Assembly (NCBI GenBank): GCA_902790215.1
Contig: CADAQX010000003.1
Location: 62,001 to 126,000 of the forward strand
DNA from: an uncultured Bacteroidota bacterium
GTDB taxonomy: Bacteria > Bacteroidota > Bacteroidia > Bacteroidales > P3
Reading direction: 5' to 3'
DNA length: 64,000 bases
A model generated the notes under the pieces. That model was given only the letters and a program-made list of their open reading frames with translations, made no database searches and was not told the origin of the DNA. Numbering within the stretch: the first letter of the stretch is position 1; each line of letters begins with the position of its first letter. Below are positions 1-64,000 of the stretch, piece after piece. The position numbers were made by a program, and so were the translations under genes.

Positions 1-154
1 ACCTTCCGGACTCGATGTTGCGTCGTTCTATATCTTATCGTTTTCCGATATGTTTCCCTCATTTTTCCCTTTGTGAAAGGGAAAACGAGTGGAAAACGAT
101 CGAATAACGATCGAATAAATGACGACGCTTGATGGTTGCATCAACGACTGATTA
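1..154. repeat. Hairpin repeat, family A (copy 1)
   Basis: A stretch of about 145 bp is nearly identical to 56516-56659. It contains a central inverted repeat around ccctttgtgaaaggg (about 79-93) with arms carrying cgttttcc and ggaaaacg, then tandem cgatcgaataa units, and outer gcgtcgtt / aatgacgacgc arms. Both copies lie just 3' of a minus-strand gene. A non-coding palindromic repeat is the simplest reading. The left edge is cut by the window start, so the full length may be greater. Confidence 0.6.
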
Positions 155-156
155 TC

Positions 157-188
157 CCCAAATCGGTCATTAGGCCGGTTTGGGTTTA
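157..188. repeat. Short copy of the MITE terminal repeat
   Basis: The string cccaaatcggtcattaggcc matches the terminal inverted repeat of the elements at 33043, 33518 and 41549. Here it runs straight into ccggtttgggttt, so the copy folds on itself as a small hairpin (CCCAAATCGG against CCGGTTTGGG). It sits between the family A repeat and the stop of the gene at 214 and may act as its terminator. It is either a solo terminal repeat or a remnant. Confidence 0.55.
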
Positions 189-213
189 TTGATGGACAGT
201 ATTTCCAAGCCGA

Positions 214-708
214 TTACAGGTTGTTTTGCTTTTTGATGTCTTGCAGGAATTCGGGCAAGCCTTGGGGGCAGGAGGCGAGAGGCAGGACAACACCGACTCT
301 TGGCGAGCGCATCAGGTAGATGTTGGTCTTGGTGAAATGGATGGCTGTTAGCTGTTTGTAGGCGATGTTGGCATTTGCGTTGGAAGTCGATTGCTCGTAG
401 TGGTCGTCGAAGAAAAGGATGGTCTGCTCAGAGCCTTCTTTTACGACATATTGACGGTAGTATCTTTTGGCCGTGCGGCCAACGCCGAATGTGAACAGCC
501 ATACGCAGACGAGCATTCCCACTAAAAAGCCCACGGCTCTGGGTACATTGGTGCCTGTCACAAAGTCGTTGATGGCATATGCCAGTATAAGCAAGCCGCA
601 CACAATGATGATGGCCATGTTCTTCTTGTTGCTGTGAGCGACAAAGCGGCTGAACCGCACAAATTCCTCTTCGGTGAGAGCTGTCTTTACGCTGTATAGG
701 GGTTCCAT
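214..708 (-). CDS. YcxB-like small membrane protein
   Basis: 164 residues. Two adjacent hydrophobic segments lie at about residues 30-50 and 55-78, followed by a soluble C-terminal half with a pattern of strands ending in VVLPLASCPQGLPEFL. This layout (short N-terminal cytosolic part, TM hairpin, PH-like C-terminal domain) resembles the YcxB-like family, whose function is not known. The gene reads leftward, 12 bp downstream of the lipoprotein gene at 721, so they are probably co-transcribed. The family call is from memory and moderate. Confidence 0.5.
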   Translation of the reverse strand: MEPLYSVKTALTEEEFVRFSRFVAHSNKKNMAIIIVCGLLILAYAINDFVTGTNVPRAVGFLVGMLVCVWLFTFGVGRTAKRYYRQYVVKEGSEQTILFFDDHYEQSTSNANANIAYKQLTAIHFTKTNIYLMRSPRVGVVLPLASCPQGLPEFLQDIKKQNNL

Positions 709-720
709 AGGATGTATTGT

Positions 721-1548
721 TTATTGAATGGTGATTGTCAGTTTGTAATATACGGGTGTGCCGCGTGGGGCAAGGGTTGTGGGTTTGTAGCCACCTACCC
801 ATCCCCATTGGCTGTTGCCATTGGAAACGGCTTTGACAAGCAGTTCGTTGTCGCTTATCCAGCAGAGGTTGAAGTCGCAGTCTTCATTCCAGCGATAGTC
901 GAGATAGTGGCACAGCGGAATCATGTGGTGTGCCGAACTGTTATAGTAATAGAACCACAGCGAGCCGTGGAAGTCACAGTCGTGTCCCTCCTGCCCGACG
1001 AATATGCGGTTTGTCCCATAGGTGCGAGTCTCGGACTGCATGAAAGTGGTGTCGATGAGGTGGTCTTCGGTCATCATGAACGACTCGTTGGTCAAGGGGG
1101 CGTACATGACAAACTCGTATTGCTTGGTTTGGGGGAAGTGGTAGATGGGGCGGCAAGATTTGCGCATCTCCTGTAGTATTTCGCTGCTGTCGTAGTCGTA
1201 GCCTCTTATTATATCATACCGCCTTGAGGCGGGATTGGATAGTTCGTATAGTTCGGCATACAGAGTGCTGTTGGTGTCCACGGGGATGGGCTGTAGGGTA
1301 TAGCGGTCAGTTAGCAGTTGCTCATACTGCTTTTGCGTGATTTGCTCGGGGATGATGGCTATGCGGTTGTCGGCGGAGAAGGTGGAATAGCCGTTGATAG
1401 AGTCCACCTTGAAGTTCTCGTCATCGGCTGCAATGTACTCTTGGACATTGGCAAAATCGATTGCAGTGAGACGTTGTGCCCCATTTTTGCAGGCAGTTGT
1501 CAACCCGATGGCGCACACAATGGTGCTGAGAATAAATAATTTCTTCAT
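721..1548 (-). CDS. Putative lipoprotein of unknown function
   Basis: The start at 1548 is preferred over the upstream ATG at 1578 because it gives a clean type II signal peptide, MKKLFILSTIVCAIGLTTAC, with the lipobox cysteine at residue 20. The mature part (about 255 residues) is rich in Tyr, Asp and Ser, with no repeat and no motif that I recognise. As a Bacteroidales lipoprotein it is probably in the outer or inner membrane facing the periplasm. It heads a short leftward pair with the YcxB-like gene at 214. Confidence 0.6.
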   Translation of the reverse strand: MKKLFILSTIVCAIGLTTACKNGAQRLTAIDFANVQEYIAADDENFKVDSINGYSTFSADNRIAIIPEQITQKQYEQLLTDRYTLQPIPVDTNSTLYAELYELSNPASRRYDIIRGYDYDSSEILQEMRKSCRPIYHFPQTKQYEFVMYAPLTNESFMMTEDHLIDTTFMQSETRTYGTNRIFVGQEGHDCDFHGSLWFYYYNSSAHHMIPLCHYLDYRWNEDCDFNLCWISDNELLVKAVSNGNSQWGWVGGYKPTTLAPRGTPVYYKLTITIQ

Positions 1549-1626
1549 AATGTAAGAATATCTTGATTTATAACGCATATTGTCGTGTTTTATTGTGTTA
1601 TATAGAGAGACTCAATCGGAGGGATG

Positions 1627-1670
1627 CAAAAAGGGCTTTGTGTTTCCCAAAAGAGAAGGCACAAAGCCCT
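1627..1670 (-). terminator. Rho-independent terminator
   Basis: Read on the minus strand, an 11-bp stem (arms 1660-1670 and 1632-1642, AGGGCTTTGTG and its complement) is followed by a T run. It starts about 11 bp after the stop of the gene at 1681. Confidence 0.75.
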
Positions 1671-1680
1671 ATGGTAGTGT

Positions 1681-2199
1681 TTACCGCAGCAATGAAGAGA
1701 TGCTGGCGACCTCATTGCCAGTAAGTGTGACCACGGGACTGGTGGGCTCCATTTGGGAGGTGTCCCGGTGTCCGGATTGTAGCAGGGCAAAGTCCATGTC
1801 TCTACTATAGACTATACGGAGTACTGAGTTGGAACTCGGTATTGGACAGAGGGTTTTCAATGCGTCGGTTTTGCCGCTATTGAGCACCTCGGAGCAGTAT
1901 CGAAAGTCTTCTGCGGACAGGTATAGTGTTCTGTCTCGCATGGGAGAGTTGGTGGGAAGGTAGTGGTAGTGCCATAAAGTATGGGTGGCACAGAGTATCG
2001 CCCATACGAGCCCGGTAAAGGAAAGGATAGACCCAAGGGTAAGCAGAGTGATTTGCAATGCATCGGATGGATGTGCAGTATATGCCAAAACCAAACAGAT
2101 GACTCCAACGGCGCAGACTATAACTGGCACCAATATTGAGTTGGAGCGTCGTTCTATTTTCCCAGACATCTGGGTAGATATATATTCGTTTATTTCCAT
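1681..2199 (-). CDS. Small membrane protein, paralog of next gene
   Basis: 172 residues, unrecognised. A charged N-terminus is followed by two hydrophobic segments (about residues 23-43 and 47-70) and a soluble C-terminal half. It shares layout and some sequence with the neighbouring product at 2205: a stretch of the type YLSAEDFRYCSEVLNSGKTDAL here corresponds to FYYDYSEQQPLLDALESGDEKAL there. The stop codon of the upstream gene lies 5 bp away, so the two form an operon ended by the hairpin at 1627. Same architecture as the YcxB-like protein at 214, so all three may belong to one loose group. Confidence 0.55.
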   Translation of the reverse strand: MEINEYISTQMSGKIERRSNSILVPVIVCAVGVICLVLAYTAHPSDALQITLLTLGSILSFTGLVWAILCATHTLWHYHYLPTNSPMRDRTLYLSAEDFRYCSEVLNSGKTDALKTLCPIPSSNSVLRIVYSRDMDFALLQSGHRDTSQMEPTSPVVTLTGNEVASISSLLR

Positions 2200-2204
2200 G
2201 ATGA

Positions 2205-2687
2205 TTACTTGTTTAGATTGTTGACAAAGATATCCGTGAGAGGCTCGTTTTCCCCATTGGAGGTAGAACGGAGCAGTTGCGAGTAGTAGATGGTTTCAGC
2301 CTTGTCGCTGTAGCGTATCAGAATGAGCTGGGGTTGGGAAACTCTTTTGATTGATGCGAGAGCCTTCTCGTCGCCAGATTCCAGTGCGTCGAGTAGGGGT
2401 TGCTGCTCGGAATAATCATAGTAAAAGACTTCTGGTTCGAGCACTGCGTGCAGCTCTTTGTGGTATGGTCGGCGGCTATCGCCAAATAAATAGTAGCACA
2501 GCGTGAGGATGAGGCTCATCGCACCCACGATTGCGACGTATATCAAGTCGGATGAGATGTTTTCACAGAATGCACTTACAAAGCCGCACACCGCACCTAT
2601 GGCGGTGACAATCCATCCTGTCCAAAGAGGTTTTATAATGCGGCGTATCTCGGGCAAGGTGTATATTTGTTTTTTGATGTTTTCCAT
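2205..2687 (-). CDS. Small membrane protein, paralog of previous gene
   Basis: 160 residues, unrecognised. Two hydrophobic segments at about residues 24-42 and 50-67 are followed by a cytosolic domain rich in Glu and Leu. It is similar in layout to the product of 1681-2199 and probably arose by tandem duplication. No catalytic motif is visible. It is the first gene of the leftward pair. Confidence 0.55.
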   Translation of the reverse strand: MENIKKQIYTLPEIRRIIKPLWTGWIVTAIGAVCGFVSAFCENISSDLIYVAIVGAMSLILTLCYYLFGDSRRPYHKELHAVLEPEVFYYDYSEQQPLLDALESGDEKALASIKRVSQPQLILIRYSDKAETIYYSQLLRSTSNGENEPLTDIFVNNLNK

Positions 2688-2744
2688 TGTGTAAAGTTGA
2701 TTTGTTTATGTATGTGGCAGAGCCACTATATTATTAAATGGCTA

Positions 2745-3210
2745 TCAATCGACAGTGTTGCTGTCGGCTGGTAGCAAACATACAACCCCTATATAGGTTG
2801 TCACGATAGGATGGAAAACGGAATCAGAGTCGTAGAAAATGCCAAAGATATAGAGAAACCCTTGTTGTGCCTTTTGGCGATACGGCATAAAGGGTACTAC
2901 GGTGGTGGAGTATGGGGTCCACGAGACCGTGAGAGCCACCTTGACCTGCTCCGTCGTGCAACGGACGCACAGGATTGGGAGCCGTTACAGTGGATTGTCC
3001 TTCCACCATCAGGATGTCTTTCAAACCAACGTCTTGCCACTGGGGACGGTTGTCATGGGTTTGATGTAAGTTGTTATCAGAACGGGAGGAGGTGTTTGGT
3101 GCCGGAGTCTGGGCAAAGGCTTCCGAGGCCAAAAAGAACAACAGCACCACCCATGCAATGTGCACCGGGATATGTAGCTTGACCATAATATGGTGGAGTG
3201 TTCTTTTCAT
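2745..3210 (-). pseudogene. Secreted protein gene, probably frameshifted
   Basis: The 5' part from 3210 encodes a convincing signal peptide (MKRTLHHIMVKLHIPVHIAW, then a hydrophobic run ending FAQ). That frame closes at 2824 with an unconvincing arginine- and histidine-rich tail. The -1 neighbour frame is open from about 2985 to 2745 and reads like an ordinary protein (EQVKVALTVSWTPYSTTVVPF ... YIFGIFYDSDSVF). The simplest reading is one gene of about 150 codons with a single frameshift near 2940-2985. It could also be an intact 128-residue protein; I cannot decide. Confidence 0.35.
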
Positions 3211-3426
3211 GCCAATAAAACGAACCGGTGCTTTGTTTATTGTGCAAAGGATATCTTTTATTACCTATTTTCTGGCGGGATGCTATTGATTGAAGGTTTG
3301 AGGTTAAAGGGTTTTAGTGTTTTAGGGATAAAAAGGGTTAGGGATTGCTCAATTTACAATTCACTAATTCACAATACACTAAAACTTTATAATCCATATA
3401 CCTGTGTATATGTCAGGGAATTTGCG

Positions 3427-3434
3427 TATATTTG
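3427..3434 (+). promoter_or_regulatory. -7 box of the ABC exporter gene
   Basis: TATATTTG fits the Bacteroidetes TAnnTTTG consensus and lies 25 bp before the ATG at 3460. Confidence 0.6.
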
Positions 3435-3459
3435 CACCGAATTTGAAAGGTGATAGTAA

Positions 3460-5271
3460 ATGGACACTTCGACTTCAAAGATGGGTGTTGGCGGCTTGTT
3501 GAAGAAGCTGCTGCCCTTTGTGCTACCATACAGGTGGCTGCTGATATTGACTCTGATACTCACTTTTGTGGGGTCACTGATGGCGCAGGTGAATGCAGTG
3601 GTGCTCGACCGCGCGGTGGACGCCATCAATGCCTTGATGCATGTGGAAGGGGGCTTCGAGTGGGGTGAGGCAGCACGGCTGCTGCTTATCGTCAGCGCGG
3701 TACTGCTAGGCAAAGAGGTGCTGGCTGCGGTGATTACCTTTGGACAGCGCATCTTTGGCGAGAAGATACGAATCAACGTCAGCCGCGACCTGTCGCTGCG
3801 GGTAGTGGACCGCATCCTGCAGTTCCGCATGGCTTTCTTCAGCAACGAGGGCAACGAGCCGGGCAAGCTGCAGACCCGCATCGACCGCGGCGTGATGAGC
3901 CTGAGCAATACGGTCAAGAACTTCTTTATCGACATTCTGCCCCTGTTCACCAGCGCGGTGATGGCGTTGGTGCTGATGTTTGCCGCCAACGTGTATGTGG
4001 GGCTTGTGGCGTTGGCCATTATACCGATATACTTCTTCATCACCGCCCGCCAAGGGGTGCGGATGAAGGGGTGGCGCAGGCGCGTGTTCGGCACACACCA
4101 GGCGTTGAACCACGGCATCATGAACATCATTGAGAGCATGGGTGTCATCAAGTCGTTCAACCGCGAGCGGCTGGAGGCCGACCGGCAGGCAAAGTTACAA
4201 AACGATTCCACCGACCAGCAGATGGCCACACGGCGCATCAGCTTCCTCTTCGAGGGGTTGAAGACCTTTGTGGAGCAGATTGGCACAGTGCTGATAATCA
4301 TTCTCACCGCCTACCTGGTGCTGATTGACTACCCGGGCATGACCATCGGTAAGATTATGTACCACGTGCTGCTGTTCAGCAACGTCAGCGCACCGATACG
4401 TCAGCTGCACCGCATCTACGACGACCTGAACGACGCACTGATATATGCCGAGGGCTTCTTCGGCATACTGGAGGCCGACAGCGAGGTGGAGCCGACCGGT
4501 AGCCATCGCCCCGCTGTGGTAAAGGGTGCTTTTGAACTTCAACACGTGGAGTTTACCTACAGCAACGGCACCCATGCCATCCGCGACCTCAGCATGACCA
4601 TCGAGCCGGGCAAGACCACCGCTTTGGTGGGGTTAAGCGGTGCGGGCAAGACCACCATTGTCAACCTGTTGGACAAGTTCTATGCTCCCGACAGCGGCAG
4701 CATCACACTGGATGGCGTGCCGCTGAAGGAATGGGACACGCAGGTGCTTCGCGACAACATCGGGCTGGTGTTGCAGAAGAACCATATCTTCAGCGGCACC
4801 ATCGAGGAGAATATCCGCTACGGCAACCCTTCGGCCACACGCGAAGAGGTGGAACAGGCTGCACGGCAGGCGTATATCTACGACCAGATTGTGGCACTGC
4901 CCGGCGGGTTCGAGGCCAATGCCCTGCAGCTGAGCGGCGGTCAGCAGCAACGGATTGCCATTGCACGCATGTTCCTGAAGAATCCCCCCATCATATTCCT
5001 GGACGAGCCGACGGCCAGCCTCGACGCCATCGCGACGGAGCAGATAAAGTCTTCCATCGATGCCATCAAGCAGGGCCGCACGGTGATTGTCATCAGCCAC
5101 AACATTGGGCAGATTATCGACTCCGACGCGCTCTACGTGCTCGATACCGGCCACGCCGTGCAGCACGGCACACCGACAGAGGTCTATCGGCAAGGTGGGC
5201 TGTACAAGGAGATATTCGACGCCTCCGCCCGCAGCATGAACGTGGACAAGATAGCCGACACATTGGGGTGA
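3460..5271 (+). CDS. ABC exporter, fused permease and ATPase
   Basis: 603 residues, the normal length for a half-size exporter that works as a homodimer in the inner membrane. Residues about 20-310 form the six-helix type-IV exporter membrane domain. The nucleotide-binding domain follows: Walker A GLSGAGKT near residue 389, signature LSGGQQQR near 491, Walker B IIFLDEPTAS near 510 and H-loop ISHN near 545. All ATPase residues are present. The family includes lipid A, multidrug and peptide exporters; nothing in the sequence or neighbours fixes the substrate. It has its own promoter and no co-directional partner within 350 bp. Confidence 0.9.
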   Translation: MDTSTSKMGVGGLLKKLLPFVLPYRWLLILTLILTFVGSLMAQVNAVVLDRAVDAINALMHVEGGFEWGEAARLLLIVSAVLLGKEVLAAVITFGQRIFGEKIRINVSRDLSLRVVDRILQFRMAFFSNEGNEPGKLQTRIDRGVMSLSNTVKNFFIDILPLFTSAVMALVLMFAANVYVGLVALAIIPIYFFITARQGVRMKGWRRRVFGTHQALNHGIMNIIESMGVIKSFNRERLEADRQAKLQNDSTDQQMATRRISFLFEGLKTFVEQIGTVLIIILTAYLVLIDYPGMTIGKIMYHVLLFSNVSAPIRQLHRIYDDLNDALIYAEGFFGILEADSEVEPTGSHRPAVVKGAFELQHVEFTYSNGTHAIRDLSMTIEPGKTTALVGLSGAGKTTIVNLLDKFYAPDSGSITLDGVPLKEWDTQVLRDNIGLVLQKNHIFSGTIEENIRYGNPSATREEVEQAARQAYIYDQIVALPGGFEANALQLSGGQQQRIAIARMFLKNPPIIFLDEPTASLDAIATEQIKSSIDAIKQGRTVIVISHNIGQIIDSDALYVLDTGHAVQHGTPTEVYRQGGLYKEIFDASARSMNVDKIADTLG

Positions 5272-5633
5272 GACGATTTCATACATTCCAGTATAGGGGA
5301 TTTCTATTTATTAAGAATTTGTAGATTGCACATTTTGATTCTATTAAGAATATAAGACTATAATTGCAAGCAATTAATAGAATTACCTCTCTGTGTAGCG
5401 ACCAACAGTATCCGGTTCTTTTCCACTTTGTATTCGTTCCTTCTCCCCTGCTATAAGGGAAGGGGAGCGACGTTACTGCGACGCTGCATTGTCTCTTCGA
5501 CGGGGTGTCGGGGGGGTGTTTTTGAAAAAAAAACTTGCCATTTTAGTTTTTTTTGGTATTTTAGTATTCTGTTTCGGTTGTGCCGCTTTGGCATAGCGAC
5601 CTTATATAGAATACAATACAAAAACGATACACC
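5272..5633. other. Intergenic region before pyrH
   Basis: 361 bp without a gene. It is A/T-rich, with poly-A and poly-T runs at 5524-5565, and a small GC-rich patch with aagggaaggggagcgacg and a nearby gcgacgctgc. The promoter of pyrH presumably lies in 5530-5620, but no clear -33/-7 pair stands out. Confidence 0.4.
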
Positions 5634-6350
5634 ATGAAATACAATCGTGTTCTTTTGAAATTGAGCGGTGAATCGCTCATGGGAAAGCAGAGTTACGGTA
5701 TTGCGCCGGAGATGCTGGAGCAATATGCCAAGGATATTAAGGAGGCTGTCGACCACGGTGTGGAGGTGGCCATCGTGATTGGCGGCGGCAATATTTTCCG
5801 CGGGCTGAGCGGTGCATCGAAGGGCATGGACCGGGTGCAGGGTGACTATATGGGCATGCTGGCCACGCTTATCAACAGCATGGCCTTGCAGGCCGAACTG
5901 GAGAAGCAGGGCATGAAGACCGAGCTGCTGGGCGGCCTGGCCATAGAGCCGATCTGCAAGGAGATGTCGCGCCGACGCGCCATCGAGGCCATGCAGGAGG
6001 GTCGTGTGGTTGTCATCGGCGGCGGCACGGGCAACCCGTTCTTCACCACCGATACCGCCTCGACGCTGCGCGCCATAGAAATCAAAGCCGACGTGATATT
6101 GAAGGGTACACGTGTGGACGGTGTTTATACAGCTGACCCGGAGAAAGACCCCACCGCCACCAAGTACGACCGTCTCACGTTCCAGGAAGCTCTTGGCAAG
6201 AAGCTGAAGATTATGGACCTGACGGCTTTTGCCCTGTGCGAGGAGAACAACCTGCCCATCTATGTGTTTGACATGAACCAGCCCGGCAACCTGCTGAAGG
6301 TGGTGACGGGCGAGCCCATAGGCACCGAGGTGACAAAAGGGGAGAATTGA
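5634..6350 (+). CDS. pyrH: UMP kinase
   Basis: 238 residues, full length. UMP kinase phosphorylates UMP to UDP with ATP in the pyrimidine pathway; the enzyme is a cytosolic hexamer of the amino-acid-kinase fold. Visible family marks: KLSGESLMG at the N-terminus, IGGGNIFRG, the GDYMGMLAT segment, [15 protein letters not shown] and [13 protein letters not shown] (the uridine/ATP site). frr follows 190 bp downstream, the usual bacterial order pyrH-frr, so co-expression is likely despite the repeat-filled spacer. Confidence 0.97.
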
Positions 6351-6510
6351 AAGTTGAAAGGTTTTAGGGGAGGAAGGTTTTATGGTTTTAAGGGAGGAAG
6401 GTTTTATGGTTTTAAGGTTGAAAAGTTATAAGGTTTTAGGGGAGAAAGAGTTTTTAACCCTCAAACCCTTGAACCCTTAAACCTTTAGACCCTTGAACTC
6501 TCAAACAAAC
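6351..6510. repeat. Simple-sequence repeats between pyrH and frr
   Basis: A copy of gggaggaaggttttatggtttt is repeated directly (about 6366-6413), followed by further aaggttttag variants. The second half holds the complementary phrase family (acccttgaacccttaaacc), so plus and minus versions can pair as a long imperfect hairpin. Similar A/T phrase repeats occur at 7108-7190 and 7944-8020. No gene is present. Confidence 0.55.
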
Positions 6511-6540
6511 ATCGAAGAATAACATTTAAAACACAACAAT

Positions 6541-7104
6541 ATGAACGACCTATCGAAAGCCTGCATCACCGAGGCGAACAACAGCATGCAGTCCGCCATT
6601 CATTTCCTCGAAAAGGAACTTGAAAAAATCCGTGCCGGGAAGGCCAACCCAGGAATGCTCGACGGTGTGAAGATTGACTATTACGGTACCCCCACCGAAA
6701 TCAGTCAGACCGCCAACATCAACACCCCCGACCCGCGCACCATCATCATCCAGCCCTGGGAAAAGACCATCATCGGAGCCATCAACAAGGCCATTCTCGA
6801 CGCCAACCTGGGCTTCACGCCGCGCCACGAGGGCGACATTCTGCGCATCGTCATCCCGCCGCTGACGGAGGAACGCCGCAAAGAGCTGTCGAAAGCCGCC
6901 AAGACAGAGGTGGAGAACAGCAAGGTGAATATCCGCAACGCCCGCCGCAATGTGATGGACAAGGTGAAGAAACTGAAGGACAAGTCGGTGCCTGAGGACG
7001 AGGTGAAACAGGTGGAGAAAGAGATACAGGACATTACCGACAAGTTTATTGCCGAGTGTGACAAAATCTACACCGCCAAGGAAAAAGAGATAATGACGGT
7101 GTAG
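6541..7104 (+). CDS. frr: Ribosome recycling factor
   Basis: 187 residues, standard length. With EF-G the protein splits post-termination ribosomes into subunits. The N-terminal part has the typical LEKELEKIRAGKANPGMLDG stretch, followed by the domain II segment with QPWEKTIIGAI and the helix with LTEERRKELSK. It lies downstream of pyrH as in most bacteria. Start chosen at the first ATG, which gives the family N-terminus. Confidence 0.97.
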   Translation: MNDLSKACITEANNSMQSAIHFLEKELEKIRAGKANPGMLDGVKIDYYGTPTEISQTANINTPDPRTIIIQPWEKTIIGAINKAILDANLGFTPRHEGDILRIVIPPLTEERRKELSKAAKTEVENSKVNIRNARRNVMDKVKKLKDKSVPEDEVKQVEKEIQDITDKFIAECDKIYTAKEKEIMTV

Positions 7105-7107
7105 CGT

Positions 7108-7190
7108 AATTGAAAGTTGAAAATTGAAAATTGAAAGTTGCTGCCGCACCCGGATATTTTTCACTTTTCAATTTTCACTTTTCAATTTTA
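7108..7190. repeat. Inverted phrase repeat before birA
   Basis: Three copies of a gaaagttgaaaattg type phrase (7110-7139) face three copies of its complement (tcacttttcaatttt, 7160-7190), with a GC-rich loop. It can fold as a long imperfect hairpin directly 5' of the biotin ligase start and may serve as the frr terminator. Confidence 0.55.
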
Positions 7191-7195
7191 AGACT

Positions 7196-7945
7196 ATGTA
7201 TTTGCGTTGCTTTGATTCGTTAGAATCAACCAATCAGTATTGCGAACTCCTCGACCTTGCGACGGTTGAGGAGTTCACTGTCATTAGCACACGGGAGCAG
7301 ACTGCCGGCATCGGACAGCGGGGGAACTGCTGGAATGCCGAGCCGGGCAAAAACGTCACGTTCAGCCTTGTGCTCAAGCCTGTTTTCCTGCCGATGGAAG
7401 ATCAGTTTATGCTCACGAAAGCCGTGTCGCTGGGCATTGCCGACTGGCTGTCCGAGATTTTGCCGAAGGGGCAGCGGGTGCACATCAAATGGCCGAATGA
7501 CATCTACGTGGGCGACAAGAAGATTTGCGGAGTGCTGATTTCGAATCGCGTGAAGGGGAGCTGTATGGCGGCCTCCATTGTGGGTGTGGGGCTGAATGTG
7601 AACCAGACGGTCTTTCCCGATTGGGTGCCCAACCCAACGTCGGTGTTGCTTGTCACGGGCAGGGAGTTTGCACTGGAGGAGGTGTTGACAGGCGTGGTCG
7701 AAGCTATTGCCAAACGTTACGGGCAACTGCAAAGGGCAACGACGGAGTGTTGGGAAGAAATGGACAGGGAGTATTTGTCATACTTGCTGAACCTTGGCAA
7801 GGAGTGTGCTTATTTGTATCACGACAAAAAAATAAGAGCCGTTATCACCGGGGTAAACCGCTTCGGGCATCTGGAATTGGTGACAACGGAGGGCGACAAA
7901 CTTGTGTGCCAGCTAAAGGAACTGATATATTGCTTAAATGCTTGA
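7196..7945 (+). CDS. birA: Biotin-[acetyl-CoA-carboxylase] ligase
   Basis: 249 residues from the ATG at 7196; the longer frame from 7124 would translate the spacer repeat and is rejected. The enzyme activates biotin to biotinyl-AMP and attaches it to carboxylase carrier proteins. Seen: SLESTNQYC at the N-terminus, the adenylate loop TREQTAGIGQRGNCW (a variant of the GRGRxGR loop) and KWPNDIYVGDKKICGVLI with the catalytic lysine. There is no N-terminal helix-turn-helix, so this is a monofunctional (class I) ligase without the repressor role. Confidence 0.9.
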   Translation: MYLRCFDSLESTNQYCELLDLATVEEFTVISTREQTAGIGQRGNCWNAEPGKNVTFSLVLKPVFLPMEDQFMLTKAVSLGIADWLSEILPKGQRVHIKWPNDIYVGDKKICGVLISNRVKGSCMAASIVGVGLNVNQTVFPDWVPNPTSVLLVTGREFALEEVLTGVVEAIAKRYGQLQRATTECWEEMDREYLSYLLNLGKECAYLYHDKKIRAVITGVNRFGHLELVTTEGDKLVCQLKELIYCLNA

Positions 7946-8023
7946 ATGTGTAAATGCTTGAGTGGCTGGCGCGGTCAAATCACTCAAACAATCAAGCAAT
8001 CAGACAATCAAGCAATCTGAGGG

Positions 8024-8503
8024 CTATTCCTTGGCGTGCATGGAACGCCGCATTTTTTCAATAAGATAGTTTACAACAACGTCCGACTGTCGGTCGGTGT
8101 TGCAGCAAAAGATATACAAGGTTCGGGAAAGGTAGGAGACGCCTACATAGCATGAGCAGTTTTGGTCGATTTGTTCATTGACCACAGGAGCGGGCTTGGT
8201 GGGGTCGCGCCGGTCGCGTTGGGTGAACATAGCCACATCCCAGCCTTCCTGCATCTGTTGTTTCTGTTCCTGTGTGGGAGTGGCGAGATTAAATTCTTTG
8301 CAGAGCCAAAGCCATCCCTCGTCGTCCACAGCCTCGAGGAGGGTGACATCGGCCGTAATACCGGTGTCGAGAGTGAAGTTGGTGACACTGGCTACACGGA
8401 TGTCGGAGCGCGAGGCGTAGCGTTTATAAAGGTCGGTCTGGGCAGTGGCCGACAGAGACAGAAGGGTTAGGCAAAGCAGAATTATGTGCTTGATGTTTGT
8501 CAT
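8024..8503 (-). CDS. Secreted protein in a sigma-factor operon
   Basis: 159 residues with a signal peptide (MTNIKHIILLCLTLLSLSATAQ). The mature part is small and soluble, with no motif I recognise; two cysteines sit in NCSCYVG near residue 112. It is the third gene of the leftward operon sigma factor / anti-sigma / this gene, with a 21-bp gap. In Bacteroidales such third genes often encode small periplasmic proteins related to the signal sensed, but that is inference here. Confidence 0.5.
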   Translation of the reverse strand: MTNIKHIILLCLTLLSLSATAQTDLYKRYASRSDIRVASVTNFTLDTGITADVTLLEAVDDEGWLWLCKEFNLATPTQEQKQQMQEGWDVAMFTQRDRRDPTKPAPVVNEQIDQNCSCYVGVSYLSRTLYIFCCNTDRQSDVVVNYLIEKMRRSMHAKE

Positions 8504-8524
8504 GGTATATCGCAGCTTGGAGGC

Positions 8525-9088
8525 TTATGCCTTGAGGAAGTTCCAGATGTCGTTGATTACAGAGTCGGGAGAGCATTGGGTGTTGCACGCCACCACAGGT
8601 TCGGATACGGAGTATGAGGAGGGGTCCGCCGCAGCGATATCTTGCACGGCTGGTGTAGGCTCACGTCGTGCGGGAGCAGACTTGGACGGCTCGGCGACAG
8701 CAGCAGTTTCCCGGTGCTCAACCGTCTCCTCGGTGGACATGCGGGCATTCGCATTGGGCATGGCCTCGGTCTGTATGCGGGCAGGAGTCTGTGGGACGGC
8801 GGTGTCCAGCACAGCGGGAATTTGCACCTCGCCCGACTGCGCCATCAGAGGTGTGTCGGGCATGGCAGAGCCTTGGCGCGACCACATTGCAACGATTACA
8901 CCCACAACAATCAATACCGATGCAACGGATGAGACGATGGAGTACTGCCGTCTGCGTATGGAGGAGGCCTGTTCCTTGGCAGCATTGAACACCTCGTGGC
9001 GATGTGTGAGCTGGTCGAGTTCGGCCTGTTCCTCCGGGGTTATGACACCCTCCTTGTATCGGTGAAGAAGAGTCTCTAACTGGTTCAT
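8525..9088 (-). CDS. Putative anti-sigma factor, single-pass membrane
   Basis: 187 residues. The N-terminal cytosolic part (about 45 residues, MNQLETLLHRYKEGVITPEEQ) resembles the short zinc-less anti-sigma helices found next to Bacteroidales ECF sigma genes. One membrane helix lies at about residues 50-68 (SIVSSVASVLIVVGVIVAMW). The remaining part is periplasmic, low-complexity and rich in Ala, Pro and Glu. The position 18 bp after the sigma gene supports the call; similarity is weak. It would hold the sigma factor at the membrane. Confidence 0.6.
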   Translation of the reverse strand: MNQLETLLHRYKEGVITPEEQAELDQLTHRHEVFNAAKEQASSIRRRQYSIVSSVASVLIVVGVIVAMWSRQGSAMPDTPLMAQSGEVQIPAVLDTAVPQTPARIQTEAMPNANARMSTEETVEHRETAAVAEPSKSAPARREPTPAVQDIAAADPSSYSVSEPVVACNTQCSPDSVINDIWNFLKA

Positions 9089-9106
9089 AATGCTTTATAT
9101 TATTAG

Positions 9107-9583
9107 TTAATCTTTTTCTTTGTTTTCTATTTCCTGCAGTTGTTTCCGCAAACGGTTGTGCCCTTTGCGGAATAGTTTCTTCAACATTGGTAACGAGGTG
9201 CCGGTCATTTCGGATATTTCCTCGTGAGTATAGCCTTTGACATAGTAGAGGTCGAAGAGTTTGCTGATGCGTTCCGGGAGCTGGTTTTTGAGTCTCCAAA
9301 TGGTCTGGAGCCGTTTTTCATCAACTCCCTCTTCGATGACAGGCATGTCAGGCAGATGCTCCACCAACACATAATCGCTTTTCTTGAGCATCTTGTAGCA
9401 GTTGTGCCGCAACACTTTCACACAATAGTTGTAGGGGTTTTTGACCCAGGTATGCGCCATGGTGACGGCCAAAGACTCCTGCACCACATCTTCAACATCC
9501 TCTTTGTTGTGCAATACAGAATAGGCCATCTGGTAGAAGTCCAGATAATGGTCGGCCAGCATCTGTTTGTCACTTTCCCGCAT
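9107..9583 (-). CDS. ECF-type RNA polymerase sigma factor
   Basis: 158 residues. Region 2 (about residues 5-70) includes DVEDVVQESLAVTMAH, matching the -10-recognition part. Region 4 (about 95-150) has ISKLFDLYYVKGYTHEEISEMTG, the usual helix-turn-helix with GYTHEEIAE-like core. Regions 1 and 3 are missing, as in ECF sigma factors. It is the first gene of a leftward three-gene operon with a putative anti-sigma factor, so activity is probably controlled from the envelope. The stimulus is unknown. Confidence 0.88.
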   Translation of the reverse strand: MRESDKQMLADHYLDFYQMAYSVLHNKEDVEDVVQESLAVTMAHTWVKNPYNYCVKVLRHNCYKMLKKSDYVLVEHLPDMPVIEEGVDEKRLQTIWRLKNQLPERISKLFDLYYVKGYTHEEISEMTGTSLPMLKKLFRKGHNRLRKQLQEIENKEKD

Positions 9584-9653
9584 GTTGAAATTTCAAGTGT
9601 TGTACATATAAGAGTCATTACGTCTGTTTTGGATACCCCCATGCCCCCAATAT

Positions 9654-10082
9654 TTAACTTTTTTTATGATATTTTGGGAGTTCTGGGATAGAAATTAGGC
9701 ATTTCTTCCCGAAATCGACCTTGCAACAGAGTTGTTGTCTGCCGTTGGTGATGCAGAGATAGGGGACTTGAAGCACGAGATTGTAACGGCATGCCTGGTC
9801 GATGACTTTTTGGGAGAGGGGGACGGTCTCTTTCTTGCATTCGACAATAATGAGAGGCTTGACTTCCTCGTCGTAGACAACGATGTCGCACCGGCGGGTC
9901 ATGCCGTTGAGAGAGATGGCACCTTCCACCTGCATCAGTTCAATGGGGTACAGCAGTACTTCGTGCAGATATTGGATGAAGTGCTGCCGTACCCATTCCT
10001 CGGGGGTCAGTGCCACAAAGCGGTTGCGCACCATGTCAAAGACTTCGCGGCGGCCGTCGGTTTCGCGCAGTTTAATAGACAT
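9654..10082 (-). CDS. Stand-alone HsdR_N-type nuclease domain protein
   Basis: 142 residues from the ATG at 10082. The core CDIVVYDEE...PLIIVECKKE is the D...(D/E)xK signature of the PD-(D/E)XK fold as found in type I restriction enzyme HsdR N-terminal domains; a following helix (QKVIDQACRYN) and a strand with ITNGRQ also fit that family. There is no helicase part. The start codon overlaps the end of the TonB receptor gene by 11 bp, so it is translated from the same mRNA. Such short proteins are common in Bacteroidetes core genomes; the role is not known, and a restriction function should not be assumed. Confidence 0.7.
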   Translation of the reverse strand: MSIKLRETDGRREVFDMVRNRFVALTPEEWVRQHFIQYLHEVLLYPIELMQVEGAISLNGMTRRCDIVVYDEEVKPLIIVECKKETVPLSQKVIDQACRYNLVLQVPYLCITNGRQQLCCKVDFGKKCLISIPELPKYHKKS

Positions 10083-12630
10083 TCTCCGACCCGCTGTCTT
10101 CTTCCTCCTCGTTTTGGGGTTTCTGTTTGAGGCCGTTGTTAATCTTATAGGAGAAACCAATGGTGATGGTGGGTGATATGCGGCGTGAACGCACCACACG
10201 GTTCAGCTGCTCGGTGTAGGTCTCATGTCCCCAGCCGCCGGTGGCAAAGATGTCGCCGATGCGGAGGTTGATGGTGCCGCGTTTCTGCAGCACATCCTTC
10301 TTCACAGCCAGGTCGCACCAGTATGCCGGAAACATGGTAGTCTGCAAGTCGAGCCACGGTGCGAAATACTGTCCGGAGAACTGGATTGTCCAGTCATTGG
10401 GCAGGGTCATGAACGAAGTGAATTTGCCACTGGCCTGAGTGGCTGACTGCGACTTGTTGTCGAGCAGGGCAGTGCCCTCAATCGTGCTGCGATAGAGGTT
10501 GATGCTGGCATTAATCTTCCACCATTTGAGCACCTGCCAGTCCACAATCAGTTCCAGACCGAAGTTGTAGCCCTTGTCCAAGTTCTGCCATGTGCTGGCC
10601 CAGTAGCCGTCGTACTGAGAGCTGTAGGGCATCCACCAGGAATAGCGCTGATGGCTCACCGAGTCCCACACATAGCCATAGCGGGTCATCATGTTGTTGG
10701 TTTGACGGTAATAGGCACAGGTGTAGATATTCCACTTGTCGAGGCTCAAGTTGTAGGAGAACTCGAAGGCATTGGTGAATTCAGGGTCCAAGTTGGGGTT
10801 GCCGAATGACATTTCCTGTCCCTCGCGTACATCAAGATAGGGGTTCAAGTCCCACATGTGAGGACGGCGCACGCGGCGACTATAGCTGAGCTGCATGCTG
10901 TTGGATTTGTTTATCTCATACGACAGGTGCAGGGTGGGATAGGGTTCCCAGTAGCTTTTCCTGACCGAGTCGGTGGCAGGATGGTTCACATCGTAGCCGA
11001 GCAGATAGGAATACTCCACCCGAAGTCCTGCCTGTGCGGAAAGGTGGTCGTTGAATTTGCCGCCAACGGTGGCGTAAAGGCCGTGCGTTTGCTGGGTGTA
11101 ATTGAAATGCGTGGACGAGATTGTGTCGTGGTAGCGGAAGATGGTGTGTGTGAGGTCGTCGTATTCTGTGCGGAAATACACTGCATTCTGGTCGGGCCAG
11201 TCCATACGTCCCTCATAGCCGGTTTCCAGTTTCCACGTCTCGGCAAAGGGATGAACATAATTAACCTTTATATTCAAAGCCTTGTGGTGGTTTTCGGACT
11301 CTGTCTGCCGAAGGTAATATCTATCCCACATGGGGTTGTATATTCCATTAATGAGTGTGTCGCGGAAAGACTGCTCCTGCCATCCATTGCCCTTGACATG
11401 GCGCATGGAGTAGGTGACATCGGCCGTAAGTTCGCGGTCTTTCTCGTCGAACTTCTTGATATAACTCAGGTTGAACACATGATTGACATTTGCGTTATCG
11501 TTGGTGTCAAGCTGGGTGTAGTCCAGGATGCCGTCTGTGAGCAGGTCGTGGGAGAAGATATTGCTTGTCCTGTGCCGCTTTCCGCCACGGAGCTGGTAGG
11601 AGAGCAGGAGGCTGTTCTTACTGTCGAAATAATACTCTCCACCCACTTTTATACTGCCCATGTAGTTGCCGCGTATGCTATACTGGTCTATCGTGTCGTG
11701 GGACCAGGCGCTGCCCTGACGGAGACGTTCTATATTGGAGTGGCCCTGACTGCCACGGCTGCGCCGTCCACCGTCGGCCGAGAAAAAGAGATTGTATTTC
11801 TCTGTGGTGTAGTTCAGGCTAATGCTGCCCATGGCAGTGGGGATAATCTTGGGAAGTGGATCCGGCACCATAAAGGGCAGCGGTCCGCCGATGTTCAGAT
11901 TGGCAACGCCGTTTAAGCCCAAAGCACCCGAGGTTTTCTCTTTTAGCTTGATATTGATGATGCCCGACATGCCTTCGGGGTCGTACTTGGCCGAAGGGTT
12001 GGTAATTACCTCCACACTCTCCACCGAACTGGCCGGTATCTGCTCCAGCAGTGTCTCCAAATCGTTCCCCATCATCTCGTATGGGCGGCCGTTAATCAGC
12101 ACCTTGACGCTTGAAGAGCCACGCAGCGTCACTGTTCCGTCGTTGTCAACAGAGACACTCGGCACCGTTTCCAACACATCGGTGGCTGTGCCGCCACTCG
12201 ACACAAGGTTTTTGTCCACGTTCACCACGCGCTTGTCCAGCTGGTACTCCACCATGGTGCGCTCAGCCCTCACCTGCACCTCCTCCATCATCACGGCGCT
12301 GGGTGAAATCTGTATCTTGCCGAGTTTGACTGTGGCATGTCTCTCGCCCAGTGTCACTGTCTCGGGATGGACATAAGGCTTGTAGCCCATAAACGACACC
12401 CTTACCAAGTACTTGCCATAAGGTGCGGTAACCTCGAAAGAGCCATTCGACTCCGAAACCGTGCCTGTCACCAAAGCGGAATCCTGCACTTTTAGTACCG
12501 CAATAGTTGCATACTCTATCGGCTGGCCCGACTTGCTGTCATACACCCTGCCGCTGATTTTCCCTTGCGCCATGACGCTGCCTGCCATGCAGAGCATGCC
12601 ACACACCAATAAAAACAATCTCAGTCTCAT
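10072..12630 (-). CDS. TonB-dependent outer-membrane receptor family protein
   Basis: 852 residues. Order: signal peptide (MRLRLFLLVCGMLCMAGSVMAQ), a carboxypeptidase-regulatory-like domain (about 24-110, ISGRVYDSKSGQPIEYATI), a plug domain (about 125-225, with VLETVPSVSVDNDGTVTLRG and KYDPEGMSGIINIKLK), then a beta-barrel of about 600 residues. It belongs to the group with an OMP_b-brl_3-like barrel, without a SusD partner gene beside it. The cargo is unknown; iron complexes or small peptides are possible. The C-terminal end overlaps the downstream nuclease-domain gene. Confidence 0.88.
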   Translation of the reverse strand: MRLRLFLLVCGMLCMAGSVMAQGKISGRVYDSKSGQPIEYATIAVLKVQDSALVTGTVSESNGSFEVTAPYGKYLVRVSFMGYKPYVHPETVTLGERHATVKLGKIQISPSAVMMEEVQVRAERTMVEYQLDKRVVNVDKNLVSSGGTATDVLETVPSVSVDNDGTVTLRGSSSVKVLINGRPYEMMGNDLETLLEQIPASSVESVEVITNPSAKYDPEGMSGIINIKLKEKTSGALGLNGVANLNIGGPLPFMVPDPLPKIIPTAMGSISLNYTTEKYNLFFSADGGRRSRGSQGHSNIERLRQGSAWSHDTIDQYSIRGNYMGSIKVGGEYYFDSKNSLLLSYQLRGGKRHRTSNIFSHDLLTDGILDYTQLDTNDNANVNHVFNLSYIKKFDEKDRELTADVTYSMRHVKGNGWQEQSFRDTLINGIYNPMWDRYYLRQTESENHHKALNIKVNYVHPFAETWKLETGYEGRMDWPDQNAVYFRTEYDDLTHTIFRYHDTISSTHFNYTQQTHGLYATVGGKFNDHLSAQAGLRVEYSYLLGYDVNHPATDSVRKSYWEPYPTLHLSYEINKSNSMQLSYSRRVRRPHMWDLNPYLDVREGQEMSFGNPNLDPEFTNAFEFSYNLSLDKWNIYTCAYYRQTNNMMTRYGYVWDSVSHQRYSWWMPYSSQYDGYWASTWQNLDKGYNFGLELIVDWQVLKWWKINASINLYRSTIEGTALLDNKSQSATQASGKFTSFMTLPNDWTIQFSGQYFAPWLDLQTTMFPAYWCDLAVKKDVLQKRGTINLRIGDIFATGGWGHETYTEQLNRVVRSRRISPTITIGFSYKINNGLKQKPQNEEEEDSGSENVY

Positions 12631-12645
12631 ATGCTATCTGTTTAC

Positions 12646-12993
12646 TTATTGCTGGGCGGCTGGCTGCCGTACATAGTGGGGCATGTCGAAGGGAATGGGC
12701 AGCGAGAACTCGATAAGTCCACCGAACTCCCCATTGTCGTACCATGGCACCTGGTAGATTAACTTCTTGATGCCGTTCTTCTCGATTGTGTAGGCATTCA
12801 GTTTCTCGTTGTCGAGCAAGTCCTTCAGGATGGCTACCGCACGAGGGGGATGACAGTCAAAAAGATTGTTTCCGATTATCTTATTCCCATGGCTGTTCAC
12901 ATCGGCTGAACATTGGTTCATGTCTAAAATGTTGCCTTCCTTGTCACATACGGTGACTGCCATATTTTTTAAACCTTCAAAATACTTATCCAT
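12646..12993 (-). CDS. PAS-domain protein, stand-alone
   Basis: About 115 residues from the ATG at 12993 (MDKYFEGLKNMAVTVCDKEG); the longer frame to 13059 runs through the upstream terminator and is less likely. The sequence AVTVCDKEGNILDMNQCS, then GNNLFDCHPPRAV and IYQVPWYDNGEFGGLIEFS, follows the strand-helix-strand order of a PAS sensor domain. There is no output domain, so it would act through a partner or as a ligand sensor. It is read leftward, 15 bp before the TonB receptor gene. Confidence 0.65.
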   Translation of the reverse strand: MDKYFEGLKNMAVTVCDKEGNILDMNQCSADVNSHGNKIIGNNLFDCHPPRAVAILKDLLDNEKLNAYTIEKNGIKKLIYQVPWYDNGEFGGLIEFSLPIPFDMPHYVRQPAAQQ

Positions 12994-13035
12994 TTCTTGA
13001 ACAATTATTAATACGCTATAACTCCTAATCCCAAA

Positions 13036-13082
13036 AAACAGATTATTGGCTATGGACACTCCGTATCCGTAGCCAATAATCT
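13036..13082 (-). terminator. Terminator of the phosphate butyryltransferase gene
   Basis: A 17-bp stem with one wobble pair (arms 13066-13082 and 13040-13056) starts 15 bp after the stop at 13097 on the minus strand and is followed by a T run. Confidence 0.8.
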
Positions 13083-13096
13083 TCTGTTATGCTGCC

Positions 13097-14005
13097 TTAT
13101 TTGGCGTTGATAGCAGCCAAAGCGATGCTGTAGAGCTTCGTCTTGGCACTGTCGCCACGGCTGGTGAGGATGCAGGGCACTTTGGCACCAACAACCATGC
13201 AGGCCAGCTCGGCACCGCCGAACTTGGTGCAGCACTTGTAGAATACGTTGCCGCTCTCGATGTTGGGGAACAACAGGCAGTCGGCGTTGCCGGCCACTTC
13301 GCCACCCACTTTCTTGGTCTTGGCGCTCTCCTCATCAATAGCCACATCGAGTGCCAGGGGACCGTCGAGCACAGCACCCTTAATCTGGCCGCGGTCACCC
13401 ATCTTGCTGATAATGGCAGCCTCGACACAGGCGGGCATCCCGGTGGACACCTGTTCGGTGGCAGCAATCAAAGCCACCTTTGGTTTCTCGATCTCAAGGC
13501 TCTTTGCAGTGCTGATAAGATAGCTGAGGATTTGCTGTTTCTGCTTCATGTCGGGAGCAGGGACAATGGCCACATCACTGCACACAAGCAGTTTGTGGTA
13601 GCGCGGGATTTCAAACACGGCCATGTGGGTGAGCATGTCGTTTTTCTTGCCGGGCATCAAGCCGGTCTCCTTGTTCAGGATGGCACGCATATACTTGTCG
13701 GTCGAGAGCAGACCCTTCATCAGGATGTCGCCCTTGCCTTCGCGAATCAGGCTGACGGCCTTCACACCGGCCTTGTTCTCGTCGGCTTCCTGCACCAACT
13801 CGAACTTGTCGGGATTGATACCTTCGGCAGCACAGATTTTTTTGATTGTATCAATGTCGCCCACAAGGGTGGCGTCTACAATACCTTTATCTACAGCAGC
13901 GCTGACAGCGCAAACGGTATGGTCGTCATTGGCATAGGCGGCCACCAGTCTTTTCTTTCCCTTGGTCTTAACCAGTTCCAGAAGATCATCTAATTTTGTA
14001 ATCAT
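13097..14005 (-). CDS. ptb: Phosphate butyryltransferase (Ptb/Pta family)
   Basis: 302 residues, the length of phosphate butyryltransferases (phosphate acetyltransferases are a little longer). The enzyme interconverts butyryl-CoA and butyryl-phosphate, which butyrate kinase then uses to make ATP. Family marks: KGLLSTDKYMRAILN, GKKNDMLTHMAVFEIP, the AAT-QVSTGMPA segment and DGPLALDVAIDEESA near the C-terminus. Phosphate acetyltransferase activity cannot be excluded. No butyrate kinase gene is in the window. It is divergent from the KamB-like gene at 14118, which fits amino-acid fermentation to butyrate. Confidence 0.8.
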   Translation of the reverse strand: MITKLDDLLELVKTKGKKRLVAAYANDDHTVCAVSAAVDKGIVDATLVGDIDTIKKICAAEGINPDKFELVQEADENKAGVKAVSLIREGKGDILMKGLLSTDKYMRAILNKETGLMPGKKNDMLTHMAVFEIPRYHKLLVCSDVAIVPAPDMKQKQQILSYLISTAKSLEIEKPKVALIAATEQVSTGMPACVEAAIISKMGDRGQIKGAVLDGPLALDVAIDEESAKTKKVGGEVAGNADCLLFPNIESGNVFYKCCTKFGGAELACMVVGAKVPCILTSRGDSAKTKLYSIALAAINAK

Positions 14006-14062
14006 CTTGATATGAGTTTTTTAATTATAAATTAATACGAATTGCTTTCTTCCAACCGACTG

Positions 14063-14070
14063 CAAAGGTA
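14063..14070 (-). promoter_or_regulatory. -7 box of ptb
   Basis: On the minus strand the bases read TACCTTTG, the Bacteroidetes -7 consensus, 58 bp before the ptb start. It lies back to back with the box of the KamB-like gene. Confidence 0.6.
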
Positions 14071-14101
14071 CAAAAAAACTTTTACATACGACATTTTTTC
14101 G

Positions 14102-14109
14102 TAACTTTG
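14102..14109 (+). promoter_or_regulatory. -7 box of the KamB-like gene
   Basis: TAACTTTG followed by C. Only 8 bp separate it from the ATG at 14118, so the transcript would start almost at the start codon. Confidence 0.55.
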
Positions 14110-14117
14110 CATCCGCT

Positions 14118-15137
14118 ATGCCATTCGTAGAGAACTTACGCAACTATCGGAGCCTGTCCATTGTAGGGCTTGAGAAAAACACTGGCAAAACCGTCTGCCT
14201 AAACTATATTTTAGGCCGGCTGCACCAGTTGGGTGTCTCCACCGCCGTCACCTCCATCGGTGTTGACGGCGAGCAGGTGGATTCCGTCTACGCCACTGCA
14301 AAACCCGAAATCACGCTCTATGAGGACATGCAGTTCATCACCTCTCACAAACATTATCTCCAGCGGCGGTTGGTGTCCAAGATACTCTCTGTTGACGAGC
14401 GGCGCACAGCGCTCGGACAGCTGGTCACTGCCCAGGTGCTCAATCCTGGACGCATTATCCTCAGCGGCGCCGCCACCACAGGACTGCTCAAACAGCAACT
14501 GGCACAATTCCGCGGCAATGGTGTGCAATTGTCTATCGTCGACGGCGCCCTCTCTCGCCTCAGTCTGGCTTCCCCTACCGTTACCGATGCCATGATTCTT
14601 GCCACCGGGGCTGCCGTGTCGCCCAATCTTCAGCAGCTCATCTCCCGCACCCGTTTTGTCTTTCGACTCATCAACCTGCCTGAGGTGTCCGAAACATTAC
14701 GCCAAAAACTCTCCACTGCCGACAGCGGCCTGTGGATTGTCGATAGCGATATGGAAATACACAACCTCGGCATTCAATCCGTCTTTATGCTCAACTCCGA
14801 CAGCAAGAGCCTTTTCTCCCAAGGCAACACCCTCTTTGTGTCAGGAGCAGTTAGCAACCGTCTGCTTAAATTTCTTGCCACACAGCCCAATATCAAAGAC
14901 ATCGTACTTATCGTCCGCGACTTTACCAAACTCTTCATCACCCCCGATGCCTACACCGATTACACCCGCCGTGGCGGAACCATCCTGGTACTGCAACGCT
15001 CGCACCTCACCGCCGTATGCCTCAACCCCACCTCCCCCCAAGGCTACACCGTCAACTCCGACGAGGCCTGCCGCCAACTTTCCGATGCTCTCATGTGCCC
15101 CGTATATGATGTGATGCGATGCAGTCAAACCGCCTGA
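14118..15137 (+). CDS. KamB-like P-loop protein (aminomutase reactivase)
   Basis: 339 residues. The N-terminus has SIVGLEKNTGKTVCLNYIL, a deviant Walker A loop that I know from the KamB subunit of the lysine 5,6-aminomutase reactivase in lysine-fermenting Clostridia and Bacteroidetes. The protein would help exchange damaged cobalamin on the aminomutase. Supporting context: a KamC-like MutS-related ATPase at 20296 and phosphate butyryltransferase next door. The kamD/kamE aminomutase genes and kce/kdd are not in the window. The family assignment is from memory of the motif; an unrelated P-loop NTPase remains possible. Confidence 0.6.
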   Translation: MPFVENLRNYRSLSIVGLEKNTGKTVCLNYILGRLHQLGVSTAVTSIGVDGEQVDSVYATAKPEITLYEDMQFITSHKHYLQRRLVSKILSVDERRTALGQLVTAQVLNPGRIILSGAATTGLLKQQLAQFRGNGVQLSIVDGALSRLSLASPTVTDAMILATGAAVSPNLQQLISRTRFVFRLINLPEVSETLRQKLSTADSGLWIVDSDMEIHNLGIQSVFMLNSDSKSLFSQGNTLFVSGAVSNRLLKFLATQPNIKDIVLIVRDFTKLFITPDAYTDYTRRGGTILVLQRSHLTAVCLNPTSPQGYTVNSDEACRQLSDALMCPVYDVMRCSQTA

Positions 15138-15261
15138 ACACCCAGTCCAATTGTTAAATTTTATCCCCCGCAAACCGTCCGCACATAACAGAAAAGCGGA
15201 CATAATGATGATTTGAAATAAAAATATTTCAACAAAATGTTGTTAATTAAAAAAAAAGATG

Positions 15262-15269
15262 TATCTTTG
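15262..15269 (+). promoter_or_regulatory. -7 box of the surface operon
   Basis: TATCTTTG with a TTG at 15240-15242 as the likely -33 element. It lies 31 bp before the start at 15301 and probably drives all four genes to 20018. Confidence 0.7.
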
Positions 15270-15300
15270 GTGTACTGAGTAATTAATAAATGCACATCCT

Positions 15301-15951
15301 ATGTCAAAGCGTATTAAACATTTAGCCATTATCGCGGGGATTCTTGTTTTCCCGATATTCATGCTTTCGGGATGCATGAAAGAGGGCAATGATACTATTG
15401 TGCTGCCTCTTCCCGATGGAAAAATCCCCTATTCGGTCATCCCGGAAAACCTGCAAGATTCGTTACGGCTGCGGGGCCTTACCATCAATGAAGGTCTGAA
15501 CCCCGACACCATCAACGGACGTTTCGTATCCGCACCAATGGTGCTTCACTACGCCTCCGACAACTACCAGGAAGCCTTCTACGACCTGTACATGTCGTTC
15601 TCAGGTCAAACACGACGTGGTATGATAAAATACTACGAAACCCAGAAGAGGGAGGACATCGACGGCCAGTCAATCATGGCCAATGTAATTGGCGAAGGGA
15701 AAGATGTCACCATGTATTGTTTCCAGAATGTCTTTGAATGCAACAGCGACGGCGACACCCTGTGGAGAAGCAAAACAGCCACTGTGGTCTCCGGCACCAT
15801 ATCCGAAGAGGGCATCAAAGACTGCCAGTATGCCCATATCGTACTCGACACATGGGCACTTAACGACTTCTACGCCTCGCCGCTGTCGGCACCGGGCACC
15901 TACCGCATCTGGTACGACGGCGACAGCCTCGCAACAAGATTAACGAAATAA
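15301..15951 (+). CDS. Lipoprotein of unknown function, surface operon
   Basis: 216 residues with a type II signal peptide and lipobox LSGC (cysteine at residue 25). The mature protein (NDTIVLPLPDGKIPYSVIPE...) has alternating strands and no motif that I recognise. First gene of a four-gene rightward operon with an OmpA-family protein, a T9SS cargo and a repeat protein, with 17-bp and 34-bp gaps. It is probably located at the outer membrane. Confidence 0.6.
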   Translation: MSKRIKHLAIIAGILVFPIFMLSGCMKEGNDTIVLPLPDGKIPYSVIPENLQDSLRLRGLTINEGLNPDTINGRFVSAPMVLHYASDNYQEAFYDLYMSFSGQTRRGMIKYYETQKREDIDGQSIMANVIGEGKDVTMYCFQNVFECNSDGDTLWRSKTATVVSGTISEEGIKDCQYAHIVLDTWALNDFYASPLSAPGTYRIWYDGDSLATRLTK

Positions 15952-15968
15952 CTTAAAGGCAACGACTC

Positions 15969-17393
15969 ATGAAACATATATTATCTTTTGCACTGGTTAT
16001 TGCATTGATTACAGGCTACACCTGGGCACAGACGAATAACGACACTGTGGCAAACAATGGAGACTCCGCCACAGTGGCTGCCGCCGGGCAAGAAGAGGAC
16101 GAGGTAATCTTCCCCCGCTGCCTGATAGGTGTCCGTGGAGGCCTGAACATGTCCGACATGGTCTACTCCCACAAACCTGTCAACCGCTACAAACACGTGT
16201 GGCAGCCGCAAGGGATGGTGGGTCTGTTCGGTCATTTCCAACTGGGCGAGAGCAACCTCTCCCTGCGTCCGGAAGTGACCCTCATAGGCCGTGCCGACTC
16301 CTTGGTGTGGAAAGACGTGGAATACCGTATGAAAGCCCACTATGTCGACTTCCGCCTCCCAATCGTGTACAACTTCCGCTTCCGCAACAGCTGCTGGTCG
16401 CCCTACCTGATGGTAGTGCCTGAATTCGGCATGGCCTACGGCGGCAAAATCAACTACCACGCCGAGGACTTCCCCAACGGGGTGACCGCCAAGATAACCC
16501 GTGCCGACATCAACGACTATGATGCCGGTGTGATGTTCGGTCTCGGCATGGACATCCTTGTCAAGACCGGCGGAATGCCCTTCCTCCTCTCTTTCGAGGG
16601 CGGCTACAATATGGGGCTGCTGAACACCTTTGCTCAACGCGAAATAAAGGATAACCCCGATGTGGTGGCCGACAACCGCTCCATCATAGCCAACAACTTC
16701 TTTGGTGCAGAACTGTGGCAGGAAACCCGCAACAACCGTGGAATCGAGGTTGCCATGCGGCTGGCCATGCCCTTGGACAACAGCTGGAAGAAGAAACCCA
16801 AGCCCATCGAACAGGTAATTGACACCACACCCAAGACACCCGACACCGTATTCGTCATAGTGGAAGACACCACACCCCATGTACCCGACACCGTTTATGT
16901 ACAAGTGGGCACACCCGACACCAGCGACGGCATCACCTATATCAAGAAAGACTGCTACTCATTCAGCGAAATGTATGCCTTCATCACTCTGGGTGTAGAC
17001 ATCAGCGACAAGCGCATTTGCCTGTTCAACATCAACTTCGACTTCGACTCCTACAGACTGCGTCCCGAATCGCTGAAACCCCTCAACGACGTAGCCATGA
17101 TGATGAAAGCCTATCCCGAAATGCGCATCAAAGTCTTTGGACACACCGACAGCCTCGGCTCTGAAAACTACAACTACAACCTCTCGCTGCAAAGAGCCAA
17201 CGCCGTCATCAAATACCTCAAATCACAAGGCATTGAAGGCGACCGCATGGAACCCGAGGGATTCGGCAAGAAATATCCCATCGACACCAACGAAACCGAG
17301 CAAGGCCGTTTCAGAAACCGCCGTGTGGAAATCGAGGTAGTCAATATCGGAGTACGCATCACCGATGACGGGAAAAAAGAAGAAACAGAATAA
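15969..17393 (+). CDS. OmpA-family protein with beta-barrel N-terminus
   Basis: 474 residues. Signal peptide (to about residue 20, TWAQ), an outer-membrane barrel of PorT-like type (about 45-270, starting RCLIGVRGGLNMSDM), a linker with repeated TPDTVFV / VPDTVYV segments (about 280-320), and a C-terminal OmpA peptidoglycan-binding domain (about 350-460). The latter has FDFDSYRLRPES, VFGHTDSLGS and FRNRRVEIEV, with the Asp and Arg that bind diaminopimelate. It would tie the outer membrane to the cell wall and may support the T9SS cargo genes that follow. Confidence 0.82.
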   Translation: MKHILSFALVIALITGYTWAQTNNDTVANNGDSATVAAAGQEEDEVIFPRCLIGVRGGLNMSDMVYSHKPVNRYKHVWQPQGMVGLFGHFQLGESNLSLRPEVTLIGRADSLVWKDVEYRMKAHYVDFRLPIVYNFRFRNSCWSPYLMVVPEFGMAYGGKINYHAEDFPNGVTAKITRADINDYDAGVMFGLGMDILVKTGGMPFLLSFEGGYNMGLLNTFAQREIKDNPDVVADNRSIIANNFFGAELWQETRNNRGIEVAMRLAMPLDNSWKKKPKPIEQVIDTTPKTPDTVFVIVEDTTPHVPDTVYVQVGTPDTSDGITYIKKDCYSFSEMYAFITLGVDISDKRICLFNINFDFDSYRLRPESLKPLNDVAMMMKAYPEMRIKVFGHTDSLGSENYNYNLSLQRANAVIKYLKSQGIEGDRMEPEGFGKKYPIDTNETEQGRFRNRRVEIEVVNIGVRITDDGKKEETE

Positions 17394-17427
17394 TTCAATA
17401 AAGTATTAACAATAAATACACACTACC

Positions 17428-17946
17428 ATGCTCAGAAACACAATGACAAAAGTAAGCTTTGCGACATTGGTCATCATGTTGTTCAGTGCGGGCATTTCCT
17501 TCGCCCAACAGGCCATCACCTGTTTCGGCGGCGACATGTCAGGAAGCACCGGGAGCGTGAGTTACAGCGGGGGTGAGGTAGCCGTCAGATACGCCACGGC
17601 ACGCGCCATCACTGTGGTAAACGTTACCGAGTCCATCTCGGAAGGAGTACAACAACCCTTCACTGAGAGAGACAGGCAGTCGCAGGGCATTGAGAGTCTC
17701 GCTGTCAACTTGTTAATCTATCCCAACCCCACAGCCGACAATGTGGTGATGGAATGCGACCCTGCAGCCGGACAATTGACCTACACACTCTACAACACTG
17801 CCGGACAAGTGTTGCAACAAGGCACCTATAATGGCGGCCAGCAACTCATCGACCTGGAACAATACGTTGCAGGAAACTATATGCTTAAAGTCTCTTCAAC
17901 AGACAAAACAAAAATGAATATTTATAAAATAATAAAGGCCAAATAG
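17428..17946 (+). CDS. Secreted protein with T9SS type A sorting signal
   Basis: 172 residues. Signal peptide to about residue 27 (ISFAQQ), a short N-terminal region with SVSYSGGEVAVRYAT, then a C-terminal type IX sorting domain of about 75 residues: LLIYPNPTADNVVMEC, YTLYNTAGQVLQQG, LEQYVAGNYMLKV ending in IYKIIKAK. The signal directs export through the T9SS and anchoring on the cell surface. The region between signal peptide and sorting domain is very short, as in a known group of small Bacteroidetes cargo proteins encoded beside large repeat proteins. Confidence 0.8.
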   Translation: MLRNTMTKVSFATLVIMLFSAGISFAQQAITCFGGDMSGSTGSVSYSGGEVAVRYATARAITVVNVTESISEGVQQPFTERDRQSQGIESLAVNLLIYPNPTADNVVMECDPAAGQLTYTLYNTAGQVLQQGTYNGGQQLIDLEQYVAGNYMLKVSSTDKTKMNIYKIIKAK

Positions 17947-17948
17947 TC

Positions 17949-20018
17949 ATGAAAAAGATTATCTTCTCCCTGTTATCATTTATCCTTCTCGCTGGCGCAC
18001 TGTATGCCCAGACACCTAAAGGATTCAATTATCAAGCCGTTGTCAGAAACTCCGCCGGCCAGCTGATGGCCAATAGAATGGTCAGTGTACGCATCAGCAT
18101 ACTTCAAGGCTCACCCAGCGGCACTGCCGTCTATCACCAAACTGACAATGTAACCACCAACGCCAATGGCCTGTTCTCCCTTGTTGTAGGCGAAAACTCG
18201 GCTGACTTTGACAATATCAACTGGTCACACGGCCCCTACTATATTGTCAGCGAAATCGACCCCAATGGCGGCACCAACTACACCCTCTCCACTTCCCAGA
18301 AGATTCTGGCAGTGCCTTACGCCCTCCACGCCACCGAAGCTGACCATGTAAGCGAGAACTTCTCCTACGACGAGCAAGACCCGCGCTTCCGTGCATGGGG
18401 ATTCCTCTACGACAGCCTGCGCAACGCACCCACCCGCCTGAGCCAGTTTATCAACGACCTGAACTTCCTCACAGCCGGTGACCTCAACCTCACCCTGCAC
18501 GGCGACACCCTGTTCCTCAACAACAGCACCTACGTCGTCCTGCCCAACCACTCCACAATCGACCTCAACCCCCGTGTCAGCGGCGACACCCTCTACTTCA
18601 ACGACAGCACCTATGTCATCCTGCCCCCCAGCACCTCCGGCGGCGCCACAACCATTGAATGGGACAGCGTGCTCAACCATCCCACCTACCTCAGCCAGTT
18701 CATCAACGACCTGCAGTTCCGTGTAAGCGGCGACACCCTCTTCCTTGGCGACAACACCTACATCATCCTGCCGCCCACCGGCCCCACAACCATTGAATGG
18801 GACAGCGTGCTCAACCACCCCACCTACCTCAGCCAGTTCATCAACGACCTGCAGCTCTCTGTTAGCGGCGACACTCTCTTCTTTGGCGACAACACCTACA
18901 TCATCCTGCCGCCCACCGGCCCCACAACTATCGAATGGGACAGCGTGCTCAACCACCCCACACTCCTCAGCCAGTTCTACAACGACTTAGGCTTCATCAC
19001 CTCCGAGACCCAAGGTCTGAGCGATGTAATCGCCATCAACAACAATGCCAACGGCCAGATTAAAAACCTCAGCACACCCACCGATCCGGGCGATGCCACC
19101 AACAAAGCCTACGTCGACTCGCTGGTAGCCGCCCAAGTGGCCGCAATCAACGACCGCATCGACAGCATTACCAATGTGTACGAGCAGCGCATCGACAGCA
19201 TCACCAACCGGGTCTTTGAACTGGAGCACCCCAGAATCAAAGGCGCACTGCCCGGCATCTTCAGCGTAAGTGCCACCAAGAAAGTCAACTTCTCGCAAGG
19301 CAACCTGCAATACAGACCCCGTATCAAAACCTGGCGTTTCGCCGTCAACCAGTACGACATCGCCGGCAGCGACAACAACAATGTCTACATGCAGGCCTAC
19401 TGTTCCTCATGGGTCGACCTGTTCGGCTACGGCACCAGCGGCTGGGACGGCGGTGCAGGACGCTTCATGCCCTATGAAACCACCACGAACAACACTGAAT
19501 ATACCGAAGCCACCGACGGCAACGACCTCGTAGACTTCTACGCCAACGCCGACTGGGGATTCTACAACCCCATTATCAACGGCGGCAACCAGACCGCACT
19601 GTGGCGCACCCTCACCTATAGCGAGTGGACCTACCTGCTCACCCAGCGCCCCAACGCCAGCCAGCTGCAAGGCATGGCCACCGTCGAGAGCACCACGGGC
19701 TACATCATCCTTCCCGATGACTGGGTCTGCCCCGCCGGCCTCTCCTTTGTCAACACCACATCCAGCTACACTGTGAATGTCTACAATGCCGCTTCTTGGG
19801 CTACCATGGAAGCCGCCGGTGCAGTCTTCCTGCCCGCTGCCGGTGTCCGCGTAAGCAGTGCCACCTCCGACATTGGAATCCTCGGCAACTACTGGACCGC
19901 CAGCCATGTGAACGGTACCACCGGCTACTCGTTCCATATCGAGGCCAACCAGAATATCATGCAGAACTCTGTAACCTATTCCACAGGCTGCTCCGTCCGC
20001 CTTGTCAGAGACTATTGA
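17949..20018 (+). CDS. Large secreted repeat protein, adhesin-like
   Basis: 689 residues with a signal peptide (to about 20, LYAQ). The N-terminal 120 residues (GFNYQAVVRNSAGQLMANRMV) are a domain common at the start of Bacteroidales tail-fibre-like surface proteins. Residues about 140-355 hold repeats; three of them are exact 46-residue units starting IEWDSVLNHPTYLSQFINDL. A short coiled-coil (DRIDSITNVYEQRIDSITN, about 400-420) leads into a C-terminal domain (about 430-689) beginning PGIFSVSATKKVNFSQGNLQY, found in many Bacteroidales surface proteins. There is no T9SS tail of its own. Function unknown; binding or trimeric assembly is inferred. Confidence 0.65.
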   Translation: MKKIIFSLLSFILLAGALYAQTPKGFNYQAVVRNSAGQLMANRMVSVRISILQGSPSGTAVYHQTDNVTTNANGLFSLVVGENSADFDNINWSHGPYYIVSEIDPNGGTNYTLSTSQKILAVPYALHATEADHVSENFSYDEQDPRFRAWGFLYDSLRNAPTRLSQFINDLNFLTAGDLNLTLHGDTLFLNNSTYVVLPNHSTIDLNPRVSGDTLYFNDSTYVILPPSTSGGATTIEWDSVLNHPTYLSQFINDLQFRVSGDTLFLGDNTYIILPPTGPTTIEWDSVLNHPTYLSQFINDLQLSVSGDTLFFGDNTYIILPPTGPTTIEWDSVLNHPTLLSQFYNDLGFITSETQGLSDVIAINNNANGQIKNLSTPTDPGDATNKAYVDSLVAAQVAAINDRIDSITNVYEQRIDSITNRVFELEHPRIKGALPGIFSVSATKKVNFSQGNLQYRPRIKTWRFAVNQYDIAGSDNNNVYMQAYCSSWVDLFGYGTSGWDGGAGRFMPYETTTNNTEYTEATDGNDLVDFYANADWGFYNPIINGGNQTALWRTLTYSEWTYLLTQRPNASQLQGMATVESTTGYIILPDDWVCPAGLSFVNTTSSYTVNVYNAASWATMEAAGAVFLPAAGVRVSSATSDIGILGNYWTASHVNGTTGYSFHIEANQNIMQNSVTYSTGCSVRLVRDY
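18651..19002 (+). repeat. 138-bp tandem repeats inside the adhesin-like gene
   Basis: Two full units and a partial third start at 18651, 18789 and 18927 (exact 138-bp spacing). Each encodes 46 residues. A more diverged unit lies upstream (18420-18640). In-frame length variation by recombination is possible. Confidence 0.85.
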
Positions 20019-20034
20019 TTCTGCACACAACAAA

Positions 20035-20075
20035 GAAGAAGGTGCCTCCGTCATCGAAGGCACCTTCTTCTTTTT
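20035..20075 (+). terminator. Terminator of the surface operon
   Basis: A perfect 13-bp stem (20035-20047 with 20058-20070) is followed by five T. It begins 17 bp after the stop at 20018. Confidence 0.9.
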
Positions 20076-20122
20076 CCCCACGCCGGAAACCGCCTCACCT
20101 CCCCATCACACCTCGTTGAAGA

Positions 20123-20247
20123 GTCGTTGTAGCGTCGTTCCTTTTCCCTTTGATATACCATTCATATTCGCTCGTTTTCCCTTTTAAAAGGGAAAACGAG
20201 CGAATATGAATGGGAAAACGATCGAATAAGGAACGACCCTACAAGGT
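20123..20247. repeat. Long palindrome, hairpin repeat family A (variant)
   Basis: 20158-20213 is a perfect 56-bp palindrome with no loop, centred at 20185/20186. Outer arms (gcgtcgttcc and ggaacgac) extend it. The vocabulary (cgttttccctttt, cgaataa) matches the repeats at 1-154 and 56516-56659. No coding capacity. Confidence 0.75.
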
Positions 20248-20295
20248 CGGAACATGTGCGTCTCCGGCTTGTTGCCTGCACGGACTTGGGTTGTG

Positions 20296-21678
20296 CTATT
20301 TGCCGAGGAATTCGCGGGCTGTGCTGAGGAGTCCGGGATGGCACGAAAGCATTTCGGCAATACGGAGTGCCTCGCGGGGAGCCTCGTCGCTGTCGTCAGC
20401 AACAAGAGAGTAGTCGATAAAGCGGTTGATGTTTTGGGCGGTGAGCTGCTTGTCGACAAGTTCCTCTACAAACCCCTTCACCCGCAAGCGGCGGCAGGGC
20501 ACGCCCAGCTGGCTGTAGTGGGTTGTGATTAGTGTGACGGATTTCCGGGTATTGAGTATTGTGGCAAGGGCCTGCACCAATGCTTTGCCCTCGACGGGGT
20601 TTGTGGTGCGCGCAGGCTCGTCAATCAGCACGAGCAGATGTTCAGTCTGGCTGCGGTAGAGTATTTCGCTGATACGGGTAATCTCGGAGGCGAAACTGCT
20701 CAAGCCGTTCATCTCGTTTTGTTCGTCGCCTATGCAGAACACCACGTCATCGACGGGCTCAAGGCAGCAGCTTGCGGCCGGCACGGGGAAACCGAACTGA
20801 TACATCAGCTGTGCCAGTCCGATGCTTTTGAGCAGTACGGTTTTGCCCGCCATGTTGGCTCCGGTGACAAGGGTCACGCCGGGATGCAATTCTATATCCA
20901 CCGACTGGTATCTGAGGCCGACGGACTCGTTGTGCAGCTTCAGGCGGGGGTTGTACAGCCCGTTTAGGCACATTTCGTCGCCCTGCGAGGGGCATTGCAG
21001 GTGCCATTCCCGTGAGAGGGCCGCGCGGGCCATGGTAAAGTCAATATATGCCATTTCCTCCAGCGCAGACATGAGTGCCGGGGCAAGAGGCTGCAGCCGG
21101 TTGCACAGTCCGGCTATCACCTGCTGCTGAATTTCATTCTGCTCGGCTATCAGTTCGCCCATCCTGTCCTCGTCGGCCGATTTCATCGACTGACGCAGCG
21201 GAGCCAGTCGGTTGTCGTAGCTGTCGTAGATATAGAAGTTCGGAACGCCCGTTGCATCGGGGTCAAGGATGGAGAACACCTCGTGAAGGTCGGGCAATGG
21301 GAAGGTCTCCTGCAGCTGCATGCCACACAGGGCATTCCGGCTGATATTGCATAGATAAGCCAGGTTTTTTATCTCGAACAGCTCCACTTCGTCCAACAAA
21401 ACATGCGTGTCGAGGCTGTGAAGGGTGGTTCGTATGTCGTGGAGCTGCATGAGCTGGTGCCTGAGAACATTTACCTGTTTGTCATGTGCTGCGTCCGAGA
21501 TGGCAGACTGCATGACTTGAACCGTCTGCTGTTCGCGCGACAGGGATTCGGCATCGTTCAGCCAGGACTGCTCGAGCATACGCCTGCGTCCGGCAGACGA
21601 CATAAACTCCATACTGTCGGTTACAAAAAGAAGTCCCGGAACCTCTTTTGTCTTTTCCTTCAACATTGTGATTGGCAT
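20296..21678 (-). CDS. MutS-related ATPase, KamC-like
   Basis: About 460 residues, much shorter than mismatch-repair MutS and without the mismatch-binding domain. The C-terminal ABC-type ATPase has Walker A GANMAGKTVLLKS (about residues 255-270) and Walker B LLVLIDEPARTTNP. The protein matches the idea of KamC, the ATPase of the lysine 5,6-aminomutase reactivase, a MutS-like protein working with KamB. A KamB-like gene lies at 14118. The start at 21678 or 21666 is preferred, because the ATG at 21708 lies within the terminator hairpin of rpsU. A different MutS-family role is possible. Confidence 0.6.
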   Translation of the reverse strand: MPITMLKEKTKEVPGLLFVTDSMEFMSSAGRRRMLEQSWLNDAESLSREQQTVQVMQSAISDAAHDKQVNVLRHQLMQLHDIRTTLHSLDTHVLLDEVELFEIKNLAYLCNISRNALCGMQLQETFPLPDLHEVFSILDPDATGVPNFYIYDSYDNRLAPLRQSMKSADEDRMGELIAEQNEIQQQVIAGLCNRLQPLAPALMSALEEMAYIDFTMARAALSREWHLQCPSQGDEMCLNGLYNPRLKLHNESVGLRYQSVDIELHPGVTLVTGANMAGKTVLLKSIGLAQLMYQFGFPVPAASCCLEPVDDVVFCIGDEQNEMNGLSSFASEITRISEILYRSQTEHLLVLIDEPARTTNPVEGKALVQALATILNTRKSVTLITTHYSQLGVPCRRLRVKGFVEELVDKQLTAQNINRFIDYSLVADDSDEAPREALRIAEMLSCHPGLLSTAREFLGK

Positions 21679-21700
21679 ACCTTGTTGTCTAATAAATGAA

Positions 21701-21728
21701 AAGGGCATGTTATGGAAAACCTGCCCTT
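21701..21728 (-). terminator. Terminator of rpmB-rpsU
   Basis: A 7-bp stem (AAGGGCA with TGCCCTT) lies 24 bp after the rpsU stop on the minus strand and is followed by a T-rich run. Confidence 0.5.
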
Positions 21729-21751
21729 AACTCGATTCGTGCAGACTATGA

Positions 21752-21949
21752 CTATTTGTCAAGCTCCTGCTGGCGCAGGTGCTGAACGTATATGGCTTTT
21801 TGTCTGCGTTCCCGGTTGATAACGGAAGGTTTAGTGAATTTCTGGCGCTCGCGAAGTTCTTTCACGACACCTGTTTTTTCGAATTTTCTCTTGAGTTTTT
21901 TCAGGGCTTTTTCGATGTTTTCACCTTCTTTGATAGGAACTACGATCAT
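21752..21949 (-). CDS. rpsU: 30S ribosomal protein S21
   Basis: 65 residues, typical length and composition: MIVVPIKEGENIEKALKKLK, then KTGVVKELRERQKFTKPS and a basic C-terminus. A small-subunit protein that helps mRNA initiation near the anti-Shine-Dalgarno. In Bacteroidetes it takes part in hiding that sequence, in line with the weak Shine-Dalgarno use seen throughout this window. It follows rpmB by 61 bp on the same strand. Confidence 0.95.
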   Translation of the reverse strand: MIVVPIKEGENIEKALKKLKRKFEKTGVVKELRERQKFTKPSVINRERRQKAIYVQHLRQQELDK

Positions 21950-22010
21950 TGTTGATACCTCTTTCTTGTTAGGGATTGATAAATATGTTTACTTTAATTT
22001 TCCGTTTGTG

Positions 22011-22250
22011 TTAGAACTGCAGGTGACCTTGGGCGGCTGCATCGTTCAACGCGGCGAGAATGCCTTTCTTATTGATAATTCTCATACCCTTGGCACTCAC
22101 CTTCAGGGTAATCCACATATCCTCCTCGGGAATGTAGAACTTCTTGGTTTGCAGGTTGGGGGAGAAAGTGCGTTTGGTGTGGATACGCGAATGAGACACG
22201 TTGTTTCCGCGGATTACTTTTTTTCCAGTGATTTCACAAATCTTTGACAT
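22011..22250 (-). CDS. rpmB: 50S ribosomal protein L28
   Basis: 79 residues with the family pattern MSKICEITGKKVIRGNNVSH, the TKRTFSPNLQTKKF block and VSAKGMRIINKKG. A structural protein of the large subunit. The usual Bacteroidetes partner rpmG (L33) does not follow; rpsU does. Confidence 0.96.
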   Translation of the reverse strand: MSKICEITGKKVIRGNNVSHSRIHTKRTFSPNLQTKKFYIPEEDMWITLKVSAKGMRIINKKGILAALNDAAAQGHLQF

Positions 22251-22527
22251 AATTTCTATACTTTTTTTGTGTTTTCTACGTTATTTAAGCGTGCTTTCTT
22301 TTTCGAGAAAAGCGGGTGCAAAAGTCGGACTTTTTTTTGAATTAACAATGCCTTGAACCCGGATAAGAGATATTTTTAACATATCATGTTTTTCAATATC
22401 GTATATTACAAATATTTATACATTTCGCAAAAGCAATATTTAACATTCTATTATCACTAAGTTACACCGAAAAGACCTGTTCATAACTCGTCCGGAAAAG
22501 TGAAATAAACTAAAAATTGCCACTCCG

Positions 22528-23583
22528 ATGTTCTCACAAAAGATAATAAACTGGTATCAGGAAAACGGCAGATCGCTCCCGTGGCGAGGCATCGACAATC
22601 CGTACTACATCTGGCTATCCGAGATTATCCTGCAACAGACCCGTATTGAACAGGGGACAAAATATTATGAGCACTTCGTCAAAGAGTATCCGACCATTCG
22701 CCATCTGGCCGACGCCACGGAGCAGCAGGTGCTGAAAAGCTGGCAGGGGTTGGGGTATTATTCCCGTGCGCGCAACCTGCACGCCACGGCCCGACATATC
22801 GCCCATGACCTGGGCGGGGCTTTCCCATGCACCTATAAGGATATACTGGCTCTCAAAGGTGTCGGACGGTATACCGCTGCCGCCATAGCTTCATTTGCAT
22901 TCAGGCTCCCTTACCCCGTGATTGACGGGAATGTCTACCGACTTATCTCCCGCCTTTACGGCATTTATACACCCATTGGGACTGCCCGCGCATACAGGGA
23001 ATTTGAACAGCTGCTCGGGAAACTTATCGACACCCAAAGACCCGACCTCTTCAACCAGGCTATTATGGATTTCGGGTCGATGTATTGCAAGCCGTCAGGA
23101 TGCGACTGCGACAACTGTATCTTCCATAATGAATGTGTAGCCCGGCAAACCGGGAAAGAGACGCTGCTTCCCGTCAAGCAAAGCCCTCCGAAGACAGCAG
23201 AACGCTACTTCTACTATTTCGATATCCGGTGGTCGCACCCTGCCGACACCCGGCTGGTTCATCTGCGGAACGAAAAGGACATTTGGCATGGACTATACGA
23301 ACTCCCCTTATACGAGGCGCAAACGCCTGTAGCGGACAAGTCGCTGCGATGGGTGTGTGATGAACGCATGATTGAGTGGTTCGGGGAAAAGCCGTCTCAC
23401 ATCAAGGTGGGACCCTGCATTACACATCAATTGACACATCGAACAATAATCGCCCGGTTTGTAACGGTAAATTATGATTACGCCCCTTCTAAAATCCCGG
23501 AAACCCTGCTTCAAATACATCCCGACGAATTGAAATATCTTCCTGTTTCACGTTTGATTGACAGATATTTGTCGGAAATGTGA
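22528..23583 (+). CDS. mutY: A/G-specific adenine DNA glycosylase
   Basis: 351 residues. MutY removes adenine mispaired with 8-oxoguanine. The HhH-GPD core shows the catalytic Glu in WLSEIILQQT (about residue 32-41), the hairpin LKGVGRYTAAAI and the catalytic Asp in VIDGNVYRL. A 4Fe-4S cluster motif C-x6-C-x2-C-x5-C lies at about 192-208 (CKPSGCDCDNC...C). The C-terminal part (about 225-351) is the MutT-like 8-oxoG recognition domain. All key residues are present. It stands alone, upstream of ssb. Confidence 0.95.
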   Translation: MFSQKIINWYQENGRSLPWRGIDNPYYIWLSEIILQQTRIEQGTKYYEHFVKEYPTIRHLADATEQQVLKSWQGLGYYSRARNLHATARHIAHDLGGAFPCTYKDILALKGVGRYTAAAIASFAFRLPYPVIDGNVYRLISRLYGIYTPIGTARAYREFEQLLGKLIDTQRPDLFNQAIMDFGSMYCKPSGCDCDNCIFHNECVARQTGKETLLPVKQSPPKTAERYFYYFDIRWSHPADTRLVHLRNEKDIWHGLYELPLYEAQTPVADKSLRWVCDERMIEWFGEKPSHIKVGPCITHQLTHRTIIARFVTVNYDYAPSKIPETLLQIHPDELKYLPVSRLIDRYLSEM

Positions 23584-23616
23584 ATATTTTTATTAGTTTA
23601 GTTCACTAAAAAATAC

Positions 23617-23624
23617 TATCTTTG
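23617..23624 (+). promoter_or_regulatory. -7 box of ssb
   Basis: TATCTTTG followed by C, 61 bp before the ssb start. Confidence 0.65.
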
Positions 23625-23685
23625 CAACAGAAATAAAAGGAATACGTCACACGTAAAACACTCAAAAAAGCTAATATAAAGTACT

Positions 23686-24132
23686 ATGGTAGGAGTAAAC
23701 AAAGTAATTCTATTAGGCAATCTGGGAAAGAACCCGGATGTCGTAGCCTTTCCCCAAGAACGCAATAACGAAACCTCCAATCTGGTAAAGAAAGCTTCAT
23801 TCCCACTTGCCACCACAGAATACCGAAGGAACAAAGACGGTGAGCGAATAGAACAAACCGAATGGCACAATGTGGTGTGCTGGCGTTCACTGGCCGAGAT
23901 AGCAGAGAAAATCCTGCGCAAAGGCACTCAGATATTTGTCGAGGGGAAACTTCAAACCCGTTTTTGGGAGGACAAAGACGGCAACAAGAGATATATAACC
24001 GAGGTCGTTGCCGACAACTTTATTGTCATCGCCAACAGAAACCGGCAGGACGAGACAGCCTCGCACGAACCTGACCCGCTTTCCTCTATCCTTAACAACG
24101 ACACTGAACCGATTGGAGATTTGCCTTTCTAA
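23686..24132 (+). CDS. ssb: Single-stranded DNA-binding protein
   Basis: 148 residues. The OB-fold occupies about 1-110 (MVGVNKVILLGNLGKNPDV, TEWHNVVCWRSLAEIAEK, KGTQIFVEGKLQTR). A short linker leads to the acidic tail EPIGDLPF, the conserved partner-binding tip of bacterial SSB. It acts as a tetramer in replication and repair. Convergent with pgi, with a shared terminator. Confidence 0.95.
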   Translation: MVGVNKVILLGNLGKNPDVVAFPQERNNETSNLVKKASFPLATTEYRRNKDGERIEQTEWHNVVCWRSLAEIAEKILRKGTQIFVEGKLQTRFWEDKDGNKRYITEVVADNFIVIANRNRQDETASHEPDPLSSILNNDTEPIGDLPF

Positions 24133-24145
24133 CGGCCAATAACAA

Positions 24146-24179
24146 CAAATGCCGGTACTGGGAGCAGTGCCGGCATTTG
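24146..24179. terminator. Bidirectional terminator between ssb and pgi
   Basis: A 15-bp stem with one wobble pair (24146-24160 with 24165-24179) separates the two convergent genes. Confidence 0.75.
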
Positions 24180-24198
24180 CATCTAAGGACAAAGTCCA

Positions 24199-25518
24199 TT
24201 ATTTATCGGCATAACCCGGTTTGCCCAGCAGCCGGAACATATTCTTTTTATATGCTTCGACACCTGGCTGGTCGAAAGGATTGACCTGAAGGACGTATCC
24301 GCTCACGCCGCATGCGAACTCGAAGAAGTAAATCAACTGCCCCAGCACATACTCGTTGACTTCGGGAATGAGGATACGGAGCACGGGAACACCCCCGTCG
24401 CAGTGTGCAAGGATGGTTCCGAGCTCTGCATTGTGATTGATTTCCGTGAGAGTCTTACCCACTAAATAGTTGATTCCGTCAAGATTCTTTTCATCGGAGG
24501 GGATTTCTATTCTCTGCTGGGGGCGCTCAACACTTAACACGGTCTCAAACATGAGGCGTTCTCCCTCCTGGACATACTGCCCCATGGAATGCAGGTCAGT
24601 AGTGAAACTAAGGCTGTGCGGAAGAATACCTTTGCCTTCCTTGCCTTCGCTCTCACCGTACAGCTGTTTCCACCACTCACTGATATATTTCAACTGGGGG
24701 ACAAAGTTCTCCAGTATCTCGACCTTGCGACCCTTGCGGTACAGAAGATTGCGTATTGCGGCATACAGCAATGCAGGATTCTCTTCCACCTTATCATTCC
24801 GAATGCACTCTTCGCGCATATCACAGGCACCCTGCAACAACTTGTCGATATCATACCCGGACATGGCAATAGGCAACAGGCCAACTGGCGTCAAGACTGA
24901 GAAGCGGCCACCTACGTTGTCAGGAATGACATACATCTGGTAGCCCTCCTGAACTGCGATATCATGCAATGCGCCTCGACGAGCATCTGTAATGGCTATG
25001 ATTCGTTTTGCGGCCTCCGCCTTGCCATACTTCTTTTCGATGTGAGACTTTATGAGCCGGAAAGCAACAGCAGGTTCTGTAGTGGTGCCGGATTTTGAGA
25101 TAACGGCGACTGCGTAGTCCTGTTTGTCCAATACCTGCATCAACTGGCAATAATAATCTTCACTCAGCGTATGACCCGCATATACAATATATGGGAATTT
25201 GCGTCCAGTATCCTGCATGGCAAACTCCGACTGCAATGCCTCAATCACTGCACGTGCACCCAAGTAGCTGCCTCCGATACCCACAACCACAAACAATCTC
25301 ACCTTGTCGGCCAACCGTTCCACATCTTTCTTTATATTATTGATTTCATCCTGGGAGATTTCGGCCGGAAGATTCACCCATCCCAAAAAGTCGTTGCCTT
25401 TACCTGAACCGTCCAACAACGTTTTCTTGGCCGAAATAACCTCATTTTCGATTGCAGCAATATCAGTATTCCCTATGAAATGCTGCAAATGTTCCGTATT
25501 TAATCCGATTGTTTTCAT
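24199..25518 (-). CDS. pgi: Glucose-6-phosphate isomerase
   Basis: 439 residues from the ATG at 25518; the frame to 25557 lacks family similarity in its first 13 codons. The enzyme interconverts glucose-6-phosphate and fructose-6-phosphate. It belongs to the short bacterial type. Seen: GIGGSYLGARAVIEAL, the phosphate-binding SKSGTTTEPAVAFRL, GGRFSVLTPVGLLPIA and the C-terminal QPGVEAYKKNMFRLLG with the catalytic lysine region. Single gene with its own promoter. Confidence 0.96.
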   Translation of the reverse strand: MKTIGLNTEHLQHFIGNTDIAAIENEVISAKKTLLDGSGKGNDFLGWVNLPAEISQDEINNIKKDVERLADKVRLFVVVGIGGSYLGARAVIEALQSEFAMQDTGRKFPYIVYAGHTLSEDYYCQLMQVLDKQDYAVAVISKSGTTTEPAVAFRLIKSHIEKKYGKAEAAKRIIAITDARRGALHDIAVQEGYQMYVIPDNVGGRFSVLTPVGLLPIAMSGYDIDKLLQGACDMREECIRNDKVEENPALLYAAIRNLLYRKGRKVEILENFVPQLKYISEWWKQLYGESEGKEGKGILPHSLSFTTDLHSMGQYVQEGERLMFETVLSVERPQQRIEIPSDEKNLDGINYLVGKTLTEINHNAELGTILAHCDGGVPVLRILIPEVNEYVLGQLIYFFEFACGVSGYVLQVNPFDQPGVEAYKKNMFRLLGKPGYADK

Positions 25519-25544
25519 TTTATATTGTTTTATTAATGAGAGTG

Positions 25545-25552
25545 CAAATATA
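25545..25552 (-). promoter_or_regulatory. -7 box of pgi
   Basis: TATATTTG on the minus strand, 27 bp before the pgi start. Confidence 0.6.
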
Positions 25553-25825
25553 CACAAAAAAAATAAAATAACAAGTTTTAAGAATTATCCGACGCTGGGA
25601 TACAGCATTCAATTATCCTGAAAGTACATTGGGGAACAGCTATTAAATAATTAACATACAAAACAATACGATTATTAATAGCAAAGTCTTTTATTCATTA
25701 ATCAACCACTATCTAAAACAAAGAATACTATTAAAACGTATCCAAATACCTATAATATGGTGCCACTTAATTCAAGAAAAAACACAATATTTTTTTAAAA
25801 AAGTGTTGGGTTTAAAAAAAATGCG
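25553..25825. other. A/T-rich intergenic region
   Basis: About 270 bp between the two divergent promoters. It is very A/T-rich and has no gene, repeat or clear hairpin. Confidence 0.5.
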
Positions 25826-25833
25826 TATCTTTG
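25826..25833 (+). promoter_or_regulatory. -7 box of the OmpA-family gene
   Basis: TATCTTTG with TTGG at 25806-25809 as the -33 element; 49 bp before the start at 25882. One of the clearest promoters of the window. Confidence 0.75.
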
Positions 25834-25881
25834 CATTTTGAAATATAGGCAAATATTTATAGTAACAAAAAGTATATCATT

Positions 25882-27162
25882 ATGTTGAAAAAAGTATCAA
25901 AACTCACGGTACTGTTCTGCATGCTGGTTTTTGCAGGCAGTGCCTTTGCCCAGAACGAGGTTCCTGAGTATCCTCAATACGGATTCTGGAGCAATTGGAG
26001 CATAGGTCCGACTATCTCCTTCGACTATCAGCCCGATGTGAAATTCTTCTATGGCGTAGAGAAACCTTTCTGGGGCGGTGGATTCAATGCTGGTACCGGT
26101 ATCGTTCTTCAGAAAGAAGTCGACCGTGGAACCTATATCCGTTTCCGCTATAACCATCCCACATGGTTCACCAAATGCAACAAAGGTCCTCACGAGAACC
26201 AAACCGGTAATAGGGGATGGGGTGTTACAAACGATTCCATCACGATGGATAGACACAGTGCTGTTACAGGCGAGTTTGTCCTTTCTTTGAACAACTCCTT
26301 CCACAACTGGAATCCTGAACGCCGTGGCAACCTGTATGTATTCGCCGGTGGTGGTCTTGCTTTTAGCCACAACAATGCCCGTGGTATGTACAATGCCGGT
26401 ATTCAGTTCGACGCTGGTCTTGGTTTCAGCTACAGAGTTTGCGAGCGCAGCACCCTCTTCCTCGAAGTTGAGGGCGATGTCATTGCCGATGCTCCTGCTT
26501 TCTGGCAAAAAGGCGTTGGTTTCCACCACACCAATGTGCTGGCTACTTTTGGCTACCTGTTCCACCTTGGTGTTACCTCTGCTGACAAGGAACTCATTGC
26601 TCAGCGCGCTCTCCTCACCAAAGAGCATCTCGATGCTCTGACTGCTGAGAACGAGGAAGTAAAAGAAGAACTGGCTCAAGCTAAAGAGAATGAAAAGAAA
26701 CTTAAGGATCAGATTCAGCAGCTCAACAACAATAACAACAATGTCAGCCAGGAAGCTCTGGCTCGTGCACAGCGTGTTTCCGACAGCCTGAACAACGTGA
26801 TTGGCAAACTCAAAGCCGACCAGCTCAACTACTACGCTATTCCTTTCTCGGTTCTCTATGCTAACGATGATTGGCACGTCTCTTCCTACGAGATGATCAA
26901 GGTTAAAGCCATCTCCCGTGTGATGAAAGACAACCCCGATCTGAAACTCACCATCGTTGGTTTCTGCGACTACACCGCTTCCGACGAGTACAACATGAAA
27001 CTCTCCGAGAAACGTGCTAAAGAGGTTAAACGTCTCATGGTCGACAAATACGGTGTTGACGCTGACCGCCTCACTGTTGATTGGAAGGGTAAGACTGTTG
27101 CCTTCGGCGACATCCAGTACTCTCTCAACCGCCGCGTTTCCTTCTACCGCGTGATTGAATAG
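25882..27162 (+). CDS. Outer-membrane protein, barrel plus OmpA-like domain
   Basis: 426 residues: signal peptide (MLKKVSKLTVLFCMLVFAGS, cleavage after AFAQ), a barrel-like region (about 35-235), a coiled-coil (about 245-300, TAENEEVKEELAQAKENEKK) and a degenerate C-terminal OmpA domain (about 320-426, LTIVGFCDYTASDEYN, LNRRVSFYRVIE). In the OmpA part the peptidoglycan-binding Asp is kept in CDYTAS, but the surrounding HTD is changed. The strong promoter and even codon use suggest an abundant structural protein. Confidence 0.8.
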   Translation: MLKKVSKLTVLFCMLVFAGSAFAQNEVPEYPQYGFWSNWSIGPTISFDYQPDVKFFYGVEKPFWGGGFNAGTGIVLQKEVDRGTYIRFRYNHPTWFTKCNKGPHENQTGNRGWGVTNDSITMDRHSAVTGEFVLSLNNSFHNWNPERRGNLYVFAGGGLAFSHNNARGMYNAGIQFDAGLGFSYRVCERSTLFLEVEGDVIADAPAFWQKGVGFHHTNVLATFGYLFHLGVTSADKELIAQRALLTKEHLDALTAENEEVKEELAQAKENEKKLKDQIQQLNNNNNNVSQEALARAQRVSDSLNNVIGKLKADQLNYYAIPFSVLYANDDWHVSSYEMIKVKAISRVMKDNPDLKLTIVGFCDYTASDEYNMKLSEKRAKEVKRLMVDKYGVDADRLTVDWKGKTVAFGDIQYSLNRRVSFYRVIE

Positions 27163-27181
27163 TCATCGTACACTATATAGC

Positions 27182-27222
27182 AAAAGGGAGTTTTCCTCAA
27201 GGAAGACTCCCTTTTACTTTTG
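27182..27222. terminator. Bidirectional terminator
   Basis: A 15-bp stem with one wobble (27182-27196 with 27201-27215, loop TCAA) with flanking T and A runs on the two sides. It serves the convergent genes ending at 27162 and 27238. Confidence 0.9.
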
Positions 27223-27237
27223 CGGTATAACCAAAGA

Positions 27238-28425
27238 TCACATGGAGATAATCTTGAATTCAACCCTCCTGTTCTTAGCACGACCCTCTTCCGTATCATT
27301 TGTCTCAAGGGGCATGCTCTTCCCGTAGCCTTTATATTGCAGCCGTTTCCCATCCACACCCTTTGACACCAAATAATCCACAACTGCTTTGGCTCTGTTC
27401 TCCGACAGCCTCTGATTGTAGGAATCCGAGCCTTTTGCATCAGTATGACCGCTAATCTGGATGCACATGTTGGGATAGTTATCCAGCAGTGCCATTAATT
27501 TCATTAGCTCGAAAAAAGACTGCTGCAGCAGAGTACTTTTGTCAAACTCAAAGAAAATCTCTTTCAAAACAAAAGTGCTCCCGACGGAAAAGGCAGGCTG
27601 CTCCTCGGTCAGGTATGTGGAATCTACGTTTAGGTCGTCTGCCTCTGGCGGGGGACAATTCAGACATTCCACTTTCACATTATCAATATAATAATAAGCA
27701 CCGGGCAACAGCCGCGTCAGTGTGTCGGGCTCTGTAAAGCCAGACCGCTCTGCCGTATAAAAATTCCCCAGCGTAATGTATTGTTCTCCTCCCTGAGCCA
27801 CAAAAACGCCCGTAATGCAATCCCATCCTTGGGTATTCACAATAGGCCTGTCAACAGGATTGACAACCTGCGGTTCATATAGCGTGGCAATAGTCTGCGA
27901 CACATTCTCGGACAGAAACTCCTGTTCCTTGTGCAGAAAAAGACTGCGGACAGTATCGTCAATCCTCTCCTTGGTGAATAGACCGCCAAGCGTTGCCACA
28001 GCACCTGTGGACTCTTCGGACAGGCTGGCATAAAACGTCAGGCGGATACTGTCACCCTTGCGCAAAGTGCGTCTAAGGCGAGTCTGGAGATACTCTCTAT
28101 AGTCGTTCCTGCTGCAATATATCCCGCAGTACCCGTCACCGTCAAATGGCATCTGCTTCCCCAATTTATTGACAGGCACACCACACTCCTTACTGCCACA
28201 CACGTTATAGTAATCTGCGCTGCCCCGGGTGGGTTGATACCAGCAGTCGACAATAGACAACACCCCCACAGCGTCTATCCTTTTAGGACACGACCTATAT
28301 TCCTCAAACGACCCGTTATACACCAGATTGGTATGGGTGGCACTGTCGTAAACAGAGTCCACTTGCTGAGACTGCAAGCTTGCCGCCAGCAGCATTATGC
28401 AACAAAACAATCCCTCTCTTTTCAT
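27238..28425 (-). CDS. OmpA-family protein, secreted N-terminal domain
   Basis: 395 residues with an N-terminal signal peptide (to about residue 20). Residues about 30-265 form a secreted domain starting NLVYNGSFEEYRSCP with many cysteines, as found in Bacteroidetes proteins with a carbohydrate-binding-like jelly roll. The C-terminal OmpA domain (about 285-395) has FFEFDKSTLLQQS, ISGHTDAKGSDSYN and KNRRVEFKIIS with the diaminopimelate-binding residues. Its start overlaps the glycosyltransferase stop by 4 bp, so it is translationally coupled to it. Confidence 0.78.
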   Translation of the reverse strand: MKREGLFCCIMLLAASLQSQQVDSVYDSATHTNLVYNGSFEEYRSCPKRIDAVGVLSIVDCWYQPTRGSADYYNVCGSKECGVPVNKLGKQMPFDGDGYCGIYCSRNDYREYLQTRLRRTLRKGDSIRLTFYASLSEESTGAVATLGGLFTKERIDDTVRSLFLHKEQEFLSENVSQTIATLYEPQVVNPVDRPIVNTQGWDCITGVFVAQGGEQYITLGNFYTAERSGFTEPDTLTRLLPGAYYYIDNVKVECLNCPPPEADDLNVDSTYLTEEQPAFSVGSTFVLKEIFFEFDKSTLLQQSFFELMKLMALLDNYPNMCIQISGHTDAKGSDSYNQRLSENRAKAVVDYLVSKGVDGKRLQYKGYGKSMPLETNDTEEGRAKNRRVEFKIISM

Positions 28426-29552
28426 CTATTGTTCACAGTTTTCATCATACTATCCCATAACTTCTCTGCAGTAATGTCCCAGCTAAAGATTTCCCTTCTC
28501 ACGCGGCCTCTGTTTATCAGTTCATCCCTCATCACTGCATCAGTCGCCATGCGGTACAATGCGTCCGACAACTCATCAGCATTTCTTGGATCAATCAACA
28601 ACGCTGCGTCTCCGGCCACCTCAGGCATCGAGGTAGTGTTGGATGTAATAACCGGTACATCCGCCTGGAAAGCCTCGATTATCGGAATTCCGAAGCCCTC
28701 AAAGAATGAGGGATAGACCAATGCCGTGGCCGCACCCATTAGATTAGCCAGTATTTCGGCCTCAGCCCTGCCCCAGAACAGCACATCCTCTTTGTGCTGC
28801 ATGCCGTCATAAGCAGCCTTCAGCTCATCCTGCCACCACACCTTCTGCCCTACCACAAGCAGCATCATATTCTCCTTGTCGCGCTCTCTGAACCTGTCGA
28901 ACGCGGTCAACAGCGTGGCAAGATTCTTTCGTTTAAGGATAGTACTGACAAAGATAAAATACCTTCTTCCTCCCGTGTACTTTTGCATCACATCTCTACG
29001 AGCCTCATCATCCAAAGGACGATAACCGTTATGTGCTCCGTCATACACAACATCTATCTTTTCCGGCTCTATATGGTAAATGCTTGCAATATCCTGCTTC
29101 GAAAACTCGGAGACTGTGGCAACACGGGTGCTGTAGCGGGCAAACTGAGGAAAGAAATAGGTCATGTAGCGCTGATGCGAAGGCCTCAAATAGTCTTTGT
29201 TGTGCTCAAAATTAATGTCATGAATGACCGACACAGTAGGAAACTTAGTGTCCAACGGAATAAATCCGTCAGGGGAGACAAAAAGGTCTATCTTGTATTT
29301 CTTTAGCGCCCTGCGCACCGCCACCTGAAAAAACAGATACCACAGCACCGGATGCCGTGCCTGCGGGCACAAAACAACTGGGTGAACATTCGACCCGTAT
29401 ATAAAACGGGAATCATACTTCCTGTCGAAAAAAAAGAAGAAATCATGCTCCGGGTGGGATGTCACAATCCGTTGCAATGTCTCCGCAGTGAACCAGCCAA
29501 TCCCGTCTAACCGTCCGGGTAAAAGCAGGCGTGTATTAACAGCTATCCTCAT
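28422..29552 (-). CDS. Glycosyltransferase, GT4-type
   Basis: 376 residues. The GT-B fold is visible: an N-terminal acceptor half starting MRIAVNTRLLLPGRLDGIGW, and the C-terminal nucleotide-sugar half with FIFVSTILKRKNLATLL, AALVYPSFFEGFGIPIIEAF (the E-x7-E motif) and SSMPEVAGDAALL-like loop. The family transfers hexoses to lipopolysaccharide or glycoprotein glycans; the substrate is not evident. Coupled by 4-bp overlaps to purN upstream and the OmpA gene downstream, an odd grouping by function. Confidence 0.85.
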   Translation of the reverse strand: MRIAVNTRLLLPGRLDGIGWFTAETLQRIVTSHPEHDFFFFFDRKYDSRFIYGSNVHPVVLCPQARHPVLWYLFFQVAVRRALKKYKIDLFVSPDGFIPLDTKFPTVSVIHDINFEHNKDYLRPSHQRYMTYFFPQFARYSTRVATVSEFSKQDIASIYHIEPEKIDVVYDGAHNGYRPLDDEARRDVMQKYTGGRRYFIFVSTILKRKNLATLLTAFDRFRERDKENMMLLVVGQKVWWQDELKAAYDGMQHKEDVLFWGRAEAEILANLMGAATALVYPSFFEGFGIPIIEAFQADVPVITSNTTSMPEVAGDAALLIDPRNADELSDALYRMATDAVMRDELINRGRVRREIFSWDITAEKLWDSMMKTVNNR

Positions 29553-30115
29553 CCCAAAACGGCTTTCTCTATTACTTTTGGGAAATACTCCTGCTCCAGC
29601 ACGTGTATCTTCTCTGCAACAGTGTCGGGAGTGTCCTCATCCGACAGCTCGCACTTGGCCTGGAAGAGGGTAGTACCCTTGTCATAATATTGGTCGACAA
29701 TGTGAATGGTGATGCCGCTCTCCTTCTCCTTGTTGGCGACAACAGCCTCATGCACATGATGGCCATACATACCCTTGCCTCCATACTTGGGGAGCAGCGC
29801 AGGGTGAATATTGATAATCCTGTTGGGGTATGCCTTTAACAAATCTTCCGGCACCAGCCACAGGAATCCCGCAAGGATTACCCAATCGATTTTACGCTCC
29901 TGCAGAAAACGCAGCACAGCACCGTTCTCATAGAAATCGGCACGGCCGAAATACTGGGCAGGCACACCCAATGCCTGTGCCCGCTTGGCAACGTATGCAT
30001 CCTTCTTATTATATATAATGCAATCCACGCCAATTTTGTCGTTCCCGTGGAAATACTCGCTGATACGCTGGGCATTGGTGCCGTTTCCCGAAGCCAATAT
30101 TGCTAACTTTATCAT
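29549..30115 (-). CDS. purN: Phosphoribosylglycinamide formyltransferase
   Basis: 188 residues, standard for the folate-dependent enzyme. It formylates GAR in purine synthesis with 10-formyl-THF. Seen: LASGNGTNAQRI at the N-terminus, the AGFLWLVPEDLL segment, NIHPALLPKYGGKGMYG with the catalytic Asn-His pair, and ITIHIVDQYYDKG with the third catalytic residue (Asp). First gene of a leftward three-gene chain joined by 4-bp overlaps. Confidence 0.95.
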   Translation of the reverse strand: MIKLAILASGNGTNAQRISEYFHGNDKIGVDCIIYNKKDAYVAKRAQALGVPAQYFGRADFYENGAVLRFLQERKIDWVILAGFLWLVPEDLLKAYPNRIINIHPALLPKYGGKGMYGHHVHEAVVANKEKESGITIHIVDQYYDKGTTLFQAKCELSDEDTPDTVAEKIHVLEQEYFPKVIEKAVLG

Positions 30116-30416
30116 ATCATTTCTGTTTAAAATAATGCTTAAATAACGCTAAAACTCTCAAATTGTTGTGTTTCCATCAAAATTAACATAAATCAATTCA
30201 AAAAAGCGCAAATTTAACATTTCAGCACGCGTTTTTCATGTTTTTGCACAGAAAAAAAGGTAATAAACCAATGAATTATATGCCATTTTCCAAATACTCA
30301 AAGCAATGGTTTCTAACACATTGTATTTTTAATGGGCAAGAAAAAAGTTAAAAGTCATGGTTATATGGATTTTTTTTCGTTTCTTTGCAACCTGTTAAAC
30401 TTAAAAATTAAATAAA
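30116..30416. other. Divergent promoter region purN / acpP
   Basis: 301 bp, A/T-rich, no gene. TTTCTTTG at about 30379-30386 is the likely -7 box for acpP, about 30 bp before its start. No repeat was seen. Confidence 0.5.
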
Positions 30417-30623
30417 ATGTCTGAAATTGCAACGAAAGTAAAAGCTATCATTGTTGATAAGCTCGGTGTTGATGAAAAAGATGTTACGCTCGAAGCCAGC
30501 TTCACTAATGATCTCGGCGCTGACTCTTTGGACACTGTTGAATTGATTATGGAACTTGAGAAGGAATTTGAAATCCAGATTCCCGATGATGCTGTTTCCT
30601 TCATTGAAAACGCTCAGAAATAA
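30417..30623 (+). CDS. acpP: Acyl carrier protein
   Basis: 68 residues, slightly short but complete. The phosphopantetheine serine is in [11 protein letters not shown] (residue about 37). Highly acidic four-helix protein that carries acyl chains in fatty-acid synthesis. Followed by fabF 21 bp downstream, the usual arrangement. Confidence 0.96.
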
Positions 30624-30644
30624 TTAAATTCTCCCGCTTCAGTA

Positions 30645-31889
30645 ATGAATCTGAAACGTGTTGTAGTCACTGGTCTCGGCACACTTACCCCTATTGGAAA
30701 TAACGTACCCCAATTCTGGGACTCATTATTAAAAGGAGTAAGTGGTGCCGGCCTGATTACACATTTCGATGCCTCAAGCCTCAAATGCCGTATTGCTGCC
30801 GAGGTGAAGGGCTATGACTACACACAACATTTCGACCGAAAAGAAGTCCGCACCCTAGACCTCTTCACCCAATACGGCTTGGTAGTCGTCGATGAGGCCA
30901 TCAAGGATGCGGGGCTTGACCTTGATAAAACAGACCGCAACCGCATCGGTGTTGTCTTCGGCACAGGCATGGGCGGCTGCAAGTCCTTTCAGGACGAACT
31001 GTTCTCCTTCGTGGAAGGGAATTATGTACCCCGATTCAGTCCATTCTTCATCACAAAGACCATCGGGGACATCTGTGCCGGACAAATATCCATCAAATAC
31101 GGTTTCCGCGGACCCAACTACTGTACCACAGCTGCCTGCGCCTCCTCGGCCATGTCCATTGCCGATTCTTTCATGATGCTCCAATTAGGCAAAGCCGACA
31201 TCATGATCACCGGCGGCAGCGAAGCTGCTATCATCCCCGTAGGTATAGGTGGGTTTGCCTCTATGAGAGCTCTCTCCCTCCGCAATGATGACCCCGCCAC
31301 CGCCTCACGTCCCTTTGACAAAGACCGCGATGGTTTCGTGCTGGGCGAAGGAGCCGGAGCCCTTATCCTTGAGGAATACGAGCACGCCAAAGCTCGCGGA
31401 GCCAAAATCTACGCTGAAATCACAGGCTGCGGTCTCACCGCCGACGCCTACCACATCGCCGCCTCACACCCCGAAGGTCTCGGAGCCATGCTCTCCATGA
31501 AACAGGCCGTCGAAGACTCTGGCATGCAACTCACCGACGTAGATCACATTAACACCCACGGCACATCGACCCCCGTTGGCGACATCTCCGAACCCCGTGC
31601 CATCGTCGCCCTCTTCGGAGAACATGCCGACAAAATCACCCTCAACTCCACCAAGTCCATGACCGGGCACCTTCTCGGTGCCGCCGGTGCTGTGGAGGCC
31701 ATTGCAACCATCCTGGCTGTAAAAAACGATGTCATCCCGCCAACAATCAACCACTTCACCGACGACCCCGACATCGCACCCCTCGACTTCTCCTTCAACC
31801 ACCCCACCCACCGTCGCGTCGACTTTGCACTAAGCAACACCTTCGGCTTCGGTGGACACAACGCCACACTGGCTTTCCGCAAAATATAA
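30645..31889 (+). CDS. fabF: 3-oxoacyl-[acyl-carrier-protein] synthase II
   Basis: 414 residues, normal length. Condenses malonyl-ACP with acyl-ACP in fatty-acid elongation. The catalytic triad is visible: Cys in TTAACASSAM (about residue 164), His in NTHGTSTPVGD (about 305) and His in SMTGHLLGAAGAVEA (about 342). Located between acpP and rnc in one rightward operon. Confidence 0.97.
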   Translation: MNLKRVVVTGLGTLTPIGNNVPQFWDSLLKGVSGAGLITHFDASSLKCRIAAEVKGYDYTQHFDRKEVRTLDLFTQYGLVVVDEAIKDAGLDLDKTDRNRIGVVFGTGMGGCKSFQDELFSFVEGNYVPRFSPFFITKTIGDICAGQISIKYGFRGPNYCTTAACASSAMSIADSFMMLQLGKADIMITGGSEAAIIPVGIGGFASMRALSLRNDDPATASRPFDKDRDGFVLGEGAGALILEEYEHAKARGAKIYAEITGCGLTADAYHIAASHPEGLGAMLSMKQAVEDSGMQLTDVDHINTHGTSTPVGDISEPRAIVALFGEHADKITLNSTKSMTGHLLGAAGAVEAIATILAVKNDVIPPTINHFTDDPDIAPLDFSFNHPTHRRVDFALSNTFGFGGHNATLAFRKI

Positions 31890-31892
31890 GCC

Positions 31893-32642
31893 ATGTTTCA
31901 CCTGCGACGCTATAAAGGAGAACACAAAGAATTTTACCTTTTCTTCAAAAACACGCTGGGTTTCACACCCCGCAACACTCAGCTGTACCAGATTGCCTTC
32001 ATTCACAAATCCAAGTCGCTCGACATGGGCCAAGGCCACAAAGTCAACAACGAGCGGCTCGAATACCTCGGCGACGCCGTCCTCAGCGCCATCGTGGCTG
32101 AATTCCTCTACAAAAAATACCCCAACCAAGGCGAAGGCTACCTGACCGAAATGCGCTCCAAAATCGTAAGCCGTGCCAGCCTCAACAAACTGGCACAAAA
32201 AATCGGACTCTCACAACTGGTGCAATACAACCGTGCATCACAAGGTATCTTCAAGTCCATCGACGGTGACACCTTCGAAGCACTTATCGGAGCCATCTAC
32301 CTCGAAAAAGGCTACAAATTCACCCGCCACATCGTCATCGACAAAATCATCAACCTCCACCTCGATGTAGATGCAATGGCCCATACCGACTGGAATTTCA
32401 AGAGCAAACTCATCGACTGGGGGCAGAAAAACCACCGCAAAATCAGCTTCGAGGTCGAACGGGTATTCTATCAAGGCAAGGAAGCCCGCCGCCAATACGA
32501 CGTCCGCGTCAAAGTTGATGACACCGCAGAAGAGCACGCCATCGAATACTCCATCAAAGCCGCCGAACAGCTCGCAGCCGAAAAGACCTACAAAAAATAT
32601 CAGGAACAGGGCATCATCCCGCCCCACACCGACCAACCCTGA
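31893..32642 (+). CDS. rnc: Ribonuclease III
   Basis: 249 residues. Cleaves double-stranded RNA in rRNA maturation and mRNA decay. The signature NNERLEYLGDAVLSAIVAE (about 50-68) carries the metal-binding acidic residues, and DTFEALIGAIYLEKG holds the second set. The C-terminal double-stranded-RNA-binding domain (about 170-240) includes KAAEQLAAEKTYKKY. It starts 3 bp after fabF and closes the operon; order acpP-fabF-rnc is common. Confidence 0.96.
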   Translation: MFHLRRYKGEHKEFYLFFKNTLGFTPRNTQLYQIAFIHKSKSLDMGQGHKVNNERLEYLGDAVLSAIVAEFLYKKYPNQGEGYLTEMRSKIVSRASLNKLAQKIGLSQLVQYNRASQGIFKSIDGDTFEALIGAIYLEKGYKFTRHIVIDKIINLHLDVDAMAHTDWNFKSKLIDWGQKNHRKISFEVERVFYQGKEARRQYDVRVKVDDTAEEHAIEYSIKAAEQLAAEKTYKKYQEQGIIPPHTDQP

Positions 32643-32734
32643 TCCGCCGCCTCACAAAGGCATCATCCCCCACACACATATCCGTTCACAATACACATCG
32701 GTGCAATCCTCCCACCGTTCTCACCCCATTTTAA

Positions 32735-32760
32735 CCTAAATCGGTCGTTAGGGTTTAACA
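32735..32760. repeat. Solo terminal repeat of the MITE family
   Basis: AACCTAAATCGGTCGTTAGG followed by GTTTA. It matches the R-type end (agg-gttta) of the elements at 33155 and 41549 with two changes, and could be the far end of a composite spanning 32735-33155. Confidence 0.6.
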
Positions 32761-33042
32761 TGAAATCTGGCAAAACAAACAGCCAGTGAATCAATCAAAC
32801 TTGATTAGTCAACCACTGGCTCACACAGTTCTCTATTATAGAGACGAATGACCGTGCAACAGGGAATAGTGATTCTACCGTCTTTAAGTCTTGGTTTATA
32901 AAATCCTCATAGTGTCATACTTTAGTCACATACAAACCAAAATCCCCGCCAAGCAGGCAGGGACTTCGGTTTTCTTATTCAGCAATTTCTTCCTTGGTGC
33001 TTTATCACAGCCTGAATATCGGACATGTCTTGTCTTCCCATG

Positions 33043-33155
33043 AACCCAAATCGGTCATTAGGCCGACTTTTATACCCTTTCACGCTTTTTCAGGTCTGTT
33101 TATGCCATATCAACATTTACTAATCTGCCATAAACCCTAATGACCGATTTGGGTT
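33043..33155. mobile_element. MITE-like element, short form (113 bp)
   Basis: Flanked by perfect 20-bp inverted repeats AACCCAAATCGGTCATTAGG and its complement. After the L end comes ccgactttt, before the R end gccataaa. The inner part has a second inverted pair (gtttatgcc... / ...tgccataaac). No coding capacity. The size, terminal repeats and multiple copies in the window fit a miniature inverted-repeat element; target-site duplication is not obvious. Confidence 0.65.
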
Positions 33156-33517
33156 AATTTTGTTTCGGCTGCAAAATTACAAAGCTTCGTCTTGACCCGA
33201 ACCGCATCCTACGCCACCATTCTCCACCTTTCGCAATAATACCGATAAACGTTCCCCACGTCCCCAACACCTGTGTAGGCTCTATGCTACATCGCTCATT
33301 ATCCGACTCTTTACCCCTTCTTCTTCCTTTTGTTTTCCTTTTATAAGGAAGAACGAAGGAATAAGGAAGAAAGACCGAAAGAATAGTTTTAGGCGGCAGA
33401 GATGCTATAGTTATTGCACAACAGCGATGTGGACAAGATGCCGAATGTTACGCAAAATAACGTCGCGACCGAATGGGAGCAACGTTATTTTCAAGTGGCA
33501 ACCTCCAATTATTATTA

Positions 33518-33736
33518 AACCCAAATCGGTCATTAGGCCGACTTTTCAATCAATCTCGTCTTTTTCAGGTCTGTTTATGCCATATTAGCATTTCTTTATG
33601 TTCCATGACGTTACTTGGGCTCGGCAGAGCAAGCGAGCTTTCTCTGCTCTCGCTTTACGCAACGTTCACCAGCGATGAGGCCATTCTGCTCGAAACAAAT
33701 ACTAATCTGGCATAAACCCTAACGACCGATTTGGGA
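33518..33736. mobile_element. MITE-like element, long form (219 bp)
   Basis: L end AACCCAAATCGGTCATTAGG at 33518; R end is the complement with one change (cctaacgaccgatttggg, to 33736). Compared with the 113-bp form it has about 100 extra bases in the middle (33600-33695) that correspond to those of the copy at 41549. The R end overlaps the 3' end of the gene at 33719. Confidence 0.65.
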
Positions 33737-34726
33737 TGAAAACAAATCGGGGTAGCGCGCTTCGAGGTATTCCGCGAGACCGTCGGGCATCTGGCTGCGC
33801 ATGATGGCCAGCATATCATTGTAGTTGTAGGCATAGTTCGGCAACACAAAGTACTGCCAAATCATTTCATCGAAACTGGCAGTCGAGCGGAAGTGTGCCA
33901 ACAAGTTTATATAGCTCATCGTCTTGATACTGGGAGCAGTACTGGCCTCAAGGTCTGAACCAAGGATGTAAAGGAGATTGGAATACTTGATGTTCAACAC
34001 CGCTTTCTGCAATTGTTGTGCCACTTCTGGCTCGATGAATTCGTTGAGGGTTAGCATTTCGGTCATAGCATAATTGCTTTGTTGCAAGTTAGTGACAGCG
34101 ATTAAATGTTTCACCATCTGTGCTACGCCTTTGTTATATGCATGTTCAACATTCCGATAGTTCTTGATGTATTCAATGAAGTCATCCTCAAAATGGTTAT
34201 TGTAATAATTCTCGTGCTTTGTGTATGCTTCTGCAAATTTGGCAGTTCCAAAATCGGTGTATTCTGTCATTGTTGATTTGAAGCACAGTACACTGTGGCA
34301 ATCATCGTTTACCAGGACCACTTCCATCTGCTCTGGGGAGTCGGGGTTTGACTTCAACACAGGCATCCTTACCATAAAGTAAACCTTATCGTATGTTTTG
34401 CCGTCTGAGAAGTGCAGCGGGTGTTCGGGGCTTACCCAATGGAAGAAGTTGTAGGCCAATATCGCTGACGAGTCAACGGCATAGGCTTTTGGCGGAATCT
34501 CATTCCCTGCTATCTCTGTTGGATTAAATACACTTTTTTCGCCAACATTGAACATACGATAAAACTTTCCGTCAGGCATCATCGCCTCACGACCCCCAGG
34601 ATAGATACCGTCTAAGTAGCTCGGTAGGTAGCCTTTCTCATCGGGCTTGGCCGTCAAAACAGGTGAATTCATCAGAGCCCCCCTCCATGCTGGTTCTTTC
34701 GGTGTAATGTGAATATTACGTTTCAT
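33719..34726 (-). CDS. Unrecognised protein, possible nuclease partner
   Basis: 335 residues. The N-terminal 100 residues contain an aromatic-rich stretch (VDSSAILAYNFFHW); then come VVLVNDDCHSVLCFKSTMTEY and a helical second half. The pattern reminds me of restriction-endonuclease-like proteins in which an E-x-K would sit where CFK is found here, so an active nuclease is doubtful. The last six codons and the stop lie inside the terminal repeat of the adjacent MITE, so the C-terminus has probably been replaced by the insertion. It follows the PD-(D/E)XK gene at 34797 by 70 bp and both are A/T-rich compared with neighbours. Confidence 0.45.
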   Translation of the reverse strand: MKRNIHITPKEPAWRGALMNSPVLTAKPDEKGYLPSYLDGIYPGGREAMMPDGKFYRMFNVGEKSVFNPTEIAGNEIPPKAYAVDSSAILAYNFFHWVSPEHPLHFSDGKTYDKVYFMVRMPVLKSNPDSPEQMEVVLVNDDCHSVLCFKSTMTEYTDFGTAKFAEAYTKHENYYNNHFEDDFIEYIKNYRNVEHAYNKGVAQMVKHLIAVTNLQQSNYAMTEMLTLNEFIEPEVAQQLQKAVLNIKYSNLLYILGSDLEASTAPSIKTMSYINLLAHFRSTASFDEMIWQYFVLPNYAYNYNDMLAIMRSQMPDGLAEYLEARYPDLFSSQIGR

Positions 34727-34796
34727 AAAACTAATAGTTCAACTATTATAATTCGGTGTTTAGCTTAGTTGTTTTATTGGGATGGCCACACACAGA

Positions 34797-35489
34797 CTAT
34801 TTAGTCGCAAAACCGTCTTCTTTTGCGTTAATCACAACGGGCACAATGTAGTCTTTCTCTTCAGTTGTAAGCTCTAATGCATTACATTCATCTTCTAAAA
34901 CCTTATAAAACACACTCACATCTTTCACATTCTTGTTGCCATTTATCCAATAGCCATTCAAAAAGAACAGATAGCAAATTTTGGCTTTAATGCCAAATTT
35001 TTTATTTAGAAAATGAACAAATGCTAGTCGATTGGCGAGCTGATAGTGTTTAGAATTTATCCATCTTTTACCCTTTGACTCATCACCGGTTACATCAATA
35101 AATGCTTTTTCGATTTTATCTCTGCTTTCCTTACTTGTAGCAGAGCATTTCTGCTCCATTTCCTTGGTGTGTGCTTTCGCCTCAACAACATATACTACAC
35201 CATCTTGCAGGAAAATCCCATCCCAACTTTGACCTCTTTTGGGCCAAAACTCGACCCATTCTTTACTAATTTGACCAAAGTCAAATTGAGGAAGGTGTTT
35301 AAGAAAATTAATATCCGTCCACTCGCTGTCATGAGAATACCTGCTATTATCAACTGGATAGTCCATCCACTCGATTGGAGAATCACTCTTTGTAGCCTCT
35401 TTGATTTTGGAATCAAGGAAATTGCGGTGATGTCCTAAATAACGCAGCAGTTGATATTCGCTGCCATAACCTAATGCCATTTTTGCCAT
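34797..35489 (-). CDS. PD-(D/E)XK nuclease-like protein
   Basis: 230 residues. The segment QSWDGIFLQDGVVYVVEAKAH (about 88-108) has the D...E-x-K arrangement of the PD-(D/E)XK fold: Asp in WDGIF and Glu/Lys in VEAKAH. N-terminus GSEYQLLRYLGHHR and a C-terminal region rich in Asp and Lys. No helicase or DNA-recognition domain is present. Low GC suggests transfer. With the gene at 33719 it may form a small restriction or defence pair; alternatively it is a stand-alone repair or selfish nuclease. Confidence 0.55.
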   Translation of the reverse strand: MAKMALGYGSEYQLLRYLGHHRNFLDSKIKEATKSDSPIEWMDYPVDNSRYSHDSEWTDINFLKHLPQFDFGQISKEWVEFWPKRGQSWDGIFLQDGVVYVVEAKAHTKEMEQKCSATSKESRDKIEKAFIDVTGDESKGKRWINSKHYQLANRLAFVHFLNKKFGIKAKICYLFFLNGYWINGNKNVKDVSVFYKVLEDECNALELTTEEKDYIVPVVINAKEDGFATK

Positions 35490-35687
35490 AATACTTGTTT
35501 ATTAATTTGTTATGCCTACTCTTTGATGCAGTTTTCAGCTTTCCTGCAAGACCTCTTCAATAAGGAGGGCCTCTACTATATTAATACGAAGAGGTTTCTT
35601 CAACATCGGCCATTTTGCCCAAAAAGTTTTCAACAATTGTTAACAACCCCTTCTTTCTACAGGACAAAAATATTTGTTTTGATGGTG

Positions 35688-35695
35688 CAAAGGTA
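35688..35695 (-). promoter_or_regulatory. -7 box of the nuclease pair
   Basis: TACCTTTG on the minus strand, about 200 bp before the start at 35489. The leader (35490-35687) holds an imperfect inverted repeat around gaagagg / cctcttc (35547-35594). Confidence 0.5.
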
Positions 35696-35790
35696 CGATT
35701 TTTTTCTTATTCGGCAATATTTTGTGTGTTATATTTCTATTGGACGGGGTTAGGATTATGCTGATTTTGTTCTGTCGTACAGAAAAAGGG

Positions 35791-37893
35791 TTACCATTTC
35801 AACCTCATCTGTATCCTCCATTGCTGGCGGTGGTTGGCGTCTATCTGTTCGTAGCTTGAGCCGAAGGTCTCTTTGTCGCCGTAGGCGGTGATGCCGTATT
35901 TGAAGCCGATATTCCAGTTGGGCGTGATGTCGTACCGCAGCAGGAGGTAGAAGCGGCAGCCTTCGTTCTGGTAGAGGGTGCTGCTGTAATTGTAGATGAA
36001 GTCGCTTTCGGCAGCATACATGCGGGCTTCGTAGTCATTCACATCGAAGAGGGCAATCCGCGCCGCCATAGTGAGGGGTATCGCCCGCGGGCTGTATTGC
36101 ACGTCTTGGTAGAAAAGAAGCCCTCTGTCGGCCTCGGTCTCATCGCCATGATAATGAGCGTACCCCACCCGCGATACAAGCCTCCACGAGCCAGTTTTGT
36201 ACTCCACATCGGCCAGCACTTGGTGTCGGTAGGTCTGCTCCAGCAGGTAGTGCCCATCCACCATTGTGGAAGGGGTGATGTTCCGGCCGCGCTCCTTGTA
36301 GCGGTAGCGCACGTTGAAGGCAAGCCCCTTCACATAGCGTGCCGCCCGCGAAAGCATCAGGTTGTACTCCTGCCCGTGGGTGGGGGCATAGGCCAAGTAC
36401 TTCATGTGAGGGAAATAGAACCAGTCGGCCCGTGCGGCGGCATCTATCCCCCACAGCAGCCTTCCCTGATAGTTGAGACCCACGCCCGCCTCGTTCTGCG
36501 GGGTGCTGTTCTGCCCCTCGGCGTTGGCGTGGAGGTTGTGGTAGGTGGGGGAGTAATACCTTGCATAGCCGCTGAGCCGGTGGCTATTGTTAAAGATGAA
36601 TTCCCCTCCTATCAGTGCGGCGGGGCTGACCTGCGTCGTCGTGCTGTCGAAGGCATGATTGGCGCTCACCGCCATTTCTCCGAACCAGAGCATCCGGCGG
36701 TGACGATAGGCAAAGTCAATCCCCGCGTTGCAGTTCTCCCTGCCCCTGAAGGCATTGTCGTTATAGACATACGTGGCCGGCACGATGGCCTTGTCCAGCC
36801 GGGTGGCCACACCCGTCATTCCCACACGCAGGTTGCTGTTCCTGTACTCCACATGTCCGCCATACAGCAGTTCTCCCAGCTGGTGCCGCTTGCCTATCTC
36901 CGTTGGTGTGCGGTGGTAGCCTGAGTTGTAGATGCTCTGCATCGTGTCCGCTATGCTGTCGTCCTTGCGCGGAAGGGTGGCATCGCGCTCCACATACGAG
37001 GCGAAGAGTGTCGCGCTCCAATGCCGCCCTAACGCTATGGTGGCGGCGGCGCCCTGCATATAGCCGTACTCAGTAAAGGCACCGTTGGGGCGCAGCCCTT
37101 GGGCACTGCGGTTGAGGCTTGTGGTGATAGACATCCTCGGCCCGAAGCCTGACCACAGCGTCAGCCCCTGCCCGAATTGCAGGTGATACTGCCCAACCAC
37201 CACACGCTTCACATATACGCGACTTTCTCCTCCGTCTTTACGCCATCGCCCGATGTCGTTTGCCAGCAGGCTGTAGCCGTAGAAGTCGAAGCCCTTCCGC
37301 TGACTGCCGCTGAAGAACGCCTCGCCGGGGTCTTTGTCGCCTGAGAGCTGGATCTGGATGCGGTCTTTGTACTTGTAGCGATACCGCCACATAAGCCGCA
37401 GGTTATCGCCTTCGTATTTGTTTTCGCGATAGCCGCGCGCCCGTTCTATGGTGCCGCCTATGCCCGTCACCAGATTGCTTCTGCCTCGGGTCAGCAGTTC
37501 CTTCCAAGTGAGGCGTTGCGAAGACTCCAGCGGTTCCGCCTTCACAATGGGGCGCAGCAGCTCCACCGTCAGGCTGTCGAAGCCGTTGATGACATACAGC
37601 TCTTCAACGCTGAGCAGCGCACCCGACAGCATAATGTAGGCTCGCAGCCGCTCGCGCTGCAGGTCGCTCACAAAAGGGATAGCCGAGAGCAGGTCGCTCG
37701 TGTCGTTCAGGTTGACGGGGCTGTCGTGCAAGGCCTCGTAGAGTTCCAGCATCTCCTCCACCGTCTCGTCGTCGCCCTCGTCGGACAGCTGCTCTATGTA
37801 GTACTGCCAGGCGGAGGGCATCAGCTCCTGCGCCGCGCCCGCCAGTGGCCACAGCAGCCACAACAGCATTACCGCAACAACCCCTCTCTTCAT
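35791..37893 (-). CDS. Helix-hairpin-helix outer-membrane protein
   Basis: About 700 residues from the ATG at 37893; the longer frame to 38070 lies inside the upstream gene and is rejected. Signal peptide (to about 22, AGAAQE). Residues about 50-130 hold two helix-hairpin-helix motifs like ComEA (NLNDTSDLLSAIPFVSD, and SVEELYVINGFDSLTVELL). The rest looks like a large beta-barrel (aromatic strands, ending QWRIQMRLKW). The family is frequent in Bacteroidetes and unstudied; a role in DNA binding at the outer membrane is a guess. Its start overlaps the stop of the preceding gene by 4 bp. Confidence 0.75.
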   Translation of the reverse strand: MKRGVVAVMLLWLLWPLAGAAQELMPSAWQYYIEQLSDEGDDETVEEMLELYEALHDSPVNLNDTSDLLSAIPFVSDLQRERLRAYIMLSGALLSVEELYVINGFDSLTVELLRPIVKAEPLESSQRLTWKELLTRGRSNLVTGIGGTIERARGYRENKYEGDNLRLMWRYRYKYKDRIQIQLSGDKDPGEAFFSGSQRKGFDFYGYSLLANDIGRWRKDGGESRVYVKRVVVGQYHLQFGQGLTLWSGFGPRMSITTSLNRSAQGLRPNGAFTEYGYMQGAAATIALGRHWSATLFASYVERDATLPRKDDSIADTMQSIYNSGYHRTPTEIGKRHQLGELLYGGHVEYRNSNLRVGMTGVATRLDKAIVPATYVYNDNAFRGRENCNAGIDFAYRHRRMLWFGEMAVSANHAFDSTTTQVSPAALIGGEFIFNNSHRLSGYARYYSPTYHNLHANAEGQNSTPQNEAGVGLNYQGRLLWGIDAAARADWFYFPHMKYLAYAPTHGQEYNLMLSRAARYVKGLAFNVRYRYKERGRNITPSTMVDGHYLLEQTYRHQVLADVEYKTGSWRLVSRVGYAHYHGDETEADRGLLFYQDVQYSPRAIPLTMAARIALFDVNDYEARMYAAESDFIYNYSSTLYQNEGCRFYLLLRYDITPNWNIGFKYGITAYGDKETFGSSYEQIDANHRQQWRIQMRLKW

Positions 37894-38864
37894 GGAATCC
37901 GAATCATTACCGGCAGGTGGTCGCTGTAGCCGCCCAGATAGTTCATGCCCGTATAGGTGCGGAAAGGCTTCCTGCCCATATATTTCTCGTCGTCCACCAG
38001 CAGGAAGTCGGGGGCAAACAGTTCCACCATTAGTTTCCTGTTGGCTATCACCTGGTCGATGCACGACCACGTGTCCTTATACTTGTAGCTTCCCTTTCCT
38101 TGGGGGATATGGTGCATCAGGTTGTAGAAGCCTTCGGCATTCCTTTCCCCTCCGGCAAAGCCCAATCCTTGCCGGATGGTCTCCTCGTCGCTGGAGGCGT
38201 TGAAGTCGCCCATAGCCAGCACCAAGGCGGCCGGATGGCTGCGCTGCAGGCTGTCCATCGTGTGGAGCAGCAGTCGTGCTATCTCCATCCTGTGCCTCTC
38301 GGCTTCGGCACCGCCCCGTTTCGAAGGCCAGTGGTTTACCAAAATATAGCATGTGTCGCCGCGAGAGACTGTGTCCCGCAGTACTCCGCCCACAAGGAGG
38401 ATGTCGCGTGTATAGAAGCCCTCGGCGGTGTCGGAGACATAGATGTTCATTGACTCAAACACGTCGAAGAGCCCTTTGCGGAATAGCAATGCACAGTCGA
38501 TGCCGCGCTGGTCGGGCGACTCGAAATGCACAAAGTCGTAACCCAGCTTGCGCAGCGGAGTGTTGCGGCAGAGGTCGCGCAGCACGTGGTCGTTCTCCAC
38601 TTCGGCCATACCTATCACCACCGGCCATTGCATGGCGGCGATAGTCTTGAAAATCTTGTTCTGCTTGTCTTGATAACGCTTGGACGTCCAATGGTTGTCG
38701 CCCTCGGGGGTGAAGGCGCAGTCGTCTTTCAGCGTGTCGTGCCACGTGTCGAAGAGATTCTCCACGTTCCAGAAAGCCATCGTCCACCGCCATTCTTCCT
38801 GTGCGTGGGTGGTTCCCGTAAGCAGGAGAAGTCCTGTCACAACAGCTATGAACGCCCTTCTCAT
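37890..38864 (-). CDS. Secreted endonuclease/exonuclease/phosphatase family protein
   Basis: 324 residues with a signal peptide (to about 21, THAQ). The EEP fold motifs are complete: FWNVENLFD, VIGMAEVEN with the metal-binding Glu, LVNHWPSKRGG, VLAMGDFNAS (Asp/Asn) and YSDHLPVMI (Asp-His). The enzyme would cleave phosphodiesters or phosphomonoesters outside the cytoplasm, for example for nutrient scavenging. Co-translated with the HhH protein (4-bp overlap) and with the gene at 38861 (4-bp overlap). The link nuclease plus HhH barrel suggests extracellular DNA use. Confidence 0.85.
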   Translation of the reverse strand: MRRAFIAVVTGLLLLTGTTHAQEEWRWTMAFWNVENLFDTWHDTLKDDCAFTPEGDNHWTSKRYQDKQNKIFKTIAAMQWPVVIGMAEVENDHVLRDLCRNTPLRKLGYDFVHFESPDQRGIDCALLFRKGLFDVFESMNIYVSDTAEGFYTRDILLVGGVLRDTVSRGDTCYILVNHWPSKRGGAEAERHRMEIARLLLHTMDSLQRSHPAALVLAMGDFNASSDEETIRQGLGFAGGERNAEGFYNLMHHIPQGKGSYKYKDTWSCIDQVIANRKLMVELFAPDFLLVDDEKYMGRKPFRTYTGMNYLGGYSDHLPVMIRIP

Positions 38865-39283
38865 TTATGTATAAGGCTGAATAGGTGTTCCGACATGCTG
38901 CGTGCTTCCTCACTGTCTTCTCCCATCTGAGCGTAGAGGAATTCATGGCCGGGCAGATGAGTGCGCACTATCACCTGATAGATTCCGCCTCCTGTGGGAT
39001 AATCGGATGAATTGTTCCATGTGACATTCTCAATGCTGTCGTATGGCACACGGACACCCTCCATCACCATAAAGCCATCATAGATGAGCAAGGGCATCTC
39101 GGCGGTCCACAACGATTGCTCCGGCTCGCCATATTGTGCCGTCATCTTATGCACATACTCCTCGCGGCGTTCATCCAAAGACTGTTGCACCTGAGGTTCT
39201 AAACGTCTGTTCCTCCACAGAAAATAGGCTACTGGGAGTATGATAAGCAATACCAAGAGAACTGTTTCCAAGTTAATATCCAT
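38861..39283 (-). CDS. Single-pass membrane protein, unknown
   Basis: 140 residues. One hydrophobic segment at about residues 5-24 (ETVLLVLLIILPVAYFLW), then a basic cytosolic part and a C-terminal domain with VRVPYDSIENVTWN, a pattern of short strands like PH-like domains. Unrecognised. It precedes the EEP nuclease gene with a 4-bp overlap. Confidence 0.55.
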   Translation of the reverse strand: MDINLETVLLVLLIILPVAYFLWRNRRLEPQVQQSLDERREEYVHKMTAQYGEPEQSLWTAEMPLLIYDGFMVMEGVRVPYDSIENVTWNNSSDYPTGGGIYQVIVRTHLPGHEFLYAQMGEDSEEARSMSEHLFSLIHK

Positions 39284-39286
39284 AGG

Positions 39287-39634
39287 CTATTTCTTTTTGC
39301 TGTACTTTGTCTTCACAATTTCGTATGACTCGCGTGTCAATGTCTGCAAGAGATGAGCGTCAGCCAGTCGTGCATCTACGCCTATCCAGTGTTTGGGCGA
39401 AAGATTATGGGGCTTGCCTATCTCGCTGTGTCGTTCCTTCAGTTCCTCTATATGCTCCGGTCGGCATTTCAGTGTCACCACACCGAAGCTGTCGGTATCG
39501 AAGAATGAGAACATGTGGCCGTTCACGTAGAACACCAGGACGCCCGCAGCATAGTTGAACGCCCCGAAGGGCATCTTCTCCTCCACATCGTCGCCCAGCG
39601 ACAGGCAGAAGTCCCGATATTCCTCTATATTCAT
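39287..39634 (-). CDS. MmcQ/YjbR family protein
   Basis: 115 residues from the ATG at 39634. The YjbR fold (double-wing DNA-binding-like) is indicated by MNIEEYRDFCLSLGDDVEEK, the FGAFNYAAGVLVFYVNGHMF strand pair, VTLKCRPEHIEEL and the late PKHWIGVDAR motif. Molecular role unknown in all bacteria. 3 bp separate it from the next gene. Confidence 0.85.
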   Translation of the reverse strand: MNIEEYRDFCLSLGDDVEEKMPFGAFNYAAGVLVFYVNGHMFSFFDTDSFGVVTLKCRPEHIEELKERHSEIGKPHNLSPKHWIGVDARLADAHLLQTLTRESYEIVKTKYSKKK

Positions 39635-39646
39635 GGTTATTGATAT

Positions 39647-39680
39647 AACCCGCACTGTGGAGAGTGCCTCAGTGCGGGTT
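39647..39680 (-). terminator. Terminator of the phosphohexomutase gene
   Basis: An 11-bp perfect stem (AACCCGCACTG at 39647-39657 with its complement at 39670-39680) lies 24 bp after the stop at 39704. Confidence 0.65.
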
Positions 39681-39703
39681 ATTGTTATTGTGTTAACTGG
39701 ATA

Positions 39704-41455
39704 TTAACCCAGATTCATCGATTTCTTGATTTCCTCAATCTTGGCATCGAGTGCGGCATTGGTCTTGTCGAAGCCCTCCTTATTGGGAAGCTCGCCTTTC
39801 ACGCCAAAGTAGAACTTAATCTTGGGTTCTGTGCCGCTGGGGCGCACGGTCACCTTGTTGCCCTTGTCGGTAAAGTATTGCAGCACATTGCTGGCGGGCA
39901 GGTCGATGGTCTCTTTCTTGCCGGTCACGGTGTCGATGCTCTCGTGCAGCTTGTAGTCCTTGATGCAGACCACTTTCTCGCCGTCAATCTCCTTGGGCGG
40001 GTTCTCGCGGTAGTCTTTCATCATCTGTTGGATTTCCTCGGCGCCGCTCTTGCCCTTGCGCACCACACTCAGGCCGCCCTCTTTGTAGAAGCCGTACTCG
40101 GTGTAGAGGTCAACCAGCACGTCGAAGAAGGTCTTGCCCTGCTCGGCAGCCCAGGCGGCTATCTCGGCTATCATCGAGCAAGCGGCCACAGCGTCCTTGT
40201 CGCGCACAAAGTCGCCAATCATGTAGCCGTAGCTCTCTTCGCCGCCGCCGATGAAGACTTCCTTGCCCTCAAGCTCGCGAATCTTGTCGCCGATGAACTT
40301 GAAGCCCGTCAGCACATCATACACCTTCACGCCCACGCGCTTGGCAATGTCGGCGGGCAGCTCGCTGGTGACGATGGTCTTGACGATAAACTCCTTGCCG
40401 GTCAGGCGGCCGGTCTCTTTCCATTCTTTCAGCAGATAGTAGATCAGCACACTCATGGTCTGGTTGCCGTTGAGCAGCATCCACTCGCCATCGGGGCGCT
40501 TCACGGCCACACCCACGCGGTCGGCGTCGGGGTCGCTGGCAAAGACGATGTCGGCGTCGATGTTCTTGGCCAGCTCTACGGCCATCTTCATGGCAGCCTT
40601 CTCCTCGGGGTTGGGGCTGGGGGTTGTGGGGAAATTGCCGTCGGGAGTGGCCTGTTCCTTCACAATGTTCACATTCGTGAAGCCCAGTTTCTCCAGCATG
40701 CGCGGGATGAGGGTGATGCCCGTGCCGTGCAGCGGAGTATAGACAATCTTCAGGTCGTGGTGTTTCTTAATCAGTTCGGGATGCAGGGAGTTCTTCTCGA
40801 TGCGGTCCAGATAGACGCTATCGACATTCTCCCCGATTATCTCGATGTTGGCTTCGCCGCCGCTCATCTTCACATCTTCGAGACCCTTGATTTTCATCAC
40901 CTCGTCAATCACATTGGTGTCGTGCGGGGCCACCAGCTGGCAGCCGTCGTCCCAGTAGGCCTTGTAGCCGTTGTACTCCTTGGGGTTGTGGCTGGCCGTC
41001 ACCATCACACCCGTCTGGCAGCCGAAGTGGCGCACGGCAAACGAAAGCTCGGGAGTGGGACGCAATGCCTCGAACAGATATACATGGAAGCCGTTTGCGG
41101 CCAACACATTGGCGGTAATCTCGGCAAACTCGCGGCTGTGGTTGCGGCTGTCGTGGCTCACAGCAGCCTTGATGGGATTGGCTGTGGGGAAGCACTTCTT
41201 CACATAGTTGGCCAAGCCCTGGGTGGCCATAGCCACCGTGTATTTGTTCATGCGGTTGGTGCCCACGCCCATAATGCCGCGCAGACCGCCGGTGCCGAAC
41301 TCCAAGCTGCGGTAGAAACTCTCGTTCAACTCATTCGGGTTATCCATCATGTCGCGGATTGCCTGCTTTGTTTCCTCGTCGTACTGGCCGTTCAACCAGG
41401 TCATAACGTTTTCTTTTGCCGAAGCATCGATGTTCAGATTCTCGATATTCTTCAT
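39704..41455 (-). CDS. Phospho-sugar mutase (phosphoglucomutase type)
   Basis: 583 residues, four-domain alpha-D-phosphohexomutase. The active serine is in MVTASHNPKEYNG (about residue 152-164), metal loop DPDADRVGV, sugar-binding GGGEESYGYM and phosphate-binding RPSGTEPKIKFY. It interconverts glucose-1- and glucose-6-phosphate or a related pair; the length and HNPKEYNGYK pattern match the PgcA-like group. Core gene next to the accessory island. The long opposite-strand frame at 39878 is its antisense shadow. Confidence 0.94.
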   Translation of the reverse strand: MKNIENLNIDASAKENVMTWLNGQYDEETKQAIRDMMDNPNELNESFYRSLEFGTGGLRGIMGVGTNRMNKYTVAMATQGLANYVKKCFPTANPIKAAVSHDSRNHSREFAEITANVLAANGFHVYLFEALRPTPELSFAVRHFGCQTGVMVTASHNPKEYNGYKAYWDDGCQLVAPHDTNVIDEVMKIKGLEDVKMSGGEANIEIIGENVDSVYLDRIEKNSLHPELIKKHHDLKIVYTPLHGTGITLIPRMLEKLGFTNVNIVKEQATPDGNFPTTPSPNPEEKAAMKMAVELAKNIDADIVFASDPDADRVGVAVKRPDGEWMLLNGNQTMSVLIYYLLKEWKETGRLTGKEFIVKTIVTSELPADIAKRVGVKVYDVLTGFKFIGDKIRELEGKEVFIGGGEESYGYMIGDFVRDKDAVAACSMIAEIAAWAAEQGKTFFDVLVDLYTEYGFYKEGGLSVVRKGKSGAEEIQQMMKDYRENPPKEIDGEKVVCIKDYKLHESIDTVTGKKETIDLPASNVLQYFTDKGNKVTVRPSGTEPKIKFYFGVKGELPNKEGFDKTNAALDAKIEEIKKSMNLG

Positions 41456-41512
41456 AGTCGGGTCCTTTCTATATGGTGAAACAATTCAAATAATTCAGTC
41501 TGCAAAGATACA

Positions 41513-41520
41513 CATTATTT
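41513..41520 (-). promoter_or_regulatory. -7 box of the phosphohexomutase gene
   Basis: TATCTTTG on the minus strand, 58 bp before the start. The MITE copy begins 29 bp upstream of it. Confidence 0.65.
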
Positions 41521-41548
41521 TTGAATTAGCAGAATAATTCTCCGATTG

Positions 41549-41747
41549 AACCCAAATCGGTCATTAGGGTTTATGACAGATTAGTATTTGTTTCGAGCAG
41601 ATTGGCCGCATCGCTGGCGAAGGCGTAGCGGGCTACGGCGAGACAGCGATGTGGACAAGATGCCGAAAGAAATGCTGATATGGAATAAACAGACATGAAA
41701 AAAGCGAAAAAAGTATATTAAAGTCGGTCTAATGACCGATTTGGGTT
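41549..41747. mobile_element. MITE-like element, long form (199 bp), inverted
   Basis: Ends AACCCAAATCGGTCATTAGG (41549) and its near-perfect complement (to 41747). Reading it on the minus strand gives the same order as 33518-33736, including cgaaacaaatactaatct and atcgctggcgaa phrases. It marks the left edge of the accessory island, next to a core gene. Confidence 0.65.
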
Positions 41748-42361
41748 GAAAGAAGGTTTCTCCGCCAAACAGGCGGGCGGAAGACAGAAATAGCGCCCTC
41801 GTGCATGGACTACGGCAGGAGTTCCTCCGGCATCACTCGCATACATCGAGGGGTCGCTGTGCCTTCGCTCTGCCTTCGCTCAAGGTTCGCTTCTATGAGC
41901 GGCCCCACAGCGGCCCCAAAAAGGCTCTTCAACGGGATTGGATACGCCCCGCGCTACAGCTACAGTTGCTACAGTTCCATTTACCCCAAATCGGTCATCA
42001 AGGTTGGAAACGCCCCGCGTAACAGTTACAGCGTAACAGTTCCATTTCCCCATTGCACTACCCAACCCCAAAGTGGATTTTGAACTGTAACAACTGTAAC
42101 GTAACGCCCGCCATTACGCCATTGATGCCATCCTGCATGCCATCCCACCGCCAGCAACCTGATGCCACACTGCGACTCGGAAAGGGTTAACAACACTTCG
42201 TCTAAAAAGATTGGTTTCACCAGATAACAACAACGACCATTCGGCGACTCCTCTTCGATGGTTCTACAAACCATGCTTCTATTTCAAAAAATATGTGTAT
42301 CTTTGCACCATCAAAACAATTACTTTTTCCTGTAAAAATCACCAATTAAGAAATAATAAAA
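41748..42361. other. Gene-free region with direct repeats
   Basis: 614 bp without a gene. An imperfect direct repeat of about 53 bp occupies 41937-41989 and 41999-42051 (shared cores cgccccgcg and aacagttccattt / acagttccattt), with a solo ccaaatcggtcat of the MITE end between them (41983-41995). The rest shows no structure before the promoter at 42298. Confidence 0.5.
42298..42305 (+). promoter_or_regulatory. -7 box of the first UDG-like gene
   Basis: TATCTTTG followed by C, 56 bp before the ATG at 42362. Confidence 0.65.
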
Positions 42362-43093
42362 ATGGATTTTGAAGAGCTAAAAAGAAAAATCGAAAAACTC
42401 TATATGGCTTTTTTCAAAGACATGAACATTGATTTCCAGACAGGTATTGTGAAAGGAACAAACAAAAGATTCTCGGGTTACCCCTACATTGGGAAAAACT
42501 ATGTCTCAGCTCCGTTAAGAATTCTGTTTATCCCTTTGGATTGTGGAGAGGACGAATGCAGAAATGAAAACACTTACCACTCATTTGTGAGTAGGGAAGA
42601 TATTTTCAAAGAGGGAAAACTTGATTTTAACGATCACATTGCTGGAGTTTATGCAACAGCATTAAGATTACTGAAAGACAAGATGCAACTCAAGGATGCT
42701 TGGGACACCTTGTGGAAATATAATGAGTATACAGCAAAGAAGGCAATTCGGCTAGCTGATGCACACGGTTTACTTCCACGAGACTTAATGACTTATGTTG
42801 CATATGAAAACAGATTCCGCTTTGTTACCGTAAACAGAAAGGAAAGAACAGGAGATTCTGATAGGGAATGGATTAATGCGGAAAAAGAATGTAAGTTATT
42901 AATGGATGAAATCGCAGTTTTTAATCCTGATATAATTGTTTTTCAAGGGATAAAAGGTATTGATAATTGTGGAATTAATGAATTAAAGAAGCAATACAAA
43001 GTTGTTGTTGCCTATCATCCATCATGTTGGCAAAGAGGCGCAAATAAATTACATTATATTGAAGAAAAAATCATGCCGATGCTTTCTCTGTGA
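42362..43093 (+). CDS. UDG-superfamily-like protein (A)
   Basis: 243 residues, A/T-rich. The layout follows the uracil-DNA glycosylase fold: strand APLRILFIPLDCGEDE (about 50-66) at the place of motif 1, a helix with the strand PDIIVFQGIKG (about 198-208), and a late AYHPSCWQRG (about 222-231) where family members carry HPS at motif 2. Compare the product of 43915, which has APLRVLFLTKDQ, ADIIVCCGYSN and NWHFSARKS in the same order. The motif 1 aspartate of active UDGs is not clearly conserved. Substrate unknown. Own promoter. The alternative is a Rossmann-like protein without glycosylase activity. Confidence 0.5.
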   Translation: MDFEELKRKIEKLYMAFFKDMNIDFQTGIVKGTNKRFSGYPYIGKNYVSAPLRILFIPLDCGEDECRNENTYHSFVSREDIFKEGKLDFNDHIAGVYATALRLLKDKMQLKDAWDTLWKYNEYTAKKAIRLADAHGLLPRDLMTYVAYENRFRFVTVNRKERTGDSDREWINAEKECKLLMDEIAVFNPDIIVFQGIKGIDNCGINELKKQYKVVVAYHPSCWQRGANKLHYIEEKIMPMLSL

Positions 43094-43109
43094 TTTTTTT
43101 AACAAATGC

Positions 43110-43152
43110 AATGGGGTGTGTCATGATGTGGCACACCATTGTTGTATTTTTG
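43110..43152 (+). promoter_or_regulatory. Hairpin-promoter module, copy 1
   Basis: Inverted repeat 43115-43137 (left arm GGTGTGTCAT, loop GAT, right arm GTGGCACACC; ten pairs with two wobbles), followed by the -7 box TATTTTTG at 43145-43152 and then GCTGTTGAAAAA. The -33 position falls inside the palindrome. The same layout recurs at 46656 and 47882. Confidence 0.6.
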
Positions 43153-43178
43153 CTGTTGAAAAAAAAAGACGCTAAGAT

Positions 43179-43850
43179 ATGCAAAAAGATAAAGACGACA
43201 TTGGCCAGCTGCGCAAGCGGCTGCAGGATTGCGAGGATTATATACTGCGTATTGCAAAGCCATTTGATGGCTATTGGGACAAGGCGACGGAGGAGGTGAT
43301 TGACGACCACCTGGGCACGCGGAAATGGATACTTGACGAGATGTTCGAGAAGCACGCCACCGAGGCCGAGGTGCGGCGCTTCGAGGTGGTCAATGAGAGG
43401 CTGCTGGCGATGACGAAGCAGTTGAACGAGCGTCACCTCACGTTGCAGGACCAGATGTCCGCCATCCATACTCTTGGTGGCAAACCCTTCGAGTTGGAGA
43501 CCACCCTCCTCTACTGTCACAACGATGAAAATCCGCAACTCTTCACGATGGAGGAGGATGCTTTCTACGGCTCGCGGTGGAGCGAGATGCTGTGGGTTAT
43601 TGGGGAGAATTCACGGCTGGACGATATCTGCTGGTGCTGTGGCAATCATGTCTGCAACCTCGACGACGGCCAGACCTGGGCCGAAGGTCCCCTCTGTATC
43701 CCGCTGCTCGACCACCTCTGTGTCTGCTACGCCGTCCACGCCCTCTGCACCCACATGCGCTACTCCATCCCCGACCTCCTCCGCATGACCACCTACGCCT
43801 TCAACTACCAGATAAACACGAATGTCGACCCCATACTGTTTGAAGGATAA
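43179..43850 (+). CDS. Unrecognised cytosolic protein
   Basis: 223 residues. The N-terminal 75 residues are helical and charged, likely a coiled-coil (QKDKDDIGQLRKRLQDCEDY). The C-terminal half contains a cysteine-rich stretch DDICWCCGNHVCNLDD (about 148-163), which could bind zinc, then a hydrophobic helical part. Higher GC than both neighbours, which suggests a separately acquired cassette. It is driven by the hairpin-promoter module. I do not recognise a family. Confidence 0.5.
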   Translation: MQKDKDDIGQLRKRLQDCEDYILRIAKPFDGYWDKATEEVIDDHLGTRKWILDEMFEKHATEAEVRRFEVVNERLLAMTKQLNERHLTLQDQMSAIHTLGGKPFELETTLLYCHNDENPQLFTMEEDAFYGSRWSEMLWVIGENSRLDDICWCCGNHVCNLDDGQTWAEGPLCIPLLDHLCVCYAVHALCTHMRYSIPDLLRMTTYAFNYQINTNVDPILFEG

Positions 43851-43876
43851 AATGCACCTGTATCAGAAAATATTCG

Positions 43877-43884
43877 TATTTTTG
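43877..43884 (+). promoter_or_regulatory. -7 box of the UDG-like/PLD/Nmad operon
   Basis: TATTTTTG followed by C, 30 bp before the ATG at 43915. Confidence 0.65.
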
Positions 43885-43914
43885 CATAGTAAACAAACAA
43901 CTATTTAATGCATT

Positions 43915-44712
43915 ATGAAAGACTTTGTTGCTGAGAATGAAAGAATTCTCGAAAAATGGAGGAAACACAATGAAGAGTGGCATGAGACAAATTTTGCTGA
44001 TGATGGGATAATGTATCGTGGAGTAATCAAGACGATAGAGAATGGCACAGAACGCTATTCTGATGGAAAACAAGAAAACGAAATGTGGAATAAAGCTCCA
44101 TTGCGAGTTCTATTTCTAACAAAGGATCAAAATGCAGGTGGATATGACGCTTGGGATGTTAGGGGAGAAACAGGCAATCTATCCTATGCATTCTTTCGAA
44201 ATCTAATGTATCAGTTATATGGATTAGTCAACACAAAGCCAGGATACAAAGCTGATTATATATTTACAAATGAACAGGCGATTGAACTATACAATACGTT
44301 TCCTATTGCGAGAATTAATGCGAAGAAAGAAGCTGGCGGCAATTCTGTCTCAAACAACACATTAAGGTATTATATAGAAAGAGACAAAAAGTTACTTAAA
44401 GAACAGATACTAAATTTAGATGCAGATATAATTGTTTGTTGTGGCTATTCGAATTGCATAGAAGAAAGTGGTAACTTATTGCTGAATTTCTTAAAGAGTG
44501 AGTGTTACAAAGGTTTAGATAATAGGGATGATAGTGGATGGGTTGATGATGATGGTTGGGTATATTATGATACGAAAGAAAACAAGATAGCCATCAATAA
44601 TTGGCATTTTAGTGCAAGAAAGAGTTCCGAAGAATGGTATAATAGTGTGACTAATGCATATCAAATCTTTCTTAACACTCATCCTAACTTCACAAAAACT
44701 CATAGGAATTGA
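43915..44712 (+). CDS. UDG-superfamily-like protein (B)
   Basis: 265 residues, A/T-rich. Segments RVLFLTKDQNAGGYDAWD (about 61-78), FPIARINAKKEAGGNS (about 130-145) and LKEQILNLDADIIVCCG (about 160-176) resemble a group of proteins classed in the uracil-DNA glycosylase superfamily, in which an INLKKxxGG motif and a DIIVCGG strand are typical. The late motif is NWHFSARKS instead of HPS. Distant paralog of the 42362 product. First gene of an operon with a PLD nuclease and two Nmad proteins. It would act on a modified or damaged base, but this is inference. Confidence 0.55.
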   Translation: MKDFVAENERILEKWRKHNEEWHETNFADDGIMYRGVIKTIENGTERYSDGKQENEMWNKAPLRVLFLTKDQNAGGYDAWDVRGETGNLSYAFFRNLMYQLYGLVNTKPGYKADYIFTNEQAIELYNTFPIARINAKKEAGGNSVSNNTLRYYIERDKKLLKEQILNLDADIIVCCGYSNCIEESGNLLLNFLKSECYKGLDNRDDSGWVDDDGWVYYDTKENKIAINNWHFSARKSSEEWYNSVTNAYQIFLNTHPNFTKTHRN

Positions 44713-45221
44713 TACACTTCATCGCAGACAAGGAGCATTACACACAGGTGTTGGCACTTTGTGAGAAGGTCAAGCACGATTTGTGGATTGGTACTGCCGA
44801 CCTGAAGGATTTGTATGTGGAGGGAGGTCGGGATGTGGTTCCGTTTCTGTCGGTGCTCGACAAGCTGCTTAAACAGGGTGTCGATGTGCGGCTGCTTCAT
44901 GCCAAAGAACCAGGAGAGAATTTCCGCGAGGATTTCGACAAGTATCCTGGGTTGTGGGGCAGTTTGGAGCGGAGACTCTGCCCAAGGGTGCATTTCAAGA
45001 TTATGATTTTCGACTGCTCGGTGGCCTATATCGGCTCCGCCAACCTCACCGGTGCCGGAATGGGTATGAAAGGCGACAACAACCGCAACTTCGAGGCCGG
45101 CATCCTCACCGACGAGCCATCGCTGGTGGATGCTGCCGCCGACCATCTCGACAGCGTCTGGCAAGGACTCCGCTGCAAGACCTGCAAGCGCAAGGATTTC
45201 TGCGGGGACAGGATTGGATAA
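44709..45221 (+). CDS. PLD-like nuclease (single HKD motif)
   Basis: 170 residues. The start is a TTG at 44709, overlapping the previous stop by 4 bp (ttga), which fits translational coupling. The motif VHFKIMIFDCSVAYIGSANLTGAG (about 97-120; shown in parts: HFK then D, then GSANLT) is a complete HxKx4D...GSxN phospholipase D signature. With only one copy, the enzyme would act as a dimer like the nucleases Nuc and BfiI. A short cysteine cluster CKTCKRKDFC closes the protein. It is clearly richer in GC than the genes on both sides, so the operon is a mosaic. Confidence 0.75.
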   Translation: MIHFIADKEHYTQVLALCEKVKHDLWIGTADLKDLYVEGGRDVVPFLSVLDKLLKQGVDVRLLHAKEPGENFREDFDKYPGLWGSLERRLCPRVHFKIMIFDCSVAYIGSANLTGAGMGMKGDNNRNFEAGILTDEPSLVDAAADHLDSVWQGLRCKTCKRKDFCGDRIG

Positions 45222-45246
45222 AAACATTTTACAAAACAGATGAGAC

Positions 45247-45840
45247 ATGAAAGGAGAAAGATTTCTTTATTGTTATAAGATGACTCATGATACTGGATTT
45301 GCACCAAATCCATATCATGGTGTATTGACTTTGGCTACATGCAAACCCACAATTCGAAGGTGTGCAGAAATAGGTTATTGGATTTCTGGATGGACTTCTA
45401 ATAAGGTTCAAGGGAAAAAACAGAAGTACACTTTTAGTGATGATAGTCAAAAACTAATCTATCTGGCTAAAGTAAGTGATAAAATGCTCATTAAGGATTA
45501 TTGGGAAAAATATCCAGAGAAGCGACCCTCGCCCAATGATTGGGTTAACGATTTTGGTGACAACATTTATGAACCCCTAAGCGGTGATGATTTCCATCAG
45601 CACAATAATGGCGGAGGACACAATTCCACTAATATAAAACGGGACTTAAGTGGAAAGTATGTTTTGATTTGCAATGAGTTCTACTACTTTGGTGTGGAGA
45701 ATGCAATACCTATCAATGTAGAGAAAGGATTTGTCGTGCATCGATTAAATAAACTCTCATTAGAAAACAATAGTGCAAAGAAGATTATTGATCAAGTCAT
45801 TAACAACTATAAACCCGGAATAGTTTACCCTTTATCATGA
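45247..45840 (+). CDS. Nmad2-like protein (nucleotide modification associated)
   Basis: 197 residues. The opening FLYCYKMTHDTGFAPNPYHG then LTLATCKPTIRRCAEIG and WISGW matches what I know of the Nmad2 domain, named by Aravind's group for its gene neighbourhoods with DNA base hypermodification enzymes. The biochemical role is unknown; a nucleotide- or base-binding fold is proposed. Later blocks include GDDFHQHNNGGGHNS, a His/Asn/Gly-rich loop that might be an active site. It is 25 bp after the PLD gene and overlaps the Nmad3 gene by 4 bp, so the two are made together. Confidence 0.65.
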   Translation: MKGERFLYCYKMTHDTGFAPNPYHGVLTLATCKPTIRRCAEIGYWISGWTSNKVQGKKQKYTFSDDSQKLIYLAKVSDKMLIKDYWEKYPEKRPSPNDWVNDFGDNIYEPLSGDDFHQHNNGGGHNSTNIKRDLSGKYVLICNEFYYFGVENAIPINVEKGFVVHRLNKLSLENNSAKKIIDQVINNYKPGIVYPLS

Positions 45841-46634
45841 AAATCATATTAAGCAGAAAAGGCTTTGATTCTTCGAATGGAAAGCAGCCTAACCCAATTA
45901 TGCCAGATGGGACACTTTTGTCTTTGCCAATTCCAGACAAAGATGGTAACAATACATTTGATTCTTTATTATGGGATGGCGTGAGTTATTATGACATTAT
46001 CAGTTCATTGAAACCCAAAACAAAACTACAGCCAAAAGATTATTGCCACTTAGATCCCGATTTAAGAAAAGAATTAAAGGACAGACTTCCGGGTTGGATG
46101 CCAGCCTTTGGACAAGCCGGTAGTGCATTAACTCATTTGCGAAATCATGGAGTCACTGAAGGAGATTTGTTTCTGTTTTATGGCTGGTTTAAAGAAACGG
46201 AAGTAATTAATGGAAAGTTAGCATACAAGAAGGGAGCAAGAGACTTACATGTGATTTATGCCTATATGCAAATTGGGGAAATTGTCGAGCAAATGGACAA
46301 AGCCCCGGAGTGGTTGAAAGATCATCCCCATATTGGTGACCAAAAAGTAAGGAATGATAAAAAAAATGCAATATTCTTGCCGACTGAATGGTTGTCTTTT
46401 ATGGATAACATTAAAGGATGCGATGTACTTACCTATCGAAAGGATAGAATGTTGACCAAAGAAGGAATGACGAGGCGCTGTTGGGACTTGCCTGCTTTCT
46501 TTAGGGATGTGGACATCAGCAACAATCCCAATTCCTGGAAGGATGATTATTTCCTTTCTGCTGCCATAGGGCAAGAGTTCGTTATTGATGCCACTCAAGA
46601 AATAATGAACTGGGTAAGAAAAATCATTTTGTGA
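45837..46634 (+). CDS. Nmad3-like protein (nucleotide modification associated)
   Basis: 265 residues. The N-terminus MKIILSRKGFDSSNGKQPNP, then PDGTLLSLPIP, is the hallmark start of the Nmad3 domain; later LPGWMPAFGQAGSALTHLRN and GDLFLFYGWF also fit. Function unknown; like Nmad2 it travels with base-modification genes and mobile elements. Overlap of 4 bp with Nmad2. Its last gene position is followed by the hairpin at 46656, which can stop the operon. A/T-rich codon use, as for the Nmad2 gene. Confidence 0.65.
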   Translation: MKIILSRKGFDSSNGKQPNPIMPDGTLLSLPIPDKDGNNTFDSLLWDGVSYYDIISSLKPKTKLQPKDYCHLDPDLRKELKDRLPGWMPAFGQAGSALTHLRNHGVTEGDLFLFYGWFKETEVINGKLAYKKGARDLHVIYAYMQIGEIVEQMDKAPEWLKDHPHIGDQKVRNDKKNAIFLPTEWLSFMDNIKGCDVLTYRKDRMLTKEGMTRRCWDLPAFFRDVDISNNPNSWKDDYFLSAAIGQEFVIDATQEIMNWVRKIIL

Positions 46635-46655
46635 TTTTATCTTTTTTGTAAAAAA

Positions 46656-46699
46656 AAAGCAGGAGTGTCATGATATGGCACTCCTGTTTTGTATTTTTG
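46656..46699 (+). promoter_or_regulatory. Hairpin-promoter module, copy 2
   Basis: Inverted repeat with arms 46656-46671 and 46675-46690 around the loop GAT: 16 pairs with wobbles, core GGAGTGTCAT / ATGGCACTCC. Then the -7 box TATTTTTG at 46692-46699 and GCAGTCAGAAAAA. It can end the Nmad operon and start transcription of 46732. Confidence 0.6.
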
Positions 46700-46731
46700 C
46701 AGTCAGAAAAAGACAAGTAATAATATGACTT

Positions 46732-47316
46732 ATGGAGAAGTTCTTTAAACCTTATGACTGTGATTTGAGGGAGTATGAGGCTCGTTTGGCTTCCTCACGC
46801 GAGATTTGGGACGATTTTTCCCACGAATGGTCCTATAGCCCTTTTGATGAAAAAATAGTTATTCTCGGAGGGTTCGCCTTGAAGGGAGGCAACTTTAAAC
46901 GGGCTATTGAACGCTATGCGGAAGAGCGCGCCGAGACCTACCGCAGCCGTATTCATTGGGTAATCTTTGCCTATATCTGGCGTATGATGATGGGTAAGGA
47001 GTCACAGTTTGAAAATAAGCCGACTGCCGACAGAATCAAACGGCTGGAGATGGACGAGCTGCTGCGCCTGTTGTCGGAGGAACTGAAGATGTGTGTAAAG
47101 AGAACCACAGAGTTTGTATACGAGAACCGATACAAACCCAACAGCACACCAGGTTTCAAGACATACGAGAGTTGGATTGTGTCGGACGAATACAAATACA
47201 ACGACACCATCCTCGACACCATCGAGCGCGAACACTGGCGGGCGTTTCCCGACGAGAGCTTCTCATCCTATCTGAACAAGTCCAAAAGATGGGAACGAAA
47301 TTATTGTTTCTTTTAG
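46732..47316 (+). CDS. Unrecognised protein
   Basis: 194 residues. Basic and aromatic; segments FDEKIVILGGFALKGGNFKRA (about 38-58) and a long helical middle (RIKRLEMDELLRLLSEELKM). No signal peptide, no membrane helix, no motif that I recognise. GC content nearer to the core genome than that of the Nmad genes. Driven by hairpin-promoter copy 2 and followed after 10 bp by the zinc-ribbon gene, so they form a pair. Confidence 0.5.
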   Translation: MEKFFKPYDCDLREYEARLASSREIWDDFSHEWSYSPFDEKIVILGGFALKGGNFKRAIERYAEERAETYRSRIHWVIFAYIWRMMMGKESQFENKPTADRIKRLEMDELLRLLSEELKMCVKRTTEFVYENRYKPNSTPGFKTYESWIVSDEYKYNDTILDTIEREHWRAFPDESFSSYLNKSKRWERNYCFF

Positions 47317-47326
47317 TTGAATCACA

Positions 47327-47590
47327 ATGGGTTGCATGTATATAATAGAATGTCCTCAATGTCATAAACCGTTTGAGTGGAATGAGGGACCTGGCGCAGT
47401 CGCTGATGTGCTGCATTGCGACAAATGTGGCCGAGAGCTCTGGACAACGGAAAGACTACTGGAATTTGAGAATATCAAATGTCAATGCGGTGGAAGTTTT
47501 GACAAAGATGTGCCAATTATCTGTCCATTCTGTGGCAGAGAGGTTGAAAAACCAAGAGAATTCATAAAAGAGGCAATAATGTGGGATTGA
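47327..47590 (+). CDS. Small zinc-ribbon protein
   Basis: 87 residues with eight cysteines in three or four knuckles: CPQC (about 9-12), CDKC (about 31-34), CQC (about 52-54) and CPFC (about 68-71). The spacing suits two zinc ribbons. Such proteins bind nucleic acids or act as partners; no further domain. Second gene of the pair with 46732. Confidence 0.6.
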   Translation: MGCMYIIECPQCHKPFEWNEGPGAVADVLHCDKCGRELWTTERLLEFENIKCQCGGSFDKDVPIICPFCGREVEKPREFIKEAIMWD

Positions 47591-47945
47591 TTGCCTCTTG
47601 TAAAATGATGGGCACACCACTATGGGGCACACTTTTCTTTTATTTAGCAGTCGAAAGGACTAAGAACATTTTGTGTGCTCTGCAAGGACACAATAGGTGG
47701 ATTGATTGACATAACCAATTGTCGGTACCACATACCCCGAAGGAACACTATAGTTACCCTATATGCACCCAAAAGATGATGAGAATGGGAGCAAAAGGGG
47801 AGCAAAACCAATAGATATATTATGCGGTGATAGTCAATATAATTGAAGTAACCACACACCCCAGTAAATATAGATTATATGTATGTCATGAAATGGCATA
47901 AAGTTGCTGTATTTTTACATCTCGAAAAAAATAAATCTTTATGTT
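47591..47945. other. Gene-free region with decayed module
   Basis: 355 bp. At 47606-47660 a degenerate relative of the hairpin-promoter module is visible (gggcac... tatggggcac, then TTTATTTAGCAGTCGAAA), but no gene starts after it within 280 bp, so a gene may have been lost. The minus-strand frame at 47644-47859 does not look like a protein. Copy 3 of the module closes the region. Confidence 0.45.
47882..47917 (+). promoter_or_regulatory. Hairpin-promoter module, copy 3
   Basis: Arms TATGTCAT (47882-47889) and ATGGCATA (47893-47900), loop GAA, eight pairs with one wobble. -7-like box TATTTTTA at 47910-47917, then CATCTCGAAAAA. It lies 28 bp before the ATG at 47946. Confidence 0.55.
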
Positions 47946-47964
47946 ATGAAGCTATACATTGATT

Positions 47965-48315
47965 ATGAAGCCTGTGGCGAAAATGGAGAACCGTGGAGAA
48001 CCGTGGAGAACCGTGGAGATTACTCCCGAATACATTGATGCACTTATTGAGAAGGCCTCTGGAATTGAAAAGATTGATTATAGCACGCAGGTGATAGCCG
48101 ATATTACAGTCAACCGGCCGGACAAGAAGATCGGCAGCGTTCAGCAGATGATGGACGAGTATGGTGTATCGCGACAACAGGCGGAATTCGCATTGAACAT
48201 TCCTATGAAGTATGTTCCGCTTTTCTTCGACGAAGAAGAATACCCCCAACAGATAGAGCGTATGACTGTCATGAGACGTATACTTCAAGAGACACAAGAT
48301 ATTTTAAATAATTGA
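47965..48315 (+). CDS. Frame-switching small protein, paralog of 48320
   Basis: 117 residues from the ATG at 47965 (MKPVAKMENRGEPWRTVE), the only ATG start in frame with the body in this sequence. The better placed ATG at 47946 reads MKLYIDYEACGENGEPWRTV, which aligns with the paralog start MELYAKPIITTSEDG, but is out of frame by one 10-bp unit. The common body ITPEYIDALIEK aligns with ITPEYIDTRLAEL of the next gene. No known domain; helical and acidic. Expression may change with the repeat number at 47985. Confidence 0.55.
   Translation: MKPVAKMENRGEPWRTVEITPEYIDALIEKASGIEKIDYSTQVIADITVNRPDKKIGSVQQMMDEYGVSRQQAEFALNIPMKYVPLFFDEEEYPQQIERMTVMRRILQETQDILNN
47985..48014 (+). repeat. 10-bp tandem repeat, possible phase switch
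   Basis: Three exact copies of ggagaaccgt (47985-47994, 47995-48004, 48005-48014) followed by a partial copy. Ten is not a multiple of three. Two copies join the 47946 start to the body, three copies join the 47965 start, and four copies leave no ATG in frame. Confidence 0.8.
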
Positions 48316-48319
48316 AGAT

Positions 48320-48664
48320 ATGGAACTTTACGCAAAACCTATTATTACAACGTCGGAGGACGGCACCATCAATATAAAGGTACTGCCTATCACCCCAGAG
48401 TATATAGATACACGTCTGGCAGAATTGGCAATACCGGCAGAATTCAACTACGATGTAAGAGAGTATGAGGCGCTTATCCAATGTGCTTCATCGCACAAAG
48501 ATGCGGTAGTGAGGCTAAACTGGAGGTTCGGATTCGGGCCACAGGAGGCAGAATTTCTATTGGGGCTCACTATTGATGAGAAGAAGGTGTTTTTCATCCA
48601 GGAGAACTGTGAGGCTGAAATTGCCAAGTGGGAAGCGCTGAAAAGGGTACTTGCTGTGCAATAA
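48320..48664 (+). CDS. Small acidic protein, paralog of 47965
   Basis: 114 residues. MELYAKPIITTSEDGTINIK, then LPITPEYIDTRLAELAIPAE; middle and C-terminal parts (FGFGPQEAEFLLGLTIDEKKVFF) align with YGVSRQQAEFALNIPMKYVPLFF of the previous gene. Tandem duplicates 5 bp apart. No domain recognised. Such small helical proteins beside Fic and regulator genes could be antitoxin-like or structural; no evidence either way. Confidence 0.55.
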   Translation: MELYAKPIITTSEDGTINIKVLPITPEYIDTRLAELAIPAEFNYDVREYEALIQCASSHKDAVVRLNWRFGFGPQEAEFLLGLTIDEKKVFFIQENCEAEIAKWEALKRVLAVQ

Positions 48665-48691
48665 AATGGCACAAATGGCGTTATTTTATAC

Positions 48692-49687
48692 ATGGAAAAC
48701 ATCAACGACAAGATAATTATCTACCAAACTGCCGACGGGGTGACCAACCTGGAGGTGAAAATGGATTATGATACGGTCTGGCTGACACAGGCTCAGATGG
48801 TTGAGTTGTTTCAAACTACAAAACAGAATGTTAGCTTGCATGTAAATAATGTTTACAAGGAATGTGAGCTTGAGGAAAAATCAACTGTCAAGGAATACTT
48901 GACAGTTCAAAATGAAGGTAAACGTAGCGTTAGACGTATGGTCAAATACTATAACCTTGATGTCATCATCTCTGTAGGCTACCGTGTGAAAAGCCAAAGA
49001 GGCACACAGTTCCGCATCTGGGCTAACCGTGTGTTGAAGGATTATCTTGTCAAGGGCTATGCCGTGAACGAGCGGATACACAAAGAGCAGATTGGAGAGC
49101 TTCGGCAGCTGGTGGGAATGCTTGGGCGGACTATACAGAACCAGCCGTTGCTCTCGACCGACGAGACCAACGCGCTCTTCAACGTGGTGACCGACTACAC
49201 CTACGCACTCGACACTCTCGACAGCTACGACTACCAACGGCTCACCGTAAGCGACACCACCAGTGAGGCCGCTTTCCATGCTACCTACGACAACGCCATG
49301 CAAGCCATCCTCTCGCTTAAAGAACGGTTTGGCGAGAGTGCCCTGTTTGGCAACGAGAAGGATGACTCGTTCAAGAGCTCCATCGGGCAAATATACCAGA
49401 CATTCGACGGCGTGGAGCTGTATCCCAGCACCGAGGAGAAGGCCGCCATGTTGCTCTACCTTGTCACCAAGAACCACTCCTTCAGCGACGGGAACAAACG
49501 CATTGCCGCCACCCTGTTCCTGTGGTTTCTGAATAATAATCGTATCCTCTACCGCGAGGATGGGAGCAAACGCATTGCTGACAATACCCTTGTGGCTCTC
49601 ACGCTAATGATCGCCGAGAGCCGTCCCGAAGAGAAAGACGTGATGGTGAAAGTAGTAGTGAACCTTATTAACAAGAACAACCTATGA
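48692..49687 (+). CDS. RhuM-Fic fusion protein
   Basis: 331 residues. The N-terminal half (about 1-130) is RhuM-like: VWLTQAQMVELFQTTKQNVSLHVNNVYKE in parts, a phage-antirepressor type DNA-binding region, then DVIISVGYRVKSQRGTQFRIWA. The C-terminal half has a Fic/Doc domain with HSFSDGNKRIAATLFLWFL (shown in parts; about 276-294), where the general Fic motif is HxFx(D/E)GNxR. The Lys in GNKR is typical of Doc-like kinases or AMP transferases. It probably modifies a host target; RhuM-Fic proteins are known from mobile islands. Co-translated with the WYL gene (4-bp overlap). Confidence 0.8.
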   Translation: MENINDKIIIYQTADGVTNLEVKMDYDTVWLTQAQMVELFQTTKQNVSLHVNNVYKECELEEKSTVKEYLTVQNEGKRSVRRMVKYYNLDVIISVGYRVKSQRGTQFRIWANRVLKDYLVKGYAVNERIHKEQIGELRQLVGMLGRTIQNQPLLSTDETNALFNVVTDYTYALDTLDSYDYQRLTVSDTTSEAAFHATYDNAMQAILSLKERFGESALFGNEKDDSFKSSIGQIYQTFDGVELYPSTEEKAAMLLYLVTKNHSFSDGNKRIAATLFLWFLNNNRILYREDGSKRIADNTLVALTLMIAESRPEEKDVMVKVVVNLINKNNL

Positions 49688-50595
49688 CGCCTCTGAAGAA
49701 ATATATCTGGCTTGTTGATACCGTGATGAAGGCGGGCAATGTGGGGTTGACGCTCCAACAAATTGCCGATGCCTATTATTTCAATGACGATATTAATGGT
49801 GGTCGGCTTTATTCTGACCGCACCTTCCATCGTCACCGCGAGGAGATAAAGGATATTTTCGGAATAGAGATTGAATGTTACGTGTCGGGAGGCGTGTATC
49901 GTTATCGTATAGCCGACAGCGGCAAGAACGGCTATTTCCGTCAGTGGTTGCTAAACTCCATTGCTGTGAATCGGATTGTGATGGACAGCCAAGAGTTGGC
50001 ACAATATATCGCCATAGAAGAGAGTCACACCGACCCACTGCCTGCCATACTCCAGGCCATGAAAGAGTTGCGGATGATGAAGTTCGACTATGGCCCCTAT
50101 TGGCGCGACAATGTGACGCACTACACCGACTTCCGACCCCATGCGTTGAAGATGTTTGAACGTCGCTGGTACGTGGTCGGCAAGTACACTGAGGATATGG
50201 CGCATCATATCTTTGCGCTGGATAGGATTAGCAACATTGAAATCCAAGAGGAGACATACACCAGAGACCCCAATTTCGATGTGGAGGAGATGTTTAAGGA
50301 CAGCTATGGCATCATTCTTAGAGAAGAGGTGGAGGTGGAGAGTGTCTGGATTAAAGTGGATGCCTTTCAGGCCAACTATCTGCGGTCGCTCCCGTTGCAT
50401 CACTCCCAAATAGAACTGAGACGGAATGAGGAATACTCTGTCTTCTCGGTTCGTGTGCGTCCGACATTTGACTTCCGGCAGCAATTGCTGTCGTTGGGCA
50501 GCAGGGTGGAAGTGCTAAAGCCGGAATCCTTAAGAGCAGAAATGAAAGAGGAGATTGCAAGCATGTTGTCTAAATACACACATGACGACGAATAA
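49684..50595 (+). CDS. WYL-domain transcriptional regulator
   Basis: 303 residues. An N-terminal winged-helix-like part (about 1-70, IWLVDTVMKAGNVGLTLQQIADAYY), a middle WYL domain (about 135-210, with ALKMFERRWYVVGKYTEDM, close to the RWYLVA core) and a C-terminal extension (WCX-like, about 225-303). WYL proteins bind single-stranded nucleic acids or nucleotides and often regulate defence genes. It overlaps the RhuM-Fic stop by 4 bp and closes the island. It may control the island's promoters; not shown. Confidence 0.85.
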   Translation: MTPLKKYIWLVDTVMKAGNVGLTLQQIADAYYFNDDINGGRLYSDRTFHRHREEIKDIFGIEIECYVSGGVYRYRIADSGKNGYFRQWLLNSIAVNRIVMDSQELAQYIAIEESHTDPLPAILQAMKELRMMKFDYGPYWRDNVTHYTDFRPHALKMFERRWYVVGKYTEDMAHHIFALDRISNIEIQEETYTRDPNFDVEEMFKDSYGIILREEVEVESVWIKVDAFQANYLRSLPLHHSQIELRRNEEYSVFSVRVRPTFDFRQQLLSLGSRVEVLKPESLRAEMKEEIASMLSKYTHDDE

Positions 50596-50637
50596 TCACA
50601 CACACTTTACGTGGATTTGTCATATTCGTTTTGTGTC

Positions 50638-50785
50638 GCGTCCCTAACGGGACGCTGGCCTATTGATTGTCTTATCACGGCACTGCGAGGACTTCGTCCT
50701 CTTGTACCGTGTTATGCAAGGTCTCGTCCCTGTCGGGACGAATCGCCAGTTCTCTACTATTTCGCAGAACACCTCAAGCAATAGG
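50638..50785. repeat. Multi-hairpin element
   Basis: Three perfect hairpins in a row: GCGTCCC/GGGACGC (50638-50655), GAGGAC/GTCCTC (50687-50701) inside CACGG/CCGTG (50676-50711), and TCGTCCC/GGGACGA (50724-50741). An outer pair cctattg (50659) and caatagg (50779) can close two of them. It lies between the WYL gene and dus and resembles the gtccc-type repeats seen between genes in other Bacteroidetes genomes. Confidence 0.6.
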
Positions 50786-50883
50786 TGATTACCAACAGGT
50801 GGCATCCGCTTTTGGATAAGTAAAAAAAAATTCACTACTGTAAAAGCGAACATTCTTTACTTTTATGAACAGTAAGAATATAG

Positions 50884-51852
50884 TCAGACGTAGTGTTCGG
50901 CTACGCGGTCGAGGATGGGGAGGATTTGGTCGAGGGTTGTGATGTTGACCATTGGGATGCGGAACTGTTTGAAGTCGCGGAGGCCTTTGAAGTAACCGCC
51001 GTAGTGCTTGCGCATCTCGAACATGGCGGTGTGCTCTCCTTTGAACTCGACGGCTGCCAATAGGTGTCGGCGACAAACCTCCACACGCTCGGCTACGGTG
51101 ACCGGACGTTCTTCCTCACCGCGCAGCAAGCGTTGTGTCTGCTCGAATATCCAGGGGTTGCCGATGGCTCCGCGACCAATGAGTATGCCATCCACTCCAT
51201 AGCGGCGGCGCGCCTCGATGGCTTGCTGCGGGGTGGTGATGTCGCCGTTGCCGAAAATGGGGATATGCATGCGGGGATTGTTCTTCACCTCGCCGATGAG
51301 TGTCCAGTCGGCCGAGCCTTGATACATCTGGGTCTTGGTGCGGCCGTGAATGCTGAGGGCGGCGATGCCCACGTCCTGCAGCCGCTCGGCCAGCTCGACA
51401 ATGGGTTTGTCGCTGTCGTCATAGCCTAAGCGGGTCTTGACGGTGACGGGAAGGTGCGACCGCTTGACGAGGGCTTCGGTGATGCGCAGCATCTTGGGGA
51501 TATCCTTGAGAATGCCGCTGCCGGCTCCTTTGCCCGCCACCTTGCGCACCGGGCAGCCCCAGTTGATGTCGATGAAATCGGGCTGCCGTTCCTCCACGAT
51601 GTCGAGGCAGCGCAGCAGCTCGTCCTCGTCGGCACCGAATATCTGGATACCAATGGGGCGCTGCTCGGGGGTGAAGATCATTTTGCGGTAGCTTTTCTCG
51701 GCCTCGCGGTTCAGGGCCTCGGAGGCGATAAACTCGGTGATGAGGAGGTCGGCGCCGAACTCCTTGCAGAGCTGGCGGAAGGGGAGGTCGGTGATGTCGT
51801 CCATCGGAGAAAGACCAAGGACACAATATTTTCCGAATTCGAGCGTTTTCAT
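50884..51852 (-). CDS. dus: tRNA-dihydrouridine synthase
   Basis: 322 residues. FMN enzyme that reduces uridine in tRNA D-loops. The TIM-barrel motifs are present: GLSPMDDITDLPFRQLCKEF at the start, INWGCPVRKVAGKGAGSG with the catalytic Cys, VTVKTRLGYD, LSIHGRTKTQMYQG and GVDGILIGRGAIGNPWIF. Start at 51852 gives the family N-terminus. Core gene bounding the island. Confidence 0.95.
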   Translation of the reverse strand: MKTLEFGKYCVLGLSPMDDITDLPFRQLCKEFGADLLITEFIASEALNREAEKSYRKMIFTPEQRPIGIQIFGADEDELLRCLDIVEERQPDFIDINWGCPVRKVAGKGAGSGILKDIPKMLRITEALVKRSHLPVTVKTRLGYDDSDKPIVELAERLQDVGIAALSIHGRTKTQMYQGSADWTLIGEVKNNPRMHIPIFGNGDITTPQQAIEARRRYGVDGILIGRGAIGNPWIFEQTQRLLRGEEERPVTVAERVEVCRRHLLAAVEFKGEHTAMFEMRKHYGGYFKGLRDFKQFRIPMVNITTLDQILPILDRVAEHYV

Positions 51853-51862
51853 CTTTGATTTG

Positions 51863-51870
51863 CAAAGATA
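51863..51870 (-). promoter_or_regulatory. -7 box of dus
   Basis: TATCTTTG on the minus strand, 11 bp before the start of dus, so the leader is very short. Confidence 0.6.
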
Positions 51871-51929
51871 AAAAGAAATAATCGATAATTATTGTTTCTG
51901 TGTTAGGAATTTCTCATGATAATATTAAT

Positions 51930-52403
51930 ATGAAAGAAAAGGAACTTGTTATCAACTATGTAGAGTACGACTCGATGGATGAGATGCCCGCAGCCGAACG
52001 GGAACTGATGGAACAGGCCATGAAAGCCACAGCAACGGCATACGCCCCTTATTCCCGATTCCATGTAGGGGCTGCTGTGCGGCTGGCCGACGGCACAGTG
52101 GTGACAGGCAGCAACCAGGAGAACATCGCCTACCCCTCTGGATTGTGTGCCGAGCGGGTGGCTCTGTTCAGCGCCTCGGCGCAGAAGCCCGACCAAGCTG
52201 TGGAGATGCTGGCCGTAGTGGGCTACACCGAAGGGGAGTATTGCGAGGCGTCGCCCTGCGGCGCATGCCGTCAGGTGATGGCTGAATACGAGAGCCGATA
52301 TGCCAACACAATAACCGTCCTGTGCTATCTTTCAGGAGGGCGAATTCGCCGCATCACAGGTGTAAAAAGCTTGCTTCCATTCGGTTTCGACGCAGAATTG
52401 TAG
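51930..52403 (+). CDS. cdd: Cytidine deaminase
   Basis: 157 residues from the ATG at 51930. Converts cytidine and deoxycytidine to uridines in pyrimidine salvage. Zinc motifs: CAERVAL (about 81-87, with Cys and the catalytic Glu) and PCGACRQV (about 110-117). APYSRFHVGAAV and NIAYPSGL complete the family pattern. In its long N-terminal extension it resembles the Bacteroidetes form. Confidence 0.95.
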   Translation: MKEKELVINYVEYDSMDEMPAAERELMEQAMKATATAYAPYSRFHVGAAVRLADGTVVTGSNQENIAYPSGLCAERVALFSASAQKPDQAVEMLAVVGYTEGEYCEASPCGACRQVMAEYESRYANTITVLCYLSGGRIRRITGVKSLLPFGFDAEL

Positions 52404-52500
52404 TCATTTTTATGCATTCGCAATGTATTGAAGAATAGCCATGTACGAATTTGCGAAAAGTTTTTTTCGGCAAAAAGTTTCGTACACTAAAATTTCTTTG

Positions 52501-52508
52501 TACTTTTG
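52501..52508 (+). promoter_or_regulatory. -7 box of the ppiD-dxr operon
   Basis: TACTTTTG followed by C, 54 bp before the start at 52563. Confidence 0.65.
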
Positions 52509-52562
52509 CACGCTAAAACAATAGGAAAAAACAATAGAAATATATAATAAAAATACTCACAA

Positions 52563-54680
52563 ATGGGAATTATAGGAAGTATTAGAAAACACTCGTGGAT
52601 AGCTGTCGTCGTTGTCGGCGGTGCTATCATTGCATTCATTATCGGTGACGTGTGGAAAAACCAGCGCGGCATCCCCGATATGGGTAAAATCAACAGCTCA
52701 ACGATCACCTACCAGCGCTTCAATGAACTGACTGAAGAGATGGAAAACAACTATAAGCGTCAGCAGGGCGTCAGCCAGATACCTGCCGACGTGGAATATC
52801 AGCTGCGCGACCAGGTGTGGCAGACCCTCGTGGGCGAAACCCTCACCGACGAGCAGTTTGAGAAACTGGGTCTCACCGTCAGCCCCGCTGAGTTGAGCGA
52901 CATGTATGTGGGTACCTTTGTACACCCCTATCTGCGCCAGAGCTTCACCGACCCCAAGACCGGTCAGTATCAAACCGAAGCCATCCAGTACTATGTGGAC
53001 AACTTCGAAAATCTCGACACCGCCCAGCGCATGCAGTGGATGGAATTGGAGAAAGCCGTGAAGGCCGACCGCAAACAGCAGAAGTACAGCACCCTGATTT
53101 CTCGTGGCCTGTATATGCCCAACAGCATTGCCAAGCAGATTGCCGCCATGAGCAGCCAGGTGAGCAACGTCTATGCTGTGAACCTGCCTTACCAGTCGGT
53201 TACCGACGAGGAGGTTACCCTCACTGACGAAGATTACCAGAAATACTACAACAAGCACAAAGCCGAGTTCCGCCTCCGCGACGAAATGCGCGAACTTGAC
53301 TATATTGTCTATCCCATCGTGCCTACCGCACAGGATATGGCCGACATTCAGGCCAGCGTAGAGAAGACTTGGGAAGAGTTCCAGACTGTGGAACCCGAAG
53401 AGCTCATCTTCTTTGTCAATGCCGAATCCGACCACAGCTACGACTCCACCTACCGCAAGGCCAGCGAGTTCACCTCGCCCATGGATTCCGCCATCATGGC
53501 CGCCGGTGAAGGCTCTTTCATCAGCCCCCGCATTGCAGGCAACGAATGGATGATGGCCAAAGTGCTGAAAGTGGCCAACCGTCCCGACAGCCTCCGCGCC
53601 AGCGCCATCTATATCTTCAACGACAAGGTGGGCGGCAACATCACCCGCAGCGACGAGCAGGCAAAACTTCTTGCCGACAGCGTCCTGAACATTGTGCGCA
53701 GCGGCGCCATGAGCTTTGAAGAGGCCGTCAACCAGTACTCCGACGACCCACAGAAAGCCGACAACAACGGCGATATGCAGTGGCAGCTCGACGGCAACTA
53801 TGGCTTCCTCAACGAGGACATCGTCAACACTCCCGAAGGCGGTGCTTTCGTCATGAAACACCCCAACGAGGTTGGTTACTTTGTTGTGAAAGTGACTGGC
53901 AAGACCACTCCCCACAGAAAATACCGCGTGGCCACCATCTCCCGCGTCATTGCCGCTTCGGAGACCACCACACGCAACATCTATAACAACGCCAACCGCT
54001 TTGCCGGCAACAACCGCACCTATGCCGAGATGACCGCCACCGCTCAGGCCGAGAACCTGCAGGTGCGCAACGGTATGATAAACGCTATGTCCTACTCCAT
54101 GCCCGGCATCAACAACGCCCGCAGCATCGTCCAGTGGGCCTTTAACGAGAAGACCGAGAAGGGCACTGTGGCTGACCAGATTTTCGAGGCCGACGACATG
54201 TATATCGTCGCTGCCCTGAAGGATGTCTATAAAGTGGGTTACGCTTCCCTTGACCAAGTGCGCAACATGATTGAGAACCAGGTGCGCATCGAGAAGAAAG
54301 CCGAACTGCTCAAAGCCCGTCTGGAAGAGGCCAAGGCCGCCAATGCCAACCTCACCACCATTGCCGCCAAGATGAATGTTGCCATCGACACGCTCGACAG
54401 CGTATCGTTCAACGACTACTTCCTGGGCAAGTACGGTATGGAGCCCAAGGTTCAGGCCGCCATCGCCGCTGCCGAAGCCAACACTTTGGTCGGCCCCATC
54501 CAGGGCGCCAACGGTGTCTATATGTTCAACGTGAACTCCAAGGCTGAGAATCCCGCTGCCCCCAATGCAGAGAGCATCCGCAGCCAGAAACAGCAGAGCT
54601 TCATGCAGGGTCTGCGCAGCGTACAGCAAGTGCTCAAAGACCACGCCAAGATTGTTGACCAGCGCAACAAGTTCTTCTAA
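52563..54680 (+). CDS. Membrane-anchored peptidyl-prolyl isomerase, SurA/PpiD type
   Basis: 705 residues. One N-terminal membrane helix (about 12-30, WIAVVVVGGAIIAFIIGDVW), a chaperone region like SurA_N (about 35-210), then parvulin-type regions (around 345-450) and a second half of the same type. It folds outer-membrane and secreted proteins in the periplasm. The opposite-strand frame of 648 codons is an antisense shadow. First gene of an operon with the 54680 product and dxr. Confidence 0.88.
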   Translation: MGIIGSIRKHSWIAVVVVGGAIIAFIIGDVWKNQRGIPDMGKINSSTITYQRFNELTEEMENNYKRQQGVSQIPADVEYQLRDQVWQTLVGETLTDEQFEKLGLTVSPAELSDMYVGTFVHPYLRQSFTDPKTGQYQTEAIQYYVDNFENLDTAQRMQWMELEKAVKADRKQQKYSTLISRGLYMPNSIAKQIAAMSSQVSNVYAVNLPYQSVTDEEVTLTDEDYQKYYNKHKAEFRLRDEMRELDYIVYPIVPTAQDMADIQASVEKTWEEFQTVEPEELIFFVNAESDHSYDSTYRKASEFTSPMDSAIMAAGEGSFISPRIAGNEWMMAKVLKVANRPDSLRASAIYIFNDKVGGNITRSDEQAKLLADSVLNIVRSGAMSFEEAVNQYSDDPQKADNNGDMQWQLDGNYGFLNEDIVNTPEGGAFVMKHPNEVGYFVVKVTGKTTPHRKYRVATISRVIAASETTTRNIYNNANRFAGNNRTYAEMTATAQAENLQVRNGMINAMSYSMPGINNARSIVQWAFNEKTEKGTVADQIFEADDMYIVAALKDVYKVGYASLDQVRNMIENQVRIEKKAELLKARLEEAKAANANLTTIAAKMNVAIDTLDSVSFNDYFLGKYGMEPKVQAAIAAAEANTLVGPIQGANGVYMFNVNSKAENPAAPNAESIRSQKQQSFMQGLRSVQQVLKDHAKIVDQRNKFF

Positions 54681-55231
54681 TGGATGACTCGAAAAAGAAT
54701 GCGATAAAAGAGAAAGGCGCGGCCCTGCGGCTGCGCCTTTCTGATAAATGGCAGGACTTCCGCGAGCGGATGCACCACAAGCACCGCTTTGTGGTGATGG
54801 ATACCGACACCTTCAAAGAGACCTTCTCCATCGAGCTGACCGGCACCAATGTCTTCACCTACGTAGGCATCAGCATCATCGTGCTCCTTATCATTGCCTC
54901 CCTGATTATCGCCTTCACACCCCTGCGGGGCATCATCCCCGGCTACATCAAGCCCGAACTGCAAAAAGAAGCTATCCGCAACGCCCAGATTATCGACTCA
55001 CTCGAAGTGGTCATCGACCAGCACGAGCAGCACATCGCCATCATACAGGATGTGCTCAACGGCAAACCCATGACCACCGTCGAAACCACTACCACCGAAC
55101 CTGTTGACGAAAAGAAAATCGTTTACCGTCGCAGCCGCGAAGATTCACTGCTCCGCAAGGAGATTGAACAACGCACCGCCGACAGGAAAAAACAGGAGAA
55201 ATCTAACAAAAAGAAATCACGCAAGAAATGA
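54680..55231 (+). CDS. Peptidase-associated type membrane protein, unknown
   Basis: 183 residues. A basic cytosolic N-terminus (about 60 residues) is followed by one membrane helix (about 70-92, VFTYVGISIIVLLIIASLIIAF), a periplasmic coiled-coil-like stretch (VVIDQHEQHIAIIQDVL) and a very basic tail (KKQEKSNKKKSRKK). No family recognised; similar genes lie before dxr in other Bacteroidales, as far as I recall. The start overlaps the previous stop by one base and its stop overlaps dxr by 4 bp. Confidence 0.55.
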   Translation: MDDSKKNAIKEKGAALRLRLSDKWQDFRERMHHKHRFVVMDTDTFKETFSIELTGTNVFTYVGISIIVLLIIASLIIAFTPLRGIIPGYIKPELQKEAIRNAQIIDSLEVVIDQHEQHIAIIQDVLNGKPMTTVETTTTEPVDEKKIVYRRSREDSLLRKEIEQRTADRKKQEKSNKKKSRKK

Positions 55232-56358
55232 AAAGGATAGCCATACTGGGTTCCACCGGTTCTATCGGCACCCAAGCCCTCAATGTCATACGTCGCCACC
55301 GCGACCTCTTCTCCGTCGAAGTGCTGTGCGCCGGCAGCAATGCCGACCTACTCATACAGCAGGCACTGGAGTTCGACCCCAATGCAGTGGCCATTGCCGA
55401 CGAGAGCAAATACCAACAAGTGCAGGAAGCACTATCCCCTCACGACATCAAAGTCTTTGCCGGCATGGGCTCCATCGCCGACCTCATGGAGATGGATACG
55501 ATTGACATGGTGCTGGCCTCTATCGTGGGCTTTGCCGGCCTCCGTCCCACCCTGCGGGCTATCGAACACCACAAGCCCATTGCCTTGGCCAATAAAGAGA
55601 CTATGGTGGTGGCCGGGCAGATTGTCACCGATGCCGCCTCGCGCAACAACGTCCCCATCCTGCCTGTTGACTCCGAACATTCAGCCATCTTCCAAAGCCT
55701 CGTGGGCGAAATGGGCAACGTGGACAAAATCCTTCTCACCGCCTCCGGCGGCCCCTTCCGCGGCCGTACTCGCCAGCAGCTGGAACATGTCACCCTCGCC
55801 GACGCCCTCAAGCACCCCAACTGGAGCATGGGCCGCAAAGTGACAATCGACTCCGCCTCCCTTATGAACAAAGGCCTTGAGGTCATCGAAGCCCGATGGC
55901 TTTTCAACATCCCCGCCGAGCGCATACAGGTACTGGTGCATCCCCAGTCCGTCGTACATTCCATGGTGCAGTATATCGACGGCAGCATCAAAGCACAACT
56001 AGGCATCCCCACCATGGAGACACCCATCCAATACGCCTTCAGCTTCCCGGCACGCATCGAGAGCCACCTACCCCGCCTGGATTGGACCAAATATCCCCAG
56101 CTCACCTTCGAGGAGCCCGACACAAAGACCTTCCGCTGCCTCCAGCTGGCCTACGACGCCATCGACCGCGGGGGCAACATGCCCTGCATCATGAACGCCG
56201 CCAACGAAGTGGCCGTGCAACAATTCATCGACGGCAAACTGACCTTCCTCCAGATAGCCGACTTTGTCGAAGAGCAGATGCAGCAAGCACCCTTCATCGC
56301 CAACCCCACCCTCGACGACCTCTTCCGCACCGACGCCGAAGTAAGGGCTGGAAAATGA
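55228..56358 (+). CDS. dxr: 1-deoxy-D-xylulose 5-phosphate reductoisomerase
   Basis: 376 residues. NADPH-dependent second step of the MEP isoprenoid route. Motifs: ILGSTGSIGTQALNVI (NADPH loop), LANKETMVVAG, PVDSEHSAIFQSL (metal-binding Asp and Glu), KVTIDSASLMNKGLEVIEA and HPQSVVHSMVQ. Complete. Third gene of the operon, and co-translated with the gene before it. Confidence 0.97.
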   Translation: MKRIAILGSTGSIGTQALNVIRRHRDLFSVEVLCAGSNADLLIQQALEFDPNAVAIADESKYQQVQEALSPHDIKVFAGMGSIADLMEMDTIDMVLASIVGFAGLRPTLRAIEHHKPIALANKETMVVAGQIVTDAASRNNVPILPVDSEHSAIFQSLVGEMGNVDKILLTASGGPFRGRTRQQLEHVTLADALKHPNWSMGRKVTIDSASLMNKGLEVIEARWLFNIPAERIQVLVHPQSVVHSMVQYIDGSIKAQLGIPTMETPIQYAFSFPARIESHLPRLDWTKYPQLTFEEPDTKTFRCLQLAYDAIDRGGNMPCIMNAANEVAVQQFIDGKLTFLQIADFVEEQMQQAPFIANPTLDDLFRTDAEVRAGK

Positions 56359-56664
56359 TGTAACATCCCGTTACCAGAAGACGTTATTTTCTATGAGACG
56401 CTTGCCGCTTCGCGCGTAATTTACTTTTTATTCTGTGAGGGATTACGCCAACTTTCGTCAGCGTTCCGATAGTGTCGTATATTTGTCCCCAACGTTCTTC
56501 TGTGTGCCTTCAGAGCTCGATGTTGCGTCGTTCTTTATTATATCGTTTTTCGATATGTTTCCCTCATTTTTCCCTTTCTGAAACGGAGAAGAAAGGGAAA
56601 ACGAGCGAATAACGAGCGAATAAATGACGACGCTTGAGTGAACAATCGACGACTGATTATGCAG
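56359..56664. repeat. Intergenic region with family A hairpin repeat (copy 2)
   Basis: 56516-56659 repeats the sequence of 1-154 with small changes, including gatgttgcgtcgttc, the tttccctcatttttcccttt block and the closing cgacgactgattat. Between the arms, cccttt/aaaggg pair across a longer loop (56572-56602). The first 150 bp hold only a gtaac/gttac hairpin (56363-56377), possibly the dxr terminator. Confidence 0.65.
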
Positions 56665-58254
56665 TTACTTCGACCCTAATAGGTCTTTCAGCACACCGCT
56701 GTCGAAAAGCCAATGCTGCATGCCTCCCTTGATGTGCTGCACACGACCTGTGCGTACATTGTAGAGATACACCGGACGGATGCGCCACGGGTGGTCGTAG
56801 CGGTTCTGCTTGTCGAACATACAATACTCCCAGTACCCACCGCCTTCGTTCCACCATTCACCCGTCGTATAACCATGCTTCTTTCCGTATTTGTTCAATT
56901 CTGAATGTTTGCCGTACTGACCCGCCTGGTCATACACATATTCCGGAGCCAGCGCATAGTTGATTGTCCTCCCCAGAGACACTCTACAGACTATGATGAT
57001 GGGATTATTGTCGTTGAGGCGGTACGAATCCGTAGCATACCTTTTGGCTACCAGACGTAGTGAGGCAAAATATACCCCTATTCCACCCCAGCTGCTTTGG
57101 CTGGCGGTGAAAGTGCCATGTGACCATTTGGCAGTAGTCTTGGTATGGTGGTTACGCTTGGGGTCTCTTGTGATAGCCTCGCCAGCAATTAAATCCGTGC
57201 CGTGATACATGGTGCTGGCTGGCACAAAGATATCTATCACCGTCCACAACACACTCTCTATCACTATCAACAATCCATGAAACACCAGATACTTCAATAT
57301 ACGCCAAGGGAAAAGCAATATCCACATCCACACATTGCCAGCCCCCTCTTTTTCATCGCTTGGGACAAACACCTCCACTAATAAGTCATACATTCCTGTC
57401 AGGCAGTGGATGAGGATATTGTAAACGATTGCATTGAACAACCGCAACGGAGTTAGGGCTATTATCAATATCACCCCCAGCACCTCCAGTACTACACGCA
57501 AGACAGGCTTCACTTTATCACTCACCCAACTGGTCTTGAAGATATACCGCCACGGCTCCACCAAAGCATGTTCCAGCCGGTTCAGCATGTACATCGGGAA
57601 GGAAACAACATAATACGCCACCTTGAACACGATGGAGAAGTCCATGTCAGCGATGCCAATGCCAAAATGGTCTAACAGTACCACCAATCCCAGTAGCGCA
57701 GCCACGCACAGACCCACTATGGCTCCCACATCACTGTCTCCCCCGAAAATAGAGAACAACAAAGCGCCCCCTCCGGCAAAGAACCCCGCCATTATCGCTA
57801 TGCTCAGAATGTCTTCCCAGAATGCCAGCACAAGCAACACGGCAATAATTATCAGAGCTATCTTCAACACCGACCACAGTCCCCCTGCCAGCCAGCACAA
57901 CCAGTCCCATGTATTCTTCCACCAGCTCTTTTCTTCGGGAGCCGGGGGGACATAAGGTTCCAGATACTCCACATACCGCATGGAAACATACGACGGCTCC
58001 TGATTGTACGACATCAGCCCCCACTGCCCATTATTTCCCACTTCTATAAGGTGAATAATTATTGTATCGCCTTTGTCTAATTGGTCTAATATCTTATACT
58101 GCGTGCCAGGACCACCACGGATATTCAGCCCTGTCGTGGTGCGACAATAGGCGGGATATTGCAGTTCCTCAGACGAAGCCCTCCCCACCGACAGCAACAT
58201 CAGCAGGAGAAGAAAAAAACTACACCTACGCTCAATATGACCTATCTTGCTCAT
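56665..58254 (-). CDS. Membrane SH3 / PARP-like ADP-ribosyltransferase candidate
   Basis: 529 residues from the ATG at 58254. Order: signal peptide (to about 28, ASSEE), bacterial SH3 domain (about 32-85, CRTTTGLNIRGGPGTQYKIL), about seven hydrophobic segments in 110-350, then a C-terminal domain (about 350-529). The last shows MYHGTDLI, GIGVYFASLRLVAKRYA and later WEYCMFDKQNRYD-x-IRPVYLYNV. This order His, Tyr, Glu is that of the H-Y-E PARP-type ART fold. If right, the protein would attach ADP-ribose to a cytosolic or envelope target. The orientation of the catalytic part is not known. Small partners lie upstream in an operon. Confidence 0.55.
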   Translation of the reverse strand: MSKIGHIERRCSFFLLLLMLLSVGRASSEELQYPAYCRTTTGLNIRGGPGTQYKILDQLDKGDTIIIHLIEVGNNGQWGLMSYNQEPSYVSMRYVEYLEPYVPPAPEEKSWWKNTWDWLCWLAGGLWSVLKIALIIIAVLLVLAFWEDILSIAIMAGFFAGGGALLFSIFGGDSDVGAIVGLCVAALLGLVVLLDHFGIGIADMDFSIVFKVAYYVVSFPMYMLNRLEHALVEPWRYIFKTSWVSDKVKPVLRVVLEVLGVILIIALTPLRLFNAIVYNILIHCLTGMYDLLVEVFVPSDEKEGAGNVWMWILLFPWRILKYLVFHGLLIVIESVLWTVIDIFVPASTMYHGTDLIAGEAITRDPKRNHHTKTTAKWSHGTFTASQSSWGGIGVYFASLRLVAKRYATDSYRLNDNNPIIIVCRVSLGRTINYALAPEYVYDQAGQYGKHSELNKYGKKHGYTTGEWWNEGGGYWEYCMFDKQNRYDHPWRIRPVYLYNVRTGRVQHIKGGMQHWLFDSGVLKDLLGSK

Positions 58255-58261
58255 TTCTGTT

Positions 58262-58492
58262 CTAATTTGATAAACACTTTTTTTGGGGAGCCACAGGCGG
58301 CTGCCAACCCGCAAAGGTCTCCAGTATTGCATTGCACTCCTTTCTTGTGGTCAATTCCCTGTCCAACGACTCAATCCCCAGCGCCGACAAATCCTCCAAC
58401 ACAGCATCCGACAGCCGGGTGTGGAACATCTGATCCACATCCCACAGGATAAGGCTATCCTTCAACATTTGTATAAAACCCTCCTTGTCCAT
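58262..58492 (-). CDS. Small unknown protein upstream of the ART candidate
   Basis: 76 residues: MDKEGFIQMLKDSLILWDVD, acidic and helical, with a C-terminal AGWQPPVAPQKKC. No signal peptide. It overlaps the previous gene by one base and lies 7 bp before the ART candidate, so the three genes are one operon. It could be an immunity or antitoxin-like partner, from position alone. Confidence 0.45.
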   Translation of the reverse strand: MDKEGFIQMLKDSLILWDVDQMFHTRLSDAVLEDLSALGIESLDRELTTRKECNAILETFAGWQPPVAPQKKCLSN

Positions 58493-59121
58493 TAACCTTT
58501 ATGATGCTGTTTGATGGTCTTGAGATGGGCAGGGCTCTGCCTTATACTGTCAAGATTGGGAACAAGACCTCCATTCTGGTCCGGGTCTTCATAATTATCC
58601 AAGTCGAAAGACTCTGTACGGATATTCCCTTTGTCAAAGATAATACGTATTATCTTGAAGAACACATCGCTATATGCTTCCCACTGCTGAGCCATCATCG
58701 CCTCTTTGTCCCAATGCTCCACCTGCGACACCATGCTTTCCACAAATATCTTGGTGTCATACCACTCAACCACTTCGTCCCATTCCGACCTGTTAACATC
58801 AACATCATATTCTTCATCCCTTTCAACATACATAGTATGATTCTCTTCCCACCAAACAAATGAGTATTGGAACTTGTGAGACCAAAACATGTAGCAATCC
58901 TCCGACCACAAAGAAACCAACTCAATGGCATATATCGTGTCCCCTTCCAAGTTACACGGCACATCTCTCAAATAAACCGACTGCAAAGAATCCAATTCAT
59001 ACCCCTCAGCATGACACTTATTTATCATCGGAACAAGGTCAATAGTATTCTGAGCATGAACTGTATCCGCACCAACTGCCAACAACAAACACAGACCGAC
59101 ACCAATACAAAACGTTCTCAT
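58492..59121 (-). CDS. Secreted protein of the ART operon
   Basis: 209 residues with a signal peptide (MRTFCIGVGLCLLLAVGADT, cleavage after VHAQ). The mature part is very acidic and rich in Trp and Tyr (FVWWEENHTMYVERDEEYD); no known domain. First gene of the operon, behind the promoter at 59167. Confidence 0.5.
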   Translation of the reverse strand: MRTFCIGVGLCLLLAVGADTVHAQNTIDLVPMINKCHAEGYELDSLQSVYLRDVPCNLEGDTIYAIELVSLWSEDCYMFWSHKFQYSFVWWEENHTMYVERDEEYDVDVNRSEWDEVVEWYDTKIFVESMVSQVEHWDKEAMMAQQWEAYSDVFFKIIRIIFDKGNIRTESFDLDNYEDPDQNGGLVPNLDSIRQSPAHLKTIKQHHKG

Positions 59122-59166
59122 TGTATGTGGAGATTATTTGCCATTATTAGGGCTTAAAAACAAATG

Positions 59167-59174
59167 CAAAAATA
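59167..59174 (-). promoter_or_regulatory. -7 box of the ART operon
   Basis: TATTTTTG on the minus strand, 46 bp before the start at 59121. Confidence 0.6.
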
Positions 59175-59225
59175 CACAAAATAATTGAACAGACAATAAA
59201 TTTTTGCCAATTAAGAAAATATTCG

Positions 59226-59233
59226 TATTTTTG
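59226..59233 (+). promoter_or_regulatory. -7 box of toxin-antitoxin pair 1
   Basis: TATTTTTG followed by C, 22 bp before the antitoxin start at 59255. Confidence 0.65.
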
Positions 59234-59254
59234 CAAACAGAAAAATGACACATT

Positions 59255-59485
59255 ATGATAACCTCACAACATACTCTCAACCCGATTCAACTTCATCTGC
59301 TAGAGATGTTCCGCCACTGCGATTCCGATAATATGATAGAGGAGTTGAAAGACGTACTGGCCGATTTCTATGCCCGCAAGGTGCAAACCGAAGCAGACCA
59401 TATGTGGGACGACGGAACACTCGACGGACAAGCCATAGAACGCATTCTTAATGAACATTGGCGCACCCCATACAAAGAGGCATAA
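59255..59485 (+). CDS. Putative antitoxin of PIN pair 1
   Basis: 76 residues. HTLNPIQLHLLEMFRHCDSD, then MIEELKDVLADFYARKVQTEADHMWDDGTL in parts. The same layout (N-terminal NPxQLxxLxM, EELKDVLADFY) is found in the product of 62394-62624, which reads LNPAQLNILRLMSYID and NELQDILLQFYRQK. Typical antitoxin size, and directly followed by a PIN toxin with one base overlap. Confidence 0.75.
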   Translation: MITSQHTLNPIQLHLLEMFRHCDSDNMIEELKDVLADFYARKVQTEADHMWDDGTLDGQAIERILNEHWRTPYKEA

Positions 59486-59886
59486 TGCGACGGATTGTTC
59501 TTGACACCAATTGCCTGTTGGCTGTGCTACCTTCTCAAAGTCCCTACCATAATGTATGGACAGATTTCATAGAAGGTCAATTGGAGTTATGTGTATCGAA
59601 TGAAATTCTATCTGAATACGAGGAGGTTCTTTCCATCAAAACAAATCCTGCATTCGCAGAGGCCATCATTAAAACACTTATTAACAAGCGAAACCTTATC
59701 AGAATCACTCCAACTTGGCGGTTCAGACTAATAGAATCCGACCCTGATGACAATAAGTTTGTTGATTGCGCAATCTGTGGTCAATCTGAACTGATTGTTT
59801 CTAATGACAAACACTTTGACATACTGAAATCCATTAACTTCCCATATGTAAAAGTAATGAGGATACAAGAATATGTCCTCCTGTAG
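59485..59886 (+). CDS. PIN-domain toxin of pair 1
   Basis: 133 residues from the ATG at 59485. The PIN ribonuclease fold: MRRIVLDTNCLLAVLPSQSP with the first Asp, ILSEYEEVLS with the Glu, and DPDDNKFVDCAI with two more acidic residues, then VSNDKHFD. It belongs to the group annotated as putative toxin of a PIN-family TA system. Expected to cleave RNA when the antitoxin is lost. Confidence 0.85.
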   Translation: MRRIVLDTNCLLAVLPSQSPYHNVWTDFIEGQLELCVSNEILSEYEEVLSIKTNPAFAEAIIKTLINKRNLIRITPTWRFRLIESDPDDNKFVDCAICGQSELIVSNDKHFDILKSINFPYVKVMRIQEYVLL

Positions 59887-59908
59887 TATCGACTACAAGA
59901 CCACCTTC

Positions 59909-60604
59909 TTAATTATTTGCTCGTGAATGACACCTCGCCAGGTACTGCTCTGCTAGTTCGCGGGTGGCATTGTCAGGCTCGTGGTCAAGCACATACTTCA
60001 GTTCCTCTTCTGCCTCGCCTACGCGGTCAAGATTGAGGTAGTAGGCAGCGCGGTTGACGTATGCCAACAAGAAGTCGGGGTCTATCTCGATGGACTTCTC
60101 TATATCAGCCATCGCATGCTCATGGCGGCCAAGCATGCCATAGGCACTGCCTCGGCTGCAATACGCCTGCGCGTAGTCGGGATTCAGTTCTATCGCCTTT
60201 GTAAAGTCGGGAATCGCCTGCTCGTACTGCCCCTGCTTATAGCGCAGATAGCCGCGGTTGTTATATGCCTCCGCCCGTTTGGGACACAGCCGTATCGCCT
60301 GCTCGAAGTCTGCCAACGCACGCTCCATATCACCCAACGCATCGTAGGCAATGCCGCGATTCAGATACACGATTCCGTCCCGCGGGTTCAACGCCAACGA
60401 CTCGCTGAAAAGCTCCACCTGACGCTCCGGATGCTCCTCATCCCAATAAGCTAAATAGAACAGATTCTCCGCCTCTTCCTCCGCCCGTCTCTTTGCCCCA
60501 TACCGCACTCCCCGCGTCTCAAACCGCAGTGACCCGATAGTGACAACCCACCTCCTCGGCGACTTCTGTTTCTTCTGTTGGATCTTCACAGCGTAAATCC
60601 CCAT
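59909..60604 (-). CDS. Tetratricopeptide-repeat protein
   Basis: 231 residues. Five to six TPR units between about 70 and 220 (RDGIVYLNRGIAYDALGDME, AEAYNNRGYLRYKQGQYEQA, AQAYCSRGSAYGMLGRHEHA). A basic N-terminal 45 residues precede them. No signal peptide, so cytosolic; partner unknown. Codes leftward between the two TA pairs. Confidence 0.85.
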   Translation of the reverse strand: MGIYAVKIQQKKQKSPRRWVVTIGSLRFETRGVRYGAKRRAEEEAENLFYLAYWDEEHPERQVELFSESLALNPRDGIVYLNRGIAYDALGDMERALADFEQAIRLCPKRAEAYNNRGYLRYKQGQYEQAIPDFTKAIELNPDYAQAYCSRGSAYGMLGRHEHAMADIEKSIEIDPDFLLAYVNRAAYYLNLDRVGEAEEELKYVLDHEPDNATRELAEQYLARCHSRANN

Positions 60605-60629
60605 ATATAAATGAGCTTTTCATTACATC

Positions 60630-61871
60630 TTATTTCGTACCTTTGAACTCGAACCCTGCCTGCTCAACGGCAGCACGAATGTCGGACTCGGTAGCGGTGC
60701 CCGTGACAACGAGGGTGTTGGCTGCAGGGGTGGCCTCGCAGGTATCGACGCCTTTCACTTTGCCGACAGCTTGTTCACAGGCGGCTTTGCAATGATTGCA
60801 GTGCATACCTTCGACGGCATAGACCACCGTCCCGGCTACAACTTCTTGTTTCTTGAATTTGCTGAGGAATTTCATAGTAAGTGCTATTATGATGAACAAT
60901 ACTAATAGTGACGAACATATCATTTGGAAGACGCTGGGCGAAGCCGCCTCCGACGGGCAACAGGCGCTGTGCATACCGCATCCCTCGGACACGCCAATGG
61001 CGTTGATACCAAAAGCGTTTATCAGCAATCCGAAGAGAACGGAGAAGCCCACGATGGTGAGCAAGTAGATCCACGTGAAGCGACTACCCATCGACTTGCG
61101 AACCACAAGGATAGAGGCAATATTGACCGCAGGACCGGCCATCAGCATCACAAGTGCGGCTCCTGGCGAGAGACCCTTCATCATCAATGCAGCTGCCACA
61201 GGAATGCTGCCAGTGGAACAAATGTACATTGGCACCGCCACAATGAGGATGACCAACATCTGAAGCAACGGCTGCTTGCCAAAGGAGAGGAAAAACTCAT
61301 CAGGAACGGCCACATTGATAAGAGCAGCCACCACAAGGCCGATGGCAAGCCGAAGCCCGATGTCTTGAATCATGTCGAAGTAGGCGTACTTGAATACACG
61401 CCACAGACGGTTGCCGTGTTCAACGGTGCAATTGTTTTCTGAGGGTGTCATGGCAGCATCGACACTCGTAAACCGGTTCACCAGTAAGCCACCACAAACA
61501 CCCGTCACCAGCGCAGCCACAGGACGCACCACCGCGAAACCCAAACCCATCAACGAAAAGGTGGCCAATATGGAGTCGATGCCCGTTTGCGGAGTGGCGA
61601 TGAGGAACGATGCCACAGCCCCTTTCGACGCACCCTCGTTCTTCAGCCCGACAGCGGTGGGGATGACACCACACGAGCAGAGCGGCAGCGGCACACCCAG
61701 CAAGGCCGCCCACAGCACCGACAACTTGTTGTCTCGCGAGAGATACCGCACGTAAAACCTTTTCGGCACAAACACATGTAGCACCCCGGCAATGAGGAAA
61801 CCAAGCAACAGATAGGGACTCATTGCATTGACAACTGCCAACAGTGCGTTTAATATATCAGATACTGTCAT
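60630..61871 (-). CDS. Cu/Zn efflux permease with HMA tail (SO_0444 type)
   Basis: 413 residues. An eight-helix permease of the DUF318/UPF0718 group, with PLCSCGVIPTAVGLKNEGAS (about 58-77), FLIATPQTGIDSILA and CSTGSIPVAAALMMKG, which hold metal-binding Cys and Asn. The last 70 residues are a heavy-metal-associated domain with GMHCNHCKAACE. This architecture is typical of the SO_0444 family of metal efflux transporters. The usual ArsR-type regulator is not adjacent. Substrate by family only. Confidence 0.82.
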   Translation of the reverse strand: MTVSDILNALLAVVNAMSPYLLLGFLIAGVLHVFVPKRFYVRYLSRDNKLSVLWAALLGVPLPLCSCGVIPTAVGLKNEGASKGAVASFLIATPQTGIDSILATFSLMGLGFAVVRPVAALVTGVCGGLLVNRFTSVDAAMTPSENNCTVEHGNRLWRVFKYAYFDMIQDIGLRLAIGLVVAALINVAVPDEFFLSFGKQPLLQMLVILIVAVPMYICSTGSIPVAAALMMKGLSPGAALVMLMAGPAVNIASILVVRKSMGSRFTWIYLLTIVGFSVLFGLLINAFGINAIGVSEGCGMHSACCPSEAASPSVFQMICSSLLVLFIIIALTMKFLSKFKKQEVVAGTVVYAVEGMHCNHCKAACEQAVGKVKGVDTCEATPAANTLVVTGTATESDIRAAVEQAGFEFKGTK

Positions 61872-61986
61872 CTATCATTAACAATTCTTCTATTATTAAC
61901 GCTAATCCCCCAAAATTATTGCCCACCTTCCCTCCAAACAAAAACCACCACCATTTCAGCGGCGGCATTATCTGCATCAAGTTCTT

Positions 61987-62397
61987 TTACAAACTCCTTA
62001 CTATGTTCAGAAACTCTGCGAGCGTCCGCACATCGACCTTTGGGAAGTCATAATGCTGGAGTTCACTGAAGTGGCGGTCATTGCTGACAATATAGGTGGC
62101 ACCCGCCGTAATGGCGCAATCTACAAACTTGTTGTCATCGGGGTCGGTAGTAATCATGTTGAAGCGAAAAGCAGGGCTTATACGAATAACGTTAGGTGTC
62201 TCTATCAACTCCTTAAGTACGGTATTAGCAATAATGTTGTTGTATCGTTTTGCTAAAATCTCATGGTACTCAAAAAGGATTTCGTTGGAGACACACAACT
62301 TGTATTTGCCTGCACGGAACGCTTGCCAGATGTCATTGTTGTACGACCCTGGCATGATGACATTGACAAGACAGTTTGTATCGAGAACTATTTTCAT
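61987..62397 (-). CDS. PIN-domain toxin of pair 2
   Basis: 136 residues from the ATG at 62397. MKIVLDTNCLVNVIMPGSYN, EILFEYHEILAKRY, DPDDNKFVDCAITAGA and VSNDRHFSEL give the four acidic PIN positions. About half the residues are shared with the toxin at 59485. It overlaps its antitoxin by 4 bp. Confidence 0.85.
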   Translation of the reverse strand: MKIVLDTNCLVNVIMPGSYNNDIWQAFRAGKYKLCVSNEILFEYHEILAKRYNNIIANTVLKELIETPNVIRISPAFRFNMITTDPDDNKFVDCAITAGATYIVSNDRHFSELQHYDFPKVDVRTLAEFLNIVRSL

Positions 62398-62624
62398 TTG
62401 ATGTACGGTGTTCTCTCGTGCAGATTCGACCAATCATCCAATGTCTGTTGAGTAATGTTATTCTCCTTCTGGAATTGCAGCAGAAGACGGTCGGTCTTCT
62501 GCCGATAGAACTGGAGCAGAATATCTTGCAATTCATTCTGCTCTTGTTCCGTGTCGATATATGACATGAGTCTCAAGATGTTCAACTGTGCAGGATTTAA
62601 TTGCGTTGCCCCTGTTGCTTCCAT
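62394..62624 (-). CDS. Putative antitoxin of PIN pair 2
   Basis: 76 residues, the same size as the antitoxin at 59255: MEATGATQLNPAQLNILRLM, then EQEQNELQDILLQFYRQKTD and a C-terminal LHERTPYIK. Paralog of the other antitoxin. Confidence 0.75.
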   Translation of the reverse strand: MEATGATQLNPAQLNILRLMSYIDTEQEQNELQDILLQFYRQKTDRLLLQFQKENNITQQTLDDWSNLHERTPYIK

Positions 62625-63002
62625 ATTGCGTAAGTATTTATGTGTTCAACATTTGTAACAATAACGGAATTGAATCTGTTTTATTGCGCAAGCGACAGAT
62701 TTCTTTGGCTGCCTCAATACCGCCCAACTTGTATTAGACGTTGCGTATTCCAAATATCATTATTCACAATCGGTGTAGCAAATATCCCCTGCAACAATAC
62801 TACAAAACAACTCTGCCAATACAATTAAAAGGCATTATGTTTCATGATTCTCAAATTATCTTTTCAGCAGATATGTCTTTTTTCTACACTACCTAATTGT
62901 CTATTTCACAACAATCATTGTTTGTTCTCAAAGTACAAAGATACGACTATTTTCTGGAGCTAAAAACAATTGTTCAAAAGTAAGATGGAATCGTTGCACA
63001 TA
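62625..63002. other. Intergenic region, leader of TA pair 2
   Basis: 378 bp without a gene. A minus-strand -7 box TATCTTTG lies at 62935-62942, giving TA pair 2 a leader of about 300 bases. An A/T-rich stretch with ttatttcac-like repeats fills it; no hairpin of note. Confidence 0.5.
62935..62942 (-). promoter_or_regulatory. -7 box upstream of TA pair 2
   Basis: TATCTTTG on the minus strand, 311 bp before the antitoxin start. No nearer box was seen. Confidence 0.45.
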
Positions 63003-63788
63003 TTACTGAGATTTAGACAACACCTCCTTGATGCGTTTCTTGTCGCAGGCGGTCATACAGCGCATACATTTCATGACGGTGTGGGTGGAGGCACGCTCCT
63101 GGTTGTCGGGGTTGTCGCGATACTGGCGGCAGAGGTCGTCATCGTAGCCGTCGTCGGTGAGGGCTCCGCAGGGACAGGCATCGATACAAGCTCGGCAGCC
63201 GTCGCAAAGGTCACAGGTAACGTCGGGATAGCGATAGTCACCGCCCATCAGCGGGGCATCGGTGAGCATCAGGCCGATGCTGTTCCACGCGCCATATTCT
63301 CCTGCAAGAAACCGCTGGCTCCTGCCCACCACACCCTTGCGCGAACAAGCCATCATGCGTGACAGTTTGGTGTCAGGCAACGGCGAGGGCGGTATCAGAG
63401 CGGTCTTATATCCCTGAAACTCCAGCTTCTCACGAAAGCCCATCAAGTAACCCAGCGTGATGAGTTCGGCACACGACGAGATGCGGTCTCCACGATTGCC
63501 GGGTGCCGCCTGCTCGGCAAAGAGGAACGGCTCAGCGATGGTCTGTCCGAGGATGATGGCAGCGTGAGGCTCAATGCCATAGCCGTCGAACAATGCCTTT
63601 TCTTCCGTCGGCAGCAGGTCGATGTCGATGATGCAGAATATCGGGATATGCTCCGAGAAGGCCGACTCCTGTAATAAGAAGGAGAGCTTGCGGCGCTCCT
63701 GTGTCTCGGGGTCTTTGGCCAAATAAGATGTCGGCACTTGAACTTCCACGTCTTGTCGGATTCGTGGTTCGCCCCATTTCTTCTTCAT
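63003..63788 (-). CDS. Epoxyqueuosine reductase-like Fe-S protein
   Basis: 261 residues from the ATG at 63788. The C-terminal part has two 4Fe-4S motifs: CDLCDGCRACIDACPCGAL (about 185-203) and CMRCMTACDKK. The earlier part (SCAELITLGYLMGFREKLEF) and GRSQRFLAGEYGAWNSIGL resemble QueG and related corrinoid Fe-S reductases. QueG proper is longer; cobalamin-binding residues could not be judged. Overlaps the next gene by 4 bp, so the two act together. Confidence 0.6.
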   Translation of the reverse strand: MKKKWGEPRIRQDVEVQVPTSYLAKDPETQERRKLSFLLQESAFSEHIPIFCIIDIDLLPTEEKALFDGYGIEPHAAIILGQTIAEPFLFAEQAAPGNRGDRISSCAELITLGYLMGFREKLEFQGYKTALIPPSPLPDTKLSRMMACSRKGVVGRSQRFLAGEYGAWNSIGLMLTDAPLMGGDYRYPDVTCDLCDGCRACIDACPCGALTDDGYDDDLCRQYRDNPDNQERASTHTVMKCMRCMTACDKKRIKEVLSKSQ

Positions 63789-64000
63789 GGCTTCACCTCC
63801 TTCCCATCCGTCCAATGTACCTTTCCTTGCGGACACACGCGCAGGCAGCGGTCGCAGTCCTGTTTCACGAAATCGCTGTAGTAGTCCATATTGGGCTTCA
63901 CGTTGATGATAGCCTCACACTGACGCTGGTGGAAATAGTAGTCGCCAAGGATGGCACCGCTCATGCACACCTGCTGACAGGCCGTGCAGCGTCCGCAACG
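63785..64000 (-). CDS. Ferredoxin-like 4Fe-4S protein, cut by window end
   Basis: The 3' 71 codons are present; the start lies beyond 64000. Reading inward from the end gives CGRCTACQQVCMSGAIL, a first 4Fe-4S motif, and later CDRCLRVCPQGKV, a second. The arrangement is similar to the C-terminal part of its neighbour at 63003 and to QueG-like proteins. Probably an upstream homologous partner in one operon. Confidence 0.6.
   Translation of the reverse strand, partial: RCGRCTACQQVCMSGAILGDYYFHQRQCEAIINVKPNMDYYSDFVKQDCDRCLRVCPQGKVHWTDGKEVKP

Follow-up and report, generated by a model that had tools for sequence, protein, structure and literature searches.

A Bacteroidales operon joining a UDG-like protein, a PLD-family nuclease and an Nmad2-Nmad3 pair: a possible modification-directed defence of mosaic origin

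The window analysed here, a 64,000-nucleotide stretch of contig CADAQX010000003.1 from an uncultured Bacteroidota bacterium of the order Bacteroidales (GCA_902790215.1), contains a compact group of four genes, P1, PLD, Nmad2 and Nmad3, whose positions and those of the neighbouring features are collected in Table 1. The four tandem open reading frames (ORFs) of the original prediction are borne out, as are the 4-bp overlaps of the first two and the last two genes; the stop codon of P1 overlaps the start of PLD, which is TTG here and ATG in most relatives, and the spacing between PLD and Nmad2 is 25 bp. The promoter expected ahead of the operon has its counterpart in a promoter-like GTATTTTTGCA. 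The hairpin that had been taken as the end of the operon is present as a 27-bp palindrome and may act as a terminator of the four genes, yet it forms part of an element combining a palindrome with a promoter, which stands at the head of the following gene and is repeated in the window, with a third copy at about 47884. A search of 294 further genomes from the order gave no match to the pattern of this element; only three of them represent the window's family. ORFs below 50 aa were not called. Defence-type neighbours, RhuM-Fic and WYL, lie near the operon, and a second UDG-like gene, U0, which had been overlooked, is located upstream.

Table 1. Genes and sequence elements of the four-gene operon and its surroundings (positions within the window)
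Feature	Position	Strand	Description
U0	42362-43093	+	second UDG-superfamily-like protein, 243 aa
Palindrome and promoter -7 box element, copy 1	43119-43153	+	heads c22
c22	43179-43850	+	high-GC protein; resident gene, upstream side of the exchange point
Promoter-like GTATTTTTGCA of the four-gene operon	43876-43886	+	
P1	43915-44712	+	divergent UDG-superfamily-like protein, 265 aa; D71 and H231 kept
PLD	44709-45221	+	single-HKD PLD-family nuclease, 170 aa; TTG start, C-terminal Cys cluster
Nmad2	45247-45840	+	197 aa; EVE/YTH/ASCH-like fold predicted
Nmad3	45837-46634	+	265 aa; EVE/ASCH-like fold predicted
27-bp palindrome (46660-46686) followed by GTATTTTTGCA; boundary element, copy 2	46660-46701	+	heads a 194-aa gene

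Nmad2 and Nmad3 both belong to widespread families, and no function assigned to either was found. The identity proposed for the two genes is confirmed by Pfam, as Nmad2 matches PF18753 (E 8e-45, 153 bits against a curated cut-off of 26.1) and Nmad3 matches PF18754 over its full length (E 8e-64, 216 bits against a curated cut-off of 27). Structure models (pLDDT 92 for Nmad2 and 93 for Nmad3) returned a mixed list of Foldseek matches with resemblance to binding domains, and both proteins are predicted to adopt a PUA-superfamily (EVE/YTH/ASCH) fold; searches of the two sequence profiles against the PDB gave nothing useful. The earlier view of the Nmad proteins as makers of the modified base was abandoned since their predicted models look like binding domains, although an enzymatic activity may still exist because Nmad3 retains many invariant polar residues. 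Judging from these models, Nmad2 and Nmad3 would most likely act as a pair that recognises a modified base, or a modified nucleotide, in phage DNA entering the cell.

A scan of genome contigs provided 276 Nmad3 relatives, and the best 80 of these were analysed. Most derive from Bacteroidales or Firmicutes; the remainder extend as far as Campylobacterota and include three archaeal MAGs or single cells (L114, L117, and L118) without detected Nmad2. The two closest relatives (98-99% identity) belong to an uncultured Bacteroidetes and a Bacteroidales MAG. Two of the 80 loci lack a called Nmad3 ORF and were left out. Among the 78 counted, Nmad2 lies directly upstream of Nmad3 on the same strand in 40, with the exact 4-bp overlap in 21; it lies elsewhere in one and was not found in 37 (four of them with less than 700 bp upstream), using a profile that may overlook remote members. 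The Nmad2-Nmad3 pair is conserved across several bacterial phyla and would be the old core of the operon. Within the phylum, 11 of 296 genomes, counting that of the window, carry an Nmad3 above the cut-off, and Nmad2 was detected in five of 189 genomes of the family (G000, G360, G404, G333, and G316). PLD is located directly upstream of Nmad2 in G000, G360 and G404, where the contig ends inside Nmad2; two genes separate PLD from Nmad2 in G333, and no PLD was found in 14 kb of G316.

The second gene is, as had been proposed, a single-HKD PLD nuclease, matching Pfam PLDc_2 above the curated cut-off (E 1e-10, 41.9 bits against 27) with the HxK(x4)D motif at residues 95-102. Its closest curated PLD family is DISARM DrmC, whose PADLOC models it matches weakly; assignment to DrmC was rejected at an NCBIfam score of 41 bits (E 1.5e-10), far under the equivalog cut-off of 133 bits. 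The gene is promiscuous: the 79 stretches examined contain 76 full-length and 12 partial matches, before or behind many unrelated genes, with L074 and L190 probably representing the same genome and therefore counted twice among the full-length copies. Matches occur in 71 of 190 family genomes, several of them fragments, so that this number should not be read as one of intact genes. The view of PLD as a partner of Nmad in general was also discarded, the gene being present in only four of the best 80 of 276 Nmad3 loci.

The UDG-like character attributed to P1 stands in part. Pfam UDG (PF03167) gave no match at E 0.1, and membership at the curated cut-off was rejected; a remote profile similarity to UDG is nevertheless suggested. 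A family profile of ten relatives matches the archaeal UDG 4zbx in its C-terminal part (E 0.0031), as well as 4zby and 4zbz. In profile comparison, P1 reached a probability of 50% (E 1.6e-4, about 57 columns) against a two-sequence alignment of UDGs that we take to be family-5-like, a target against which five unrelated control profiles reached at most 0.3%. A second UDG set gave 11%, and UDGs presumably of family 1 gave 0.4%, that is, no signal, as was also the case for the other UDG-like candidates. D/E71 and H231 are kept in all ten relatives and probably correspond to two UDG motif positions, H231 being the putative motif-2 histidine. Because of these remote matches and kept residues, there is moderate support for considering P1 UDG-superfamily-like. 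U0 matches Pfam UDG below cut-off (E 0.057) and the P1 family with a probability of 92% (E 5e-7) in profile comparison, and directly follows PLD in two relatives (L189 and L192). Other UDG-like candidates were noted next to PLD or Nmad3. Behind PLD in L050 lies a 229-aa protein that is likewise below the Pfam UDG cut-off (E 0.0017). Profile comparison gave 47% against the P1 family and less than 2% against known UDG for the 202-aa protein of L074, and 99.8% against U0 and less than 1% against known UDG for a 382-aa protein of L196. Two further candidates with by-eye likeness only, the 536-aa protein of L095 and the 196-aa protein of L104, were dismissed at 3% at most.

Of 190 family genomes, 52 contain P1 matches, at 57 places in total. 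Most represent relatives of about 256 aa with 30-36% identity, which are common in the genus and in several cases share chromosomal surroundings, a distribution that would suit house-keeping repair, with P1 and PLD processing damaged host bases and Nmad2-Nmad3 handling damaged nucleotides. Such a role appears very improbable given the patchy spread of Nmad2 and Nmad3 described above, the low GC content and the RhuM-Fic and WYL neighbours. Copies with at least 47% identity to P1 over most of its length occur in five genomes (G000, G330, G482, G452, and G384), in all of which PLD follows directly on the same strand, upholding the association of the two genes. A sixth copy with 31% identity (G472) also precedes PLD; the exception is a short piece in G410 (54%, residues 2-86) without PLD after it, the sole PLD match of that genome lying on another contig. 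Behind three of the five copies PLD is damaged: G330 and G482 have a truncated gene, and G384 has a broken one.

The complete four-gene set had no second case among the genomes and loci searched. The window's P1 type is absent from the best 80 of 276 Nmad3 loci, one of which (L087) carries a P1-related 260-aa protein 1.7 kb behind Nmad3, and L074 is the only one of them with PLD directly before Nmad2, where 109- and 202-aa genes replace P1. A fixed, conserved four-gene system, as originally envisaged, thus recurs in no other genome searched, and only parts of the order are kept. Taken together with the profile results, the Nmad half of the original prediction survives, the UDG profile misses P1, and the order persists in pieces: the genes are real and the theme is right, while the unity of the system was overstated. 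The corresponding mechanism, a single pathway in which P1 excises a modified base and PLD cuts at the abasic site, with the Nmad proteins as makers or binders of the modified nucleotide, would agree with the operon layout and with the UDG-Nmad2 link in other operons (see below). It is nonetheless improbable in view of the lack of another four-gene genome among those searched, the reader-like Nmad models and the damaged PLD behind three of five P1 copies.

Base composition sets c22 (56% GC) and PLD (55%) against U0 (36%), P1 (35%), Nmad2 (36%), and Nmad3 (39%). In the related locus L187, c22 and PLD are adjacent with 44 bp between them and nothing inserted, and a promoter stretch matching that ahead of P1 in the window directly precedes PLD. 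Because of the GC contrast and this adjacency with a common promoter stretch, low-GC cargo appears to have been inserted between a resident promoter and PLD, and also behind PLD. We consider that the operon was put together recently, within a variable island, from defence parts with separate histories, and that it would provide modification-directed defence, a reading to which we assign a probability of about 45%. The same GC contrast and the L187 arrangement would also fit mere passengers of a recombination hotspot, with PLD and c22 residing at its flanks, P1 and Nmad2-Nmad3 representing separate cargo that happen to share a promoter, and each module working alone. The replacement of P1 in L074, the presence of P1-PLD without Nmad2 (in G330 and G384, with G452 and G482 also outside the five Nmad2 genomes) and of PLD-Nmad2 without P1 (G404) point in this direction. 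The translational coupling of P1 and PLD, the fidelity of P1 copies to PLD apart from the G410 piece, and the adjacency of PLD and Nmad2 in three of the five family genomes with Nmad2 argue against it, and independent passengers remain a tentative, though quite plausible, explanation.

The base-modification and immune setting claimed for Nmad2 receives support from operons elsewhere. On the prophage-like contig L073, a ThsB-like TIR gene is followed by Nmad2, MazG_C, and a UDG above the Pfam cut-off (31.1 versus 24.3 bits), and plasmid annotations of Cupriavidus basilensis, Beijerinckia indica, and Mesorhizobium show the genes in the same arrangement. An Nmad2 match occurs in 17 plasmid records; in a non-random selection of six that were inspected, TIR is directly upstream of Nmad2 in five, and a MazG-type gene with UDG lies downstream in four (in Rhizobium leguminosarum at 2.3 kb). 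TIR, thymidylate synthase, methyltransferase, and nucleotide kinase genes occur near Nmad2 in a Sinorhizobium plasmid record, and TIR, nucleotide kinase, and radical SAM genes in a Parabacteroides one; in G316, the order is a 5-hmdU kinase domain protein, thymidylate synthase, Nmad1, a 502-aa protein, TIR, and Nmad2. Profiles of TIR, MazG_C, and the L073-type UDG found no match in the best 80 of 276 Nmad3 loci, so that there appear to be two lineages. A Pfam scan of ten genes of the window likewise detected no TIR, MazG_C, or modification kinase. The window resembles the TIR-Nmad2-MazG_C-UDG and 5-hmdU kinase-thymidylate synthase-Nmad operons in placing Nmad2 in an immune setting with a UDG-superfamily protein, and differs from both by Nmad3 and PLD and by the missing genes. 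One study (PMC11846954) reportedly describes a phage Nmad5 protein directed against the Tmn defence. Going by its legends alone, the DefensePredictor study (PMC13092281) names NMAD and UDG, in one system or in separate ones, among predicted systems, and an NMAD of some type among validated ones.

In the assembly favoured here, Nmad2-Nmad3 would serve as a reader pair marking a modified base in foreign DNA, P1 would probably excise or grip that base, and the resident nuclease PLD would cleave the strand; PLD restriction enzymes without a divalent cation requirement are known (PMC10273834, in the part available). Excision and cutting may follow Nmad reading or act in parallel, destroying the foreign DNA, and the co-expressed parts would constitute a type IV-like or Brig-like defence. 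A more specific version appears unlikely: a two-protein reader of hypermodified bases wired to a UDG-family glycosylase and PLD, restricting phages by base excision and separate strand cutting as a nuclease-coupled counterpart of the TIR-Nmad2-MazG_C-UDG operons. According to the accessible portions of PMC11078745 and PMC13160076, Brig1 and Brig3 are UDG-superfamily glycosylases of defence islands that act against phages with modified cytosine, Brig3 being co-operonic with the helper BapA, and the best structural match of Brig1 is Sulfolobus tokodaii UDG 4ZBY (PMC11078745), which the P1 profile also matches. In contrast to the window, no PLD or Nmad partner is seen in these portions, and the likeness to P1 runs through the common UDG match. 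EVE-nuclease modification-dependent restriction (VcaM4I and the EVE-PLDc fusions of PMC7641849) likewise couples a reader of the PUA superfamily to a nuclease, which may be PLDc, whereas the window has separate proteins, two readers, and an additional UDG-like protein; the available part of PMC7641849 makes no mention of Nmad. In the partial literature library searched, no description of the present combination was found among the papers listed for Nmad or for a glycosylase with phospholipase D in defence, one of the latter listings covering 10 of 346 matches.

The operon parts are familiar separately, and their combination has the look of a weapon put together recently and aimed at viruses whose DNA is altered. 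More interesting than the four-gene set itself are the reader-like Nmad2-Nmad3 pair and the repeated company of Nmad2 and UDG-superfamily proteins. The predicted fold of Nmad2 and Nmad3 as modified-base readers, the conserved pairing and the Nmad2-UDG operons lead to a testable hypothesis in which the two proteins are sensors of phage DNA with hypermodified bases. If true, this would widen Brig-type base-excision immunity to include systems that have their own readers and a nuclease. P1, Nmad2, and Nmad3 had no match in PADLOC at E 0.1 or in the phage collection, and PHROGs gave no useful match. On mobile elements, P1 relatives were detected in one plasmid record (26%) and one viral contig (25%), and Nmad3 in two unannotated plasmid records and eight viral contigs.

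Three island units in the window are each headed by one copy of a repeated element with the consensus TGTCAyGAwnTGrCA-N10-GTATTTTTGC, in which a palindrome is followed at a fixed distance by a promoter -7 box. A pattern search allowing one mismatch returned just three matches in the 2.98-Mb genome, all of them in the window. Looser copies numbered 54 in 2.47 Mb of partly overlapping loci, compared with none in mononucleotide-shuffled sequence. By-eye comparison of a subset of copies indicates that the outer arms of the palindrome vary in sequence and retain their complementarity. A shared operator is one possible role for the element, a terminator-promoter boundary another.

Features of the window and of other loci (L numbers)
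Feature	Location	Remark
Palindrome-promoter element, three copies	window 43119-43153, 46666-46700, 47884-47918	
529-536 aa protein in the place of Nmad2	L094:8367-9956, L095:8376-9986	directly upstream of Nmad3
TIR-Nmad2-MazG_C-UDG operon	L073:6584-9476	prophage-like contig
TIR-Nmad2-MazG_C-UDG operon	L314, L315, L316	three plasmids, Alpha- and Betaproteobacteria
RhuM-Fic fusion protein and WYL regulator	window 48692-50595	PADLOC PDC-S23, E 1e-143 for RhuM-Fic

The protein that replaces Nmad2 in two loci appeared UDG-like by eye, an impression that profile comparison did not support. Similar-looking large proteins directly precede Nmad2-Nmad3 in eight loci (L077, L079, L081, L085, L086, L096, L103, and L126); according to Pfam, the one in L126 carries a DSP-PTPase phosphatase domain, that in L085 gives sub-threshold matches only, and that in L077 has no match. 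Other TIR, SIR2, or CBASS genes lie close to the TIR-Nmad2-MazG_C-UDG operons.

Within the genus, the PLD nuclease gene (L184-L254) occurs in many unrelated gene contexts, some of its copies being partial, and is followed in several cases by a DnaQ-like exonuclease gene. The WYL regulator gene in the window overlaps the RhuM-Fic fusion gene, and a WYL match was found in 19 of the 82 Nmad loci scanned.
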